The position numbers and the translations under genes were made by a program. DNA of 64,000 bases, taken from positions 124,001 to 188,000 of the forward strand of contig JAOQAI010000016.1 in assembly GCA_025963645.1 (NCBI GenBank), written 5' to 3'. The notes under the pieces are model-generated. The model was not told the origin of the DNA. It searched no databases and saw nothing but the letters and a program-made list of their open reading frames with translations. Source of the DNA: Flaviaestuariibacter sp. Its GTDB lineage: Bacteria; Bacteroidota; Bacteroidia; Chitinophagales; Chitinophagaceae. This document shows, piece after piece, positions 1-64,000 of this stretch (its first letter is position 1; each line of letters begins with the position of its first letter).

Positions 1-82
1 GCTTATTTAACGGGCTACTCAATAATTTTAAATAGCCGTAGGAATTATCACTTATTTTGCCTGCTTAAGGCAAGAAAACAAC

Positions 83-589
83 ATGCAGGAAGCTATTTCG
101 TTAGAGCATATTACCATTCGTACGATAGAGTTGAAAGACAATGCCGCTATCGCGGCCGTCATCCGTAATACCCTAAAAGAGTTCGGCGCCAATCATCCCG
201 GTACCGTGTATTATGATGAAGCAACCGATCATTTGTACGAGTCATTCAGCACCACGCCGCGATCTATTTATCATGTGGCGGAATGGAATGGTGAAATCGT
301 TGGTGGCGGCGGCATCTTTCCTACATCAGGATTACCGGAGGATACCTGCGAGCTGGTAAAAATGTATTTGCTGCCACAAGTAAGAAGCATTGGATTGGGA
401 CGCTTGCTCATCCAAAAGAGCATTGATTTTGCGAAGGATGCCGGCTATAAACAGATCTACCTGGAAACCATGCCGGAACTGAAACAGGCTTTGAACACCT
501 ACGCCAAGTTTGGGTTTGAATACATCAATCACCCGATGGGTAATACCGGGCATTTTGGGTGTGATCTGTGGATGCTAAAACAATTATGA
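83..589 (+). CDS. GNAT family N-acetyltransferase
   Basis: A 168-residue protein with the GNAT fold, which moves an acetyl group from acetyl-CoA to an amine; the substrate cannot be told from sequence. The acetyl-CoA loop is visible as R-S-I-G-L-G at residues 101-106, after the strand E-L-V-K-M-Y-L-L, and the C-terminal strand reads G-F-E-Y-I-N. Length is normal for a single-domain GNAT. The ATG at 83 is the only good start; a box TATTTTG (about 53-59) may be its promoter. Its TGA stop lies in the left arm of a perfect 20-bp inverted repeat shared with the convergent SprT-like gene. Confidence 0.85.
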   Translation: MQEAISLEHITIRTIELKDNAAIAAVIRNTLKEFGANHPGTVYYDEATDHLYESFSTTPRSIYHVAEWNGEIVGGGGIFPTSGLPEDTCELVKMYLLPQVRSIGLGRLLIQKSIDFAKDAGYKQIYLETMPELKQALNTYAKFGFEYINHPMGNTGHFGCDLWMLKQL

Positions 590-670
590 GTTATGAATGA
601 TGAATTATGAGTATCGTGCTATTTCTGGATAATGTCCTTAATTCATAACTATAATTCATCATTCATAACT
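589..670. repeat. Dyad element between convergent genes
   Basis: Positions 589-608 and 651-670 are perfect 20-bp reverse complements separated by 42 bases. The arms are built from variants of the word atgaattatga. The element overlaps the stop codon of the acetyltransferase and encodes the last residues of the SprT-like protein on the other strand. RNA from either side could fold into a long hairpin and end both transcripts, but there is no U-tract of the usual kind. Confidence 0.75.
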
Positions 671-1281
671 TGCTCCACCTCGTACACCGGGCTGAAAAGG
701 TACAGCCGGCCCGTTGCCACCTCCACTCCTTTATACCGCTTCCGCACTTTAGGTCCGCGCTGAAAGATGCGACCATCCGCCGTTTTAAAGAGGTTGCCTT
801 CGGCAATGGCATCAATAAACACGAGGTGACTTTGTTCTTTGTCGTAAGTCTTTAGCGTTCGTAAGAGTGTTTCGTCGGCACAACTGGAGGCTGCCGGATT
901 AGTCAATGAACGTAACAAAGCGGTCTTTATATCCTCCGGGAAAACGTTGTGTTGAACAAATTGCGCCAGCAATTGCCCAAAGATCTTTTTCCATTCGGCG
1001 CCATGTGCCTGTACGCGGTTGCTATAATGCTCGAAGGTGAGAAGATGCGCCAGCTCGTGCAGGAGTGTAATAAGAAAAGAGTATTGATTGAGATTCCCAT
1101 TTACAGAGATGCGGTGCGTTTGGCTACCATGCCGGTGGCGGTAATCGCCCAGTATGCTTTTCCGTTCCCGAGCGACTGTCAGGTGCACTTTATAATGCTG
1201 CAGGTATTGCAGCACCGGCTCATAAGTATTGGGCGGCAAGAAATCCTGCAGTGTGGAAATGGGCGCTTCTTTCTTAGCCAT
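649..1281 (-). CDS. SprT-like zinc metalloprotease domain protein
   Basis: About 210 residues from the ATG at 1281. The zinc-protease motif H-E-L-A-H is at residues 75-79, followed by F-E-H (H85) and H-G-A-E-W (93-97), the pattern of the SprT/Spartan family. Bacterial SprT roles are poorly defined; eukaryotic relatives cut DNA-protein crosslinks. A longer reading from 1323 exists, but the ATG at 1281 overlaps the upstream AtpI-like gene by 8 bases, typical of translational coupling, so I prefer it. The C-terminal residues V-M-N-D-E-L come from the right arm of the dyad element, so the element seems to have replaced or extended the original end. Confidence 0.8.
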   Translation of the reverse strand: MAKKEAPISTLQDFLPPNTYEPVLQYLQHYKVHLTVARERKSILGDYRHRHGSQTHRISVNGNLNQYSFLITLLHELAHLLTFEHYSNRVQAHGAEWKKIFGQLLAQFVQHNVFPEDIKTALLRSLTNPAASSCADETLLRTLKTYDKEQSHLVFIDAIAEGNLFKTADGRIFQRGPKVRKRYKGVEVATGRLYLFSPVYEVEQVMNDEL

Positions 1282-1675
1282 CTGCCGGTTTCCGTAAAAG
1301 CTTGGTGAGGCTGGCGACTTCAACGAATGTGTAAACGAGGTAGAGTCCCATGAGTGTAAAGAAAGCCGGCTTATTCAGGTCTTTTCCCTTCATGGAGATA
1401 TAGATGAAAGCCCCGATGGCAAAAGCGAACATCTTTAGGATCATGCTGGAAAAAATGCCGCGGGTAAATGCATGGGGGTTGCTGCTTTTCAGGTTCTTCA
1501 TTGCCAAATAAAAGGACAACAGCGTAACGGCGAATAGCACAAGGTTGCCGATGATCAGCACACCCTGGTCGGCGCCCAATCGCTCTAGAACAGATTTGCC
1601 AACTACAAAAAGAGCATTGAGTACAACAAAGAGAATCAGTATCGGCGTGACGGGCTTTCGCTTGTTAGTTGGCAT
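1274..1675 (-). CDS. AtpI-like integral membrane protein
   Basis: A 133-residue protein with four hydrophobic segments (about residues 10-27, 40-60, 75-95, 105-122) and a basic N-terminus. It follows an AtpZ-type gene with an 11-bp overlap. In Bacteroidota this position is commonly held by an ATP synthase subunit I-like protein, thought to help assemble the c-ring or carry Mg2+. The call rests on topology and neighbours because the family is weakly conserved. The ATP synthase genes that would be expected next are absent; the SprT-like gene follows instead. Confidence 0.55.
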   Translation of the reverse strand: MPTNKRKPVTPILILFVVLNALFVVGKSVLERLGADQGVLIIGNLVLFAVTLLSFYLAMKNLKSSNPHAFTRGIFSSMILKMFAFAIGAFIYISMKGKDLNKPAFFTLMGLYLVYTFVEVASLTKLLRKPADG

Positions 1676-1895
1676 TGGTGTTTTTTCTTTTTGACGTGTC
1701 TTTTACCAGTTTATAGATCATTACGATAAGCACCGCCAGCGGCAGCGCCCATACCAGCAAAGGTAGGGAAGTATGCAGCCAGCCATCTGCTTTGTAGCCA
1801 ATGAAAACCGCAATGCCCAGGGAAGCGAATATCTGTGCGCCTAAGCCGGCATAGCGGGCTATTTCCGAGGTATTACTGCGCGGCTTTGAGCTCAT
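1665..1895 (-). CDS. AtpZ/AtpI family protein
   Basis: A 76-residue protein with two transmembrane helices (about 14-36 and 43-62) separated by a short G-Y-K-A-D-G-W-L loop, the usual layout of the AtpZ/AtpI family that accompanies F-type ATP synthase. The conserved start R-Y-A-G-L-G and the glycine-rich first helix support this. It overlaps the bactofilin gene upstream by 23 bases and the AtpI-like gene downstream by 11, so the genes form a coupled operon. It probably acts in the inner membrane as an assembly factor. Confidence 0.75.
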   Translation of the reverse strand: MSSKPRSNTSEIARYAGLGAQIFASLGIAVFIGYKADGWLHTSLPLLVWALPLAVLIVMIYKLVKDTSKRKNTNAN

Positions 1896-2271
1896 GCCTT
1901 ACCTCTTTTACCACTGTTTCAATAACACCCATCTGGCATTGGCCATTGAAAGTTGCCGTTGGCTCGATCTGCAATTTATCCGCAGCGATATTGCCCTGTA
2001 CGTTGCAGGAGCCCCGTAGTTGCAGTAGTTCTTTTACTTTGATATTGCCCAAGACCTTGCCGGTAATGTCGGCCTGTTGCCCTTCAATGTTTCCTTCCAC
2101 ATAACCACTGGGACCCACAATGATTCTTGCCGTGCCTGAGACATTGCCATTGATAGTGCCATCAATACGGAGGTCAGTATCGCTGACGAGGTCGCCGTTT
2201 ACGATAGTACCGGTGGAGATGAGTGTAGCGCTGCTGTTGCGCTCAGGAGCTGGTTTTTCTTTGGTAAACAT
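1873..2271 (-). CDS. Bactofilin (polymer-forming cytoskeletal protein)
   Basis: A 132-residue protein of the bactofilin (DUF583) family, which assembles without nucleotides into filaments at the cell membrane. The central beta-helix is visible as spaced hydrophobic/glycine turns such as T-I-V-N-G-D, G-T-I-N-G-N-V-S-G and G-Y-V-E-G-N-I-E-G between residues 18 and 115, with unstructured ends. The gene upstream encodes a membrane protein that resembles the anchor region of bactofilin-linked M23 peptidases, so the pair may work together in local cell-wall remodelling. Start ATG at 2271, 15 bases after the upstream stop. Confidence 0.88.
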   Translation of the reverse strand: MFTKEKPAPERNSSATLISTGTIVNGDLVSDTDLRIDGTINGNVSGTARIIVGPSGYVEGNIEGQQADITGKVLGNIKVKELLQLRGSCNVQGNIAADKLQIEPTATFNGQCQMGVIETVVKEVRHELKAAQ

Positions 2272-2286
2272 AGTAGGATTGGTTTT

Positions 2287-2682
2287 TTAATCGGTTGACA
2301 ATTCGGCTTCGGGTTCGTTAAGCCCTGCCGTATCTAAGGTAAGCGCAATATCTCCATTCATTACTTTTTTTATGCTGTTGATATATTGCGCCTGGAAGCG
2401 CACCTGCTTCTCCAGCGAATCGGTGGCGTATTTCAACTGCTTGTATTCCCGCCCAATGGATGCCGCGCCATAACCCGGAATATAATATTTGAGTGGCGTG
2501 AAGACAATCAGCACCACGGTAAGCCCGATGAGGAGCACAAAAACGGTACTCAGCCCCACGTAAACGCTGCGGCGCGACAGTTTGAACGTCACCACTTCCT
2601 CGTAGGTATCGTCATTCATCACGACCAACCGGTACCGGTTGCGCAGGCGTTGGAGGGTTGTACCAGCTTCCAGTTTGCTCAT
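2287..2682 (-). CDS. Single-pass membrane protein with periplasmic coiled coil
   Basis: A 131-residue protein with a cytoplasmic stretch (L-R-N-R-Y-R-L-V-V-M-N-D-D at 13-25), one transmembrane helix (about 42-61) and a periplasmic coiled coil (about 80-112). This matches, from memory, the N-terminal half of the bactofilin-associated M23 peptidases of Bacteroidota, but the C-terminal LytM peptidase domain is missing. It may be a membrane tether or a regulator of a separate hydrolase. It is the first gene of the leftward operon and is divergent from the PorW/SprE-like gene. Confidence 0.6.
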   Translation of the reverse strand: MSKLEAGTTLQRLRNRYRLVVMNDDTYEEVVTFKLSRRSVYVGLSTVFVLLIGLTVVLIVFTPLKYYIPGYGAASIGREYKQLKYATDSLEKQVRFQAQYINSIKKVMNGDIALTLDTAGLNEPEAELSTD

Positions 2683-2760
2683 AATTGGGTTTAAAGCTTA
2701 AAAATAGGTCAAACCTATCCTTCCGGCCACGTAATTTATACACTCTTTTATACGAAAACG

Positions 2761-2790
2761 TTTGAAAATCAGTTATAGTGGCTTAGTTTG
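2761..2790 (+). promoter_or_regulatory. Predicted Bacteroidota-type promoter of the porW-like gene
   Basis: TTTG at 2761-2764, a 19-base spacer, then TAGTTTG at 2784-2790, close to the Bacteroidota consensus TTTG-N19-TAnnTTTG. The -7 box ends only two bases before the ATG at 2793, so a transcript from here would be leaderless or begin at the next in-frame ATG (2799). Confidence 0.5.
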
Positions 2791-2792
2791 CA

Positions 2793-5735
2793 ATGTCTAT
2801 GCACCCATTTCGTTTGATTGTCATATCGGTTCTCCTATTCAGCGGCTTTTCCTTAAAAGCCCAGCTTGGCTTTGACCTGGATATAAAAAAACCGGAGCCT
2901 TACGAAAACCGTGAGTTAAAAGCAGAGAAAACACCCGACAAGCCTATCAAGCAGCCTAAAAAACTGCTGCAAAACGCCACTACGCATTACAACTATTTCT
3001 TTAATGCCAACGTAAAGCTGAACGAGATCCTGGACCGGGCGAAAGAAGCGCATAAAGACGATTACACCAAGCTCCTGCCCTTTTACAACTACTCCCTGAA
3101 AGCCCTGGCACCTGATACGGCTTTGCTGGATTCTGTAATAGCCAAGAGCAAAACCGCTATTGTGCTGCATGATCTGCGCAACGACTGGATAGATGATATG
3201 TATATGCTTTGGGGGGCTTCTTATTACCTGCAACAGAATTTCGATTCGGCGTATAATATGTTCCAGTTCATCAACTATGCCTTCGCCGAAAAAGAGAAGG
3301 ATGGTTATTACCGGTATATTGGTAGCCGGATGGATGGAAACAATGCCCTGAGCGTTTCTACCAAAGAAAAAAGCAGTTTAGCCAGAAAAGTTTTTTCCGA
3401 ACCGCCCGCCCGCAACGATGCTTTTATCTGGCAGGTGCGCACCATGATACAACAGGAAGCCTATCCCGAAGCCGGAAGTTTGATCACAACCTTAAAGAAT
3501 GACCCGCTTTTCCCGGAACGCCTGAAAGGCGCTTTGGAAGAAGTGCAGGCGCTTTGGTTTTATAAGCAAGGCTTTTGGGACAGTTCGGCGCATCATCTCG
3601 TGAAAGCTTTGGGCGAAGCCAGGAAAGGCCAAGAGCGTGCCCGGTGGGAATACCTGGCAGCACAAATGTTTGAAAGAACAGGACTGACCGAACTGGCGAA
3701 GATCTATTATGGCAAAGTTGTTAAGGAAACGACTGACCCTGTGATGGAAGTGTATGCCCGCCTCAACCTGATCCGCATTAATAAAGCGGGTAATGACAAT
3801 GCCGATATTGATAAGAACATTGCCGAATTGCTGAAGATGGCGCGACGCGATAAATATGCCGATTACCGCGATGTGATCTACTCCATGATCGCACGGATGG
3901 AGTTGGAGAAAGGTGATTTTATGCTGGCACAGGGTTATTTGCTTAAGGCATCTAAATACAAAAGCGATAACCCGGTTGCGAATAACGAAGCCTATTTACA
4001 ACTCGCCGATCTTTCCTTTACGCAGCGCAAATACGGTTTGGCGGCTTCTCTTTATGACAGTGTTCAACTGGCTAGCCTTGCCGCAGAAGATGTGGACAGG
4101 ATCAATACCCGCAAGCCGCTTCTTACTTCACTCGTTGGGTTCACCAATATTATAGATAGACAGGACAGCCTGCAACGCATAGCCGCTATGCCGGAAGAAG
4201 AACGCTCTGCTTATGTAAAGCGTTTGGTTCGTCAATTGCGCCGCCAGCAAGGATTGAAGGATGAAGCCGCTGCCAGTGGCGGAGGTCCTATTAATGCTCC
4301 TGCCCCATTCGATCCTTTCGGCGGCAGCAGTTCAAAAGGGGAGTGGTATTTTTATAATGATAACTTACGCAAAACCGGCGTAGCAGCGTTCAAGCAGGTT
4401 TGGGGCGGGCGCCCGAATGTTGACAATTGGCGCCGCCAGTCGGATGTGACCATGCAATTGACGAAAAAAGTGCCTGAAAATACCCGCAACGGCAGCGCTA
4501 CTTCTGGTGGTACAGTAGCTGACCCTTTTACTTTTGATGCTATGATGGGAGGCTTGCCATTGACGGCTGTCTCACTGCAAACTTCTAACGACAGTATTCA
4601 ACAGGCGCTGTTTGGCCTAGGCACTTTATATATGAACGATATGGAAGATTATAAAGCTTCCATCGAAACCTTTGAGAAGATCCGCACCCGCTTCACACCG
4701 GTACGTGACCTGGACCAGGTGTTGTTTAATCTTTACTATAGCTATACAAAAACCGGGGATGCGGCGAAAGCCGCGGAAATGAAGCGCTTGCTACTTAGCC
4801 AGTTTCCGAACAGCCGCTATGCTACGATCATAAATACAGGCGCTGATCCGCAATCGAATCAACCGACTGCAACGATCACGAAAACATACGAAGGCATTTA
4901 TGACCTGTTTTTAGAAGGCAGGTTTGCAGAGGCAGAAACCGCCAAGCAAAGAGCCGACAGTCTTTATAAAACAAACTATTGGTCGCCACAACTGCTTTAC
5001 ATTGAAGCGGTGGCCCAGATTCGCCAGAACGACGATAGCCTTGCTAAAAAAACATTGAGTACGCTTATTCAGCAAAACGCCGGGACGCCGTTAGCCGTTA
5101 AAGCAAAGACAATGATTGATGTCCTGGGACGTCGCAAGCAGATCGAAGAAGAATTGCGTAACCTTCAAATAACTCGTCCGCCTGAAGATTCGCTTTTTGT
5201 AGAGCCGATGCCGATAGCAGCGCCAGTGAAGAAAAAGACAGAAGTAGTAATACAGCCTAAGGATACAGCCGTTGTTGTAAAGAAGCCCGTTCCGGTAAAA
5301 GCTACGGCCGATACCTTGCTGAAGAAAGCGCCGGTTGTACAAAAGCCTAATTCGCCCTATTCTTTCAAAGCCGATTCGGCGCATTTTGCCGTGGTGGTAT
5401 TGAATAAAGTGGATGTGGTATTTGTAAACGAAGCGAAGAATTCCTTCTTACGATTCACCCAAGGCTTTTCCGATCGTCCGCTGCAAGGCATGATCGTGCC
5501 GGTTAATGACGATATTAAATTGCTTCTTATCGGCAATTTTGTTTCGGCTACCAGTGCCATTGGCTATGTGCAGAAAGTGAAGCCTATCGCTGGTTCGCAG
5601 GTAGTGCCCTGGCTTAAGGTGGATAAATATTCCTTTAGTATCATTTCTGCTGAAAACCTGAAAGCAGTGCTGACAGCAAAAGAGTTTGCGGCTTACCAGA
5701 AATTTTTGGAAGAAACGCTGCCGGTGAAATTGTGA
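2793..5735 (+). CDS. porW: Type IX secretion protein PorW/SprE-like, TPR-rich
   Basis: A 980-residue exported protein with a signal peptide (cleavage near residue 24, after L-K-A-Q) and no lipobox cysteine. The N-terminal block with H-Y-N-Y-F-F-N-A-N-V-K-L and the tetratricopeptide repeats through residues 100-700 match the PorW/SprE family, which is needed for T9SS function and gliding. A proline/lysine-rich linker (about 790-850) leads to a C-terminal domain that begins near N-S-P-Y-S-F-K. SprE of Flavobacterium is a lipoprotein; this one lacks the cysteine. The start could be the second ATG at 2799. Other T9SS parts in the window are the PorU2-like and PorV/PorQ-like genes at 51.8-58 kb. 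Confidence 0.75.
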   Translation: MSMHPFRLIVISVLLFSGFSLKAQLGFDLDIKKPEPYENRELKAEKTPDKPIKQPKKLLQNATTHYNYFFNANVKLNEILDRAKEAHKDDYTKLLPFYNYSLKALAPDTALLDSVIAKSKTAIVLHDLRNDWIDDMYMLWGASYYLQQNFDSAYNMFQFINYAFAEKEKDGYYRYIGSRMDGNNALSVSTKEKSSLARKVFSEPPARNDAFIWQVRTMIQQEAYPEAGSLITTLKNDPLFPERLKGALEEVQALWFYKQGFWDSSAHHLVKALGEARKGQERARWEYLAAQMFERTGLTELAKIYYGKVVKETTDPVMEVYARLNLIRINKAGNDNADIDKNIAELLKMARRDKYADYRDVIYSMIARMELEKGDFMLAQGYLLKASKYKSDNPVANNEAYLQLADLSFTQRKYGLAASLYDSVQLASLAAEDVDRINTRKPLLTSLVGFTNIIDRQDSLQRIAAMPEEERSAYVKRLVRQLRRQQGLKDEAAASGGGPINAPAPFDPFGGSSSKGEWYFYNDNLRKTGVAAFKQVWGGRPNVDNWRRQSDVTMQLTKKVPENTRNGSATSGGTVADPFTFDAMMGGLPLTAVSLQTSNDSIQQALFGLGTLYMNDMEDYKASIETFEKIRTRFTPVRDLDQVLFNLYYSYTKTGDAAKAAEMKRLLLSQFPNSRYATIINTGADPQSNQPTATITKTYEGIYDLFLEGRFAEAETAKQRADSLYKTNYWSPQLLYIEAVAQIRQNDDSLAKKTLSTLIQQNAGTPLAVKAKTMIDVLGRRKQIEEELRNLQITRPPEDSLFVEPMPIAAPVKKKTEVVIQPKDTAVVVKKPVPVKATADTLLKKAPVVQKPNSPYSFKADSAHFAVVVLNKVDVVFVNEAKNSFLRFTQGFSDRPLQGMIVPVNDDIKLLLIGNFVSATSAIGYVQKVKPIAGSQVVPWLKVDKYSFSIISAENLKAVLTAKEFAAYQKFLEETLPVKL

Positions 5736-5871
5736 GTGGTGAGTAAATGACAACACAAGCTTCTCATTTTCCAATACGCTCCGCAATCACTGTTTGATTA
5801 GGTTTCTGCCATAGCTTTGTTATCCTTAAACTTTCGGAAACACTCACCATTTACACAATTGACCATTCACT
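5731..5871. repeat. Imperfect dyad element between porW-like gene and PBP1A
   Basis: The left arm (5731-5750) contains the words gtgagtggtgagtaaatg; the right arm (5840-5871) holds complementary words (cactcaccatttac, then gaccattcac). Pairing is imperfect and the arms are about 90 bases apart. The left arm covers the stop of the porW-like gene and the right arm abuts the ATG of PBP1A. Confidence 0.5.
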
Positions 5872-8367
5872 ATGGAACCCACAAAACGCCACCCTTTAAA
5901 AAAGCCTGTTGTTCCCAAGACCCGCAAAAGCGTACGCATTTTTTGGCGGCTGTTCCTTGGCGGATTAGGTGCTTTTATCCTGGTTATCATATTAGCCATG
6001 TTTGGAGTATTTGGCAAAATGCCCTCTCTAAAGCAATTGGAGAATCCTACCATGCTTCAATCCTCCGAGGTTTTTGCGGCGGATGGGACCCTGATGGGAA
6101 AATATTACCGGGAAAGGGGCAACCGCAGTAATGTGTCGTATAAAGACATTTCCAAGCATGTGATCAATGCCCTCATTGCCACTGAAGACGAACGGTTCTA
6201 TAATCATGCTGGTATTGACGTGCAGGCAACTGCCAGGGCGGTTGTCCTTTTTGGACGCGAAGGTGGTGGCTCTACCATCACACAGCAGTTAGCCAAAACC
6301 TTATTAGGTCAAGGCAGTAAGAATTTAGTAGCCCGCGTTATTGAAAAATTTAAGGAATACATTATCGCCATCCGGTTGGAACGCAATTTTACCAAAGAAG
6401 AAATAACAGCACTTTACCTGAATGCCGTTTCCTATAGCGATAATGTGTACGGCATCCGGAATGCTTCCCGCACTTTTTTCTCCAAAGAGCCGGACCGTCT
6501 TGATCCTAACGAAGCCTCGGTATTGGTCGGCATGCTCAAAGGAAACACGATCTACAATCCCCGCAACCGCCAGAAAGCCGCTTTTGAGCGGAAGAACGTA
6601 GTGCTGGGCCAGATGGAAAAGAACGGTTACCTATCGCCGGTAGAAGTCGCAAAGTACAAGGCTACCCCTATCCCGCTCAACTATCATAAGATGGACGAGA
6701 ATACCGGTTATGCACCCTACTTCCGCGAGGTGTTAAAAGACGAATTGAAGGAGGCATTGGAAGGGCTGGAAAACCCCGAGGGAGAGCCTTATGATATTTA
6801 TAATGATGGATTGAAGGTTTATACAACCATCAATACGCAGATGCAGCAATATGCGGAAGAAGCTATTACGCAACAAATGCCTGTCTTACAACGGTCACTG
6901 AATGCGCAACGGAATGTAAAGACCGGCTCCGTATGGAAAGACCATGAGAATGTATTGCTGGCAGCCATGAAAGCCAGCGAACGCTGGCGCAATGAAAAAG
7001 AAGAAGGTTTATCGGACGAAGAGATTCAAAAATCGTTCAAGATAAAAGTGCCGATGAAGGTCTTTGCCTGGAATGCCAAGCGCCAGAAGGATACGACCAT
7101 GACGCCGTATGATTCTATCCGTTATCACCGGCAGATGATGCAGGCGGGCTTTATGGTAATGGACCCAACGACAGGTGAGGTAAAAGCCTGGGTTGGAGGC
7201 ATTGATTTTAAAACCTTCAAGTTCGATCATGCCAACATCAATACCAAGCGGCAGGTTGGTTCGTCAATCAAGCCTTTCCTGTATGCACAGGCGATGGAAG
7301 AACGTGGCTTCACTCCCGAAAGCAGCATTCCCAACCAGGCGCAATATTTTGAAGGCAACGGGTGGGTGCCGGCCAGTAAAAAATGCTTAGGTGTGCAGCC
7401 CAATGTTTCGATGGCAGGCGCCCTGGCGCATTCGCTTAACTGTGCTTCGGCTTACCTCATGAAGCAGGTAGGGCCAGCGCAGTTCTCTTCGTTTTTAGAA
7501 CGCATTAATATTCCTACAAAAGTAGAAGCCTACCCTTCAAACGCACTCGGTGCGGTTGATCTTTCGCTTTATGAAATGATGTGGGGCTTTTCTATTTTCG
7601 GTGGTGGTGGCTTCTCGTCCAAACCTTATTTTATCAGCCGCATCGAAGACCGCAATGGTAATGTTATAAAGCGGTTTGATCATGGCGCTAACCGCAAGGA
7701 AGCTATCTCCGAAGTAACGGCTTATAACATGACGCGTATGCTGGAAGGACCCGTAACCCGCGGTACCGCTGCCGGGTTAATGCAGCAGTTGGGTGCATCT
7801 GAAATGGGTGGCAAGACCGGAACCACCAATGACAACGCCGATGCCTGGTTCTTTGGGTTCTCGCCTCAATTATTAGCTGGTGTATGGGTAGGTTGTGACG
7901 ACCGTTTTATCCGTATTGAAAGTGCGCAGGGTTATGGTGGAACCGCTGCCCGTCCTATTTGGCAAACCTTCTTTCAGAAAGTGTATAGCGACAAAAAGCT
8001 CGGTATTTTCCGCGACGCTACTTTCCCGCGCCCAGCCGACTTAAACAACCAACTAATTAATGGTGATGTAGAAAGTATAATCGGGGAAGACATTCCAAAT
8101 GCGGAAGGAGAAGATGTAGGCAGCGGCAATGCCAGCGATTACAGCCTCGATACTACCTCTGAATATATTCCACCGGAATCGCAAGTGCCGGTAGATGAGA
8201 ATGCACCGAAACCCAAGCTTAAAAAAGACAGTACGAAAGCACCAAAGATCGGTGAAGGCGACCCTGCCGCAGTGCCTGAAGACAAGAAAGAAAAGAAAGG
8301 CTTTTTGCGGGGGATATTTAAGGGGAAGAAGGAGAAGGATGGCGAGAAGCCGCCTGGAAATCAATAG
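5872..8367 (+). CDS. mrcA: Penicillin-binding protein 1A (transglycosylase/transpeptidase)
   Basis: An 831-residue class A PBP that polymerises lipid II and crosslinks peptidoglycan at the outer face of the inner membrane. A membrane anchor lies at about residues 28-46. The GT51 transglycosylase domain shows catalytic E105 in A-T-E-D-E-R-F and G-G-S-T-I-T-Q-Q-L-A-K at 132-142. The transpeptidase domain shows S-S-I-K near 465, S-L-N near 521 and K-T-G-T-T near 647. The C-terminus (from about 770) is a long charged lysine-rich tail, common in this phylum. It follows the porW-like gene by 136 bases and has its own leader containing a dyad element. Confidence 0.95.
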   Translation: MEPTKRHPLKKPVVPKTRKSVRIFWRLFLGGLGAFILVIILAMFGVFGKMPSLKQLENPTMLQSSEVFAADGTLMGKYYRERGNRSNVSYKDISKHVINALIATEDERFYNHAGIDVQATARAVVLFGREGGGSTITQQLAKTLLGQGSKNLVARVIEKFKEYIIAIRLERNFTKEEITALYLNAVSYSDNVYGIRNASRTFFSKEPDRLDPNEASVLVGMLKGNTIYNPRNRQKAAFERKNVVLGQMEKNGYLSPVEVAKYKATPIPLNYHKMDENTGYAPYFREVLKDELKEALEGLENPEGEPYDIYNDGLKVYTTINTQMQQYAEEAITQQMPVLQRSLNAQRNVKTGSVWKDHENVLLAAMKASERWRNEKEEGLSDEEIQKSFKIKVPMKVFAWNAKRQKDTTMTPYDSIRYHRQMMQAGFMVMDPTTGEVKAWVGGIDFKTFKFDHANINTKRQVGSSIKPFLYAQAMEERGFTPESSIPNQAQYFEGNGWVPASKKCLGVQPNVSMAGALAHSLNCASAYLMKQVGPAQFSSFLERINIPTKVEAYPSNALGAVDLSLYEMMWGFSIFGGGGFSSKPYFISRIEDRNGNVIKRFDHGANRKEAISEVTAYNMTRMLEGPVTRGTAAGLMQQLGASEMGGKTGTTNDNADAWFFGFSPQLLAGVWVGCDDRFIRIESAQGYGGTAARPIWQTFFQKVYSDKKLGIFRDATFPRPADLNNQLINGDVESIIGEDIPNAEGEDVGSGNASDYSLDTTSEYIPPESQVPVDENAPKPKLKKDSTKAPKIGEGDPAAVPEDKKEKKGFLRGIFKGKKEKDGEKPPGNQ

Positions 8368-8415
8368 TATCGTTCAAAATTTGGAAATAATTTTTATGCT
8401 TTCAAAAATCACTTG

Positions 8416-8952
8416 ATGAGTTTAATATTAAAGTACTGCATTTCATGGTTTATTATCTGCGCACCTCAAATTGTTTTTTCTCAACTTGGGAGTAATAAAA
8501 AGTCACATTCTGATTCAGCCTTGCAAGCCAAAGCAAAAGACATAGCTAACTTACTCGAAGAAAAGAAGCTATCTTCTTTGTTGAAATCTTTAAAAAAAGG
8601 CGATAAAATAAAAAACAACTCCATTTCTAAACAGTTAAGTGAAATCGCATCTAGCATTCAGCCATTGAAAGCTACGACAAAACGATTGGTTCAAGTTTCG
8701 TACAAGAATTATCAAGACAGTTTCAATATTTGCCAAGTCAGATATTACAACGAACAAGGAACTTTTTACCTATACGAGTTGATTTTTTTAAAAGAGGATC
8801 CCACTTTTAGGATTGCAGAAGTTTTTATAAAAAACGTTGATATCTTGGCGCGAGACCGAAAAAAGATACAAGAATACCGAGTAAAAAATCCTAACATCAT
8901 TTTACCCCCTCAAAGTCTACCTCCAGGCATTTACATCAAAGAACATAATTAG
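8416..8952 (+). CDS. Secreted protein of unknown function
   Basis: About 178 residues from the ATG at 8416 (a TTG lies just before it). A signal peptide is likely: hydrophobic 5-20, cleavage near I-V-F-S-Q. The mature part is lysine-rich, with a run of charged helical segments and then beta-like stretches with many aromatics, e.g. Y-Y-N-E-Q-G-T-F-Y-L-Y-E-L. I recognise no family. Base composition is clearly more AT-rich than the neighbouring PBP1A gene. It is followed by a strong terminator, so it may be its own unit or read through from PBP1A. Confidence 0.65.
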   Translation: MSLILKYCISWFIICAPQIVFSQLGSNKKSHSDSALQAKAKDIANLLEEKKLSSLLKSLKKGDKIKNNSISKQLSEIASSIQPLKATTKRLVQVSYKNYQDSFNICQVRYYNEQGTFYLYELIFLKEDPTFRIAEVFIKNVDILARDRKKIQEYRVKNPNIILPPQSLPPGIYIKEHN

Positions 8953-8978
8953 TATTATCATATTTGGTAACATACATT

Positions 8979-9006
8979 AAAAAGCCCTCCGTTTGGAGGG
9001 CTTTTT
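8979..9006. terminator. Bidirectional intrinsic terminator
   Basis: A perfect 12-bp stem (8979-8990 with 8995-9006), GC-rich near the loop, 4-base loop, with A and T tracts outside. It serves the secreted-protein gene on + and the amidohydrolase gene on -. Confidence 0.9.
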
Positions 9007-9023
9007 AATATGAAACTTTTAAA

Positions 9024-10343
9024 TTAGAAAGGTGACTTAATTCCCAACTTGTGTTTGTAGCGTTCGTTCAGTTGCTTTTGCTTGTCATCCAGATTGATCT
9101 TGCGACCTTGAATAAAGGCATCCGTTACGGTACTGGTTTTCATATCCATGATATCGCCGGTGCTGATGATGATATTCGCATCCTTACCAACTTCAATGCT
9201 GCCGGTTTTATCGGCAACACCTAAGGTTTTAGCTGCATTTAAGGTGATAGCTTGCAATGCCGCTTCTTTATCCAAACCATAGGTAGCAGCCGTGCCGGCA
9301 TTGTAAGCCAGGTTGCGGCCACGGGTTTGACCATCTTCGTCATTGATAGCAAACACCACTCCTGCTTTTTGCAGCATGGCGGGTGTTTTAAAAGGCTGGT
9401 CAATATCATCGTCGCCCAAGGTAGGCAGGCTGTGCATTTGGTTCAGGATCACCATGACGTTGTTTTGTTTCAGCAAGTCGGCAATCTGCCAGCTATCGCT
9501 GCCGCCAACAATCACCACATCGAAGTTGAACTCCTTTACAAAATCCAGCGCCACCAGCATTTGCTTTACGGTATTGGCATGTACGTACAGCTTTTGCTTT
9601 TTTTCGAATAAACCTTTTACGGCTGCAAACTTCAGGTTGGTTTCTTCAGGAGTCGCTACGCTGTTGTAAGCTTGTGCCTCGCGAAAGAAACTCTTCATGC
9701 GATCCACTTGCTCCAGCCCTTGCTTTACTACATCTACAGCAGGTTGTTGCGCAGCTCCACCGCCACCAAAACCGCCAAAGCCACGAGGGCGAGCGATCAG
9801 AGCTGGCATGCGGAAGTGAATACCGCCATCAGTCTTATAAGCGGCATCTTCCCAGTTCCAGGCGTCCAGTTGCACTACGGAAGAAGAACCGCTGATGATA
9901 CCGCCTTCCGGTACAATGTTCGCCAACAGGATACCACTGGAGCGTAGCGTGTTGATGATCTTAGAATCAGTATTGTACGCTACAATCGAACGGATGCTTG
10001 GATTCAATTCACCCAGTTCTTGCACGTCGCTGGTAGCACGAACCGAAGGTGTTTCGACCAAGCCCAGGTTAGCTACCGGCAGGATCAATCCCGGATAAAC
10101 CTGCTTGCCCTGACCATCGACAACGGTAGCACCGGCAGGAATTTTTACATCTTTACCAACCGCTGCTATCTTACCATCAGTGATTACGATTGATCCGTTT
10201 TGAATAACGGTTCCATTACCTACATGAATAGTTGTATTCGTAATAACGGTGGAGCCGGTTTGTTTCGGCGTTGGGTACACCGTTTCCTGCGCAGTGGCAG
10301 CAAGGGCACTTAATAAGAGGAAGTTTAGAAGTATCTTTTTCAT
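9024..10343 (-). CDS. Secreted amidohydrolase-like protein, metal ligands degenerate
   Basis: A 439-residue exported protein (signal peptide about 1-18, A-L-A-A-T-A-Q) with the composite fold of imidazolonepropionase-like amidohydrolases: a beta-sandwich (G-S-I-V-I-T-D-G-K-I-A-A-V-G) and a C-terminal G-S-I-E-V-G-K-D-A-N-I strand pair. The H-x-H after strand 1 is absent: the site reads Y-P-G-L-I-L-P-V-A-N. So it may not bind the usual metals. It lies downstream of a larger amidohydrolase gene on the same strand, and the two products may form a complex. A glycine/phenylalanine-rich loop (about 190-200) is unusual. Substrate unknown. Confidence 0.75.
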   Translation of the reverse strand: MKKILLNFLLLSALAATAQETVYPTPKQTGSTVITNTTIHVGNGTVIQNGSIVITDGKIAAVGKDVKIPAGATVVDGQGKQVYPGLILPVANLGLVETPSVRATSDVQELGELNPSIRSIVAYNTDSKIINTLRSSGILLANIVPEGGIISGSSSVVQLDAWNWEDAAYKTDGGIHFRMPALIARPRGFGGFGGGGAAQQPAVDVVKQGLEQVDRMKSFFREAQAYNSVATPEETNLKFAAVKGLFEKKQKLYVHANTVKQMLVALDFVKEFNFDVVIVGGSDSWQIADLLKQNNVMVILNQMHSLPTLGDDDIDQPFKTPAMLQKAGVVFAINDEDGQTRGRNLAYNAGTAATYGLDKEAALQAITLNAAKTLGVADKTGSIEVGKDANIIISTGDIMDMKTSTVTDAFIQGRKINLDDKQKQLNERYKHKLGIKSPF

Positions 10344-10359
10344 TTTAATATTTTTAGGG

Positions 10360-10381
10360 GTTTAAGGTTTAAAGTATAAGG
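10360..10381. repeat. Inverted repeat arm flanking four-helix-bundle gene (left)
   Basis: The 22-base arm matches the reverse complement of 10792-10813 at 20 of 22 positions. The word family gtttaagg/taaagt continues to about 10395. It lies 17 bases upstream of the start of the 439-residue amidohydrolase gene. Confidence 0.8.
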
Positions 10382-10391
10382 TTTAAGGTTC

Positions 10392-10790
10392 TTAAGGTGC
10401 AACTTTCTTTCTGGCTCCGGCGATGGGTGACTTTTGAAGCGATTTAATAAAATTCTGAATCAGACCGCTGATGGAAATAACTTCTGCTTTTAAAAAATCG
10501 AACTCCTCTTTTGTCAAAAAACTACGATCATACGCTCTATAAAGCTGAGACCTTAACTCGCCACACGAACCTTTCGCATAACCAAGGAACTGAATAAATT
10601 CACCCTTTGTTCCTCTTTCAAATCCTTCTGCAATATTATCCATGACAGAACCAGAAGAACCTTCAATTTGATGGATCAATCGAAAGCTTTTTTTAAATTT
10701 TCCCTGGTCAATAAGATCGCCCAAGAACTTGCAAACAGCTTTTGCCTTCTGCCAGCTTTTAATTTCCTCAAAAGATCTTATTGTCGCCAT
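10392..10790 (-). CDS. Four-helix bundle (S23/IVS-type) protein
   Basis: A 132-residue, mostly helical, basic protein. The sequence I-R-S-F-E-E-I-K-S-W-Q-K-A at the N-terminus, then I-E-G-S-S-G-S-V-M-D-N-I-A-E-G-F-E-R and F-L-G-Y-A-K-G-S-C-G-E-L-R-S-Q, are the hallmarks of the four-helix bundle family (TIGR02436/PF05635) first seen in intervening sequences of 23S rRNA genes and related to Avd of diversity-generating retroelements. The molecular role is not known; nucleic-acid binding is likely. It sits between two amidohydrolase genes, and inverted repeats lie just outside both ends, so it looks like an insertion. Confidence 0.88.
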   Translation of the reverse strand: MATIRSFEEIKSWQKAKAVCKFLGDLIDQGKFKKSFRLIHQIEGSSGSVMDNIAEGFERGTKGEFIQFLGYAKGSCGELRSQLYRAYDRSFLTKEEFDFLKAEVISISGLIQNFIKSLQKSPIAGARKKVAP

Positions 10791-10791
10791 A

Positions 10792-10813
10792 CCTTAAACT
10801 TCAAACCTTAAAC
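10792..10813. repeat. Inverted repeat arm flanking four-helix-bundle gene (right)
   Basis: The partner of 10360-10381 (20 of 22 complementary). It begins two bases outside the start codon of the four-helix-bundle gene and ends 7 bases short of the stop codon of the large amidohydrolase gene. Confidence 0.8.
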
Positions 10814-10820
10814 GTTGAAC

Positions 10821-13800
10821 TTATTGTTGCACATGGTCTGCGTCTATCGTTAAGAAGCCATGGCTGTGAAGATGATCAGAGCAAGTATGCATGATAGAAT
10901 ACGTTGGCATGGGAGGCGTTACCGGAGCACCGCTACGCTTTTCGCCATTCATTTTTTTCACTAAGCGAAGACGCTCGGCATCTAACTGCTTTTGCAATTG
11001 CTCGTCTTTCGCTCTGTCGAAATAAACGATACCATCGACAATCGTGTAAAGCGACTTTGCATAAATGCTTAATGGGTTATCGCTCCAAACGACCACGTCG
11101 CCATCTTTACCTGCTTTCAAGCTACCTACATATTGGTCTACGTGGAGCATCTTAGCCGGGTTCAGCGTTACCATCTTCAGTGCCTCCTCTTCCGATACAC
11201 CGCCGTACTTCACAATTTTGGCCGCTTCCTGGTTTAGGCGACGCGCCATTTCTGCATCATCAGAATTGATAGCCACGTTCAAACCTACTTTATGCATGAT
11301 GGCAGCATTGTAAGGAATAGCATCCTGCACTTCCATTTTGTAAGCCCACCAGTCAGAGAAGGTAGAAGCATTGGCACCATGTGCCTTCATCTTATCAGCT
11401 ACTTTATAGCCTTCCAAGATATGGGTGAAGGTGTTATACTTATAACCCATGCGGTTAGCCACTTCCATCGCGCCATTTATCTCGCTTTGTACATAGGAGT
11501 GACAAGTAATGAAACGCTTGTTATCCAGAATTTCTACTAGTGCATCCAGTTCCAAGTCGCGGCGGGGAGCAACCGTACCTTTCTTCCCTTTATTTGCTTC
11601 GTACTCTGCCCATCCTCTTTTGTAGTCTTTTGCACGGCTAAAGGCATCTACCAATACCTGCTCCACACCCATACGAGTATCCGGGTAGCGGTTGTTTTGT
11701 CCGGCTTGTGCGGGTGAGCGCTTCACGTTTTCACCAAGGGCAAACTTGATCTGTCCGGGCCAGTTTTGAAACTTCAGGTCTTCCGCATTGGCACCCCAGC
11801 GCAATTTGATCATTTGCGTTTGACCACCGATCACATTCGCCGAGCCATGAAGAATATGCGAAGATGTAACACCACCGCTCAATTGACGATAGATGTTGAT
11901 ATCATCGGGGGCGATATTATCGGCGATGCGTACTTCAGAGGTAACGCTTTGTCCACCTTCGTTAATAGAAGCTGCGGCGATATGCGAGTGTTCATCAATG
12001 ATACCGGCTGTTACGTGCTTGCCGGTTCCGTCAATTACACGGGCACCTGCGTCTGACAATCCTTTGCCAACGCTTGCTATTTTACCACCACGAATTAAAA
12101 CATCTGCACCTTGCAGTACGCCTTCTTTTTCATTGGTCCAAACGGTAGCATTTCTGATCAGGATCGTCTCTTGCTTTGGAGCAGCGCCTTCTTCCCAGCC
12201 GTATGGCTCAAAAGGAAAAGTCACTTTCCCCAATGGTGCTGTAGGGCGCTTGCGGGCACTGTCTACTTTTTGCACACCGGGCTGGTCATAAACGGCTGTC
12301 CACGTAAAGCTGTTACCAGCGCTGTCTGTTCCAAATCCGCTCCAGCTATTGTCGTTTACAATACCGCTTAGGTTCAGGTTTTGTCCTCCGCGTCTTTCCG
12401 GCGCTACGTTGATGCGCACCTGGCGACCGTCATAGTAAAATTTAGAGGTAACGGTGTCTTTGCTACCAATCAAGCTGGCGGCTGTATTGCTCTTAAAGTC
12501 CAACGTATAATTTACAGGACCAGTCGGCGTGTTCAACACTACTTTATAGGTACCTTTTGGATCTTTCCAGGAATCATCTTTGATACTGTATTTTGTTCCC
12601 TGCACCCAATTTTGAAAAATGGTCGTGTTAGCGGCAAACACAGGTCCGGACGTGATCAGGAAGTTTGCCCATTTACCAGCATCCAGGCTCCCCACTTGAT
12701 CGTACACACCTAAAACAGTTGCTGGTGTTTTAGTTAGCGCATTCATAGCAGCCGTTTCTGTCAAGCCATGATTAAACGCCGTGCGCAGGCTGGTCATAAA
12801 TGACTTCACGTCACGCAGGTCAGCTGTAGTTAGGCAAAAGGGAATACCTGCTTTTTCAAAAGCCGCCGGGTTGGTCGGTGCCAGTTCCCAATGCTTCATA
12901 TCCGTTACTGAAACCAGGCGGGCATCATTCGGGTCTTCCACGTCCATAGCTTGCGGGTAGTTCATGGGCACAATGAAAGTGGCTTTGGTAGCCGCCATTT
13001 CTTTGATGCGCTGGTATTCATTGCCACCTGCTTTGATGATGTATTGCACACCGAATTCATCGCCGATCTTATCAGCACGGAGATTGTTCCATTTGTCGCC
13101 GCCTTCGAATATTTGCGGTAAGCCTTGCTCGTCGTTCCAGGCTTGCAGGGTCAGGTTCAATCCTTCCTGTGCAGGCTTGGTTTTGTACCACTGCGCATCC
13201 AAATAAGTCTGGCGCAACAGGGCAATGCTGCCCATTAGCGAACTCGGATACGATTGGCTCGACGTTCCTTTATTGAAAGAGTAGTGAGCAGATGCCCGAT
13301 CCTTCAGGATCACCATATTTTCTTTGTCATTTGCCAATGAAACGAGTGTACCGGTGCCGCGGGCAATGCCATCACGCACATGCGATAACACAGTACCAAA
13401 ACCTGACTCCCGTAAGGTCTTTGCTTTCGCATCATCTACTGCAAAAACGCGGAAAGCATCTGCGTCGCTTTTGATGGCTTGGTTCCATCCATAGGCACCT
13501 TTAGTAGCCGTTGCTAGTTGTGGCTGCTGCGCAAAATTGAATCCACCCGCACCTGGTGGCCGTTGCGGCAGCGAAGTACCGTAGTCTGCATAAATGTCTA
13601 CGAACGAAGGGTAAAGATATTTACCCGTGCAGTTGATCTCGACAGCTCCGGCTGGCACTTTGCCACCGGCTGTAACAGAAATAATTTTACCATCCTTGAT
13701 AACCATCGTGGCGTTGGACAGTGTGGTTGAAGCATCTTTAACAATTGTGGCATTGGTGAAAGCGTAATGACCGTGTCTTGGATCAGCGATCCCGTTTTCC

Positions 13801-13880
13801 GGGAAGGTAGGCTGTGCCCAAAGACGCGAACACGACAGCATCACGCCAAGCACCAGTGCTAAGCATTCCTTTTTTCTCAT
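10821..13880 (-). CDS. Large secreted amidohydrolase, two domains
   Basis: A 1019-residue exported protein (signal peptide about 1-22). It holds two tandem amidohydrolase-like modules. The first (about 30-440) has the outer beta strands, but its metal site is lost: Y-P-S-F-V-D-I-Y-A-D takes the place of D-x-H-x-H. A beta-rich linker follows (450-560). The second module (about 570-985) keeps H-S-H in T-A-G-I-I-D-E-H-S-H, plus later histidines (C-H-S-Y, T-H-I-L-E-G) and N-S-D-D, so it is probably the active one. Likely a periplasmic hydrolase of cyclic amides or peptides; substrate unknown. The C-terminal 30 residues are histidine-rich. It leads the leftward amidohydrolase operon. Confidence 0.85.
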   Translation of the reverse strand: MRKKECLALVLGVMLSCSRLWAQPTFPENGIADPRHGHYAFTNATIVKDASTTLSNATMVIKDGKIISVTAGGKVPAGAVEINCTGKYLYPSFVDIYADYGTSLPQRPPGAGGFNFAQQPQLATATKGAYGWNQAIKSDADAFRVFAVDDAKAKTLRESGFGTVLSHVRDGIARGTGTLVSLANDKENMVILKDRASAHYSFNKGTSSQSYPSSLMGSIALLRQTYLDAQWYKTKPAQEGLNLTLQAWNDEQGLPQIFEGGDKWNNLRADKIGDEFGVQYIIKAGGNEYQRIKEMAATKATFIVPMNYPQAMDVEDPNDARLVSVTDMKHWELAPTNPAAFEKAGIPFCLTTADLRDVKSFMTSLRTAFNHGLTETAAMNALTKTPATVLGVYDQVGSLDAGKWANFLITSGPVFAANTTIFQNWVQGTKYSIKDDSWKDPKGTYKVVLNTPTGPVNYTLDFKSNTAASLIGSKDTVTSKFYYDGRQVRINVAPERRGGQNLNLSGIVNDNSWSGFGTDSAGNSFTWTAVYDQPGVQKVDSARKRPTAPLGKVTFPFEPYGWEEGAAPKQETILIRNATVWTNEKEGVLQGADVLIRGGKIASVGKGLSDAGARVIDGTGKHVTAGIIDEHSHIAAASINEGGQSVTSEVRIADNIAPDDINIYRQLSGGVTSSHILHGSANVIGGQTQMIKLRWGANAEDLKFQNWPGQIKFALGENVKRSPAQAGQNNRYPDTRMGVEQVLVDAFSRAKDYKRGWAEYEANKGKKGTVAPRRDLELDALVEILDNKRFITCHSYVQSEINGAMEVANRMGYKYNTFTHILEGYKVADKMKAHGANASTFSDWWAYKMEVQDAIPYNAAIMHKVGLNVAINSDDAEMARRLNQEAAKIVKYGGVSEEEALKMVTLNPAKMLHVDQYVGSLKAGKDGDVVVWSDNPLSIYAKSLYTIVDGIVYFDRAKDEQLQKQLDAERLRLVKKMNGEKRSGAPVTPPMPTYSIMHTCSDHLHSHGFLTIDADHVQQ

Positions 13881-13947
13881 GTGATAAGGCGTTTTGATTT
13901 ACTTTGTGTGAATAAAAAGTGAAGGCTTAAAAGTAAACACTTTTCGC

Positions 13948-14619
13948 ATGAATTTAGCACCGCTTATCGATCATACGATTTTAAAACCCACTACCACCTT
14001 TGCCGATATTCAAAAAGTCTGCAAAGAAGCGATCCAATACCGATTTGCAGCGGTTTGTGTGCCACCTTATTTTGTTTCGGCAGCTAAAATGCTATTACAG
14101 AATAGTGAAGTAAAAACGGCAACGGTTATTGGGTTCCCATTCGGATATGGTCACTTTTCGGCAAAGGCAAAAGAAGTAGAACAGGCAACAGGCGATGGAG
14201 CAGACGAAGTGGACATGGTGATCAATCTCGCAGCCTTAAAAGCAGCCGATTTGACTTACTTGAAAGCAGAGATCGCTGCTATCGTAAAGCTTACAGAAAA
14301 AGCTGTTTCCTTAAAACTCATTATAGAAAGCGGTGTTCTCTCTTCGCAAGAGATCATTACCTGTTGCGAACTTTATCGCCAATATCCTGTTGATTTCTTA
14401 AAAACCTCTACCGGCTATGCAGAAAAGAGTGCTTCGGTGGAAGCCGTGCAACTAATACGGGAGCATCTCCCCTCTTCTATCCGGATAAAAGCCAGCGGCG
14501 GCATTCGCAATTATGCTTTCGCCAAAAGCCTAGTGGATGCGGGCGCAGGGAGATTGGGTTGCAGTGCAAGTGTAGCCATAGTGAATGGTGAGAAAGACAT
14601 GGCAGCAGAAGACTATTAA
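13948..14619 (+). CDS. deoC: Deoxyribose-phosphate aldolase
   Basis: A 223-residue class I aldolase that reversibly splits 2-deoxyribose-5-phosphate into glyceraldehyde-3-phosphate and acetaldehyde in deoxynucleoside breakdown. The Schiff-base lysine is K152 in D-F-L-K-T-S-T-G-Y; the second active-site lysine is K181 in I-R-I-K-A-S-G-G-I-R; the aspartate is D89 in E-V-D-M-V-I-N. Length fits the short bacterial type. It is cytoplasmic. The SPOR-domain gene begins 33 bases downstream, probably in the same transcript. Confidence 0.97.
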   Translation: MNLAPLIDHTILKPTTTFADIQKVCKEAIQYRFAAVCVPPYFVSAAKMLLQNSEVKTATVIGFPFGYGHFSAKAKEVEQATGDGADEVDMVINLAALKAADLTYLKAEIAAIVKLTEKAVSLKLIIESGVLSSQEIITCCELYRQYPVDFLKTSTGYAEKSASVEAVQLIREHLPSSIRIKASGGIRNYAFAKSLVDAGAGRLGCSASVAIVNGEKDMAAEDY

Positions 14620-14652
14620 ATTATATTGGTAAAAGCAAGACATTCGAATAAG

Positions 14653-15096
14653 ATGAAGTACGCATTGTTTCTATTATTGCTTTTCGCTGCAAACAGCAGT
14701 TGGGCGCAGGATACCGCTTTTGTGATCGTGCATAAAGACCCACGGGTAGATGCTTTGGTAAAAAAACAAGCGGCCATTAATGCCGCCGTAAAAAAAGCCA
14801 CCTCCCGCACTGGTCGGGGCTATCGGCTATTGGTAGCCAACACCAAGAACCGCCAGGAAGCGATTGATGCGAAAACGAAACTGTACAATCTTTTTCCAGA
14901 GCTAAAAGCCTACCTGGCTTACCAATCGCCTTACTTTAAATTAAAGGCAGGTAATTTTCAGACACGCTCAGAAGCAGAAAGCTATCAAAAGCTTATGAAT
15001 TCGATGTTTCCGAAGGGTGTGTTTATCGTAAATGACGTTATAGAAATAAAAGCAGAGACTGATCGCGTGGAAGTATTAGATGACCCAAAACCTTAA
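14653..15096 (+). CDS. Secreted SPOR-domain protein
   Basis: About 147 residues from the ATG at 14653, which begins a clean signal peptide (M-K-Y-A-L-F-L to S-S-W-A-Q); an upstream TTG would add nine residues and spoil it. The C-terminal two-thirds is a SPOR fold: a G-Y-R-L-L-V-A strand, the helix N-R-Q-E-A-I-D-A-K, then F-K-L-K-A-G-N-F with R-S-E-A-E. SPOR domains bind denuded peptidoglycan glycan at division sites. It follows deoC closely, a pairing I recall as common in the phylum without obvious functional reason. Confidence 0.85.
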   Translation: MKYALFLLLLFAANSSWAQDTAFVIVHKDPRVDALVKKQAAINAAVKKATSRTGRGYRLLVANTKNRQEAIDAKTKLYNLFPELKAYLAYQSPYFKLKAGNFQTRSEAESYQKLMNSMFPKGVFIVNDVIEIKAETDRVEVLDDPKP

Positions 15097-15191
15097 AATA
15101 GATCGCTTGTATTGCAATCAGTTTCACTACCTGTAATCAATTCTTTGCCCTTTTGCGGGATTAATGGACTTTTGCTATTCACTGTCCATTT

Positions 15192-16376
15192 ATGATCCAA
15201 CAAAAGATTAAAGAACTTGCCAGGCAATACGCGGCTGAATTTATAGCGGTTCGTCATCACCTGCATGCTCATCCGGAGCTTTCTTACCAGGAGTTTGAAA
15301 CATCCAAATTTGTGCAGGAAAAGTTAGCAGCTTTTGGTATTCCATTTGAGGTAAAAGCTACGACCGGTGTTATTGGATTAATCAAAGGACGAAACCCGGA
15401 AAGCCGCGTTGTAGCCTTGCGGGCAGATATGGATGCGCTGCCCATTAATGAAGAAAACCAGGTCACATATAAATCAACAAAGCCCGGTGTAATGCACGCT
15501 TGCGGACACGATGTACACACTACTTGCTTGTTAGGCGCGGCAAAAATCTTAGCAGAAACCGCAACAGAATGGGAAGGCACTGTAAAGCTAATTTTTCAAC
15601 CGGGTGAAGAGAAGAATCCAGGTGGCGCCAGCCTGCTGATAAAAGAGGGCGTACTGGAAAACCCGGCACCAAGCTACATTTTTGGACTGCATGTCAATCC
15701 ACAATTGGAAGTGGGCAAGCTCTCTTTCAGAGGCGGGAAAGTAATGGCAAGCGCCGATGAAATTTACATCACTATCAAAGGAAAGGGCGGACATGCTGCG
15801 GCTCCACATCTAACAACCGACACCATTTTAATTGCATCGCAACTGGTCGTTAGCCTGCAACAGATCATCAGCCGCAATAACAACCCACTTTCACCTTCCG
15901 TGCTTTCCATCACCTCTTTTCAAGGCGGCTATACAACGAATGTAATTCCGACAGAAGTGAAGCTGATGGGAACTTTCCGGGCAATGGATGAAGAATGGCG
16001 GAAGAAAGCGCACGGTCTTATTTATAAGCAAACCAAAGAGCTGGTAGAAGCCATGGGTGGCGAGGTGGATGTGCTGGTTGATGTGGGCTATCCAACTGTT
16101 TATAATAACGAAGCCTTGAATGCTCATGCCAGAAAGATCGGCGAAGCATTCATGGGTGCCGAAAATGTCGAAGAAACAGAAGTGCGTATGGGCGCCGAAG
16201 ACTTTGGTTATTATTCCCAGCTCATTCCCGGTTGCTTTTTCCGGTTAGGCACCGCCAACAAAGCGAAAGGAATAACAGCGGGTGTGCATACGCCTAAGTT
16301 TGATATTGATGAGGCGGCGATTGAAACGGGGATAGGAATGATGGCGGCGCTGGGAGCTACTGCACGACTAATATAA
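15192..16376 (+). CDS. M20 family amidohydrolase (N-acyl-amino-acid hydrolase type)
   Basis: A 394-residue cytoplasmic zinc amidohydrolase of the M20D group (hippurate hydrolase, N-acetyldiaminopimelate deacetylase and relatives), which frees amino acids from N-acyl or N-acetyl forms. Metal-site motifs: H-A-H-P-E-L-S at 25-31, A-C-G-H-D-V-H (C104, H106), the catalytic P-G-E-E (E139/E140), G-L-H-V near 165 and a late G-V-H-T. The lid/dimerisation domain spans about 185-300. A small dyad (15163-15169 with 15184-15190) sits directly before the start. It ends with a 9-base overlap with the convergent O-antigen ligase-like gene. Confidence 0.9.
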   Translation: MIQQKIKELARQYAAEFIAVRHHLHAHPELSYQEFETSKFVQEKLAAFGIPFEVKATTGVIGLIKGRNPESRVVALRADMDALPINEENQVTYKSTKPGVMHACGHDVHTTCLLGAAKILAETATEWEGTVKLIFQPGEEKNPGGASLLIKEGVLENPAPSYIFGLHVNPQLEVGKLSFRGGKVMASADEIYITIKGKGGHAAAPHLTTDTILIASQLVVSLQQIISRNNNPLSPSVLSITSFQGGYTTNVIPTEVKLMGTFRAMDEEWRKKAHGLIYKQTKELVEAMGGEVDVLVDVGYPTVYNNEALNAHARKIGEAFMGAENVEETEVRMGAEDFGYYSQLIPGCFFRLGTANKAKGITAGVHTPKFDIDEAAIETGIGMMAALGATARLI

Positions 16377-17696
16377 AATGAGGCGAATTCTATTAAGCGC
16401 CTCAACCGTCTGTCGTCTCATTGAAGCCGTGTGGTCCGATGGAACTTTTATGGGCATATTGACTATCGAGTTTCCCCAAAAAATAGCGTTAGTTGTGTCG
16501 GCATTTCGCAAATAGAATTGAAAAAGGTTGAATCTGCCTCTCATGCGGTTGGGCACCATGTACAATGCTGTTTTGTAATCTCGCTCCGCCCCTTTGCTAT
16601 TCTTCAATGCTTCCTCTATCTCGGCAGAAACACTGTAAATATTGTTATCGGTGTGACACATCCTTGCATATCTAATCATTCGTTTAGCTGCCTCAAAATC
16701 TTTTACAAAGTACAACTGCTTGGCATAAGCCATCATCGTGGCGCCATCGGTGGAGCCTGCTTGGAATAAAGAATCGTATATTTTCAAGCTCTTGTTTTTG
16801 TAGCCTAATTGCGAAAGTTCAAATGCCTGCTTTGACCTTATTATGCCGTCCATTTTTGTCTTTTCCTGTACTAACAAATAAATAATTACTAGTGGGAAAA
16901 AGCCACGAAGCATATACAGAAAAAACTGACCAACTTGTTTAAATGACTCTTTTATTTTTAAGGCAAATAATGCTGTCGTTACATAAATGAGAAAAACTGC
17001 TTGCAAAAGAAAATTGTGAAAAGGATAGGAAAATAGAGAGGCGGCTAGGATACAAATGATGGCGGCAACCGAACCATAAAACAAGCTTCTCCGTTCTGGT
17101 TTTATTACATAATGCTTGCATACTAACTTTATAGCAATAATCGCCAGTGCTGCCACGCCTGCAAAGCGCACTGCTCCAATTTCTATGAGGAGCTGCCACA
17201 AATCATTGAAAGCATAGATAGTATTATCTGCAAGCAAGGCTGCTCGGTCATCAATAGATTTTTTCGTAAAATAATCGGCTTGGTATAGGTTGTATTGTGT
17301 TTTGAAACGACCAATGCCTATACCCCAAAGCCAATGATCTTGGAAAAGGGTTGCGGAAACTTTATAGATTAGCAATCGCCCTTCAGAAGATCCTGTTTTT
17401 AATAAAAAAAGAATAGGAACTAGCAAAACAATACAGATTGCTGAAATACCAAATGCAACCTTACAGGTGAGTTTGATCAATTGAAGTTTAAATAATAGAA
17501 AAACCAAACCAGCTATAAAGCCAACCCACCCGGCGCGACCTTGTATGGAGATGATAAAGAAAATTTGAATGGTGAGTATAAGAAAATATGAAGCTCTATA
17601 CTTTTTTCGTGCCAATTCTTGTGTGAAAAAGGTCAGATACAATAAACAAATGGAGCTTAAGAAAATGCAAAGTAAACTTTGGTTAATAAGTGACAT
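16368..17696 (-). CDS. O-antigen ligase-like membrane protein with TPR tail, short N-terminus
   Basis: A 442-residue protein. Four membrane helices fill residues 5-125. Next comes the periplasmic-loop signature of O-antigen ligase/polymerase proteins (W-L-W-G-I-G-I-G-R-F, Y-N-L-Y-Q-A-D-Y-F, then D-N-T-I-Y-A-F-N-D-L-W), then three or four more helices and a TPR-like C-terminus. Such proteins usually have five or six helices before the first ones here and about 550-620 residues, so the N-terminus seems cut. Two in-frame TGA stops lie 26 and 29 bases before the ATG and a lipoprotein gene sits directly upstream. It may be a decayed or recombined copy. Expected role: polymerising or ligating surface glycan in the inner membrane. 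Confidence 0.65.
   Translation of the reverse strand: MSLINQSLLCIFLSSICLLYLTFFTQELARKKYRASYFLILTIQIFFIISIQGRAGWVGFIAGLVFLLFKLQLIKLTCKVAFGISAICIVLLVPILFLLKTGSSEGRLLIYKVSATLFQDHWLWGIGIGRFKTQYNLYQADYFTKKSIDDRAALLADNTIYAFNDLWQLLIEIGAVRFAGVAALAIIAIKLVCKHYVIKPERRSLFYGSVAAIICILAASLFSYPFHNFLLQAVFLIYVTTALFALKIKESFKQVGQFFLYMLRGFFPLVIIYLLVQEKTKMDGIIRSKQAFELSQLGYKNKSLKIYDSLFQAGSTDGATMMAYAKQLYFVKDFEAAKRMIRYARMCHTDNNIYSVSAEIEEALKNSKGAERDYKTALYMVPNRMRGRFNLFQFYLRNADTTNAIFWGNSIVNMPIKVPSDHTASMRRQTVEALNRIRLILY
16379..16404. terminator. Possible terminator hairpin inside convergent ends
   Basis: A 7-bp perfect stem (tgaggcg with cgcctca) and a 12-base loop, just after the M20 hydrolase stop and inside the 3' end of the convergent gene. 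There is no clear T-tract, so termination is uncertain. Confidence 0.35.
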
Positions 17697-17725
17697 TGTG
17701 ACTATTTTGCAATAATCTCATCATC

Positions 17726-18481
17726 CTAGCTGTCAATACCCGCCAGCGATTTAAAATGCTCAAAAAGTCGTTTAATTTCTTTGGAGCTGTGAACTTGAAC
17801 ATTCTTAAGATCGAATAAAAACTCTCTTTTAGGAATCACAAATTGCTCTTGAACAGAAAAGCGCTCATTATATAAAAATCTTATCCTAAATAATTTCATT
17901 TGCGTGACACTATCTATTCGTTTTGAAAAACTAAAATCCGTGTCAAATACACTTTTCGAGTAGTAATAAAATATTGAATCAAATGTCACTTCATTAGGCT
18001 GGCGAATTGATGCATACTTTTCAACAAACTCTTGCGCTTTACTATCGAAAACTTTGGAAACTAGTCTCCACGCCGTATCAGAAGGTAAGGCAAAGTCTTC
18101 CCCCTTCATTCTTTTTCTCTTTAGCAATGAGTCCACCTTAACCCTTTCACCATTGGAAGAATCTTTTATTGACGTAAAATAATATCCCCACTCATCGCCT
18201 TTTTTCCGTAAGAGAAAAGGTTCTGTTCCTTGAATGTTTTCGCTTGTTTCAAGCTGAACCGTTGCAGGCAGTTTGTAGAGAGTATACGCCCCATAATGAA
18301 AAATAAACGACGTGTCTCGCAAATTAAGAATTTTCACATTGCCGTTTTCTTTATACGCCCTTAGCGGAAAATTGAAAACAGATTGAAACTGAGTAGCACT
18401 ACCTGTTTTGGTAGTGCTACTACAGCCGCTAATCATTAAGATTAATACTATTGATATAAAATAAATAACCTTTTGAAACAT
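17726..18481 (-). CDS. Lipoprotein of unknown function
   Basis: A 251-residue protein with a lipoprotein signal: a hydrophobic stretch at 6-16 and the lipobox I-S-G-C with the cysteine near residue 20. The rest is rich in serine, phenylalanine and charged residues, with predicted beta strands and a helical C-terminus. I recognise no family. It starts 3 bases after the stop of the upstream interrupted lipoprotein gene, so the two were probably translated together and may share a role at the cell surface. AT-rich like its neighbours. Confidence 0.7.
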   Translation of the reverse strand: MFQKVIYFISIVLILMISGCSSTTKTGSATQFQSVFNFPLRAYKENGNVKILNLRDTSFIFHYGAYTLYKLPATVQLETSENIQGTEPFLLRKKGDEWGYYFTSIKDSSNGERVKVDSLLKRKRMKGEDFALPSDTAWRLVSKVFDSKAQEFVEKYASIRQPNEVTFDSIFYYYSKSVFDTDFSFSKRIDSVTQMKLFRIRFLYNERFSVQEQFVIPKREFLFDLKNVQVHSSKEIKRLFEHFKSLAGIDS

Positions 18482-18484
18482 TCT

Positions 18485-19810
18485 TTAAGGTTTCGCAATC
18501 CAAAAAGGACTTGGAGTCTCGTAACTTTTATCAACCGGTTGAACAACCCAATTTAATGGCATGCTCGGACATTCACAAACAAAATTATAAGTCACATTGA
18601 ACTTAAGCTTCATGCTCGCTATATGAGATGCAATATGGGGTGTACCGACGCCCTGTGTAAATGATACACTAACTCCTGGCAAAGTACTTCCTTCTTTGGT
18701 AATTGAATGGTGCGAAATTGATTCCCATTCCCAACGATTTCCTGATCCAAATGGTACATACTTTATAATACCAGTCTCATGAGATGTTAACTTCCATCCG
18801 CCTAAACCATTGAAGCATTTCCAATCCGTTGAAACACTCCGTGTTATCGGATCGATTTCCGTACTTGATTCCGATATACTTTCACTAGCTACAGAACCTC
18901 CTGACGACTCATTTTCAAAATTCGCATTTTGTTCATATGCACAAGTATAGTCTTCTTCATCTCCCCCCTCATCCCCATCCTCACAAATACCAAACACCGC
19001 ACAAGCGCATTGTTCACTATCCAGCCCTTCACATGGGTTGTCAGGTGGACAGTCGTTTACTTGCTAGCACTCACCTGTATTTTCCCAACGGCAATCGCTG
19101 TATGTTATTGTTTCTCCAGTAACTGTTTCCATGCAAATGAAAACAAACAAACATTCGTACTCCGGCACGCAACCACCCGCATTTTGGGCTTGAGGGGTTA
19201 ACGTTCCCGTTCTTTCGCCAATCTTTATCGTTCTTGTAATCTTACCGTCTTTCATTTTGCGAATAGAAATGACATTTCCTATCCAATTCCTGACAACAAC
19301 CTGCCCGGAAAAATCATTATCCGCATTCAGCAATGATACATGACTAATGTCAAACCTATTCTTTTGCAAATAGGCCAGCGTTGGGATATAATAAGTTTCC
19401 CGTATGTCTGTTTTTCCCGCTTTGTTGCGGATAATCGTAGCCGTCACGCGGGTGGCTTCGGTGATACGCTTCTTATCCCCTAAGCTTAAGTTCCAGGAAG
19501 AAGGGATCATCACTTCCTTTCTGCCGATGAGCATCGGAAATTCAACGAATGAAAGATTGCCAATTTCCTTTGTGATGCTGTTCTTCCAATCAGGCAGCTT
19601 TTTACCTTTCAATGGCGAGCTGGCCCATTCGGTTGTTTTCTTGAATTTACCGTAATACCACTCTTTTGCGGTCGCGGCATTAGGTTCCATGCTTTCGGCT
19701 TCCGGGTCGGATCCCGTTTTCCGACACGCATTCATAAAAAATGCAACAAGAATAATGATGACAACCTGTTTGAGTGGAACTAAAAGCCTTGGTAATGATT
19801 TGTAGTTCAT
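18485..19810 (-). pseudogene. Lipoprotein gene interrupted by an in-frame amber stop
   Basis: Two halves lie in one frame and read as one protein of about 441 residues, broken by TAG at 19064-19066. The first part (248 residues) has a lipobox (M-N-A-C-R-K) and ends in a cysteine-rich stretch, E-Y-E-C-L-F-V-F-I-C, then W-E-N-T-G-E-C. After the stop the same frame goes on with C-P-P-D-N-P-C-E, C-A-C-A and an acidic segment G-D-E-G-G-D-E-E-D, then a C-terminal domain to 18485. The cysteine pattern runs across the stop, so a single nonsense change is the simplest reading. A truncated but functional first part, or readthrough, cannot be excluded. The family is unknown to me beyond being a Bacteroidota-type lipoprotein. 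Confidence 0.75.
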
Positions 19811-20129
19811 AATAAAGATTTAGGAGGGCAAGGTAGAAACCACTAACATTTTCGCTATGGGATTTTTCACACAAAATGATGGGTTTTTTCACCTCGTTAC
19901 AATATTGGAACGTATCCCATTGCCTTGGAATCAGCTTCGCGAAAAGTCTGGGGACTATACAAAATGTCGCTAAGCTAAGCGGCTCAGTGGAAGATCAACC
20001 AGGCAGAGTAAATCCCTTATAAAGGCATCCAGAAAACAAAGCCGACATTACCGCCAGCCTTCCTTGCGTTGATCCGGAAGACCTACACCCCCAAGCAGGG
20101 CTTGCTTGCATCCTCACCAATCTGCTTTC
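19811..20129. other. Intergenic stretch without a recognisable gene
   Basis: Between the interrupted lipoprotein gene and the ABC permease gene, both leftward. Short open frames exist but none has a start, composition or motif that supports a gene. It should hold the promoter of the lipoprotein gene; I cannot place a convincing TAnnTTTG box. Confidence 0.5.
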
Positions 20130-20906
20130 TTAACCTTTCTCCTTCCGAAACCGCAAATCCAAAAAGCCCAGCAGCGTAAAGAAAACAAAATAGCCGATCG
20201 AATTTAACTCGTGGTTTTCGAGCACCAACGGACCTTTTCCTTTCATGGACATAAGCGTCAGGATCGGATGCGCATACGGAATTTTATAGACATGATCCCA
20301 GCCAAATCCTGTGGCAATGATAGACCCGATCAATAGTACCAGCCCAATGCCTACCGGCGCAATAAAATTCTTAAACCGCAGGCTTAGCCAGAATTGAATG
20401 GCACTGATTCCTAAAATCGAAATATAGGTCTTGGCATTCAGCTGCATCAGTTGCGACCAGTTGATGGAACTATCGAGAAACGTATATTTTGAGTTGATCA
20501 GGTTAACCAACAAGGCGAAAAGGATCATGAACACATTAAAAAGCGTGTAGCAAAAAAGAATCAGCAAGTGAACGGTCAGGAATTTGGAAAAGAAAATCTG
20601 CCCGGTGGATTGTGGTGAGGAAAACACTTGCTTCCAGGCATTATTCTTAAATTCAATTTGCGGTATCAATGCACAAACAAGGATAATGTACATGGGCAGC
20701 AAAAAAGAGCTCAGCGATTGCCAGCCTTGTCCAAAATGTTGCCCCCAAGGCATAACTTTTAATTTGATAGCAATCTTATCCGCATTGAAAGTATAAGCAA
20801 GTGCAAAAAGTGCCGGTATGAACGCTGCACCAATAATGCTCATCCAAAAAGAAGCGGTGCGCTTGGTCTTTAATAATTCTGAACTGAGGGATGCTGCGAA
20901 ATTCAT
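20130..20906 (-). CDS. ABC-2 type transporter permease
   Basis: A 258-residue integral membrane protein with six hydrophobic segments (about 20-40, 58-80, 105-130, 155-175, 185-205, 230-248). It opens with F-A-A-S-L-S-S-E-L-L-K-T-K-R-T, typical of ABC-2 permeases that export lantibiotics or unknown small molecules (bacitracin/lantibiotic type). Its ATG overlaps the end of the ATPase gene by 4 bases, so they form one unit. As the ATPase reading frame is broken upstream, the transporter may be inactive in this strain. Confidence 0.85.
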   Translation of the reverse strand: MNFAASLSSELLKTKRTASFWMSIIGAAFIPALFALAYTFNADKIAIKLKVMPWGQHFGQGWQSLSSFLLPMYIILVCALIPQIEFKNNAWKQVFSSPQSTGQIFFSKFLTVHLLILFCYTLFNVFMILFALLVNLINSKYTFLDSSINWSQLMQLNAKTYISILGISAIQFWLSLRFKNFIAPVGIGLVLLIGSIIATGFGWDHVYKIPYAHPILTLMSMKGKGPLVLENHELNSIGYFVFFTLLGFLDLRFRKEKG

Positions 20907-21816
20907 ATAGTGCCGGATGTAATGTGAAGAAATAATTGTTCGAGGTCGTTTTGCTGTGGCTGTAAAAGATAAACAGCCAGGTTGTTCGCTATCAGGATTT
21001 GGGCGATAGCCGCCACGCCTTCGCGGTGCTGAAACGGAAATTGAATAAGCCCGTTCTTCTGCTCCGCGCCATGTTCGGCAAGCAGGCGCACAGCCGCGTC
21101 ATTATCAGACGTATCTACCTGCACGAAGCTTTGCTTGTTCTTCAGTTGTTGCAATTCTGAGAGCGGCCCTTGAAAAAGCAACTTGCCTTTGTGAATGATG
21201 CCCACATGCGACGCCATCCGCTCTATCTCCGCAAGAATATGACTGGAAACAATGATCGTGACGCCTTCTTCTTTATTCAACCGTTTGATCAGTTCGCGGG
21301 TTTCAATGATGCCATTGGGATCAAGACCATTCGTCGGTTCGTCGAGGATCAATAACTCCGGTTTGTGCAATAGTGCCACCGCAATGGAAAGCCGCTGCTT
21401 CATACCCAGCGAAAATTGTTTGGCCTTTTTAGAACCAGTACCTGCCAGGTCAACGAGTTTCAACACTTCATCGATCCTTGATTTTGGGGAGCCGTAAATT
21501 TTTCGATAGACCTCCAGGTTTTCCTTTGCCGTCAAGTGTGCATATAGCGAAGGCTGTTCGATAAGCGAACCTACATTTTTCAGTATCTCGATCCGGTGCT
21601 TCGCAATGTCTTTGTCGAACAGCCGGATAGCGCCTTGCTGGTTTTTCAGCAAACCCAACAGCAGCCAAAGCGTTGTGGTTTTACCGGCGCCATTGGTCCC
21701 AGGAAGCCGTAAATGCTGCCCTTCTCCACCGAAAGATTAATGTTATCTAGGGTTTTCACACCCGGCGCAAAATGGTAGTTGAGCGCTTCTGTTTTAATGA
21801 TGTAAGTAGAACTCAT
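20903..21816 (-). pseudogene. ABC transporter ATP-binding protein, frameshifted in Walker A
   Basis: The ATPase partner of the adjacent permease. From the ATG at 21816 the frame reads a normal N-terminus up to Y-G-F-L-G-P and then leaves frame. One missing base at about 21695-21697 (a run of three C on the coding strand shortened to two) explains this: restoring it gives G-P-N-G-A-G-K-T-T-T followed by L-L-K-N-Q-Q-G. The intact protein would be 304 residues. Downstream, the Q-loop region, the signature S-L-G-M-K-Q-R, Walker B L-L-I-L-D-E-P-T-N-G-L-D-P and the switch histidine S-S-H-I are all intact. Because the site is a short homopolymer, an assembly error is a real alternative. Confidence 0.88.
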
Positions 21817-21927
21817 AGCAGTTGTTAGGCTCAAATATATCCTGACCGGAATACAAAGCGCCGCCATTTGACGTTATTTTGCAGTATTATTTTACGAACG
21901 GGCTGAATGAGAGGACGAAACACAAAG

Positions 21928-22039
21928 GTTTCTTGTTTCTCGTTTCTCGTTCCTTCATAATACAACCTGTCACCTTGAAGCTCACCCAATTTATAAGCCG
22001 GACGGCATAAGCCAAAACGAGAAACCAGAAACGAGAAAC
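21928..22039. repeat. Dyad element upstream of the malic enzyme gene
   Basis: The arm 21928-21952 pairs with 22015-22039 at 22 of 25 positions. The word gtttctcgtttct recurs in each arm. The right arm ends 14 bases before the ATG of maeB, so the hairpin would lie in the mRNA leader if transcription begins upstream. Confidence 0.75.
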
Positions 22040-22053
22040 GGTTATTTAAAAAC

Positions 22054-24405
22054 ATGGCAAAAGACTTACGTAAACAACAAGCACTAGAATATCACTCCAA
22101 AGGACGGCCGGGTAAGATAGAAGTGGTGCCCACCAAGGAAGCAAAAACGCAACGCGATCTTTCATTAGCTTACTCTCCCGGCGTAGCCGAACCGTGCAAA
22201 GAGATAGCGGCGAATAAAGAGAATGTTTATAAATACACTGCTAAGGGAAACCTGGTAGCGGTCATCTCGAACGGCACGGCGGTTTTGGGGTTGGGCAATA
22301 TCGGACCGGAAGCCAGCAAACCCGTGATGGAAGGCAAGGGTGTACTCTTCAAGATATTCGCGGATATTGATGTATTTGATATTGAAGTGGATGAAACGGA
22401 CCCGGAAAAATTTGTACAAATTGTAAGAGCGTTGGAGCCCACGTTTGGCGGCATCAATCTAGAGGACATTAAAGCACCGGAATGCTTTGTGATTGAAAAA
22501 GCGTTGCGGGAGCAATTGACCATCCCAGTGATGCACGATGACCAGCATGGTACCGCTATCATTTCATCAGCGGCTTTGCTGAACGCCTTACTGATTCAGA
22601 AAAAGAAAATTGACAAAGTACGCTTTGTGATAAATGGCGCCGGTGCGGCAGCCATGGCCTGCATTCAGTTGTATGTTTCTCTCGGTGCAAAACCGGAGAA
22701 CTTTAATGTGTTTGATATTAATGGTGCGCTGCATCGCGGACGTACGGATTTGGAAGAGTTCAAATTGAAGTTTGCCAACGCTAAAGAAGGAACTACGCTG
22801 GATAAAGCGATGAAAGACGCCGATGTCTTTGTGGGTCTTAGCGTGGGTAATGTTGTTACGCCGGATATGGTGCGCAGCATGGCCAAGAACCCGATTGTTT
22901 TTGCGATGGCCAATCCCGATCCCGAAATTGGATGGGATGAGGCCAAAGCTACCCGCAAGGATTTGATCATGGCTACCGGCCGCACAGATTACCCCAACCA
23001 GGTGAATAATGTACTCGGCTTCCCTTATATCTTTCGTGGCGCATTGGATGTACGGGCGACACAGATTAATGAAGCCATGAAACTCGCTGCTGTAAAAGCT
23101 TTAGCGGCATTGGCACAATCACCAGTCCCCGATATTGTGAACCTCGCTTATAATACTAAGACCATCACTTTCGGGCCGGAGTATATTATCCCCAAACCGC
23201 TTGACCCACGTTTGTTGGCAACCGTAGCACCGGCTGTTGCCAAAGCTGCCATTGAGAGCGGAGTGGCCAAGCATCCTATTACGGATTGGGATGGGTATGT
23301 GACGGATCTGAACAAACGATTGGGCCTGGATAACCAGGTGCTGCGGGTTCTGGGAAGTAAGGCACGCCGCGATCCACGGCGCATTGTGTTTGCTGAAGCG
23401 GACAATGTCAAAATCCTGAAAGCCGCGCAGATCGTTATTGATGAAGGCATTGGCTACCCGATCCTTTTGGGCGACGAAGCAAAGATTAAAGCCATCGCGC
23501 AGACGAATGGTATTGACCTGGAAGGGTTACCGATTTTTGACCCGCGCAGCGATGCGATGGAAGAAAAGCGGAACAAGTACGGAGAACTGTTCTTTAAAAA
23601 GCGGGGTCGTAAAGGCTTTAATTTTTACGAGTCTAAAAAAGTAATGAAAGACCGCAACTATTTTGGTTGCATGATGGTGGAAACCGGTGAAGCAGATTGC
23701 ATGATCTCCGGGCTTTCTAAAAATTACCCTGATACGATCCGTCCGGCCATTCAATGCATTGGCGTGGATGAAGGCATCAATAAGATTGCCGGCATGTACC
23801 TGATGCTGACCAAAAAAGGTCCTATTTTTCTTGCCGACACAACGGTGAATTTCCATCCGACAGCGCAAGAATTGGCAGAGATCACTTTGATGGTTGCGGA
23901 AGAAGTACGCAACTTCAATATCATTCCCCGTATCGCCATGTTGAGTTATTCCAATTTCGGCAGCAGCACATCCGCAGAATCGCACCTGGTAGCAGATGCT
24001 TATAAGATTGTAAAAGAGATGATGCCGGAGCTGATCGTGGATGGTGAGATGCAGGCTAGTTTGGCATTTAATAATGAATTGCTGAAAGAGAATTATCCCT
24101 TCAGCGAATTGGTGGATAAAGATGTCAATACGCTTATTTTCCCCAACCTGGCTTCGGGCAATATTGCTTATAATCTCCTGAAAGAACTCGGAAATGCAGA
24201 TGCCATTGGCCCGATTTTATTAGGTTTGAAGAAGCCAGTACATATCTTGCAATTAGGCAGCACGGTGCGTAATATTGTAAATATGGCTACTATTGCGGTG
24301 GTGGATGCGCAGATAAAAAGCCAGCAGGCATCAGCAGAAGCCATAAAACGGTCACCTTGGTGGAAACGAATGAAACGATCAAATAAAACAGGAACAACAA
24401 GTTAA
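22054..24405 (+). CDS. maeB: NADP-dependent malic enzyme with phosphotransacetylase-like domain
   Basis: A 783-residue MaeB-type protein that oxidatively decarboxylates malate to pyruvate, supplying NADPH. The malic enzyme part (about 1-425) shows the [12 protein letters not shown] start, D-D-Q-H-G-T-A at about 155 and the Rossmann glycines G-A-G-A-A. The C-terminal part (about 430-765) is a phosphotransacetylase-like domain (P-R-R-I-V-F-A-E-A), which in homologues regulates activity in response to acetyl-CoA and does not catalyse transfer. Length is typical. The MlaE-like permease starts 4 bases after the stop, an association probably due to cotranscription only. Confidence 0.95.
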
Positions 24406-24409
24406 TCTA

Positions 24410-25150
24410 ATGCTGAAACTATTAGACGATACCGGCCGCTACATGATGATGATCAAGGGCATGTTTTCCCGCCCCGAAAACTTTAAAATGTACTGGAAAG
24501 AATTTATGCACCAGTGCTCTGAGATCGGCATCGGCTCCTTGCCTATCGTAGCCATTATTTCTTTCTTTATTGGCGCCGTATCTGCCGTGCAGACGGCTTA
24601 CCAGTTAGTAAGCCCTCTCATTCCGAAAGAGTCTATTTCACAGATCGTTCGCGATACGGTAATTCTTGAATTTGCGCCTACCCTTGTTTCCATTGTGCTG
24701 GCAGGTGTCATTGGCAGTAAGATCGCCGGCGAACTGGGCAATATGCGGGTTTCAGAGCAAATAGATGCGTTGGAGATCATGGGCATCAATACAAAAGCGT
24801 ACCTGGTGCTTCCAAAAATTTTAGCGGCCGTTTTTGTGATACCGATGTTGATCATCCTGGCTACTATTTTAGGCATCCTTGGCGGACGCATAGCCGCCAC
24901 CATGTCGGGTATACTCTCAGCCGATACGTTTGACAAAGGTCTCCGGATGAATTTCTTGCCTTACAATGTTTTCTTTTCGCTGGTTAAAGCTTATACTTTT
25001 TCTTATATCATATCCAGCATACCAGCCTTTTTTGGTTATCATGTAAATGGTGGTGCACTGGAAATTGGTCGCGCCAGTACAAAAGCAGTAGTGGTTAGTT
25101 GTATCCTGATCCTGATTGCCGATTATGTTTTATCCGCCCTATTGTTATAA
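24410..25150 (+). CDS. mlaE: MlaE family ABC transporter permease
   Basis: A 246-residue inner membrane permease of the MlaE family, which moves phospholipids between the inner and outer membranes with MlaF and an MCE-domain protein. Five or six hydrophobic segments are seen, and the family hallmark E-L-G-N-M-R-V-S-E-Q-I-D-A-L-E-I-M-G-I lies at about 108-126. The ATPase gene follows 2 bases downstream. No MCE-domain (MlaD) gene is next to the pair in this window, so it must be encoded elsewhere. Confidence 0.92.
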   Translation: MLKLLDDTGRYMMMIKGMFSRPENFKMYWKEFMHQCSEIGIGSLPIVAIISFFIGAVSAVQTAYQLVSPLIPKESISQIVRDTVILEFAPTLVSIVLAGVIGSKIAGELGNMRVSEQIDALEIMGINTKAYLVLPKILAAVFVIPMLIILATILGILGGRIAATMSGILSADTFDKGLRMNFLPYNVFFSLVKAYTFSYIISSIPAFFGYHVNGGALEIGRASTKAVVVSCILILIADYVLSALLL

Positions 25151-25152
25151 TT

Positions 25153-26010
25153 ATGATCGAAGTAAAAAATTTAAAGAAAAGCTTTGGCGGCAAAACCATC
25201 ATTCATGATGCATCGCTTATATTAAAAGCAGGTCACTGCAATCTCATTATTGGCAGTTCGGGTAGTGGCAAAACCGTATTGATGAAATGCCTGGTTGGTC
25301 TCTTTCAACCCGATAGCGGCTCTATTCTTTATGGCGGAAAGGATTACACGCAAATGAATACGGAACAACGCAAAGAGATCCGCAAAGAGATTGGCATGCT
25401 CTTCCAGGGCTCGGCACTCTTTACCAGCATGACGGTTGAAGAAAACGTCATTTTCCCATTGGATATGTTTACAAGAGACACCCGCAAGGAAAAGATGAAG
25501 CGGGTAGATGAGGTGCTGGACCGGGTAAACCTCAAAGGCGCCAATAAAAAGTTTCCGGCAGAGATAAGTGGCGGTATGATGAAACGGGTGGGGATAGCCC
25601 GTTCGATTGTGCTCAATCCAAAATACCTGTTTGTGGATGAACCCAACTCAGGGCTTGATCCGCAGACTTCCGGGCTGATTGATAAGCTCATAAAAGAGAT
25701 CACAGATGAATATCAGATCACCACGGTCATCAACACACATGATATGAACAGCGTGATGGAGATTGGCGACCACATTGTCTATATGTACCAGGGCAATAAA
25801 GAGTGGGAAGGCAATAACAAGGAGATCATTTTCAGCAAGAATCAACGCCTGAACGATTTTATTTTTGCCTCCGAATTTTTACGTGATGCCAAAGACATGC
25901 GGCAACTGGAAGAAACCGGCAAGATATCCAACGACCGAAATATGGCTGAATTGACGCACGAAGATGCGCCGGAACTGGTGCCGCCATCAGATAATGATTC
26001 TCCTGAGTAA
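25153..26010 (+). CDS. mlaF: ABC transporter ATP-binding protein, MlaF type
   Basis: A 285-residue ATPase that pairs with the MlaE permease. Start chosen at ATG 25153, just after the permease stop, because M-I-E-V-K-N-L-K-K-S-F begins the ABC fold; a reading from 25099 would overlap the permease. Walker A G-S-S-G-S-G-K-T is at about 36-43, signature I-S-G-G-M-M-K-R near 138, Walker B Y-L-F-V-D-E-P-N-S-G-L-D near 158, switch H near 197. The S-G-G-M variant and the E-P-N-S-G substitution are usual in MlaF. A 45-residue acidic tail follows the ABC domain. Confidence 0.92.
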   Translation: MIEVKNLKKSFGGKTIIHDASLILKAGHCNLIIGSSGSGKTVLMKCLVGLFQPDSGSILYGGKDYTQMNTEQRKEIRKEIGMLFQGSALFTSMTVEENVIFPLDMFTRDTRKEKMKRVDEVLDRVNLKGANKKFPAEISGGMMKRVGIARSIVLNPKYLFVDEPNSGLDPQTSGLIDKLIKEITDEYQITTVINTHDMNSVMEIGDHIVYMYQGNKEWEGNNKEIIFSKNQRLNDFIFASEFLRDAKDMRQLEETGKISNDRNMAELTHEDAPELVPPSDNDSPE

Positions 26011-26108
26011 GGCTTCACTACATAAATTTCCAGAGGTTATTTAGCCACTATTTGAAAGATCCTGGTTGTTTTATATATCAATTGCTATTATCTTTCCTCA
26101 AAAATTTT

Positions 26109-26627
26109 ATGGAACAAACCTACCAACCAACTTCTACTGACTTGTTTGATCAACAGCAAGCACCTAAAGGCTTACCCGGAACTTTAAATGTATTAACGAT
26201 CCTCACCTTCATCGGGTGTGGGCTTTCTTACATCGGGCTTATCATTAGTTTATTTACCAATAGCCAAGAAAATGTAGATAAACAAAGGGAACAGATTGAA
26301 CAGCTAGAAGACAGCAGCCCTAAGATTGCAGAAGCAATGCAACAGACTATTGACATTGCGCAAAAAAATTATGATAATCGCTATATCCTTCTGGCATCCG
26401 GACTTTTGTTTACTACCATGTGTCTTATCGGCGCATTACAAATGCGGAAATTGAAAAAAAGTGGATACATGCTTTATATTATCGGGGAGATCGCTCCTAT
26501 CATTATCAGCGCAGTCCTTATTGGTTTTAGTTTAGTAGGCGGTATAATGACAACTTTTATGGCTGTGGTTGCACTGGTTTTTGTTATTCTCTATACGACT
26601 CAACGAAAGCACTTAGTGAACCCATAA
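26109..26627 (+). CDS. Membrane protein of unknown function
   Basis: About 172 residues from the ATG at 26109 (a TTG at 26052 is less likely). Topology: a proline-rich cytoplasmic start, one helix (about 30-50), a periplasmic charged coil (about 55-90) and three more helices (about 93-165). It resembles the small four-helix membrane proteins of Bacteroidota that carry no named domain. It stands alone between the MlaF gene and a terminator. No function can be given. Confidence 0.6.
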   Translation: MEQTYQPTSTDLFDQQQAPKGLPGTLNVLTILTFIGCGLSYIGLIISLFTNSQENVDKQREQIEQLEDSSPKIAEAMQQTIDIAQKNYDNRYILLASGLLFTTMCLIGALQMRKLKKSGYMLYIIGEIAPIIISAVLIGFSLVGGIMTTFMAVVALVFVILYTTQRKHLVNP

Positions 26628-26645
26628 CTTTTAATGTCTTTTTGC

Positions 26646-26673
26646 AAGCCCTTGCATAAGCAGGGGCTTTTTT
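26646..26673 (+). terminator. Intrinsic terminator
   Basis: Stem aagcccttgc with gcaggggctt (one G-T pair), short loop, followed by a run of T. It ends the small membrane protein transcript. Confidence 0.8.
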
Positions 26674-26731
26674 ATGAATAGCTGTAAGGCAATAGCTGGC
26701 AAACAACTATACACAAAACCCTTTTCTTCCT

Positions 26732-26739
26732 TACTTTTG
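26732..26739 (+). promoter_or_regulatory. Predicted -7 box of sucD
   Basis: TACTTTTG is a perfect match to the Bacteroidota -7 consensus TAnnTTTG, 20 bases before the sucD ATG. No clear -33 TTTG is present. Confidence 0.5.
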
Positions 26740-26759
26740 CCCAACTTTTAAAACACATT

Positions 26760-27647
26760 ATGAGCATTCTTGTAAATAAAGCTTCCCGGGTTCTCGTACA
26801 GGGTTTCACCGGTACCGAAGGCACCTTTCATGCGGCGCAAATGATCGAATACGGCACCAATGTAGTAGGCGGTGTAACTCCTAATAAAGGTGGAACGAAT
26901 CATCTGGACCGCCGTGTGTTTAACACCGTTGCAGAATGCGTAAAAGAAACCGGCGCCAATGTTTCTATCATATTTGTGCCGCCCGCTTTTGCTGCGGACG
27001 CTATTATGGAAGCGGCAGAAGCAGGAGTAGCATTAGTGGTTTGCATTACGGAAGGAATTCCAGTGCAGGACATGGTTCGGGTAAAGAATTTTCTTTTAGG
27101 AACAACCACCCGTTTGATCGGGCCAAACTGCCCGGGTGTTATAACAGCCGGCGAGTGTAAAGTGGGTATCATGCCAGGCTTCGTGTTCAAGCAAGGTCGT
27201 ATTGGCATTGTATCCAAATCCGGAACGCTCACCTATGAAGCTGCTGACCAGGTAGCCAAAGCTGGCTTGGGCATTTCAACAGCTGTAGGCATTGGCGGCG
27301 ACCCGATCATCGGAACCACCACGAAAGAAGCCATCGAACTTTTTATGAACGATCCCGAAACGGACGCTATCGTAATGATTGGTGAGATCGGTGGCGGCAT
27401 GGAAGCAGAAGCCGCCCGCTATATCCAATCTACCGGAAATAAAAAACCTGTAGTTGGCTTTATTGCGGGACAAACCGCACCTCCGGGACGCCGTATGGGT
27501 CATGCCGGAGCGATCGTTGGGGGTGCTGATGATACGGCTGCGGCAAAAATGAAGATCATGGAAGAATGCGGCATTCATGTGGTGCAAAGCCCTGCGGACA
27601 TTGGCAAAACAATGGCTTCCGTATTATCAAAATCATTACAATCTTAA
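26760..27647 (+). CDS. sucD: Succinate-CoA ligase (ADP-forming) alpha subunit
   Basis: A 295-residue subunit of the citric acid cycle enzyme that converts succinyl-CoA to succinate with formation of ATP or GTP. The CoA-binding Rossmann part shows [12 protein letters not shown] near the N-terminus; the phosphohistidine lies in [11 protein letters not shown] near residue 246. Length is standard. sucC is not adjacent, which is common in this phylum. The gene has its own -7 box and a strong terminator, so it is a single-gene unit. Confidence 0.97.
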
Positions 27648-27687
27648 TAATAAAAAAGCCCTCAGTTTTGAGGGCTTTTTTATTATT
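27646..27687. terminator. Strong bidirectional terminator
   Basis: A long perfect stem (7 GC-rich pairs extended by A/T pairs on both sides), 4-base loop, between convergent sucD and the DUF4476 gene. Confidence 0.93.
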
Positions 27688-27691
27688 ACAT

Positions 27692-28414
27692 CTAACGATA
27701 ATCACGCACATACCGATCCAATTCATCCTTGCTGCTTTGGAACTGAAACACATCGTACAACTGGTAGTAAGACCGCTGATCCACCGTATTGCGGTAAGCC
27801 GCTTTTGCCAACTCCAGTTTATCGCTATCGGATGAAAAGATCGCTAACAACTGCCGCACTTGGCCTGTGGTAAAATAAGACCTTCCTGCCGCATCCTTAG
27901 CTGTGGTCATTTTAGCAGTGGCAAACCATTGCGATCGGATACGTTGCACCAGTGAACTAAATTCTGCTTCTGACATCGCGTGGTTGTATGCCTCATTACC
28001 ATAACCACCATTGCCCCGGTAATTTCCATTAGACCCATTGCTTCCCCTGTCATCCCAACTGCCGCGGTTTCCAATAGCTTGTTCGTCCACCAATGCTTTT
28101 CCAAAACGGTTGATCATTACGTCTACATCGTATGAAGGCTTTACATAGATCGTAGATGAATACAGAAGGTCGGCGCGGTTATTATTGTTGCGACCATTGC
28201 CGTTGCGTTTAGCTCTATAGACCTGGATGGTATGCTGCCCTGGCCGAATATTGTTTAAGACAACCGTGTTGTCATCACCGCTATAGCTACGGTTATCAAT
28301 AATAACCTGCACATTGCTTTTAGCAGCGAAGGTCACGGTAAGCCGTCCTTCATCATAAGCAAAGGCAGATGAGGCTACGGAAGTAGCGAGTAAAAATGTA
28401 AAAAGTGTTTTCAT
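27692..28414 (-). CDS. Secreted DUF4476 domain protein
   Basis: A 240-residue exported protein (signal peptide about 1-19, A-S-S-A-F-A). The N-terminal half is a PEGA-like beta domain (V-Q-V-I-I-D-N-R-S-Y, L-N-N-I-R-P-G-Q-H-T-I-Q-V-Y). A glycine/asparagine-rich linker spans about 115-140. The C-terminal helical DUF4476 domain starts at A-M-S-E-A-E-F and includes F-T-T-G-Q-V-R-Q-L-L-A-I-F-S-S-D-S-D-K-L-E and Y-Q-L-Y-D-V-F. Function unknown; this domain is common in Bacteroidota secreted proteins. The next upstream gene, the alpha-2-macroglobulin gene, is divergent. Confidence 0.88.
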   Translation of the reverse strand: MKTLFTFLLATSVASSAFAYDEGRLTVTFAAKSNVQVIIDNRSYSGDDNTVVLNNIRPGQHTIQVYRAKRNGNGRNNNNRADLLYSSTIYVKPSYDVDVMINRFGKALVDEQAIGNRGSWDDRGSNGSNGNYRGNGGYGNEAYNHAMSEAEFSSLVQRIRSQWFATAKMTTAKDAAGRSYFTTGQVRQLLAIFSSDSDKLELAKAAYRNTVDQRSYYQLYDVFQFQSSKDELDRYVRDYR

Positions 28415-28563
28415 AATTTAATTTCTCCTTGCCCGTATGATGCTCTGCTGTAAGCAATGTTTATTCAACTGACTTTAAACAAAAGTTAAAGGCTTTACAG
28501 ACGGTTGACCCAGTACGTGTGTAATTCTTTATGTTCGTGCATCTGTATTTCAATTCCGCTATT

Positions 28564-31500
28564 ATGAAGTATGCCCTCTTGTTTTCTCTATTTACTTTAA
28601 GCTTTCTGTGTACATACAATGCAACCGCACAAAAAACCGATGCGTATGAAAAACAATGGAGCAGGGCGGATAGTCTTATTACGCAGAAAAACCTTCCCAA
28701 ATCTGCCCTGCAGGTTGTGACCGACATCTATAACAGCGCTAAGAAAGCCGGCAATGAACCACAACTAATTAAAGCATTGGTTTATAAGGCGGCCCTGCAA
28801 CAAGAGAACCGCGAAGAAAATACGTTAGCTGCTATCGGGGAATTTGAAAAAGAGATAACAACCGCCAAAGGTCCAGCCGCGGCTATTCTTCAAAACATCA
28901 CAGCAAGCCTATACCGGAATTATTTACAACAGTTCCGTTGGAAATTATATGATCGCACGACCACAATAAATGTGGTAAAAAATGATCCGTCCACCTGGGG
29001 CTTAGAAGATTTTCATCAGAAGATAACCTCTCTTTACCTGCAATCCCTAAAAGATGCCAGCCGGTTAAAATCCACTTCCTTAGAAAGTTTCGAAGCAATT
29101 ATTAAGAAAGGCAACAGGCGGCTTCTGCGGCCTACTTTGTACGATCTGTTAGCTCATGAAGCGCTCGATTATTTTAAAAGTGGAGAACGGGATATTAAGA
29201 AAGCGGCTTACGCATTTGAGATTTCGCAAAGTGAAGCTTTTGCACCAGCTGCTCAATTTGCCCGAGCTTCTTTTGCTACAAAAGATTCATTCTCCCTGCA
29301 ACATAAAGCCTTGCTCCTTTTTCAAGACCTTATACAATTTCATCTTGATGATGCACAAAAGGATGCCTTGATTGATGTGGACATTGAGCGCTTGCAGTAT
29401 GTATACCACCATTCTGTTGCGGAAGACAAAGAAGAAGCCTACCGGGCTGCTTTACAACAACTATACGATCAGCATGGCAAACAGGCTGCACAAGCCGGTT
29501 ATTTGCTGGCCAGCTACTATAATAACGTAGCAAACGGCTATCAACCTTATGGTGATACTACAGGGCGGTTCGTGAGGATAAAAGCGCAAGAAATATTACT
29601 CTCTATTGTGGCGGATAGTGCTACTAAAAGTGAAGGCTGGGCGAACAGTTATAACCTGCTAAACCAGATCACACAGCCCCAGCTTTCCTTTACGGTGGAA
29701 AAAGTAAATATCCCCCAACAACCTTTCCGGGCCTTGGTAAAGTATAAGAATATCAACTCCGCACATTTGCGGTTGTTGCCTGCTGATGAATCTCTAAAAA
29801 AGATATTTACCTATTCATCTCCGGCCAATTGGGAAACCGTCCTAGAAAGAACCCCTTTACGACAATGGAGCCAGCGCTTACCTGCCGCTACCGATCTGCA
29901 GGAACATAATGCAGAGATAAAAATTGCTGCCCTGCCTGCAGGCGAATATATTTTACTGATCGCTTCCGATTCGCTTTTTTCCGAAAACGCTAACCTCTTG
30001 GGCGCCCAAGCGTTTCAGGTGTCCCCTATTAGTTTCATCACCCAAAATGAGAACATTTTTGTATTAAACCGTGAAACGGGCCAACCGTTAAATAAAGCAA
30101 CCGTTGCTGTATTCACACAGGAATACAATTATAAAACTTCAAAAAATGTAAAAGTGAAATGGGGCTCTTACCGGGCAGATGCAACTGGTTATGTGCAAAT
30201 AGAAAGAAACAAAAAAGGAAACTTACCCTATAACTATTTGCTGGAAATAGAACATGGCAAAGACCGGCTTGAAATGGATGAACAAATCTATCATTACCAA
30301 CGCTATGATGCAAATGAGGAAGAGGACGATTCAATAATAAAGTTTCATTTTTTTACGGACCGCTCTATTTACCGCCCCGGGCAGACTGTTTATTTCAAGG
30401 CAATCGTATTGACCAAAAGCAGGGGGGAAACGGGTATTGCTACCAATTACAAAAGCAAGCTTTTCCTGGAAAATGCCAACCAAGAAGACATTGACTCATT
30501 ACAGTTCACAACAAATGAATATGGATCAGTCAGTGGAAAATTCATGCTACCGCAAAATGGCTTGAATGGTAATTTCCGCATTTACGAGGAGGAAGATGAC
30601 CAGGCCGTTAGTTTTTCGGTGGAGGAATATAAACGCCCTAAGTTTTATATTGAATTTGAAAAGCTAAAAGGGAGTTACAAAGCAGGTGACAGCATTGCAC
30701 TGCCGGGAGTGGCTAAAAGCTACGCGGGGAACGTAGTGGATGGCGCGAAAGTAGCCTATCGTATTATTCGTAAGCCCCGGTTTATTTATTCCTGGAGATG
30801 GAGAATGCCGCAAACCGCTTCCATGGAGATAGGGCATGGCGAAACAACTACTGACAGAAAAGGGTCTTTTACGATCACATTTTTGGCGATACCGGATAAG
30901 GCAATTAACCGTGACCTGGAACCGTTTTTTGATTATGAAGTGCATGCAGATGTGACCGATATTAATGGTGAAACGCGGTCTGGTGTTCAAACGGTTTCGG
31001 CAGGCTACAAATCGTTATTGCTTCACGTTTCCTTACCTGCCAAGCTGCCTGTAGATAGCAGCTTGCGATCCCTCATTATACAAACAAAAAATAGTGCCGG
31101 TGAAGCGCTGCCTGCTGCTGTACAAGTACGGGTATCGAAATTGACAGCAGAACCACGGCTTATACGGAAACGCTATTGGCAACGCCCTGACCAGTTCGTC
31201 ATGACGAAAGAGGAATATGTCAGGCACTTCCCGCACGATGAATATGATAGCGAAACCGATTATAAAACCTGGGCAAAAACATTGGTTCTGGATGAAAGAG
31301 ATTCTGCTAATAAAGCGGGCAATTTTCCCTTTAAAAGTGCTTCCAAACTGGCGCCGGGCTTTTATGAAGTTGAAGTGACAAGTGTAAGTACGAATGGAGA
31401 AACCGTAAAGGACATCAAATACACAGAATTATATGAGCCGAATGCCGCAGGCTTCTCCCGTGCTGAGTATTTATGGTCCAATAATATTTCGCCAATACTT

Positions 31501-34500
31501 GAACCAGGACAGGCTGCTACGGTTCAAATAAGCACTGCTGCCGATAACGTTTTCTTGATCAGCCAGGTGGAAAAAGGCTCACGACAAAACGCTAAATCTA
31601 AAAAGCTGGCACCGCTACAGTTTCACCACTTAGATAAAGAGCAAAAGTCTTTTACCTATGCTGCAACAGAAGAAGATCGGGGTGGATTCGGAGTCGGTTT
31701 CTTTTTCGTAAAGCATAACCGGGTGCATCAAACCAGTGGGATAATCAATGTACCCTGGACGAATAAAGACTTGTCTATTGCTTATACCACCTACCGTGAT
31801 AAAACACAACCAGGCAGCGAAGAAAAGTGGAGTGTGAAAATCACCGGCAACAAGGGCACAGAGGCTTCCGCCGAAATGTTGGCTAGCATGTATGATGCTT
31901 CCCTGGATCAATTTAAACCACATGCTTGGGAAACGCCGCAGCTGTGGCCATATTACAGTTTATCGCTACCATTATGGGGAGGGGATGCAAATTTTAATTA
32001 TAAATCGTCGCTCCTGAAAAGGAACACCAGCGCTGGCAATAAATATTATAGTAAACAATATAATCAATTGTTGAGGCCTCATTATTTGATTAATGAGTTG
32101 CGGAACAAATATTGGGAACAGCGATCCCGTAAGGATAGAGAATTAGCTGCACAGGTGATTGCTAGTGCATCACCGGAACACTTACAGGAAGTAGTAGTTA
32201 CGGCAGTTGGTGTAAAAAGGCAATCAAAAGAATTGGGTTATTCTACTTCTGTACTTTCAGGAAAGGTCTCAGGCCTAACAGTACAAAATGATGCGGCTGA
32301 TGCAAGTATCAGATTAAGAGGAGCTCGATCTGGTAATTCAAACGCTATTCTTATAGTTGATGGAGTCCGTAAACCAATGACGGAAATGGATGGAATTGCA
32401 CCCGAAAGCATTCTTACTATTTCAGTTTTAAAATCTGAAGAAGCAACCGCTTTGTACGGAGCAGAAGCCGCAAACGGCGCCATCATTATTACCACAAAAG
32501 ACGGTTATAAAAAGCAGCCGCAAAGTCTCCAAATCCGTAAGAATTTCAATGAAACCGCTTTCTTCTTCCCTGACCTTCGCACGGACAGTCTAGGCAATAT
32601 CTCTTTCTCCTTCACTACACCGGAAGCGCTAACCCGCTGGAAGCTGCAAACGGTGGCGCACACAAAAGAACTTGCCTTTGGAGTTGCCTCTAAAGAGATC
32701 ATCACTCAAAAAGAATTGATGGTGCAGCCATCCGCACCACGCTTTCTTCGCCAGGGAGACCACCTGGAGTTCACTACAAAGATTGTAAACCTTTCTGGCA
32801 AAGAGTTGACCGGACAGGCACAACTGGAATTGATCGATGCAGTCACTGGTCAATCGGTTGACGGCTGGTTTCAGAATATTTTCCCGAATCAATATTTTAC
32901 AGTAGCTGCCGGGCAAAGCGAAGTGGTAAAATTTCCTATGGAAGTCCCTTATTTGTTCAATAGTTCGCTTACCTGGCGGGTAGTGGCCAGGGCAGATGCT
33001 TTTAGTGATGGCGAAGAAAGCACTATCCCGGTGTTAAGCAATAAGATATTGGTTACGGAAACATTGCCGATTTGGATGAATGGAAGTGGCAGCAAAAACT
33101 TTGTATTTACCAAATTAACAAAAGCGGATAGCAGCGAAAGCCTGCAACATAAATCGCTAACGGTAGAATACACTTCCAACCCCGCCTGGCTGGCGGTGCA
33201 GGCATTGCCTTACTTGATGGAGTATCCTTATGAGTGCGCAGAGCAAACCTGGAATCGTTTTTATGCAAATGCCCTGGCTACAAAGATCATCAACAGCAGT
33301 CCGCGTATCAAGTCCATTTTTAATAGCTGGAAAGTAGCAGATACAGCTGCCTTGTTATCATCCCTTCAAAAGAATGGCGAGTTAAAGTCCGCCCTGCTGG
33401 AAGAAACACCATGGGTGCTGGAAGCTAAGAGCGAAGCGGCTCAGAAGCAAAACCTGGCCTTGCTATTTGATGCTGCGAGAATGAGTAATGAACTACGATC
33501 CAACCTGGAAACCCTGAAAGGTCTGCAAAGTTCAAATGGCGGCTTTGTTTGGTTCAAAGGCGGTCCGGATGATCGTTATATCACGCAATATATTGTTACA
33601 GGAATGGGGCGCCTCCGAAAATTGGGCGCCCTTACTCCTGCTATGCAAAAAGATATGGCAGGCATCTTAACGCCTGCCCTTCGCTATTTGGATGGCAAGC
33701 TGAAAGAAGATTATGAGAGACTCGTCCAGCACAAAGTCGATTTAAAAAAAGAACAGCTTAGTGCTACACAGATCCAATACCTGTATATGCGCAGCCATTT
33801 TATCGACCAGGATATTCCCGCAGCTACAAAAAAAGCTTACGACTACTATCGTTCCCAAGCGCAACTATTTTGGATGAGCCAAAACAAGTATCTGCAAGGC
33901 ATGACAGCGCTGGCACTACATCGTACGGGTGATAATGAAACGCCTGCAGCTATACTTCGTTCACTAAAAGAAACAGCTATCACTTCGGAAGAGGTGGGCA
34001 TGTATTGGAAGGATAATTCTTTTGGGAGAAGTTGGTTCTGGTACCACGCCCCTATTGAGACACAGGCATCACTAATAGAAGCATTCAGCGAGATCAGTAA
34101 GGATAACAGCACAATAAACGCCTTAAAAACATGGCTTGTTAAAAACAAGCAAACAAATAACTGGCGTACCACAAAAGCCACTGCCGATGCTTGTTACGCC
34201 TTGTTATTACAAGGAACGGATTGGATAGCTAACGATGCCAAAGTACAGATCAAGTTAGGCAACCTTACGATCAATAGCACAGACTCAAAAACAGAAGAAG
34301 GAACAGGCTATTTCAAGAAGGTCATTGAAGGGGATAAAATCAATCCTGCAATGGGAACTATTTCAGTAACCGTTCAACCGACAACCCTGTCAACGGCTCA
34401 ACGGCTCCACTCTCCTTCTTACGGTGCTGTTTATTGGCAATATTTCGAGGAGATGAATAATATTACTGCAGCGGCTACACCCCTGGTATTGAACAAAAAA

Positions 34501-34899
34501 CTTTTCCTGGAAAAAAACAGCGACCGCGGGCCAGTATTAACTCCTGTAGAAGAAGGTATGGCTTTGCATGTTGGCGACAAGCTGATGGTGCGTATTGAAC
34601 TTAAGGTGGATCGCGATATGGAATATGTTCATCTTAAAGACCTGCGGGCATCTGGCTTGGAACCGGTAAATGTATTAAGCGGCTATAAATGGCAGGGCGG
34701 AGCAGGTTATTATGAAAGCACCAGGGATGCCAGTAACAACTTTTTCTTTGATCGCCTGACCAAGGGCACCTATGTATTTGAATACCCATTATTCGTAACC
34801 CACACCGGCACTTTTAGCAATGGCATCACCACTATTCAAAGTATGTATGCACCAGAGTTTACGGCGCATAGCGAGGGAGTAAAAATTACAGTAGAGTAA
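28564..34899 (+). CDS. Alpha-2-macroglobulin family protein with internal TonB-plug-like segment
   Basis: About 2111 residues from the ATG at 28564, which starts a signal peptide (M-K-Y-A-L-L-F to N-A-T-A-Q). The N-terminal third is helical, then MG1/MG2-like beta domains appear (F-T-D-R-S-I-Y-R-P-G-Q-T-V-Y-F-K near 600). At about residues 1205-1317 lies a segment like the plug of SusC-type receptors: L-Q-E-V-V-V-T-A, S-G-K-V-S-G-L-T-V, I-R-L-R-G, I-L-I-V-D-G-V and G-A-I-I-I-T-T-K. Next come the A2M core and the thioester region with C-A-E-Q near 1560, so a functional thioester is likely. These proteins are thought to trap proteases or to stabilise envelope structures. No beta barrel follows the plug-like part. 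Confidence 0.88.
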   Translation: MKYALLFSLFTLSFLCTYNATAQKTDAYEKQWSRADSLITQKNLPKSALQVVTDIYNSAKKAGNEPQLIKALVYKAALQQENREENTLAAIGEFEKEITTAKGPAAAILQNITASLYRNYLQQFRWKLYDRTTTINVVKNDPSTWGLEDFHQKITSLYLQSLKDASRLKSTSLESFEAIIKKGNRRLLRPTLYDLLAHEALDYFKSGERDIKKAAYAFEISQSEAFAPAAQFARASFATKDSFSLQHKALLLFQDLIQFHLDDAQKDALIDVDIERLQYVYHHSVAEDKEEAYRAALQQLYDQHGKQAAQAGYLLASYYNNVANGYQPYGDTTGRFVRIKAQEILLSIVADSATKSEGWANSYNLLNQITQPQLSFTVEKVNIPQQPFRALVKYKNINSAHLRLLPADESLKKIFTYSSPANWETVLERTPLRQWSQRLPAATDLQEHNAEIKIAALPAGEYILLIASDSLFSENANLLGAQAFQVSPISFITQNENIFVLNRETGQPLNKATVAVFTQEYNYKTSKNVKVKWGSYRADATGYVQIERNKKGNLPYNYLLEIEHGKDRLEMDEQIYHYQRYDANEEEDDSIIKFHFFTDRSIYRPGQTVYFKAIVLTKSRGETGIATNYKSKLFLENANQEDIDSLQFTTNEYGSVSGKFMLPQNGLNGNFRIYEEEDDQAVSFSVEEYKRPKFYIEFEKLKGSYKAGDSIALPGVAKSYAGNVVDGAKVAYRIIRKPRFIYSWRWRMPQTASMEIGHGETTTDRKGSFTITFLAIPDKAINRDLEPFFDYEVHADVTDINGETRSGVQTVSAGYKSLLLHVSLPAKLPVDSSLRSLIIQTKNSAGEALPAAVQVRVSKLTAEPRLIRKRYWQRPDQFVMTKEEYVRHFPHDEYDSETDYKTWAKTLVLDERDSANKAGNFPFKSASKLAPGFYEVEVTSVSTNGETVKDIKYTELYEPNAAGFSRAEYLWSNNISPILEPGQAATVQISTAADNVFLISQVEKGSRQNAKSKKLAPLQFHHLDKEQKSFTYAATEEDRGGFGVGFFFVKHNRVHQTSGIINVPWTNKDLSIAYTTYRDKTQPGSEEKWSVKITGNKGTEASAEMLASMYDASLDQFKPHAWETPQLWPYYSLSLPLWGGDANFNYKSSLLKRNTSAGNKYYSKQYNQLLRPHYLINELRNKYWEQRSRKDRELAAQVIASASPEHLQEVVVTAVGVKRQSKELGYSTSVLSGKVSGLTVQNDAADASIRLRGARSGNSNAILIVDGVRKPMTEMDGIAPESILTISVLKSEEATALYGAEAANGAIIITTKDGYKKQPQSLQIRKNFNETAFFFPDLRTDSLGNISFSFTTPEALTRWKLQTVAHTKELAFGVASKEIITQKELMVQPSAPRFLRQGDHLEFTTKIVNLSGKELTGQAQLELIDAVTGQSVDGWFQNIFPNQYFTVAAGQSEVVKFPMEVPYLFNSSLTWRVVARADAFSDGEESTIPVLSNKILVTETLPIWMNGSGSKNFVFTKLTKADSSESLQHKSLTVEYTSNPAWLAVQALPYLMEYPYECAEQTWNRFYANALATKIINSSPRIKSIFNSWKVADTAALLSSLQKNGELKSALLEETPWVLEAKSEAAQKQNLALLFDAARMSNELRSNLETLKGLQSSNGGFVWFKGGPDDRYITQYIVTGMGRLRKLGALTPAMQKDMAGILTPALRYLDGKLKEDYERLVQHKVDLKKEQLSATQIQYLYMRSHFIDQDIPAATKKAYDYYRSQAQLFWMSQNKYLQGMTALALHRTGDNETPAAILRSLKETAITSEEVGMYWKDNSFGRSWFWYHAPIETQASLIEAFSEISKDNSTINALKTWLVKNKQTNNWRTTKATADACYALLLQGTDWIANDAKVQIKLGNLTINSTDSKTEEGTGYFKKVIEGDKINPAMGTISVTVQPTTLSTAQRLHSPSYGAVYWQYFEEMNNITAAATPLVLNKKLFLEKNSDRGPVLTPVEEGMALHVGDKLMVRIELKVDRDMEYVHLKDLRASGLEPVNVLSGYKWQGGAGYYESTRDASNNFFFDRLTKGTYVFEYPLFVTHTGTFSNGITTIQSMYAPEFTAHSEGVKITVE

Positions 34900-34967
34900 T
34901 CTTCGCGTTACGAAGAGGGAACTCCCACTGCACAGACCCCTATAGTGCAGTTGGTATAAGGGAATAT

Positions 34968-35000
34968 AAAAGCACTGACAGTTTTAGTGTCAGTGCTTTT
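34968..35000 (+). terminator. Intrinsic terminator
   Basis: A perfect 13-bp stem (aaaagcactgaca with its complement), 7-base loop and a T-rich tail, 68 bases after the alpha-2-macroglobulin stop. Confidence 0.9.
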
Positions 35001-35081
35001 ATTGTATCATCGAAAAGCTGGCCTTTGTGCGTAGAAGCTCCTCTCCTTTAGAAGCGGCGGGGTGAGGTGTATCTTCGCGCT

Positions 35082-36143
35082 ATGCAAGTGGATGTGCTCA
35101 TTATTGGTCAGGGCATTTGTGGCACCATGCTTTCCTGGTTTCTACATAAGGAAGGCAAAAGCTTTGCCCTTATCGACAATGCCAATCCAATGACTTCATC
35201 GAAAGTGGCAGCAGGCATTATTAACCCGGTTACGGGTAGGCGTTATGTTACCACCTGGATGATTGAGGATGTAATGCCTTTTGCAAAAGGAGTTTATGAA
35301 GAGATAAGCTCCTATTTAGACACTACACTCATACAACCCAAAAGCGTGATTGACTTCTTTCCATCACCTCAAATGCTAAATGCGATTGTAGAGCGGGTGA
35401 AAGAAGATGACACCTACCTGCACCCCTTTCCAGATCAAAATCACTTCAACCAATATTTCAATTATGATTTTGGTTGTGGCGAAATCAAGCCCGCGTACAT
35501 TGTTCACTTTGCTTCATTACTTACCACATGGCGAAAGATTTTGATAGAGAAAAAAGTCCTGTTAGAGCGGGATTTCCTTTTGCAGGAATTAGAAGTGAAT
35601 ATAGATAGCGTACAGTATAACGATATAAAAGCAGCCAAGATTGTTTTTTGCGAAGGCATTATTGGAACCGAAAATCCGTGGTTTAACCTTCTCCCCTTCG
35701 CACCGAATAAAGGCGAAGCTCTTATCATCGAATGCGAAGGCTTAACCAACGAACACATCTTCAAGCGCGGTCTTACACTCGCACCTTTGTCCACGCCGCA
35801 CTATTTTTGGGTGGGCTCTAATTATCAATGGGAATTCAGTGATGACCAGCCTTCCGAGGCATTTTATAAAAGCACTACGCAGCATTTAACTAACTGGCTT
35901 AGGAAACCATATAAAGTTTTGGAACATAAAGCGGCCATCCGACCAGCGACGTTAGAGCGACGTCCCTTTGTTGGCTTTCATCCGTATTTTCCAAACATCG
36001 GTATACTAAACGGCATGGGTACAAAAGGCGCTTCGCTGGCGCCTTATTTTGCTAATCAACTAGCGCAGCATATCGTTCATGGATTGCCAATTGCAGCTGA
36101 TGCAGATGTAAAGCGGTTTAGCCGGATTCTTAGTCGGCAATAG
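35082..36143 (+). CDS. FAD-dependent oxidoreductase (DAO type)
   Basis: About 353 residues from M-Q-V-D-V-L-I-I-G-Q-G-I-C-G; five codons upstream are open from a GTG but less likely. The dinucleotide-binding motif G-Q-G-I-C-G lies at about 9-14, and a C-terminal G-I-L-N-G-M-G-T-K-G-A-S binds the flavin, as in D-amino-acid oxidase/glycine oxidase relatives. An R-P-A-T-L-E-R-R-P-F-V-G motif sits before it. The substrate is probably an amine or amino acid. A TATCTTCG box a few bases upstream of the ATG may be the -7 element, implying a very short leader. Confidence 0.88.
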   Translation: MQVDVLIIGQGICGTMLSWFLHKEGKSFALIDNANPMTSSKVAAGIINPVTGRRYVTTWMIEDVMPFAKGVYEEISSYLDTTLIQPKSVIDFFPSPQMLNAIVERVKEDDTYLHPFPDQNHFNQYFNYDFGCGEIKPAYIVHFASLLTTWRKILIEKKVLLERDFLLQELEVNIDSVQYNDIKAAKIVFCEGIIGTENPWFNLLPFAPNKGEALIIECEGLTNEHIFKRGLTLAPLSTPHYFWVGSNYQWEFSDDQPSEAFYKSTTQHLTNWLRKPYKVLEHKAAIRPATLERRPFVGFHPYFPNIGILNGMGTKGASLAPYFANQLAQHIVHGLPIAADADVKRFSRILSRQ

Positions 36144-36158
36144 TTGCTGATATAATTA

Positions 36159-36187
36159 AAAACGCCACCAGATATTAATGGCGTTTT
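36159..36187. terminator. Bidirectional intrinsic terminator
   Basis: A 9-bp stem (aaaacgcca with tggcgtttt) and an 11-base loop between the convergent oxidoreductase and DUF5916 genes. Confidence 0.85.
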
Positions 36188-36192
36188 ATATT

Positions 36193-38676
36193 TTATGTGT
36201 TCTTCTTTTTTCTCCACTTCTTGAAATCCAGGTAATCAAGGAAATAGATAACTCGCACAGAGAGGTTATTGCTGTGAGGGCTTTCCAAGGTAATGCCAAG
36301 GTTTTTGAAGTACGCATGATTAGCGATATTAGCATCGTTGAAATTTTCATTCTTCCAGACGATGTTGATAAAGCTACCCGGAGCAAACTGTCGAACATAT
36401 TCAGCAAACAAAATGAATTGGTTGAAGGTTCCGGTTCTATTCCGATACTTCGTCCGTGGCGAGTAGCTTTCTAGCTCCCCATCGCTTTTCAAATAAAAAT
36501 ATTGTTGATTGTCGACTTCGCTCCAATAATGACGGATATTAAGATTAATACCAGACTTATTGTTGAAGCTATACTTAGCTCGCACACTATGCTCCGTAGT
36601 GATGCGGTTGCGAACGGCGAATACCCGCACCGGAATCAAACCGGATCCTACCAGCATTGAATCACGGCCATCGAAACCGACATTATGCCGGAAAGGCTGG
36701 TAGCTGATGTCATGACTGATGGAAAGCTTGTCGCTGAAACGATACCGCTGACCGATGGAAAAATAATAACTGCGCCCTTTATAACGTTCGTGGTGAGCGC
36801 CATTTAATGAACCGTACAAAGAATATTTTTTTGCATTATTAGTCTCAAACCAAACTTCGGCAATGGCTCTGCGGGAAACCCGGAAAGGATCTTTTCCCCC
36901 GGTTTGCGCTTCAAAGAAATTATTAGCTTCGGGGTTATAGCCTACGAATCCGCCAACCCACCATAAGTTTTTAAGTTGCGCATTGGTATTCACATTTGTA
37001 AAGAAACTTTGGTATTTATTACCCGTAAAGGTGCGGCTGTAGCCCGCATTGTAATTGACTCGCAGCTGATTATACCACTTGCCAGGTTTGGTCCACCGAT
37101 AGCCTAAAAATAAATAGTGATCTAAATAATTACTGGTTGTTTGAAAGCCCAAATCACCTTGGTTGTAATGTTGATTAATAAGTTCCTGGGAAATATTAAA
37201 GATGAATTGCCCTCCTGTTTTTCCGAAACCTAAACTGTGATTGTAACCGGTCTTGTAATCACCCCCGGGAGCTGATAACTTACTAACAGCAAACTTTCCG
37301 TTCCAATTGTAAGTGTTCTTTTTATTATTGATATTAAACAAACCAGCTGTGACATTCGCATCGCGGCTGCTTCCGTTCCGCAATACATTCGTATTTACCA
37401 ATGAGACCGAAGAATTGTTCTTCATCGTTTGATCAAACACCAAGATGTTGTAATTGGTTAATGGACCCGTTTCTATTTTACGGCGGTTTCCAGTGGCCTT
37501 ATCCTCTACTTCCGCAAACATGGCTTTGCTCACTGCATTAAAAACACCAATTCCCAATCCACTTTTTGTGCGGCCAGAGAGTTTGGTTGCATTCACTAAT
37601 TTCGATTGGGAGGGACTTACCAATAAGGTATCAACGTCGGTATTTATAGCAAATCCCCTTCCATAATTAAAAGGCGTACCTCCAACCCGTCTGGAGTAAA
37701 AAAGATTTCCTTTATTAAATAACTCAGTACCCTCTATAAAAAATGGACGGTTCTCCTGGTACTGCACTTCAAACGGTGAAAGATTTAGTACCTGGGGATC
37801 GCTCGGCACCTGCCCGAAATCCGGGATCAGCGTTACATCAAGCGTAAAGCTTTCGCTCACACCATACTTTACATCCATACCGCCATTGACGGAAGTGGTC
37901 AGGTCTTTAATGTTTTTATTGCCCGTTGCCTTTTTAGCTGCATAGTGATTAGCATAAGCCGAAAAATAGGGTGAGAAAGAAAGACGGATCGGCGATTCAA
38001 TTTTGCCAATGCCCGTCCATTCGCCTTCCTGGTTGATGAAACCATTCTTTTGCGGATCAACTGGATTCCACATAAATTGCTGACTGGTTTTATTGCGTTT
38101 GCGTGTAATATTTAAACCCCAGGTTTGTGTTTCCTTGCTTACAAAGCGGAGAGCTGAATAAGGGATGCGCATTTCAAAAGACCAACCATCCCCATGAATT
38201 TTTGCCTCGCTGTCCCAAACAGCATTCCATGAACCGTCCTCATTTCCATCACCGGAATATCTAGCGTCATACTGCTCGCCATAAGGCGTTACATAAAACC
38301 CCACCGCATTAATCTTGTCATTGTAAGTATCCAGAATTACACCTACAAAATCATTCACTCCTACTCTGTCCCGTCCAATCAATTCTCTCGAGATAGAGTC
38401 CTTGGTTTTTTCGTGGCAGTAGCCGCCTATATAAACAGACGTGTTATCGTAAAGAATATAAATCTCAGTTTTGTTCCGCTCTTTAGCACCGGCATTTGGA
38501 CGCCATTCCACAAAATCAGTTGCCGGAATTGCTTCCTTCCAGGCAGCTTCATCAATGTTGCCATCTATCTTAAAGCTGACAGTGGTTCTTTTGGCAGGCA
38601 ATTGTCGGACGGATTGTTGGGCATGGGCAGCCATCCCCAATCCTGTTATAAGGAAAACTAAATAAAGACAGCGCAT
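36193..38676 (-). CDS. DUF5916 outer-membrane-type protein with CBM9-like domain
   Basis: About 827 residues from the ATG at 38676 (a TTG start would add six). The signal peptide is M-R-C-L-Y-L to A-H-A-Q. Residues about 25-210 form a CBM9-like beta-sandwich: I-D-G-N-I-D-E-A-A-W, W-G-L-N-I-T-R, F-E-M-R-I-P-Y-S-A-L-R-F. From about 230 on, the DUF5916 region begins (F-S-P-Y-F-S-A-Y, Q-V-P-S-D-P, E-N-R-P-F-F-I-E-G). Alternating aromatic beta strands then run to the C-terminus, so an outer-membrane barrel is probable. Substrate unknown; carbohydrate or cell-wall fragments are guesses. Confidence 0.88.
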   Translation of the reverse strand: MRCLYLVFLITGLGMAAHAQQSVRQLPAKRTTVSFKIDGNIDEAAWKEAIPATDFVEWRPNAGAKERNKTEIYILYDNTSVYIGGYCHEKTKDSISRELIGRDRVGVNDFVGVILDTYNDKINAVGFYVTPYGEQYDARYSGDGNEDGSWNAVWDSEAKIHGDGWSFEMRIPYSALRFVSKETQTWGLNITRKRNKTSQQFMWNPVDPQKNGFINQEGEWTGIGKIESPIRLSFSPYFSAYANHYAAKKATGNKNIKDLTTSVNGGMDVKYGVSESFTLDVTLIPDFGQVPSDPQVLNLSPFEVQYQENRPFFIEGTELFNKGNLFYSRRVGGTPFNYGRGFAINTDVDTLLVSPSQSKLVNATKLSGRTKSGLGIGVFNAVSKAMFAEVEDKATGNRRKIETGPLTNYNILVFDQTMKNNSSVSLVNTNVLRNGSSRDANVTAGLFNINNKKNTYNWNGKFAVSKLSAPGGDYKTGYNHSLGFGKTGGQFIFNISQELINQHYNQGDLGFQTTSNYLDHYLFLGYRWTKPGKWYNQLRVNYNAGYSRTFTGNKYQSFFTNVNTNAQLKNLWWVGGFVGYNPEANNFFEAQTGGKDPFRVSRRAIAEVWFETNNAKKYSLYGSLNGAHHERYKGRSYYFSIGQRYRFSDKLSISHDISYQPFRHNVGFDGRDSMLVGSGLIPVRVFAVRNRITTEHSVRAKYSFNNKSGINLNIRHYWSEVDNQQYFYLKSDGELESYSPRTKYRNRTGTFNQFILFAEYVRQFAPGSFINIVWKNENFNDANIANHAYFKNLGITLESPHSNNLSVRVIYFLDYLDFKKWRKKKNT

Positions 38677-38774
38677 TGGTTGAGGTTTTGTCAATACGAA
38701 ATTAGACGTACTAAAATGTACTTATGTTACCGTTTGTGTAGGAAAATCTCTTTTTCCCATTTTCTTAACAAGGC

Positions 38775-40610
38775 TTACTTGTCCAAGAAATCCTGAAAGG
38801 TTTGTTGTTGCAGGGCTTTACCGGCATTGATAATGTTGGAGGAGAGTATGCCCCTTTTTGCTACTATTGTTTTGCCCACGTTATCAAAAATAAAACCTGA
38901 CGATGGCTGCAAATAGCCGAAGCCGTTATTAAAGGAAAAAAAGGCCCACGGCTTCGTATCAGTGGAAAAAATGTTTTTGCTGAATGGGAAGCTTTTAACG
39001 TCAACACCTGTTTGACTACCTAAAGAAGTTGCTATATCTAATTGAGAAATAATCTTATCCATCACCCAGCCCTTTTCCTTCACGGCGCCCCCTAACCAAA
39101 GCATTGGAGTAATAAATCGTTCAAACTCATTTTCGGTTGCTGGTAAACGATGTCCATGATCGCCCACGATCACCATTAAAGTATTCCTCCACCAAGGTTG
39201 CTTTTGGCAATTATCAATAAATTCACCTATAACGTTGTCGGTATAATGTAATGAGTTCAGAAATTTGTTAGTATCATCCTTTCCGTCAAATACAACGGGC
39301 ACCGGTGTTTCAAAAGGTTCATGACTGGTGAGTGTAAGCCAAGTGGCAAAAAAAGGTGTGGAAGTTTGGGCCAGATCAGCTAATACACGGTTGCCGACAA
39401 CGCCATCATGTGCTCCCCACTTGGAGTTTTGATCCTTCTTGGCAAAGCTGTGAATATCTACGATCGGATCAAAACCACTTTGCAGCAAATAGGATTTTAT
39501 GTTGGCAAACTCTGTTTCCCCGCCATAATAAAATGAGGTTTGGTACCCTTTGGCTTTGAAGGATTGACTAAGCGACATTACCTTTACTGATTTGCCTGGA
39601 AAGCGCACGATGGATGTTTGCGGCAAAGCCGGGTAGCCGCTTAAAATAGCGGATAGTCCTCTGTCTGTACGGTCACCACTGGCATAGACATTACTAAAAT
39701 AAATGCCTGCCTTTTTAAGCTGGTTAAAATGGGGTGTTACTTCCTTGCCATCAATTGAAAGCTTGGTAGCTTTTGCAGTGAAGCTTTCCCAAATGATGAA
39801 AATGATATTTGGTGATGGCGTATTGAGCACTTGTTTCGCTGTTCCTCCTGAAATATATAAGCTATCGACTGCCCTTTTTGCTGATTCAGTAGAAAGGTAT
39901 AAGTAAGGATTTTTAGTAGTTGATGTTTTATCCATTACCCCATAAAGCAGGTTCCAGTGAGCATTGATAGCGGCTTGGTTCGCAAAGAGATTCGAGGAAA
40001 AGTAGACGCTGCTCTGGTTCATCGGCGTTAGCCCAAATCCTCCCCGAATGGGAATAGCTAGACAGGCGCTGAAGGCGAGTACAAGAAGGCCACTCCAAAC
40101 TTTTTTTTCATCGCCTTGTAAATACTGGCTCAAATTTTTTAGCCACCGGAATAATAACAGGCAGAGAACACAATAGATAAAAACAAATAGTGCCAGTATC
40201 CAGAAAACAGGCAAGTGGCTAACTGATGCCCAAGCCTCCTTTGGAGAGTCCAAGTATTTTAGAACACTGGCATCTAAGCGAAAGCCCCAGACTTTATACG
40301 ACTCCAAGTCGGCGATAGTGATGATTAGCAATAAAAATAACAGAATGCCAGAATAGGCCTGATAAATGCCTGCGCGCCGAAAAAAAGGAACAAAAACACT
40401 TGTCAAAACAAACAAGCAAAGGGGTACCATTAAATAGCCAGCCATCGATAAATCCATCCGGGCTCCATACAACAAACTGTAAACGGTGGTACTAAATGAA
40501 AGACCACGGGTCTTCGAAAAATGATAACCCAAGAAGAGCAGCCGTGCCGCTTCAAAGAAAAGAACGAGCGAAACCAAGTATAGAAATAAAAACTTAAGTC
40601 TGCCTAACAT
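38775..40610 (-). CDS. LTA synthase/MdoB-type sulfatase-fold transferase
   Basis: A 611-residue membrane enzyme with about five N-terminal helices (residues 8-180) and a periplasmic alkaline-phosphatase-superfamily domain. The metal site begins with N-I-I-F-I-I-W-E-S-F near 270, the catalytic threonine is in S-G-D-R-T-D-R-G-L-S, and G-D-H-G-H-R-L-P near 495 supplies late metal ligands. Family members transfer phosphoglycerol or phosphoethanolamine to glycans or lipids. Bacteroidota make no lipoteichoic acid, so the acceptor is unknown. It lies downstream of nusG behind a terminator. Confidence 0.88.
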   Translation of the reverse strand: MLGRLKFLFLYLVSLVLFFEAARLLFLGYHFSKTRGLSFSTTVYSLLYGARMDLSMAGYLMVPLCLFVLTSVFVPFFRRAGIYQAYSGILLFLLLIITIADLESYKVWGFRLDASVLKYLDSPKEAWASVSHLPVFWILALFVFIYCVLCLLLFRWLKNLSQYLQGDEKKVWSGLLVLAFSACLAIPIRGGFGLTPMNQSSVYFSSNLFANQAAINAHWNLLYGVMDKTSTTKNPYLYLSTESAKRAVDSLYISGGTAKQVLNTPSPNIIFIIWESFTAKATKLSIDGKEVTPHFNQLKKAGIYFSNVYASGDRTDRGLSAILSGYPALPQTSIVRFPGKSVKVMSLSQSFKAKGYQTSFYYGGETEFANIKSYLLQSGFDPIVDIHSFAKKDQNSKWGAHDGVVGNRVLADLAQTSTPFFATWLTLTSHEPFETPVPVVFDGKDDTNKFLNSLHYTDNVIGEFIDNCQKQPWWRNTLMVIVGDHGHRLPATENEFERFITPMLWLGGAVKEKGWVMDKIISQLDIATSLGSQTGVDVKSFPFSKNIFSTDTKPWAFFSFNNGFGYLQPSSGFIFDNVGKTIVAKRGILSSNIINAGKALQQQTFQDFLDK

Positions 40611-40626
40611 GGCTGTAATAATAAAT

Positions 40627-40660
40627 TAAAAAGCCACTCTTTTTACAGAATGGCTTTTTA
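40627..40660 (-). terminator. Intrinsic terminator after nusG
   Basis: A 14-bp stem with one mismatch (taaaaagccactct with agaatggcttttta), 6-base loop, T-tract on the minus strand. It separates nusG from the LTA-synthase-like gene. Confidence 0.88.
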
Positions 40661-40676
40661 AAATAAATATTGAATA

Positions 40677-41264
40677 TTAATTCATCTTCTCTACCTGCAT
40701 GTAGTTCAATTCTACAGGCGTGGAGCGTCCGAATATTTTCACGGTAACTTTCAGTTTCTTCTTCTCATCATTGACCTCTTCGATGGTACCGTTGAAGTCG
40801 TTGAAAGGTCCTTCGATGATCTTGATGGTTTCGCCAACAATGAAAGGCTCACTCATGGTAGCACCACCCGCTTCTGCCATTTCATCCATCTTACCCAGCA
40901 TCTTGTTCACTTCGGCTTTGCGCAGGGCAATGGGGTTTTCCTTACCTAAGAAATGGATAACGTTAGTTGTGTTTTTAATAATGTCGCGAAGATCATCGCT
41001 TAATTTACCATCGGCGATCTCGATCATTACATAGCCAGGATAATAGTTGCGTTCCCGCATTACTTTTTTACCAGCCTGCACTTTATACACCTTTTCTACC
41101 GGCAGAAAAATTTGCTTTACTACATCAGCATAACCACGGGATACCTCTTTGTCGAGATATTCCTTCACCTTGCGTTCTTTTCCACTCACTACACGCAACA
41201 CATACCATTTGGTATTTTCCTGCTGTTGTGGTTGTTCCGTGCCTTGTGCAATTGTTTCTTCCAT
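40677..41264 (-). CDS. nusG: Transcription termination/antitermination protein NusG
   Basis: A 195-residue NusG, which binds RNA polymerase through its N-terminal domain and Rho or ribosomal protein S10 through its KOW domain. The NGN domain opens with K-W-Y-V-L-R-V-V-S-G-K-E (19-30); the KOW part is V-G-E-T-I-K-I-I-E-G-P-F-N-D-F-N-G near 143-159. It starts 2 bases after secE. In most bacteria rplK follows; here a terminator and an unrelated gene follow. Confidence 0.97.
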   Translation of the reverse strand: MEETIAQGTEQPQQQENTKWYVLRVVSGKERKVKEYLDKEVSRGYADVVKQIFLPVEKVYKVQAGKKVMRERNYYPGYVMIEIADGKLSDDLRDIIKNTTNVIHFLGKENPIALRKAEVNKMLGKMDEMAEAGGATMSEPFIVGETIKIIEGPFNDFNGTIEEVNDEKKKLKVTVKIFGRSTPVELNYMQVEKMN

Positions 41265-41266
41265 CC

Positions 41267-41458
41267 TTAGAACATTTTGTAGATAAAGCTCAAGCCACCT
41301 GCCGCTACAAAGTCCATCAGGCTTACCAAAGCGGTAATTACCAAAGTCGCTCCCAAAACAATCATAGTGGATTGCTGCAGCTGCTCCCAGTTAGGCCAGG
41401 TTACTTTCTGTGTCAGCTCTCTGAATGATTCGCTGAAGTACGTTGATACTTTGTTCAT
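41267..41458 (-). CDS. secE: Preprotein translocase subunit SecE
   Basis: A 63-residue single-helix subunit of the SecYEG channel. The amphipathic motif S-F-R-E-L-T-Q-K-V-T-W-P-N-W (10-23) is diagnostic, followed by one transmembrane helix (about 32-52). It lies between tRNA-Trp and nusG, the standard arrangement. Confidence 0.96.
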   Translation of the reverse strand: MNKVSTYFSESFRELTQKVTWPNWEQLQQSTMIVLGATLVITALVSLMDFVAAGGLSFIYKMF

Positions 41459-41465
41459 TTTGTTA

Positions 41466-41537
41466 GTTTAAGGTCTAAAGTCTTAAGTTTAAAGTTTGCA
41501 TAATCAGCACTAACCTTAAACCTTTAACTTTAAACTT
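41466..41537. repeat. Dyad element, same word family as 10.4/10.8 kb
   Basis: The left arm (41466-41497) is built from gtttaagg/taaagt/tttaaagt words and aligns with the left arm at 10360-10390. The right arm (41511-41537) is its complement; the best paired block is 41485-41496 with 41526-41537 (12 of 12). The element lies in the transcribed spacer between tRNA-Trp and secE. Confidence 0.75.
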
Positions 41538-41543
41538 CGTTCG

Positions 41544-41614
41544 CACGGGCACTAGGATTCGAACCCAGATCAAAGGTTTTGGAGACCCGTATGCTACCGT
41601 TGCACCATGCCCGT
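41544..41614 (-). tRNA. trnW: tRNA-Trp (CCA)
   Basis: 71 bases without encoded CCA. The acceptor stem ACGGGCA pairs with TGCCCGT, the D-arm GTGC pairs with GCAT, the anticodon loop CTCCAAA gives CCA, and the T-loop is GGTTCGAATCC. It lies between tuf and secE in the same transcript. Confidence 0.95.
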
Positions 41615-41701
41615 ATGAAAGCTAAGAGCTATTAGCGGTTAAACTAATAGCTCTTAGCGTTATGTTGCAAATATAAGATTCATTTGCGAATCCAGTGAAG
41701 C

Positions 41702-42892
<1,191 letters not shown>

Positions 42893-43067
42893 CTTATTTG
42901 TTTTTAGTTGTGGACTACAAATTAATATTTACCAAAACGCCTTCGCAGTTTTCACTTTGAAGGATATATTTATGTTGTCAGCTACAGGAACTTTATTGGG
43001 CTTCTGCGGCGTCGGACATCTTTACCTTTTATCGCTACCCGGCAAGCCGGGGGGCGTGGCTCTGGTG

Positions 43068-43139
43068 AGCCGTTAGTGAGAATCGAACTCACGACCTCAT
43101 CCCTACCAAGGATGTGCTCTACCCCTGAGCTACAACGGC
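43068..43139 (-). tRNA. trnT: tRNA-Thr (GGT)
   Basis: 72 bases. Acceptor GCCGTTG pairs with TAACGGC (one wobble pair), anticodon loop CTTGGTA gives GGT, and the T-arm reads GTGAGTTCGATTCTCAC. It is the last tRNA before tuf. Confidence 0.95.
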
Positions 43140-43223
43140 TTGTCAAAAAGTCAACAGTTGACCGTTGTTCGTTGACAGAGGCAACTCACTGTCATCTGTC
43201 ACCTTCTACTGACAATTCTACTG

Positions 43224-43296
43224 AGCGGAAGACGAGGCTCGAACTCGCCACCTATAGCTTGGAAGGCTATCGCTCTACCAAATGAGCTACTTCCGC
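43224..43296 (-). tRNA. trnG: tRNA-Gly (TCC)
   Basis: 73 bases. Acceptor GCGGAAG pairs with CTTCCGC, anticodon loop CTTCCAA gives TCC, and the T-arm reads GCGAGTTCGAGCCTCGT. Confidence 0.95.
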
Positions 43297-43302
43297 TTGA
43301 TT

Positions 43303-43400
43303 GATATGCAGATAGGTAAATATGCAGATTTGCAAATTGACTTATCGACATTCTCAAAGATCTTCATTTGCATATCTGCGTATCCGCACATTTGCAAATC
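43303..43400. repeat. Dyad element in the tRNA-Tyr/tRNA-Gly spacer
   Basis: Left arm 43303-43338 and right arm 43366-43400, built from the words atatgcagat and gatttgcaaat. Blocks 43327-43337 and 43390-43400 are perfect 11-base complements. Confidence 0.7.
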
Positions 43401-43406
43401 TTTCCG

Positions 43407-43489
43407 TGGGCAGGAGAGGATTCGAACCTCTGTAGTCGTAAGACAGTGGATTTACAGTCCACCCCATTTGGCCGCTCTGGTACCTGCCC
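43407..43489 (-). tRNA. trnY: tRNA-Tyr (GTA)
   Basis: 83 bases with a long variable arm. Acceptor GGGCAGG pairs with CCTGCCC, anticodon GTA in ACTGTAAAT, and the T-arm reads AGAGGTTCGAATCCTCT. Confidence 0.95.
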
Positions 43490-43495
43490 GTTTCT

Positions 43496-43569
43496 TAATT
43501 TATGATTTAATATTTCTAATTTAATATCAAGAGCGACCTATTAAACAATACTTCTTAAATCCTAAATCT
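43496..43569. repeat. AT-rich dyad element in the tRNA-Thr/tRNA-Tyr spacer
   Basis: Repeated words gatttaatat/ctaatttaat on the left (43496-43529) face attaaac/cttaaatcctaaatc on the right (43541-43569). Pairing is loose and the AT bias makes chance matches likely. Confidence 0.45.
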
Positions 43570-43574
43570 GCCTG

Positions 43575-43647
43575 AGCCGCTTGTCGGAGTCGAACCAACG
43601 ACCTACTGATTACAAATCAGTTGCTCTACCAACTGAGCTAAAGCGGC
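43575..43647 (-). tRNA. trnT: tRNA-Thr (TGT)
   Basis: 73 bases. Acceptor GCCGCTT pairs with AAGCGGC, anticodon loop TTTGTAA gives TGT, and the T-arm reads GTTGGTTCGACTCCGAC. It is the first gene of the tRNA-tuf-secE-nusG transcript. Confidence 0.95.
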
Positions 43648-43655
43648 TTGTTATA

Positions 43656-43740
43656 ATTAGCTGGTTAGATAGTCAGTTAATTAGCTAATGCAAAACGACC
43701 GTTTCATCAGCTAATCGGCTAATCATCACATTAGCTAATC
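43656..43740. repeat. Dyad element upstream of tRNA-Thr (TGT)
   Basis: Left arm 43656-43690 with the word ttagct repeated, right arm about 43709-43740 with agctaat repeated. Blocks 43680-43690 and 43729-43739 are perfect 11-base complements. It lies between the predicted promoter and the first tRNA, so it is in the leader RNA. Confidence 0.7.
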
Positions 43741-43773
43741 CATTTAAAGAACTACCCCTTGTTTTTGGGAAGG

Positions 43774-43804
43774 CAAAAGTAAAGGAAATCCCCGATTAGA
43801 AAAA
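43774..43804 (-). promoter_or_regulatory. Predicted promoter of the tRNA-tuf-secE-nusG operon
   Basis: On the minus strand: TTTT (43801-43804), a 19-base spacer, and TACTTTTG (43774-43781), a perfect -7 box. Spacing equals the Bacteroidota consensus. Confidence 0.6.
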
Positions 43805-43857
43805 AAACTTAGAAAAATTTATTGCAGAAATGTGGAAGAAGCGGGACAGGACATAAA

Positions 43858-43887
43858 ATAAAAAGACCTCCTTGTTGGGGGAGGTCT
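43858..43887 (-). terminator. Intrinsic terminator after hpf
   Basis: An 8-bp stem (agacctcc with ggaggtct), 8-base loop, U-tract on the minus strand. It separates hpf from the tRNA operon promoter. Confidence 0.85.
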
Positions 43888-43896
43888 CAATTCCGC

Positions 43897-44196
43897 TTAG
43901 GCGGCAAGCTTTTCTTTTCTACGTTTGATCTGGTTTACGAGTGAGTCAAATGCTTCATCAAAGGACACTTCGAAGGACTTGCTGGAAGACTTCACAAAGA
44001 AGTCGGCTTTGGGTACATGCACCCTTATCTCCGCCACTTTGTCTTTGATGTTGTGAACAATATTATCCAGTTTCAGAAACACATCCACTTTAATAATGCG
44101 GTCATGAAACTGTTCGAGCTTCGCGATCTTTTCCCGTACGTGTTCTACTAATTTCTGATCCGCATCAAAGTGCACTGTTTGAATGTGAAGGTTCAT
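43897..44196 (-). CDS. raiA: Ribosome hibernation-promoting factor (short HPF/RaiA type)
   Basis: A 99-residue protein of the RaiA/YfiA family, which binds the 30S decoding site in stationary phase and blocks translation. The beta-alpha-beta-beta-beta-alpha fold is visible: an F-D-A-D-Q-K-L-V-E-H-V-R-E-K helix, I-K-V-D-V-F-L-K-L, V-A-E-I-R-V-H-V-P, and a C-terminal helix ending in R-R-K-E-K. It is the short form without a dimerisation tail. It follows the xerC-like gene in the conserved rpsU-xerC-hpf order. Confidence 0.93.
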   Translation of the reverse strand: MNLHIQTVHFDADQKLVEHVREKIAKLEQFHDRIIKVDVFLKLDNIVHNIKDKVAEIRVHVPKADFFVKSSSKSFEVSFDEAFDSLVNQIKRRKEKLAA

Positions 44197-44329
44197 AGAA
44201 TCTATTTTAACGTGAAATAATAAGCAAAGAACTAAGACCTTTTTGCGGTCTTGTATGAAGTTAAGTCAAGCATAAACACCAACCACGATTTCAGAAAAAT
44301 ATTTATTTAACGGCAAGGATTGCTTCACC

Positions 44330-45223
44330 TCAGCCCTTCGGGTGAAAGTTTTTATGTACATTTTTAAGCTTGGCAATGGTATTATGCGTGTAAACCTGCG
44401 TTGCGGCTAAACTGCTATGTCCCAAGAGTTCTTTCACCGCGTTCAATTCTGCACCATTGTTGGTTAAATGTGTGGCGAAGCTGTGGCGGAGCACATGCGG
44501 ACTGCGCTTTTCAATTGTTGTGACCAAGGTCAGGTATTTTTTTACCGATGTGTAAACACTTCTGTGGGCGAGGGAGAGCCCCTTTTCGGTCACTAATAAT
44601 GTTTCCGAAGCTTCACCGAGCCCCTTCTTCTCCTTAATATAGGCTGCTATATCCTTAAGCAACGCATCACTGATTGGTATAATGCGCTCCTTATTGCCCT
44701 TTCCTAATACTTTCAGCGAATGGGATGCACTATTTATATTGGTCTCTTTTAGGCTCACCACTTCACTGAGACGCATGCCCGTATTGTATAATAGTAAGAG
44801 CAACAATCGTTCTGTCCTGCCCTTCCAATCGTCACTAAACTCCACGTGGTTAAAAAGTGTATGAATATCCTTGTCAGCCACAAACTGCGGCAGGCGTTTT
44901 TCATTTTTAGGCGCCACGATCTTTGCCATCGGCGTCTGCTCGATCAAGCCCAGTTTCATTTGGTATTTAAAAAAAGAACGCAACGTGGAGATTTTCCGGT
45001 TGATGGATTTGGCCGTTAGCTCCGCTTCTTTAAGCGAAGCCAGCCAGCTTCGGACCAGTGAATGCGTGATTTGCGCCAAAGGTGTAGGACCATACTCCAT
45101 CACTAAGTAGTCAAAAAAGGAAGTAAGGTCTGTTTGATAGGAAACAATGGTGTGTTGCGAATACCGTTTTTCAAACTTCAGATATTCCAGAAAGGATTGG
45201 ATAACCGGGTGGGAGGTCTGCAT
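44330..45223 (-). CDS. xerC: Tyrosine recombinase XerC/XerD type
   Basis: A 297-residue site-specific recombinase with an N-terminal SAM-like core-binding domain (about 5-95) and a C-terminal catalytic domain. Catalytic residues are all present: R151 (G-M-R-L-S-E), K175, H243 and R246 (H-V-L-R-H-S-F), H269 (L-L-G-H-S) and the nucleophile Y279. Location between rpsU and hpf is the usual chromosomal place in Bacteroidota, so it most likely resolves chromosome dimers and is not a phage integrase. Confidence 0.93.
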   Translation of the reverse strand: MQTSHPVIQSFLEYLKFEKRYSQHTIVSYQTDLTSFFDYLVMEYGPTPLAQITHSLVRSWLASLKEAELTAKSINRKISTLRSFFKYQMKLGLIEQTPMAKIVAPKNEKRLPQFVADKDIHTLFNHVEFSDDWKGRTERLLLLLLYNTGMRLSEVVSLKETNINSASHSLKVLGKGNKERIIPISDALLKDIAAYIKEKKGLGEASETLLVTEKGLSLAHRSVYTSVKKYLTLVTTIEKRSPHVLRHSFATHLTNNGAELNAVKELLGHSSLAATQVYTHNTIAKLKNVHKNFHPKG

Positions 45224-45230
45224 AAAGAAA

Positions 45231-45256
45231 TAGCTGCAAGCAGGTGCTTGCAGCTA
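45231..45256 (-). terminator. Hairpin between rpsU and xerC
   Basis: A 12-base perfect inverted repeat (tagctgcaagca with its complement) with two central bases, followed on the minus strand by a weak T-rich stretch. A terminator or attenuator for rpsU. Confidence 0.6.
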
Positions 45257-45281
45257 TAAATATCGGTGGAAAAGAGGAATA

Positions 45282-45479
45282 TTATCCTTCGATCTTGCCG
45301 CTGGCAATTTGTTGCTTATAGACAGCCTTCAGCACTTGGCCACGGCGTCTTACGGAAGGCTTAATAAAAGCCTGGCGTTCGCGCAACTGTAATAAGATCT
45401 TCGCTTTTTCAAACTTCTTCTTATACTTTTTCAGCGCCTTGTCTATGTTTTCGCAATCTTTTGAATCAATAATTAACAT
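45282..45479 (-). CDS. rpsU: 30S ribosomal protein S21
   Basis: A 65-residue basic protein from the ATG at 45479 (M-L-I-I-D-S-K-D). It keeps the family features: I-D-K-A-L-K-K-Y-K-K-K-F, L-R-E-R-Q-A-F and K-P-S-V-R-R-R. An upstream extension to 45563 has no S21 similarity. In Bacteroidota S21 takes part in sequestering the anti-Shine-Dalgarno tail of 16S rRNA, consistent with the near-absence of SD sequences here. It begins the leftward rpsU-xerC-hpf block and is divergent from ribE. Confidence 0.94.
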   Translation of the reverse strand: MLIIDSKDCENIDKALKKYKKKFEKAKILLQLRERQAFIKPSVRRRGQVLKAVYKQQIASGKIEG

Positions 45480-45575
45480 ACGGTTATACCCCCTTTTACT
45501 GTTTTCGGGATGCGAAGATAAGGACCTCTGGCATTTAAAACCAAAACAAAATGCAAAAACCACGAATTTCGCAGC

Positions 45576-46163
45576 ATGTTCACCGGAATTATAGAAACAT
45601 TGGGAGAAGTAAAGGAGGCATCCGGAACCGGGACCAATAAAACCTTTTGGATACAGTCATCACTTGCACCGGAGTTGAAAGTGGACCAAAGCCTGGCGCA
45701 TGATGGCGTTTGCCTGACCGTGGAAGAAATAAGTGGTGATCATTACCGGGTAACTGCAGTTGCAGAAACGCTTCAAAAGACAACACTTAACAGCTGGAAG
45801 CCTGGCACTATTGTGAACCAGGAACGTTCCCTCCTGCCATCCAGCCGGCTGGATGGGCATTTTGTGCAGGGACATGTAGATACGACGGGTATTTGTGAAA
45901 GCATTAAAGACAAAGGAGGCAGTTGGGAGATGCGTTTTTCTTTTCCCAAAAGCTTCGCCCCGTTGATTATTGAGAAAGGCTCTATTTGTTTGAATGGGAT
46001 TAGCTTAACAGCTTTTAACGTTAAGAAAAAGTCTTTCCGTGTAGCTATTATTCCATACACATTTGAGCATACGAATTTGGAAAAGGTAGAAGTGGGGGAA
46101 TTGGTTAATGTGGAGTTTGATTTGATTGGGAAGTATATAACCAAGAAATTATGTTTCTCATGA
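45576..46163 (+). CDS. ribE: Riboflavin synthase alpha subunit
   Basis: A 195-residue enzyme that dismutates two 6,7-dimethyl-8-ribityllumazine molecules to riboflavin. Both lumazine-binding repeats are visible: M-F-T-G-I-I-E-T at the start with D-G-V-C-L-T-V, and G-H-V-D-T-T-G (about 94-100) with N-G-I-S-L-T-A in the second half. The stop overlaps the start of the oxidoreductase gene as ATGA. A GAATTTCG box close to the ATG may be the -7 element. Confidence 0.96.
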   Translation: MFTGIIETLGEVKEASGTGTNKTFWIQSSLAPELKVDQSLAHDGVCLTVEEISGDHYRVTAVAETLQKTTLNSWKPGTIVNQERSLLPSSRLDGHFVQGHVDTTGICESIKDKGGSWEMRFSFPKSFAPLIIEKGSICLNGISLTAFNVKKKSFRVAIIPYTFEHTNLEKVEVGELVNVEFDLIGKYITKKLCFS

Positions 46164-47203
46164 CTAGTTTCTTAAACAAAGCTATCCAGCATTACAGGCA
46201 GCGCAAAAAAAAGAAATTTCTCCAGCAACCTTCTTCATATAAACATAAGTATGCTATTATCGGTACAGGGATTCACAACATCACCAATATTTATCCTTGC
46301 TTATGGTTTCTAGGTATCCCTGTCAAAATTATTTATTCCCGAAACAAGACGAATGCTATTTCTGCTGCCCAAAGATGGCCTGATTGCATAGGCACTAACT
46401 CACTTGAAGATATTATTAATAATGAATCAATAACTGGAGTTTTTGTAGCCTCTTTACCTCAGTTTCAAGGCGTTATAAGCGCTCAACTTTTAAAGGCAGG
46501 CAAGCATGTTTTCGTTGAAAAACCCATTGGGCTTTCAACGAAAGAGCTACAAAATGTAGTTACTGCAGAACATTCAAAAACTATATGTTTACCGGGTCTT
46601 CAACGAAGGTTTTCGCCGCTTGCTAAAAAAATAAAAAAAGAGAGTCAGAATGCTATAAATTATCATTACTGCTTCTCTATTGGAAATTATCCTGAAGGAA
46701 ACGTTTTATTCGATGTTTTCATTCACCCCATAGATTTTGTCATTCATCTGTTTGGAGAAGCTACTATTGTTCATGCTTATAAAACGACAAACAACAGCAC
46801 TTCAACTTTCTACTTATTACTTAATCATAACGGAGTTCACGGAAATATAGAATTATCAACGGCTTATAGCTGGCAGGAACCTATAGATGAACTTTGTATA
46901 AACACTCAGGAAGCTATATTAAAAGCCAAATATCCTTATTACTTAGAAAGCTGTTCAAAGCCACAAAGCTTTACAAACCTACCCTTAGAAAAAATTTTTC
47001 CAAGTCCGTTAAAAAAATTAATTCTTATGAATTCATCTTTTTTACCAATCGCAGAAAACAATTCTTTATATGCAATGGGGTTCTATCCACAACTTGAACA
47101 TTTCGTTAATTGCGTAGAAGAAGAGAGAAAAGATGGGTTTGGAAGCTCCAAAAGCTTATTGCCTGCCTATTTAATTTTAGAAACCTTACAGAAGCTTTCC
47201 TAA
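46160..47203 (+). CDS. Gfo/Idh/MocA family oxidoreductase
   Basis: About 347 residues; start taken at 46160, where ATGA overlaps the ribE stop (an ATG at 46151 adds three residues). An NAD(P)-binding fold begins at Y-A-I-I-G-T-G (about 29-35), with the family's V-F-V-E-K-P-I-G-L near 117-126. The C-terminal substrate domain holds H-P-I-D-F-V-I-H. Likely acts on a sugar or inositol. The basic N-terminal extension of about 27 residues is unusual. Composition is AT-rich compared with ribE. It ends convergent with the radical SAM gene, overlapping it by 4 bases. Confidence 0.82.
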   Translation: MTSFLNKAIQHYRQRKKKKFLQQPSSYKHKYAIIGTGIHNITNIYPCLWFLGIPVKIIYSRNKTNAISAAQRWPDCIGTNSLEDIINNESITGVFVASLPQFQGVISAQLLKAGKHVFVEKPIGLSTKELQNVVTAEHSKTICLPGLQRRFSPLAKKIKKESQNAINYHYCFSIGNYPEGNVLFDVFIHPIDFVIHLFGEATIVHAYKTTNNSTSTFYLLLNHNGVHGNIELSTAYSWQEPIDELCINTQEAILKAKYPYYLESCSKPQSFTNLPLEKIFPSPLKKLILMNSSFLPIAENNSLYAMGFYPQLEHFVNCVEEERKDGFGSSKSLLPAYLILETLQKLS

Positions 47204-48384
47204 TCCTGTTTTGCTAACACTTGTTTATAGGATTTCAAAGCGGTTTCTTCCCATTGATAATAACCAAACAATCGGGAGGTAATATTCTTTCCAAAATATT
47301 TCTCAAAGGTGCGATAGAGAATTACATCATATTTTCTATGAAAATTAAGCCAACACTGGTTGCAGTTATGCACATAATGATCGTGCAGGTTTTGAGTCTC
47401 CTTGCCATTAAATATGATATCAAGAGACTGCTCAAAAACATTTCCAATTTTAAGGTCAAGACTTTGACATATTGGCACATCTCCATTAGGCAAAATCACC
47501 AAACTATCTAATATGCTATAGCACCGCATTTTTAATGCGCCTTTGCGCCATTCATCATATAAGACAATAAAATCATAGTTTTCATTAAAGGACTTTACTA
47601 TCTCAGGAATGCTGCTCTTTAAACCTTTACCAAACTTTGACTCCATTGTTAGTGTGGGCACTATATGAGGTTCTGCACTAACCTTATCTTTCCGTATTTC
47701 TTTGACATCCTTATAGGTTAAAGCAGTATCGTTTTTCAAACTGCCGATATTATTAGAATGAGCTTCGTCCAATGTATCAAAAAAAGCAATGTCATTATAG
47801 ATTCCAATTCTTAAGTCAATAGTATACTTCTTACATACTTCTGCTACGTGCTGTAAATCATTAAAATCATTGTATGGAGATAATGTAAACATTACGGATA
47901 TTGGCAAAAGGTCTTTCAAAGCTTCCACAACTTTAATCACGCTGTCATAACCCGCCTTACCCCGCATATATAAATATGTCTCTGCTGTACCATCCAAAGA
48001 GATATAGAGATGGCGAGGCGGAAACTTCTTTACAGCTTCAATTAAAGATTCTGGTTTTAAGCAATTGCTTAACAGGTCAAAATTTTTATGGTGGACCGTA
48101 AACCATTCGAGAATTTCGAGCGCTTCAGGATGAAGCATAAATTCACCTCCTTCCAGGCCGATGCTTGTATCCTTTGTAATGCAATCACTCTGCATAATAG
48201 CTTTTATGGTTTCAAAAGGTAAAAAATTTACCGGCCTTTTAGCCCATATCAGACAATGCTTACATGCGGAGTCACAAAGATCTGTGGCATAAATCATAAG
48301 TGTAGATAACTTCTTATGACCAGGGCGTAGCTGATTATTTAAGAATCGTCCGCCACGATTTATATAGTCTGTTATTTTATACAT
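47200..48384 (-). CDS. Radical SAM protein with SPASM-like C-terminus
   Basis: A 394-residue protein. The 4Fe-4S/SAM motif is C-D-S-A-C-K-H-C at residues 37-44, followed by the G-L-E-G-G-E-F glycine loop near 76. The C-terminal third has a SPASM-like layout: C-Y-S-I-L-D-S-L-V-I-L-P-N-G-D-V-P-I-C, then I-G-N-V-F-E and H-N-C-N-Q-C. This layout is seen in enzymes that modify peptides or sugars. The adjacent oxidoreductase and membrane-protein genes suggest a surface-glycan or natural-product role, but the substrate cannot be named. AT-rich. Confidence 0.85.
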   Translation of the reverse strand: MYKITDYINRGGRFLNNQLRPGHKKLSTLMIYATDLCDSACKHCLIWAKRPVNFLPFETIKAIMQSDCITKDTSIGLEGGEFMLHPEALEILEWFTVHHKNFDLLSNCLKPESLIEAVKKFPPRHLYISLDGTAETYLYMRGKAGYDSVIKVVEALKDLLPISVMFTLSPYNDFNDLQHVAEVCKKYTIDLRIGIYNDIAFFDTLDEAHSNNIGSLKNDTALTYKDVKEIRKDKVSAEPHIVPTLTMESKFGKGLKSSIPEIVKSFNENYDFIVLYDEWRKGALKMRCYSILDSLVILPNGDVPICQSLDLKIGNVFEQSLDIIFNGKETQNLHDHYVHNCNQCWLNFHRKYDVILYRTFEKYFGKNITSRLFGYYQWEETALKSYKQVLAKQD

Positions 48385-48394
48385 ACTCGTCTTA

Positions 48395-49918
48395 CTACTT
48401 CACTAGAAGTAACTCCTGTTTATTCCAATAGAGAAAATGCGAAAAGTTATTAATAAAATAAGACGTTTCAGAACCAGATAAGGGTTGTATCACTTTGATA
48501 ATTGAATCCTTATAGAACGTGGTGTTTGGAAAAATAAACCCGTTTTTTTTATCCCCTTGAAGTGTTATGGCCCCTGGAACTTGTCGGGCTTCTTCTGAAA
48601 TCAGGCTTCGAAGCACTAATACCCGGTTCGCATCTATACCATTCATTAGAAGCGCTTCCGCTAATCCATTACGAAAAATTAAAGCCCCGTTATATTCTTG
48701 AGGAATATTGATTAGTCCTATTTGCTTTTTAGCAGAAGCTATATTTTTTACCTCTTTAATGATATTGTTTGTTATCAATCCTGCCTTTATCCATGCAGCG
48801 TTGTTTTTAAATAAAAACACAATAAAGTATATAAGAATGCCCCCAAAAGCAACATTTCGGAAAATTTTGGTTTTTATCAGGCTTACATAAAATGCGGTCC
48901 ATAACATTAAGAAGAAGGAGGAGAAATATACTAAACGGTCGCCTTCAAAAGTTCGTGTGCTTATGCCAAACATCACAGGAACGATATAAGATAATAAAAG
49001 TGCTGCTGTCAATTTAATTAAAACAGCTTTATCCCTTTTTTCTCTTACCACCTTGTATAAAAAAAAGGCTGCAAGTAAAGCTATTGCTACAGAAAGTGCT
49101 ATTAACAACCGGCTATTATCAGAAGGCGGAAGAAAGGATCGTCCTATAACTTTCACGAAATTTGCTAAGTACCCTTCTGTAGAAGGCGAAAAAAGTTTTT
49201 GTCCATAGCTTCCCCAGATAACACCAGATATTTTATACCTAATGAAAAAATTCACTCCTAATGTAATGCTGAAGCCAGCCACCCAAGGAACATATGATTT
49301 TAAAGATTTTTGAGGATGAAATAAAAAAATAAGAATAATTCCGGGTAATGGAAGTATTGTTTCGTAACTACATAATCCAATAAAGTAAAATAAACAAGGC
49401 CATAGATAATCAAGCGTAGAGCGAATTGGTCTTAAACTAAAAAATAACGCCAGAAAAGCAAAAAAGCAAGCCATCATTGATGCACGCCCTACGATCCATA
49501 CAATTGACTCGTTGTGATAAGGGTAAACTAAAAAAAGTACGGATGAAGTTATTGAAATAAAGGGGATGGATGATGCTCTAAAAAAAGATACCTTTAAACA
49601 AGTGAGATATAGTAAGAACGCACATAGGATATGAAAAAGCAAATTAAAGAGATTGAAGAGAAATGGCTCTTCTCCTCCCACCAAATAACAAAAATAAAGG
49701 GTGAGGTCAGACACTGGTCTAAAAAAACCGTGTAGAAAAAACTCGTGTTGATAAACCAATCGGTACATTACTGTGTAATCGTCACATAAAAATGGTTTAA
49801 AAAGTGTTTGCCCAAATAAGGATAGCCCTACCAGTAAAAGTAATATACCTACAGCCGTTGAGGAATAAAATTGGGAAATAGGTTTTTGCCTTATGGATAA
49901 TATTGCACTTCTCATCAT
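48395..49918 (-). CDS. Multi-pass membrane protein, GT-C glycosyltransferase-like
   Basis: A 507-residue protein with about eleven hydrophobic helices between residues 20 and 370 and a C-terminal soluble domain of about 130 residues. The first periplasmic loop carries F-L-C-D-D-Y-T-V-M-Y-R, an acidic pair placed as in GT-C glycosyltransferases that use polyprenyl-phosphate sugars. I cannot name the family. Its ATG overlaps the hscA stop (ATGA), so it is translated behind the chaperone gene although it seems unrelated to it. AT-rich. Confidence 0.65.
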   Translation of the reverse strand: MMRSAILSIRQKPISQFYSSTAVGILLLLVGLSLFGQTLFKPFLCDDYTVMYRLVYQHEFFLHGFFRPVSDLTLYFCYLVGGEEPFLFNLFNLLFHILCAFLLYLTCLKVSFFRASSIPFISITSSVLFLVYPYHNESIVWIVGRASMMACFFAFLALFFSLRPIRSTLDYLWPCLFYFIGLCSYETILPLPGIILIFLFHPQKSLKSYVPWVAGFSITLGVNFFIRYKISGVIWGSYGQKLFSPSTEGYLANFVKVIGRSFLPPSDNSRLLIALSVAIALLAAFFLYKVVREKRDKAVLIKLTAALLLSYIVPVMFGISTRTFEGDRLVYFSSFFLMLWTAFYVSLIKTKIFRNVAFGGILIYFIVFLFKNNAAWIKAGLITNNIIKEVKNIASAKKQIGLINIPQEYNGALIFRNGLAEALLMNGIDANRVLVLRSLISEEARQVPGAITLQGDKKNGFIFPNTTFYKDSIIKVIQPLSGSETSYFINNFSHFLYWNKQELLLVK

Positions 49919-51768
49919 ATTTGTCTTCCTTTCATAGCCACCCTTATCGCTTCATCCATCACTCTTTCCGCATAAGGTCGTGAAATATTGTTAAGCATTT
50001 CTATGCCTTGTTGAATTATATTTTTATCTTCTGAGGCAATCATATCTTTTAGATCTGCAATCGATTTTTGGGTGGCTGTTAGTTCATCATTGCTTAAGAG
50101 GTGTGCATTTTTATCTAAAAAACTATTGGTTGTTTCAATAAGTACCTGGGCCTCTGTCTGCGCTTCCACCAGTGCCCGAGTTTGCATATCATCTTTTGCA
50201 TGCTGCAATGAATCCAAGAGCCGTTCTTCCACCTCTGCATCGGTCAGCCCGTATTGCGGTTTTATTTCAATGGATTGCTCTACTCCGCTTCTCAATTCTT
50301 TTGCTTTTACAACCAGGATCCCATCTGCATTCACCAGGAAGTTTACTTCCACCTTAGGTAATCCTGCAGGCATCCCGGGAATTCCGGTCAGGTTGAACTC
50401 CGCTAGTTTGCGGTTGTTCTTTACTAGGTCCCGCTCTCCCTGGTAAACGGTGATGCGCATGCTTCCCTGCCCATCTTTTTGTGTGGTGTATTGCCTGCCC
50501 GCTTTGGTAGGGATTTTCGAATTGCGTGGAATCAACACATCCATCAGTCCTCCCATCGTTTCAATACCAAGAGAAAGAGGGGTAATATCCAGTAGCAATA
50601 GTTCCTTGTTATTCCCGGCAAGAACGTCCGCCTGAATAGCAGCACCTAAGGCAACCACTTCATCAGGGTTCATGGTATCCGTTACTGCTTTATTAAAGAA
50701 CTCCCCAACACTTTTCTTGACCAATGGCACACGTGTTGAGCCACCAACCATCACTACCGCATCTATTTCATTTATGGACAACGCAGCATCTTTTAAAGCC
50801 GATTGGCAAGCACTCAGCGTCTTATCCACAAGTGGTTGTATAAGTACTTCAAATTGCGGACGGCTTAACTCCAGTTGAAGATTTTTAAAGGCTACTGTAA
50901 AATGCTCATTTGTACTTAATGCTTTCTTGGCTTCTTCGGCATAAAGCCGCAACTGCTGTGCCATTGCCTTATCGGCATCTATTTTGTCAGAATCAATGTT
51001 ATAAGTTTGCAACCAATGATTCACAATTGCCTTATCCATATCATCGCCACCCAGGTAGGTATCTCCGTTTGTAGACAGCACTTCAAAAACACCATTGCTA
51101 ATGCGGAGAATGGATATATCGAAAGTGCCGCCTCCTAAGTCGTATACAGCAATTGTTTTTTCTTCGCCAGTCTTTAGTCCAATACCATAAGCAAGGCTTG
51201 CCGCCGTTGGTTCATTTACAATGCGGAGCACATCCAGCCCGGCTAACTTTCCGGCATCCCTTGTAGCTTGCCGTTGGGTATCATTGAAATAAGCCGGCAC
51301 AGTGATCACTGCCCTATAAACGGGTGTTTTTAAAATATGTTCCGCTCTTTGTTTTAATGCTTTCAATATAAAGGCAGATAGTTCAATGGGGGTATAAAAT
51401 TTATCATCTACAGCAATCTTTACAAGACCTTCCGAGTTGTCGTCAATGATACGGTAACCAAAGTAGGAAGCATCTTCTACATCCTTGTACGACTTGCCCA
51501 TTAGGCGCTTTACAGAGAAGATCGTACGTTCAGGGTCGGTTATTAAAAATTCTTTGGCTTCATTGCCAACAGACAAATTACCATTAAGTCCAAAATGTAC
51601 AATGGAGGGTACCAGGGTGGTATGGTCTATTTCCTTTAATACCGTGGGCTGCTTTGTTTCCGGATGAATAACCGCAATTAAACTATTGGTGGTGCCAAGG
51701 TCTATACCCACGATAATGTCTTCTTTCTGCAGGCTACCTGTAGTTAAGTTGATTGCTATTTTAGCCAT
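49915..51768 (-). CDS. hscA: Hsp70-type chaperone HscA (Fe-S cluster assembly)
   Basis: A 617-residue Hsp70 protein with a complete ATPase domain (G-I-D-L-G-T-T-N-S near 21-29, A-V-Y-D-L-G-G-G-T-F-D near 208, V-M-V-G-G-S-T-R-V-P near 343) and substrate-binding domain (I-T-P-L-S-L-G-I-E near 395). The extended N-terminus (I-A-I-N-L-T-T-G-S-L-Q) and lack of a DnaK-type acidic C-terminal tail fit HscA, which acts on IscU. No isc genes are nearby; an additional DnaK-like role is possible. Confidence 0.85.
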   Translation of the reverse strand: MAKIAINLTTGSLQKEDIIVGIDLGTTNSLIAVIHPETKQPTVLKEIDHTTLVPSIVHFGLNGNLSVGNEAKEFLITDPERTIFSVKRLMGKSYKDVEDASYFGYRIIDDNSEGLVKIAVDDKFYTPIELSAFILKALKQRAEHILKTPVYRAVITVPAYFNDTQRQATRDAGKLAGLDVLRIVNEPTAASLAYGIGLKTGEEKTIAVYDLGGGTFDISILRISNGVFEVLSTNGDTYLGGDDMDKAIVNHWLQTYNIDSDKIDADKAMAQQLRLYAEEAKKALSTNEHFTVAFKNLQLELSRPQFEVLIQPLVDKTLSACQSALKDAALSINEIDAVVMVGGSTRVPLVKKSVGEFFNKAVTDTMNPDEVVALGAAIQADVLAGNNKELLLLDITPLSLGIETMGGLMDVLIPRNSKIPTKAGRQYTTQKDGQGSMRITVYQGERDLVKNNRKLAEFNLTGIPGMPAGLPKVEVNFLVNADGILVVKAKELRSGVEQSIEIKPQYGLTDAEVEERLLDSLQHAKDDMQTRALVEAQTEAQVLIETTNSFLDKNAHLLSNDELTATQKSIADLKDMIASEDKNIIQQGIEMLNNISRPYAERVMDEAIRVAMKGRQI

Positions 51769-51790
51769 AAAGGATCAAAGGTAAGGCAAT

Positions 51791-51821
51791 AAAGAAACCC
51801 CGCTTTAGGCGGGGTTTCTTT
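51791..51821 (-). terminator. Intrinsic terminator after the porU2-like gene
   Basis: A perfect 13-bp stem (aaagaaaccccgc with its complement), 5-base loop, between the PorU2-like stop and hscA. Confidence 0.92.
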
Positions 51822-51835
51822 AGAAAAGTGAAATT

Positions 51836-54800
51836 TTATCGCATCAGGTACATTTTTCCATACCCGGCATTAAAGTACCTATCTGTTTTATCGTCCGGCG
51901 CTTTATACTTTTCCAGTGATTTGCCATTCAGATTGGTTATCACCCTGTACAGGTAAACGCCGTTTCCTACAGGTTGTCCAAACTGGTCAGTTCCATTCCA
52001 TTTGAATTCCGTGATATTCCTTCCAACCCGTAAAACACCCAATTCTTCCCTGGTGATTTCTCTGACGATCTTGCCTGTAACCGTCAGTATCTGGATCTTC
52101 AGGTTCTGCGGAACCTCAGCACCGGTAATAGTAAAAACAAAAGCTGTAGAGGTAGTAAAAGGGTTTGGATAATTGAGCATGTTCGATATCATGGCCTTAT
52201 TGATCACCTGGAAGCTTACCCTATACTCTATCCGCCCGGCCTGGTTAGCGCTTTTATCCTTTCCGCTTACGATCAGTTCATAATCCCCATCCTCCGTAAA
52301 ATAGGGATGGAAGTTTACCGATGCCGTATTACCGCTTGATGTGGATGCCGGGATAAATTGCAGGGTATCGCTGTTAAAATGGAAGGTTCGCAGTTCTCCG
52401 TTCGGATAGCGTACCTGCACATTTATCAAGGATGTATCATCAAGCATATTGAATCGTGCATTATCGCTGAGCTTGATATTTATGCCCGGTTTTGCCGCAA
52501 CGATGTCGCCATTGAGAATATGCTGGTTATCAAACGTTACATCCAAGAGAGGATCCAGTGTATCAGCAGTTACATAAAAATTCTTAAAGATATAGTTGTT
52601 AAAGTGATGCAGTTCGGGCTGGTCATCGTTAGGATTTACTTCTAAGAATAAGCTGTTAGACCCCGAAAGCTGGCGGCTATCCAATGGAAAGCTGATCTGC
52701 ACTGTATCTCCCGCAACCAGCGGCTTGGTACGCGGCAACTGGATGATCCTTGTCACATTATTACGATCGGTGATGGTAGCTGTCACTTTTAAGCTATCGA
52801 AATTGGCATCGCTGATATTTTTAAAAGCTAATTTGAAATTGATCGGCTCGCCTACTTCGAAAGTATCCTTCATAGTAAATAACAGGTTAGGCGCTACTGC
52901 ACCTTCCGGCGAAGCAGAATAGGTAATCCGCCAATATCTTAACTGATTCGGGGTATGATTGACAGTATCGGCATTTTTCATCTGCAATTTTAAGTATGGA
53001 TAAATACGTGCGTCAACAAAAGATATATCAACGCCTTGCGTAGAAGGGCTGATCTGGGTTTGCAATGTATCAATAACTCCATTCATTCTTAACCCCAGTA
53101 AATTCACAGTTGCCTGATCAGCAGAGTTAGCCTCAAGTGCCTGACCTGTCCAATAAAGTTTTTTCCATTGCAGTGCCGGTCCAATTGTAGGAGAAGTTAT
53201 TTTACCTTGATTATCTGGAACAAAACAATCAGCACTTAATGTAATTCTATCAAAAATCCCCTGGCTGAAAGTTTGTTTAGGCTCAATATTTAAATTTCCC
53301 TTTTGATAAATCAAACTCCAGTCACGAGGCCGGTCTATCGAATCAATTTGAGTAAAGCCAGCAGCTAAAAGTTTATGATATAAGGAATTATTTGAACCAT
53401 ACAAGGCGGTATCTGCCCTCCATGTAGAGGAATACGACCCAGGCACGTTATAGTCAAAACTGCGGACGACAACGTAAGAACCTACAGGAATAATATCCAT
53501 AAAGTCCATTATAGTCTTACGATTAGCAGCTGACATATAAGAAAATTCAAAGTTCCAGTTGCGTGAGGTTGCACAACTGGCAGAACCGCTTCCGTATAAA
53601 AACAGGCTGGCGCCATTTGCATTTACGTTTTTCCAGGGCTTGAATGTTTTACCATCAAAGACATTAAAAACTAAGGACCTTCCAACACAAGCGCTTCTTA
53701 TATATGTATTACCATCTACTGATACAGAAAAGTTGGCATCTTGTGTACCACCAGTTGGGTACATGGTATTTACCACATATAGACTATGGAGAACCATATC
53801 ATAATTCCAAGTTCTATTTACTGAATCAAGTGTAAGGCCTTGGCCTACTGATTTTTTATGTTGAAAATAATGGGACTGATTAAACCCTGTTTCGCTTCCT
53901 TGTATATAAATGAACGATGAATTTGTCCAGTTGATATTTCCACTTTGTGGCACCAAACCTACACGCCAATAATAAACAGTGCTATCCGCAAAGGACAAGC
54001 TTGGTGAAAATTCAATTATCCCTCCGGGGCCCGTCTGATTAGAAGAGGCTTTTAAAGGTGAATCAAAATTCTCTGTAGTATCAATCTCCATTCTGTAATT
54101 CCTTATCCCTACTAAGGCATTAGCTGTAGATGCAGTGAATTTTATATTTTGCTTATTTACTATGCTTAAGTTATATGGGTAAATAGGACGTGCCTCATCC
54201 TCGAAAACCACAATCTCCTTCGTAATACTATTATTGTTTTCAAACAATTCATTTACCACGCCGTCCGCATCAATGGTTACTGTAAGTTTATTGGTTCCTT
54301 TATCCCGCAATGCATTAATGGGTATATCAAATTGTAAGGAGTCCGCATATCTTATTCCCGGAATTGTATCCTTATAAATCACCTCAATTGTTCCATTAGG
54401 ATATTGACGTTTTACCTCCCGGCTGATAGGCACATTGATGGCTTTGCCTATATTCATAAACTTGGCTTTGAAATTAAACGTCGGATCAGCCACGGAAACA
54501 AAAGCGGGCGAAACCCGCACCAGAGCATCCTCTACGACGTAGTCAGGTTTTGCATGCGGGTTTAACCGTATAGCCGGATCTGCATTTAAGATGGATTCTT
54601 CGCAGGTGACACGGGCATAAAAATCATCCTGCGTGTTGCTGGCAAAAACATCAGAGACGGCATTTACCAATATTTCCCCCATTGATTTCCCGTAACTCTT
54701 AACGCTGATATTTTCATAGATCCTGGAGTTGTAAATATCAAGGTAGGTAGTAATGCCAAAATGGCTACTGGCCAAAAATCCAATACTCCCCTTTTGCGGT

Positions 54801-56860
54801 GCCAGCACGAATTTTTCAGATAAAGTCTCATTTCGGTTTGCCCCAAAAAAGTTGCCAGCATTACATCCCAACGCAATGAACATCGGGTACTTACCGGTAT
54901 TGTTATATTGGTCTGGATTATTAAGATTGAATTCGAGTGTGTTGGCAGAAGAGTGCCCAAAATAGGTTAGAAGTGTAATGCCTTCTGCAAACAAGCGGTC
55001 CAACTCCCCGGCATTTACCTGCTCTACGGAGTTAGGCGAACTCTTGGTAAAAGTGGTTACTTTCCCTCCGAATAAAGTGTCGCTGATTACCCGCTTATAA
55101 TTGGCCATATATCCATCCACTTCAGCTAACGCCTGTGGCTCGCTAATACCTACGGCATGCACGATATTCTTCATCCAGGCCTTGTCGGCAATAAGAGGAG
55201 ATTGTAACTTTTGAGCAGCTTCAAATTGCTTTACCTTATCAAGATATGTTTTTACTTCCTGACCATTAATTACCGAGATACGCCCAATAGGCGTCAAAGG
55301 ATTACTGGTTCCGGGGTCAGCGCTAAGCATAATATCAGAAGCCGGATTTCCAAAAGTCGGCACCAAATTCAAGGTTTCAATAGCCGGGTTGGATTCCGCA
55401 TTTCTTGCCGCTACATAATTTACAGGCTTTCCTATCAGGAAAACATGTTTAGGGGTCGTACTGAATTCATCCCTGGCAAACATTAAAAAATTGCGTATCG
55501 CTAAGGGATGTTTTTTTATACCAAATGCAAATTGGTCAACAAGGTCTTGAATCAGGTAAGTTTTGGCTCTATGCCCTCCTCCATCGGTCGAATTGCGATA
55601 TAACCTGTACTCTTCAACCGGGTTTGTTCCATTAGGACCATTAAAAAGCAAGGGATTAGAAATGATAAGGTAATCACCCTGGTTGGCGGCAAGCGCATAA
55701 TTTGTAAAAGTTCTGGATTCCAGTGTGGTAACCGTTGTAATATTGGAAGCCTCTTGTCGCACCAAAACCAATTTACGTTCTTGCGTAGAGGCTTCAAGGA
55801 CAATCTTTACCATTTCGGGAGAGGAGATATCACCCACGTAGCGTTTGCCATTGGCAATATCATAAAGAACAGGTGCCACGCTGCCAAAATCAAAGCCCGT
55901 GATTTGCAGGTATTTGCTTCCTGATGCCGGTAAAATAAATTCAAAGTTAGAGGCGCCTCCAAAATTGAAAAGCCTTGGATAAGTAATTTCATATTGATGG
56001 ATTACCATCCGGTCGTTGGCAAAATTGGTCACGTTAGTCACAGCAATCGCAGCTGACCCTGTCGCCAACCGAGTAGCCGGGAAAGTAGTTGAATCCCTCA
56101 GAATGTTCAGGAAATTAATCTGATTGCCAATCAAAGAATCACCATTTAAGTTAGCGCGGTAGCGGCGTGGATTGGTCGCATTCCCTGATACTGCAATGGA
56201 AAATTTAGCATCAGGCCCGGCAGTATAGGGAAAAAGATTAGTGAATGTAAAGCTATTGGTGGCGTTTGTACCAATATTGGTAGAACTCCACCCCTCACCC
56301 CGATCATAAGTAGAGGAATACAAATATTCTCCAACATTCACCGCATAACCACTATTGATTTGGTTCTTAAAGTAATTGCCGACTTTGTGGATAAAGTAAG
56401 GCTCTGCAGGTAAAACGTTCCCAGCTACATTATTAACCGTTGGCGTTAAGCGTAAATTGTTTCCAGAAGCATTTACTGTTAAGAAATACGTAGCGGTATC
56501 TGTTTGCAAGCTCCATTTATCATTTAATAAATGAGTCTGGTCCCGGTACAAAGCCCGGTCAGGTGACCCGTCATTCATCTGTCCCCAAAACTCAATGTAA
56601 CCGTTAGCGCCTAAACCACCTGTTGTTGCAGATGTGTAAATAGGAACTTCCGCTCCGTTGCGCCAAAGCTGAAAATGTTCAGCGGGCACAGTTCCCAAAC
56701 CAGCAGCAGCCAAAGTGGTTTGCGGAATGCGGCGCAGCCCATTACCGCCAACCTTGAACTTATAATAGGTTTTGTCAAAATCAATCCATTCGTTATTGTA
56801 TACCTGCGCCTCTGCTCCGAAACAAGCAATCAGCAACAAGCAAAACAGAATCTTTTTCAT
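51836..56860 (-). CDS. porU2: T9SS sortase PorU2-like (C25 peptidase)
   Basis: A 1674-residue exported protein (signal peptide about 1-18). An N-terminal beta region precedes a gingipain-type C25 peptidase domain (about 420-790) with the catalytic pair visible: histidine in Y-F-G-H-S-S-A-N near 635 and cysteine in A-L-G-C-N-A-G-N-F near 665. Ig-like and CARDB-like repeats follow. The C-terminal 95 residues resemble a FlgD/T9SS type A sorting domain (Y-P-N-P-F, then G-N-G-V-Y-L-Y-R-V). PorU enzymes cut the sorting signal of T9SS cargo and attach lipid-sugar; PorU2 is the larger paralogue found in some orders. It follows the PorV/PorQ-like gene, its expected partner. Confidence 0.82.
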   Translation of the reverse strand: MKKILFCLLLIACFGAEAQVYNNEWIDFDKTYYKFKVGGNGLRRIPQTTLAAAGLGTVPAEHFQLWRNGAEVPIYTSATTGGLGANGYIEFWGQMNDGSPDRALYRDQTHLLNDKWSLQTDTATYFLTVNASGNNLRLTPTVNNVAGNVLPAEPYFIHKVGNYFKNQINSGYAVNVGEYLYSSTYDRGEGWSSTNIGTNATNSFTFTNLFPYTAGPDAKFSIAVSGNATNPRRYRANLNGDSLIGNQINFLNILRDSTTFPATRLATGSAAIAVTNVTNFANDRMVIHQYEITYPRLFNFGGASNFEFILPASGSKYLQITGFDFGSVAPVLYDIANGKRYVGDISSPEMVKIVLEASTQERKLVLVRQEASNITTVTTLESRTFTNYALAANQGDYLIISNPLLFNGPNGTNPVEEYRLYRNSTDGGGHRAKTYLIQDLVDQFAFGIKKHPLAIRNFLMFARDEFSTTPKHVFLIGKPVNYVAARNAESNPAIETLNLVPTFGNPASDIMLSADPGTSNPLTPIGRISVINGQEVKTYLDKVKQFEAAQKLQSPLIADKAWMKNIVHAVGISEPQALAEVDGYMANYKRVISDTLFGGKVTTFTKSSPNSVEQVNAGELDRLFAEGITLLTYFGHSSANTLEFNLNNPDQYNNTGKYPMFIALGCNAGNFFGANRNETLSEKFVLAPQKGSIGFLASSHFGITTYLDIYNSRIYENISVKSYGKSMGEILVNAVSDVFASNTQDDFYARVTCEESILNADPAIRLNPHAKPDYVVEDALVRVSPAFVSVADPTFNFKAKFMNIGKAINVPISREVKRQYPNGTIEVIYKDTIPGIRYADSLQFDIPINALRDKGTNKLTVTIDADGVVNELFENNNSITKEIVVFEDEARPIYPYNLSIVNKQNIKFTASTANALVGIRNYRMEIDTTENFDSPLKASSNQTGPGGIIEFSPSLSFADSTVYYWRVGLVPQSGNINWTNSSFIYIQGSETGFNQSHYFQHKKSVGQGLTLDSVNRTWNYDMVLHSLYVVNTMYPTGGTQDANFSVSVDGNTYIRSACVGRSLVFNVFDGKTFKPWKNVNANGASLFLYGSGSASCATSRNWNFEFSYMSAANRKTIMDFMDIIPVGSYVVVRSFDYNVPGSYSSTWRADTALYGSNNSLYHKLLAAGFTQIDSIDRPRDWSLIYQKGNLNIEPKQTFSQGIFDRITLSADCFVPDNQGKITSPTIGPALQWKKLYWTGQALEANSADQATVNLLGLRMNGVIDTLQTQISPSTQGVDISFVDARIYPYLKLQMKNADTVNHTPNQLRYWRITYSASPEGAVAPNLLFTMKDTFEVGEPINFKLAFKNISDANFDSLKVTATITDRNNVTRIIQLPRTKPLVAGDTVQISFPLDSRQLSGSNSLFLEVNPNDDQPELHHFNNYIFKNFYVTADTLDPLLDVTFDNQHILNGDIVAAKPGINIKLSDNARFNMLDDTSLINVQVRYPNGELRTFHFNSDTLQFIPASTSSGNTASVNFHPYFTEDGDYELIVSGKDKSANQAGRIEYRVSFQVINKAMISNMLNYPNPFTTSTAFVFTITGAEVPQNLKIQILTVTGKIVREITREELGVLRVGRNITEFKWNGTDQFGQPVGNGVYLYRVITNLNGKSLEKYKAPDDKTDRYFNAGYGKMYLMR

Positions 56861-56884
56861 AGTACGTATTTAGGTAGGATGGAA

Positions 56885-57991
56885 TTACTTGGATTTTTTC
56901 TTTTTTGCATTAACGATATCCAGTTGTAAAGAGAAAACATGGGTGTAAAGAGAACTGGACTGGTTGGCCATATTGGTAAACGCGTAATCAATACGAACCT
57001 GTTGCAGCTTGAAACCGGCTCCCACGCTTGGCTGGTAGATCCAGACTTTCTTTTGGTTCAATGTATCCTTATCGGCCAATGCCCGCTGAAAATTATTGAT
57101 ACCGCCCCGGATGAAAAGGACATTGTTGATATTGGCTTCCAAGCCTAATTTAGGGTCTACATTAATAGCATTGGAAGAAAGAAGGGTATTACGCTGCCCA
57201 TCAAAAGTGAGGTCGAAGTTGGTCTCTGCTAAAAGGCTGGCCTTGCTGGATAATTTAAACTCACGGGCTACACCTACTACCAGGCGGGGTGCTGTCATCT
57301 CCGTAGAACGAACGGGTATATCGTTGTTGGTAAGATAGAGCGCCTCCTTTTCATCCTCGGAGAAGTTGAACGACCATGTATTGAAAGTCGTACTGATATC
57401 GCGACCCACCAACCCAAACTTCCATTTCTTTACCTGCATCTGCAGGCCGGCGTCGAGTCCAAATCCCCAGGCCTTGGCAAAAGAGCCTACGCTGCGGTGA
57501 ATCACTTTGGCATTTAACCCAAACTGGATCGCCCGCTTTTCTGTTTGCTTAAGCTTCTGGGCTAAAGAAAAAATGAAAGCATAATCTGCCGAACTGAAAG
57601 ATCGCACGTTTCCATAATTAATGGTACCATCTGGCTCAACCAAAAAAAGCGTATTCGGAATATCATCCACACCAAAGCGCAGGGCAGTAACGCCTAATGT
57701 TCTTTTATTACCATTAAGAGGAAGCGCTAATGAGGCATAATCAAATTTGCCGATCTTGGAGAAGTACTCCGCATGCATGGCATTCACGTTCGTATTTTCT
57801 ACAAAGGCTAACCCCGCCGGGTTCCAGTAGCCGGCAGTTCCATCATTTACAGTTGCGACCTGTGCACTTCCCATCGCCAGTCCACGGGCGCCCACGCCGA
57901 TATTTAAAAATTCATTGGAGTATTTGCGAAACTGGGCTTGCCCGGCCATAGCAGAGCTTAGGAGTAATAGCAATAAAAAGTGGGGTCTCAT
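56885..57991 (-). CDS. PorV/PorQ family outer membrane protein
   Basis: About 368 residues from the ATG at 57991, which starts a signal peptide (M-R-P-H-F-L-L-L to A-G-Q-A-Q); a longer reading adds 21 residues. It begins with the family's N-I-G-V-G-A-R-G-L-A-M-G-S-A and N-D-G-T-A-G-Y-W-N-P-A-G-L, shared by PorV, PorQ and FadL-like barrels, and the rest alternates beta strands. PorV shuttles cargo from the T9SS translocon to PorU, so proximity to the PorU2-like gene (24 bases) fits well. PorQ is the other option. Confidence 0.85.
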   Translation of the reverse strand: MRPHFLLLLLLSSAMAGQAQFRKYSNEFLNIGVGARGLAMGSAQVATVNDGTAGYWNPAGLAFVENTNVNAMHAEYFSKIGKFDYASLALPLNGNKRTLGVTALRFGVDDIPNTLFLVEPDGTINYGNVRSFSSADYAFIFSLAQKLKQTEKRAIQFGLNAKVIHRSVGSFAKAWGFGLDAGLQMQVKKWKFGLVGRDISTTFNTWSFNFSEDEKEALYLTNNDIPVRSTEMTAPRLVVGVAREFKLSSKASLLAETNFDLTFDGQRNTLLSSNAINVDPKLGLEANINNVLFIRGGINNFQRALADKDTLNQKKVWIYQPSVGAGFKLQQVRIDYAFTNMANQSSSLYTHVFSLQLDIVNAKKKKSK

Positions 57992-58150
57992 TTGGACGAT
58001 TTTCAGGTATTGCAATGTTTTCAGTTTGATCGGGAAGGATTGTTGGGTAAACAAATATACTCCTTACCCTTATAAACACATAGCCATCCCACCAAAACCG
58101 TTTAAACAATTGATATGACTGTTCTATAAACAAATGGCTTGCCAGTAGCT

Positions 58151-58158
58151 TACATTTG
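58151..58158 (+). promoter_or_regulatory. Predicted -7 box of tyrS
   Basis: TACATTTG, a perfect TAnnTTTG match, 21 bases before the tyrS ATG. No TTTG is seen at -33. Confidence 0.45.
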
Positions 58159-58179
58159 CGGCAAAGAGTAAAAAAGACC

Positions 58180-59457
58180 ATGAATTTGATCGAAGAGTTG
58201 CGTTGGCGTGGACTGATTCACAACATTATGCCGGGTACGGAGGAGCAATTGAATAAAGAAATGACCACTGGTTATGTGGGCTTCGACCCAACAGCGGATA
58301 GCCTTCATATTGGCAGCCTGGTGCCCATTGTTTTGCTGGTGCATTTTCAAAAGGCCGGGCATAAGCCACTTGCGCTTATCGGCGGTGCTACAGGTATGAT
58401 CGGTGACCCATCAGGCAAGAGCGAGGAGCGCAACCTGCTGAATGAAGAAACCCTCGACAGAAACGTAGCGGGCATCAAAGCGCAACTGGAAAAATTCCTG
58501 GATTTTGATACGGCAAAACCAAACCCGGCAGAACTGGTCAACAACTACGACTGGTTTAAAGGCATTGGCTTTATTGACTTCTTACGTGACACCGGAAAGC
58601 ACATCACGGTCAATTACATGATGGCGAAGGAGAGCGTCAAAAAGCGCATTGATGGTGAAACCGGCATTTCCTATACAGAATTTGCCTACCAGCTCATGCA
58701 GGGCTACGATTTCTACTGGCTTTACCAAAATAAGAACTGCAAGCTGCAATTCGGGGGCAGCGACCAATGGGGCAATATGACGACCGGGACTGAATTGATT
58801 CGCCGCAAAGCAGGAGGAGAAGCCTTTGTGTTCACCAATCCGCTTATTAAAAAGTCCGATGGTGGTAAGTTTGGCAAAACCGAAGCGGGAAATATCTGGC
58901 TGGATCCGCAAAAGACCACGCCTTTTCAATTCTACCAGTTCTGGCTGAATGCTGCCGACACAGATGCCGAAGGTTGGATCAGGATATTTACCTTTTTATC
59001 AAAGGAAGAAATTGATAACCTTATTGCTGAACATAACCAGGATGCTTCAAAACGACTCCTTCAAAAGCGCCTGGCAGAGGAGCTGACCATTTTTGTGCAC
59101 AGTAAGGGAGAATACGAAGCAGCCATAGAAACTACGCAAAAGTTATTTTCACAAGCGTCTGCTCCTGCCGAAGATTTAAGCATTGAAGACCTGGAAGGCA
59201 TGCAAGGGATCGTAAAGATTGCTTACCCGGCTGAAAAGCTAGCCAGTGGTATTGATGTCGTCAACTTCCTGGCAGAAACCGGCATTTTTCCAAGTAAGGG
59301 AGAAGCCAGGAAAATGGTAGCCGGGGGCGGCGTCAGTATCAACCGGAACAAGGTAGAGGATGTAGCTTTTTCTGTAACTGATGCCCTCCTATTGCATGGC
59401 CAATACCTGCTGGTGCAGCGGGGAAAGAAGAATTATTACCTCGTAAAAGCCAAATAG
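58180..59457 (+). CDS. tyrS: Tyrosine--tRNA ligase
   Basis: About 425 residues from M-N-L-I-E-E-L (ATG 58180; upstream codons lie in the promoter). Class I motifs: H-I-G-S at 43-46 and K-F-G-K-T replacing K-M-S-K-S near 236. The tyrosine-pocket Y-D-F-Y-W-L and the G-S-D-Q-W-G-N segment are present. A C-terminal S4-type RNA-binding domain ([11 protein letters not shown], about 375-420) identifies the bacterial form. The gene stands alone between its own -7 box and a terminator. Confidence 0.98.
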
Positions 59458-59482
59458 AAAAAGGAGCCATCTGGCTCCTTTC
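59457..59482. terminator. Bidirectional terminator between tyrS and cphB
   Basis: A 9-bp stem (aaggagcca with tggctcctt) and a 2-base loop, with A and T tracts outside. It serves both convergent genes and overlaps the tyrS stop. Confidence 0.85.
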
Positions 59483-60376
59483 TTATTCTACAAACACTTG
59501 TTTCTTTATCAATGCCCCTTCCTGTGCTTCCATCAGGAACTTGCGGTCTTGGAGCAGGTAGCCATTCCCTTTTTCGCAGAAATGCACTTTCAGGTTCTCA
59601 ATTGAGATGGGACAACCATCCGGAATGTCTGCGATATTGCTGTGGCGGATATCGTGCCCGTCAATGATCATCACAAGCCCGCTGCCAATGGCTTCCATCT
59701 TATTGCCCTCAGTTATCAGCATGCCCGTATCTTCTCCTAACCCTATCCCAATGCAGGAAGGGTTGGCCGCAATAGCCTGTGCTAAGCGCCCAAAACGTCC
59801 CCGCTTTTCAAAATGCGAGTCAATGATCACGTCATCTATCAATCCCAAACCGGTAGTGATCTTTACCTGTCCTTTCAGGTGCGCCATGTGCGCATTGCCT
59901 TCGTAGATCATAGTATTGCTCATTGCCATTGCCCCGGCAGAGGTGCCGGCAATTACGAAGGGCTCGGTTTCATAACGTTTCAGGATGATCTTTAAAAAAG
60001 CAGTGCCGCCAAAAATAGAGCTCAGTCGCATCTGGTTGCCCCCGCTGAACATTACGGCGTCACAGTTCTGAATTCTTTCCAGGTAATCATCATTCATTAC
60101 ATCGCCACGGTCGCGTACGGGGATCAGACCGATATTGCTGCAGCCGATCTTACCAAAGGCATTCAGGTAATTAGCCCCCACTTCCAGGGGAATCATCGAG
60201 GCAGTGGTCACTACCTCTATACGGGCATCGTTCCCACCCGACTCTTCCATGATGCGCCGCAGGATGCCAAGCTCAAAAAAATTAAGATTGTTACGGACAA
60301 TTTCACCTTTCTCCAGGTCTGTGCCTTTGTCTTCCGCCCCGCCTACAGCTATTAATTTTCCTTTAGGATTGATCAT
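59483..60376 (-). CDS. cphB: Cyanophycinase (peptidase S51)
   Basis: A 297-residue serine exopeptidase that breaks the storage polymer cyanophycin (multi-L-arginyl-poly-L-aspartate) into beta-Asp-Arg dipeptides. The nucleophile is S146 in I-A-G-T-S-A-G-A-M; F-S-G-G-N-Q at 110-115 and D-S-H-F near 190 complete the active-site region. No signal peptide, so it acts in the cytoplasm. cphA lies 2.2 kb away on the other strand. In cyanobacteria cphB and cphA are usually adjacent and codirectional. Confidence 0.93.
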   Translation of the reverse strand: MINPKGKLIAVGGAEDKGTDLEKGEIVRNNLNFFELGILRRIMEESGGNDARIEVVTTASMIPLEVGANYLNAFGKIGCSNIGLIPVRDRGDVMNDDYLERIQNCDAVMFSGGNQMRLSSIFGGTAFLKIILKRYETEPFVIAGTSAGAMAMSNTMIYEGNAHMAHLKGQVKITTGLGLIDDVIIDSHFEKRGRFGRLAQAIAANPSCIGIGLGEDTGMLITEGNKMEAIGSGLVMIIDGHDIRHSNIADIPDGCPISIENLKVHFCEKGNGYLLQDRKFLMEAQEGALIKKQVFVE

Positions 60377-60959
60377 TAGATTTTCAACTATTATATATAA
60401 GACTGGTCAAAACTACCGATTCAGCTTATCCATTCCGCAGTTTCTTTGTTAAATAGCACTTTTCTGTAGGTCAAGGTATTTAAAAGCAAGCCGGTAAAAT
60501 GCATCAAATGGTGTTTTAAGAACAGTTGGTTTGATATTATCAAACTCATATAGTAGTGGCACAGAACAGGAAGCGCTGTCATAACCGGGGAAAACCATCC
60601 TACAAAGTCGCAATAAGCCTTTTGGAGGGCCCCCAAACGCTCCTGCGGGTTGCAGCAAACTTTGGTGACGGCCTCCAAAGCTTCCTGCAACCCGCAGGAA
60701 CAAAAAGTGGGTGCTTCCAAAGCTTCCTGAACCTGCGGGAACAAAAAGTGACGGCCTCCAAACCTTCCCGCAGGTGGCAGGAAGCTTTGGGAGGTATAGG
60801 AAAACCTTCCCGCAGGTTGCAGGAAGGTTTGGGAGGCATAGGAAAACCTTCCCGCAGGTTGCAGGAAGGTTTGGGAGGCATAACCTTGGTACTCTACAAG
60901 GCTGCGCCATGCATTTTGCATTTTTTCCGCTTATAAAGTCGATAAACAGCTTCCCAGCC
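60377..60959. other. Intergenic region holding a repeat array
   Basis: This stretch of 583 bases between cphB and the class V aminotransferase gene (both leftward) has no convincing gene. Overlapping frames on both strands give low-complexity products created by the repeats. The central part is the array annotated at 60617-60880; the rest should contain the cphB promoter. Confidence 0.6.
60617..60880. repeat. Tandem and inverted repeat array
   Basis: Two perfect 42-base copies (60797-60838 and 60839-60880) and a degenerate third (about 60757-60796) contain ccttcccgcaggttgcagg followed by aaggtttgggagg. Each unit is itself a near-palindrome (aaaccttcc facing ggaaggttt). Upstream, at about 60617-60752, three divergent copies run partly in the opposite orientation (ctccaaagcttcctgc, then ctgcgggaacaaaaagtg). 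The whole block could fold into several stacked hairpins. It lies just upstream of cphB in the leftward direction. Confidence 0.85.
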
Positions 60960-62255
60960 TTACGATTTTGCAAAAGCAGTGATGCCTTCTACCAAAATAT
61001 CCAGTTGCTTAGTGGTAGTGTATATGTTTGGGGTCACCCGCACTCCTGACACGCCTTCCCAGTTGATGGTCGTTGTATGAATTTTATAATTATTAAAGAG
61101 AAAAGCATCAAACTCAGCTAACTGCTTTCCCTCAACGGCCACCATTCCTATAGCACAGCCCCACTCCGGTTTTAAGGAAGTGGAAAGTTGCACTTTTGGC
61201 AGATCTTTCACCTGTGCCATCCAATAGTTTTTAAGGTAGTGTAGCCGTTTTGCTTTTCGCTCAAGCCCAATCATGTCGTTAAATTCTACCGCCTTTCCAA
61301 TAGCTTGCTCAATATAAAAAGGGCGGGTGCCCAGGTTCTCAAATTTGCGAATGTTATCGTCCTGCGGTTTGTCGGTGCCAAACAGCGGATAAATGTGCTT
61401 GATCTTTTCTTTTCGTACATACAGCATCCCGCTACCGATAGGGGCATACATCCACTTGTGCAGGCTGGTAGCAAAATAATCAGCTCCAAGGTCAGGTATT
61501 TTAAAGTCAAAATGCGCAAAGGAATGAGCGCCATCAACGATCACTTCGATGCCTCGCTTACGGGCTTCGTCGGCAATGCGGCGCACCGGCAAAATCTGTC
61601 CGTTCCAGTTTATTATATGCGTTATGTTTACCACTTTCGTTCGCGGAGTGAACGCATCCACATATTGCTTCACCAGGTAATTCTCATCCTCGGAAGGCAA
61701 CTTCAGGTCCACCCAATTTATCTTTATGCCATCCCGCAGTTCCCGCTGTTTCCAGGAAAAGCAAACGTGGTTATAATCCTGTTTACAGACCACCACTTCA
61801 TCACCCTTTTTCAAAGGCAATCCAAAAATGATCGTATCCAATCCTTCGGAGGTATTACGGTTCATCGCTATTTCTTCTTTATCGCAACCTGCCATGCGGG
61901 CCAGGTTTGCCCGCAGAGGTTCCCTCCCTTGGTCCATTACCCGCCACATATAATAGCTGGGCGCTTCGTTCGCAAGGTCGTAATAGCGCTTCATCGCATC
62001 CTGCACCGTTTTAGGCGCCGGCGACACACCACCGTTATTCAGATTGATAAGAGAAGGAGAGACCGTAAATGCCTGCTGTATATAGTACCAAAAGTCTTCC
62101 TCGGTAGCCAGTTCAGCAGGTGAAAGGGATTCAGCGTCATGCAACGCAGCTTGCAGGTTGCGGCTCCACGACGGTTTTGTCAATGCCGTTAGAAAAGCAG
62201 TAGCAGACGCCAAACCAGCCCGCTTCATAAATAACCGTCGGTCAAATTCCGGCAT
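60960..62255 (-). CDS. Class V PLP-dependent aminotransferase with Tat-like signal
   Basis: A 431-residue protein of the isopenicillin N epimerase/cysteine desulfurase-like group. The PLP lysine is K267 in T-S-L-H-K-W-M; D241 in I-V-D-G-A-H-S pairs with the pyridine nitrogen and H244 follows. The N-terminus, D-R-R-L-F-M-K-R-A-G-L-A-S with a hydrophobic stretch, looks like a twin-arginine signal, so it may be exported folded with its cofactor. It is encoded between cphB and cphA, but a link to cyanophycin is only positional. Substrate unknown. Confidence 0.88.
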   Translation of the reverse strand: MPEFDRRLFMKRAGLASATAFLTALTKPSWSRNLQAALHDAESLSPAELATEEDFWYYIQQAFTVSPSLINLNNGGVSPAPKTVQDAMKRYYDLANEAPSYYMWRVMDQGREPLRANLARMAGCDKEEIAMNRNTSEGLDTIIFGLPLKKGDEVVVCKQDYNHVCFSWKQRELRDGIKINWVDLKLPSEDENYLVKQYVDAFTPRTKVVNITHIINWNGQILPVRRIADEARKRGIEVIVDGAHSFAHFDFKIPDLGADYFATSLHKWMYAPIGSGMLYVRKEKIKHIYPLFGTDKPQDDNIRKFENLGTRPFYIEQAIGKAVEFNDMIGLERKAKRLHYLKNYWMAQVKDLPKVQLSTSLKPEWGCAIGMVAVEGKQLAEFDAFLFNNYKIHTTTINWEGVSGVRVTPNIYTTTKQLDILVEGITAFAKS

Positions 62256-62555
62256 AAAAAGGTTTGTATAAATGTAATGAAATATCTGCTATTGGTCTGC
62301 TCTACCTGAGTACTGAAAACTCTTATTCTATTTCATACTATGTTGGAAAATCTAACTGAACTTGGACAGATAACATCTGCGGCAAACCGACACCTTAGTT
62401 CATGTTTGCAGTTTTCACCCACTTATTTTTGGATAGCAATGTCCTCAATCGCCTACAATTTGAGTGGAAGAATAATTGCATAAGTTTAATATCTGGTTGC
62501 TTCAGTTGGCAGCCCAAAAGAAATGGACTAATTTCCAAAATTCAAGAAGAAGTTT
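62256..62555. other. Divergent promoter region of the aminotransferase gene and cphA
   Basis: About 300 bases with no gene. On the + strand, TTTG (62459-62462), 18 bases, then TAAGTTTA (62481-62488) is a fair promoter for cphA, giving a leader of about 65 bases. A 63-codon frame at 62402-62593 overlaps cphA and is not convincing. Confidence 0.5.
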
Positions 62556-64000
62556 ATGAAGATCCTGGAACTAAAAACATTGCGCGGACCTAACTATTGG
62601 AGTGTACGCCGCTCCAAACTGATACAAATGAAGCTCGACCTTGAGGAGTTGGAGCAAAAGCCTACCAGTAGAATTCCTGGCTTCCGGGAACGGTTGGAAG
62701 CCCTTATGCCTACCCTTATTGCACACCGTTGCAGCGAAGGTGTCCGTGGCGGTTTTTTTAACCGTGTAGAAGAGGGCACCTGGATGGGACATGTCATCGA
62801 GCACATGGCACTGGAAATTCAAACGCTGGCAGGCATGGAAACCGGTTTCGGACGTACCCGCAATGCAGGTGAAGGCGATGGTATTTATTATGTGGTTTTT
62901 AGCTACCTAGAAGCAGAGGCAGGCAGGTATGCAGCGGAAGCCTGTGTTCGCATCGCACAGGCACTGATTGATAATGTTGACTATGACCTTGAAACAGATA
63001 TCCAGAAGCTTCGGGAAATCCGCGAAGAGACACGGCTTGGCCCATCAACGGGCAGTATTGTAGATGAAGCTGCCAAACGTGATATTCCCTTTATCCGCCT
63101 CAACCGCCATTCGCTGGTGCAGTTGGGCTACGGGGTGCATCAAAAACGCATACAAGCTACTGTTGCCAGCACTACTTCTAACATTGCCGTGGAATTGGCC
63201 GGCGATAAAGAAGAGACAAAAAATATTTTGGGTAATGCCGAAGTGCCGGTACCAAAGGGCGTTATCATTCGCTCAGAAGAAGATCTTCAGGATGCGGTGG
63301 ATAAGGTGGGCTATCCCTTAGTGCTCAAGCCTGTGGATGGCAATCATGGAAAAGGCGCCACCACAGATATTCAAAGCTATGAAGTAGCGGTAAAGGCTTT
63401 TGCCGACGCACAGAAATATTCCCGCAGTGTCATCGTTGAAAAGTTCATTACGGGCTTTGACTTCCGGGTGCTGGTTATCAATTACAAATTCGTTTGCGCA
63501 GCCTTGCGTACACCTGCTTCGGTTGTGGGAGATGGCAAACGTACGATACAGCAATTGATAGATGAAGTGAACAAAGACCCACGCCGGGGATACGGGCACG
63601 AAAAGGTGCTGACACAGATCAAAGTGGATGGCTTTACCCATAAAATGTTGAACGATAAAGGGTATACGCTGGATACAGTACCCCCGGTTGATGAATTGGT
63701 ACTGCTAAAGCCAACCGCAAACCTTAGCACGGGCGGTACCGCAACGGATGTTACCGAGGAAGTGCATCCGGCCAATGTATTCATCGCAGAGCGCATTGCC
63801 CGCATTATTGGATTGGACATTTGCGGTATTGATATTATGGCACCGGACCTCCGCTCTCCTATTACCGAAAACGGCGGCGCTGTGCTGGAAGTAAATGCGG
63901 CGCCAGGATTCCGGATGCATATCGAACCTACGGTTGGGCTTCCGCGTAATGTAGCCGAGCCGGTTGTTGACATGCTTTTTCCAAAGGGCACAGATGGCCG
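62556..64000 (+). CDS. cphA: Cyanophycin synthetase, truncated by the window edge
   Basis: 481 codons are visible and the frame stays open at the end. The ATG at 62556 gives M-K-I-L-E-L-K-T-L-R-G-P-N-Y-W-S, the CphA N-terminus. The N domain (about 1-160) is followed by an ATP-grasp domain: V-P-V-P-K-G near 229, the lysine in L-V-L-K-P-V-D-G-N-H-G-K-G near 250-262, and L-E-V-N-A-A-P-G-F-R-M-H near 447-458. The C-terminal Mur-ligase-like domain must lie beyond the window. The enzyme makes multi-L-arginyl-poly-L-aspartate in the cytoplasm using ATP, without a ribosome. Confidence 0.95.
   Translation, partial: MKILELKTLRGPNYWSVRRSKLIQMKLDLEELEQKPTSRIPGFRERLEALMPTLIAHRCSEGVRGGFFNRVEEGTWMGHVIEHMALEIQTLAGMETGFGRTRNAGEGDGIYYVVFSYLEAEAGRYAAEACVRIAQALIDNVDYDLETDIQKLREIREETRLGPSTGSIVDEAAKRDIPFIRLNRHSLVQLGYGVHQKRIQATVASTTSNIAVELAGDKEETKNILGNAEVPVPKGVIIRSEEDLQDAVDKVGYPLVLKPVDGNHGKGATTDIQSYEVAVKAFADAQKYSRSVIVEKFITGFDFRVLVINYKFVCAALRTPASVVGDGKRTIQQLIDEVNKDPRRGYGHEKVLTQIKVDGFTHKMLNDKGYTLDTVPPVDELVLLKPTANLSTGGTATDVTEEVHPANVFIAERIARIIGLDICGIDIMAPDLRSPITENGGAVLEVNAAPGFRMHIEPTVGLPRNVAEPVVDMLFPKGTDG

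Follow-up and report, generated by a model that had tools for sequence, protein, structure and literature searches.

An S23-type gene that is enclosed by inverted repeats and fills the junction between two co-directional amidohydrolase genes raises the question of whether gene and repeats form one mobile unit, and whether such a unit acts as RNA or as DNA. The window, by which we mean the whole analysed stretch of 64,000 nucleotides of Flaviaestuariibacter sp. DNA, holds this locus and three further hairpins (Table 1). The S23 protein exceeds the curated cut-offs of both family profiles, with 95.1 bits for PF05635 (cut-off 33.8) and 94.4 bits for TIGR02436 (cut-off 24), and it is matched by PDB entry 2gsc_A with an E value of 3e-5, 2GSC being a solved relative. 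The arms at 10360-10382 and 10791-10813 comprise 23 nt and are 91% complementary; extended to 10360-10389 and 10791-10820, they comprise 30 nt with 80% complementarity. This confirms the S23-type gene, its complementary arms and its position between two amidohydrolase genes of the same strand, all of which the initial annotation had named. What had been missed is that the arms are made of heptamers, that the heptamer word is tied to the S23 subfamily and that arrays exist without S23. Each arm of the window unit is a heptamer run, GTTTAAG GTTTAAA GTATAAG GTTTAAG, and the unit starts right behind the TAA (10823-10821) of the upstream amidohydrolase gene.

Table 1. Features of the S23 unit, its neighbours and the hairpins without S23 in the window.
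Feature	Position	Strand	Remarks
Whole unit: arm, S23 gene, arm	10360-10820	-	outer limits uncertain by some bases
S23 / four-helix bundle protein gene	10392-10790	-	132 aa, ATG start; PF05635 and TIGR02436 profiles
Arm 5' of the S23 gene, heptamer array	10791-10820	-	minus strand reads GTTCAACGTTTAAGGTTTGAAGTTTAAGGT
Arm 3' of the S23 gene, inverted heptamer array	10360-10390	+	plus strand reads GTTTAAGGTTTAAAGTATAAGGTTTAAGGTT
Upstream host gene, amidohydrolase	10821-13880	-	1019 aa; stop codon touches the unit
Downstream host gene, amidohydrolase	9024-10343	-	439 aa
Hairpin of heptamer arrays without S23, ATGAATT type	582-672		arms 589-608/651-670, 100% complementary
Hairpin of heptamer arrays without S23, GTTTCTC/GAGAAAC	21926-22042		arms 21928-21951/22016-22039, 92%
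Hairpin without S23, GTTTAAG/GTCTAAA units	41463-41538		beside tRNA-Trp

According to the gene calls and profiles for the 64-kb window, S23 is the sole ORF between the arms, with no transposase or other known catalytic gene beside it. At an array threshold of 28 nt with 80% match at lag 7 or 8, the window contains five heptamer arrays, all intergenic, while five shuffled sequences contain none. One of the five is the 3' arm of the S23 unit; the 5' arm falls just under the threshold.

The arms are a general property of S23 genes. The source genome (G000, 63% complete) has 12 PF05635 hits, 11 of them over the cut-off. At eight of these hits the repeat finder detected arms around the gene, each with its own sequence, and by eye heptamer-like runs stand beside all 12, on one side only at the fragment L012. 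S23 hits are present in 17 of the 19 genomes searched, which comprise G000 and its relatives; three of 120 loci were without a hit, and 92 of the 125 hits were used after partial hits, short flanks and duplicates had been dropped. Matching inverted arms (score of at least 14) enclose 81 of these 92 full-length genes, including all 10 full-length ones in G000, compared with 4 of 159 control genes taken from these loci and about 5% of 1095 cross-paired flanks. Eleven S23 genes have no arms at this threshold, and direct-orientation arms are found at only 16 of the 92. The autocorrelation of the arms peaks at lags 7, 14 and 21 and more weakly at 8, which is not clear in the controls.

A wider scan covered the best 80 loci of at least 578 confirmed relatives, from which 94 of 103 hits (84 genomic, 10 viral) were used. 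Within these best 80 loci, arms occur at 68 of the 84 genomic S23 genes, whereas the rate is 24 of 282 among control genes and 6.6% among cross-pairs; they also occur at 6 of the 10 S23 genes on viral contigs. A third set, with hits from 30 loci of which two repeat earlier ones, has arms at 24 of 27 S23 genes. The initial annotation had proposed to compare the flanking dyads of family genes with chance, and they are found far above it. Armed S23 genes come from records of Bacteroidota, Clostridia, Planctomycetota, Atribacterota, SAR324, KSB1, Desulfosarcina and Gracilibacteria. One query against a phage collection gave no S23 match. A KSB1 record (L226) has two matches to Acido-Lenti-1 RNA, at 4026-4071 and 4599-4644, within about 1.2 kb of an S23 gene.

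The same counts bear on the simplest view of the arms, that they are slippage-born microsatellites beside unrelated genes and pair by coincidence. Slippage would fit lone heptamer arrays, which do occur, the S23-free genome G005 included, and it would fit varying copy number, as the arm repeat number differs between the near-identical L244 and L245. It does not fit the excess of matching own pairs over cross-pairs and control genes nor the scarcity of direct orientation, and we regard it as almost certainly wrong.

If the unit is an insertion, relatives should possess the same junction without it. An empty syntenic site with adjacent amidohydrolase genes, which the initial annotation had suggested looking for, is indeed found in 11 of 16 loci; two are filled with S23, and L127, L135 and L136 could not be scored. 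The two genes are 3-84 nt apart in these 11 relatives. The earlier estimate of about 60 bases is therefore right in order, but too long for the closest case, G008, where the junction measures 10 nt and the large amidohydrolase, at 87% identity, is the most similar neighbour gene.

S23 genes with GTTCAC words lie at the same amidohydrolase junction in G003, G024 and G060. The S23 gene closest to that of the window comes from G044, with 62% identity, and sits with GTTTAAGG arms at a site without these amidohydrolases. The tree joins the window gene with those of G044 and G068 (support 90/87, not starred). A single origin of the four junction S23 genes was considered and rejected, since one clade is incompatible with the data (p-AU 0.004). 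The junction has therefore been entered more than once, or its element has been replaced. A bare label count on the S23 tree shows no clustering beyond chance (75 of 500 shuffles were as low). At the amidohydrolase junction of G011 (L129), which lacks S23, a single array-like stretch, GTTTGTTGGGTTTGTAGTTTG, may be what is left of an earlier unit.

Filled and empty sites can be compared at close range on cyanobacterial plasmids, which came from a search separate from the wider scan. Trichormus (L246) and Scytonema (L282) carry an S23 unit that Nostoc (L280) and Microchaete (L281) do not, and around the site the latter two are 97.7 and 97.5% identical to L246. The net insert is 428 bp in L246 and 414 bp in L282, with GTAAT repeated at its ends. 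The comparison of L246 with L280 gives a clean insertion with GTAAT as 5-bp target duplication; it is the only clean one and concerns a plasmid relative, not the window copy. For the window copy a target duplication is not seen because there is no close filled/empty pair. Pair D (L284 versus L297) concerns a related unit located elsewhere, which in L284 is bordered by TTCTA on each side. This pair failed the strict overlap test (-1) because a neighbouring base is missing in L284 and the sister L296 reads TTCTG. For the unit of L297 (pair F), only ATG is repeated, as read by eye. In all three cases, the candidate duplication reaches the stop codon of the gene upstream. No clean ends were obtained for pairs A (L244), C (L242 versus L289-L291, about 90% identity) and E (L287 versus L293). 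Empty junctions and filled/empty plasmid pairs together bear out the proposal that the unit behaves as an insertion. The accompanying proposal that it enters RNA-coding sites is not supported: the units lie at junctions between genes, in many cases where an upstream co-directional gene ends in its stop codon, and not in RNA genes.

Several other plasmid junctions deserve description. In Nostoc C052 (plasmid pC052_E, L283 1145-1278), the junction that holds S23 in L246 contains an arm of the same word and behind it a short stretch that by eye resembles an S23 start, a decayed copy of the unit. In Nostoc ATCC 53789 (plasmid pNsp_c, L278 1121-1382), an inverted pair of GGGAACT-type arrays without S23 occupies the junction where L244 has S23. 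S23 genes are also located inside CRISPR operons of cyanobacterial plasmids, in the orders cas10-S23-cmr3 and cas6-S23-cas4 (L277 2492-2848, L286 1501-1860, L287 1483-1851). By eye, heptamer arms stand on both sides in L277 and L286 and a long array upstream in L287, and because of them these genes look like inserted units. The cas6-cas4 junction of Dolichospermum (L293 820-1066) has another inverted repeat by eye, where Anabaena sp. 90 has S23 and a long array. The part of PMC3936711 considered here records S23 genes in cas loci, where cas4 and cas6 often accompany them.

Arm words vary from element to element, also within one genome; the types seen among other S23 elements include GTGAGAC and GTTCACTT. 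For non-syntenic S23 pairs, sharing of arm words follows protein identity: 14 of 15 pairs share them at 70% identity or more, 13 of 22 at 60-70% (the arms of the other nine are not shared) and 29 of 79 at 50-60%, compared with 6.4% of 2239 unrelated pairs. G003 provides an example in L045 and L047, two related copies at different sites with common arm words. Conversely, L078 and L097 occupy one site with S23 proteins 67% identical, yet their words differ. As related S23 genes share arm words at unrelated sites, gene and arms move together. Shared words are what copies of one element should show and would be no proof that the protein reads the word; common descent alone accounts for them in related elements. 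GTTTAA words are found on two branches of the S23 tree, and their union in one clade is not rejected (p-AU 0.14). Among 11 syntenic pairs with at least 60% identity, arms match better within an element than between orthologues in 10 of 10 pairs, a comparison biased because the arms had been trimmed on the match within. Concerted evolution of the arms is only suggested by this finding.

Arrays also occur apart from S23. Two of the three window hairpins without the gene, those at 21926-22042 and 41463-41538, are by eye absent from the aligned G008 junctions. The array at 41463 has its best match to any S23 arm, a score of 13, with the arms of the window itself, which is below the reversed control of 17. 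At the tRNA-Trp junction of G003 (L346), a different inverted repeat is seen by eye in place of this hairpin. The 861 kb analysed in G000 contain 47 arrays, 35 of them intergenic, compared with one in shuffled sequence. When the 32 arrays not beside S23 are matched to the S23 arms of the genus, they beat reversed controls in 21 cases versus 8, with 3 ties (p 0.001). The mean match of G000 arrays without S23 is 13.98 to S23 arms of their own genome, 14.16 to those of G001 and 13.89 to those of G003. Own arms are thus matched no better than foreign ones, a result that does not support action in trans. In three S23-rich genomes, 47 of 81 arrays without S23 have an inverted partner within 150 nt, versus 1 of 12 in the S23-free G005 (p 0.0012). 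The array density per Mb is 30 in G005, 37.5 in G009, 40.7 in G000 and 85 in G003. Since G005 lies near G009 and G000, only inverted pairing differs, judged on one S23-free genome. Another repeat type, intergenic arrays with a period of 11-12, is represented in G005 (L347-L366) by 25 arrays in 400 kb, compared with 6 in G000 (861 kb), none in G003 and two in G009 (400 kb each).

Inverted ends, a short target duplication and small derivatives without a gene are characteristic of MITEs and insertion sequences. The S23 units share the inverted ends and the derivatives lacking S23, and one plasmid relative also has a short duplication; they differ in containing no transposase and in having ends that are not conserved between elements. 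A MITE that happens to hold a gene, moved in trans by an ordinary transposase with S23 as cargo, would explain the MITE-like ends, the 5-bp duplication and the hairpins without S23. One transposase could hardly read by sequence all the different ends within one genome, and such arms are rare at other genes, as the control counts show. We consider passive transport improbable. In REP/RAYT systems, inverted repeats flank a gene, and palindromes without the gene are spread over the genome. The S23 unit resembles them in both respects, but S23 is the only gene inside the window copy, with no Y1/HUH transposase, and the arms are heptamer arrays that vary between elements.

The orientation of the units was determined for 171 armed elements, viral loci included, whose arm score was at least 14, whose coding sequence was unique and whose neighbours were both predicted to be long open frames. 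Both neighbours run in the element's own direction in 123 cases and opposite to it in 12 (p 2e-24). With a co-directional upstream neighbour, the median start of the arm is 2 nt ahead of that gene's end, and in 73 of 143 cases the arm starts within 8 nt of this end. On the sense strand, the upstream arm has more G than C in 111 of 135 loci and less in 18. The mostly sense orientation means that read-through from the host operon could express S23.

A preference for the sense strand is also what an RNA-level element would show, in which the two arms base-pair within the host transcript, RNase III cleaves the resulting stem and the released RNA is copied back at another place. The known precedent is the intervening sequence (IVS) in 23S rRNA of Coxiella burnetii, for which the part of PMC4990558 used here describes a 28-bp stem cut by RNase III, GACAGAT heptamers before the S23 ORF, inverted arms around this ORF, a length of about 428 nt and variation in repeat number. 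The complementary ends around an S23 ORF are found in the window unit as well. For an mRNA stem, an excess of G-U over A-C mismatches between the arms is expected. We count 222 G-U and 242 A-C mismatches, or 51 versus 52 by locus with 32 ties. The stem in an mRNA with the gene in its loop, as the initial annotation had pictured it, is therefore not supported as a selected feature, and this lack of excess is expected of a DNA-level repeat. Reverse transcriptase (RVT_1) is detected in 6 of 19 genomes and is absent from G001, G007 and G009, which have the most S23 hits. G007 and G009 are 99 and 100% complete and have 18 and 17 S23 hits without any RVT_1 match. Dependence on reverse transcriptase was rejected on this ground. 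Both results favour a DNA-level element, and copying through RNA appears rather unlikely. Diversity-generating retroelements are connected to the family through Avd (4DWL), which is related to PF05635 (2GSC) in the portion of PMC10053308 at hand; for the units described here, an RVT_1 match is missing from G007 and G009 and also from G000 at its 63% completeness.

S23 itself is under purifying selection where this is measurable. Among 14 S23 pairs, three with real divergence give dN/dS values of 0.055, 0.096 and 0.121, which are rough because the synonymous distance exceeds 1. In eight pairs synonymous change is saturated and pN is low, and three near-identical pairs, one of them at 0.86, carry little information. 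Selection on the protein is compatible with a host regulatory cassette, in which S23 binds heptamer operators at its own gene and elsewhere, controls operons and spreads by ordinary gene transfer. Arms that often adjoin start and stop codons and arrays without S23 elsewhere would fit such a role. A clean insertion with target duplication, the same arms at unrelated sites and the patchy presence at one junction speak against it, and we assign little probability to a mere regulatory cassette.

Insertion, the association of gene and arms, orientation and selection on the protein are observations. Beyond them, we consider it probable that the window unit is one copy of a widespread mobile element without transposase, which acts at the level of DNA and whose S23 protein would recognise its own heptamers. 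The element is about 0.42-0.46 kb long. It has one S23 gene, bordered on either side by an array of repeats of 7 nt, sometimes 8 nt, and the two arrays are inverted relative to each other. The S23 ring would bind its own heptamer word at both ends and pair the ends as a non-catalytic scaffold. It may also act in trans on hairpins without S23. A host enzyme would do the cutting and joining, and a reverse transcriptase seems not to be needed. A ring is suggested by the solved relative, as the Xanthomonas protein is reported to be a homopentamer; S23 proteins have no known function as described in the same source (PMC4990558, in part).

A broader reading is conceivable, though we hold it only tentatively. 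The units would then belong to a large unnamed class in many phyla, whose non-catalytic S23 ring reads the 7-nt word of its subfamily, sets its own ends and, in trans, hairpins without S23, and borrows host enzymes; rRNA IVSs, S23 genes of CRISPR loci and part of the heptamers of cyanobacteria and Bacteroidetes would be offshoots. This reading loses weight because arrays without S23 resemble the S23 arms of their own genome no more than foreign ones.

How far the units are new depends on the comparison with rRNA IVSs. S23 units lie between protein genes, reach 18 hits per genome and use several words in one genome. No 23S rRNA location was found for the window unit, as the Rfam scan of the window matched tRNAs only, and no rRNA was matched in any of 16 loci that were picked, for the most part from beyond Bacteroidota, among the best 80 of the wider scan. 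As far as PMC4990558 describes the rRNA IVS in the part used, it has neither this location nor such copy number, word diversity or derivatives lacking S23. On these grounds the units can be set apart as a new kind; with the rRNA IVS taken as type, they would more cautiously be called a variant of it. A second likeness is to the TAACTGA heptanucleotide repeats of Beggiatoaceae, cyanobacteria and five Bacteroidetes (PMC4679880, in part), which are also intergenic 7-nt repeats, often just upstream of start codons. They differ in having one word and nearly all direct sets, and the main text of that paper contains neither 'S23' nor 'four helix'. In the open-access literature, with most subscription papers and preprints outside its scope, we found nothing that connects S23 genes scattered over genomes with inverted heptamer arms, so that the units apparently represent an undescribed mobile element.

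If S23 and its heptamer word are one mobile unit, this would give S23 a testable role and account for the scattered S23 genes, including those in CRISPR operons. It may also link heptamer repeats that have been reported separately in different phyla, and it would mean that DNA moves although the unit has no recognised transposase, integrase or reverse transcriptase. The many pairs of word and protein form a ready-made set for asking whether a small ring protein reads a repeat, and in what way.
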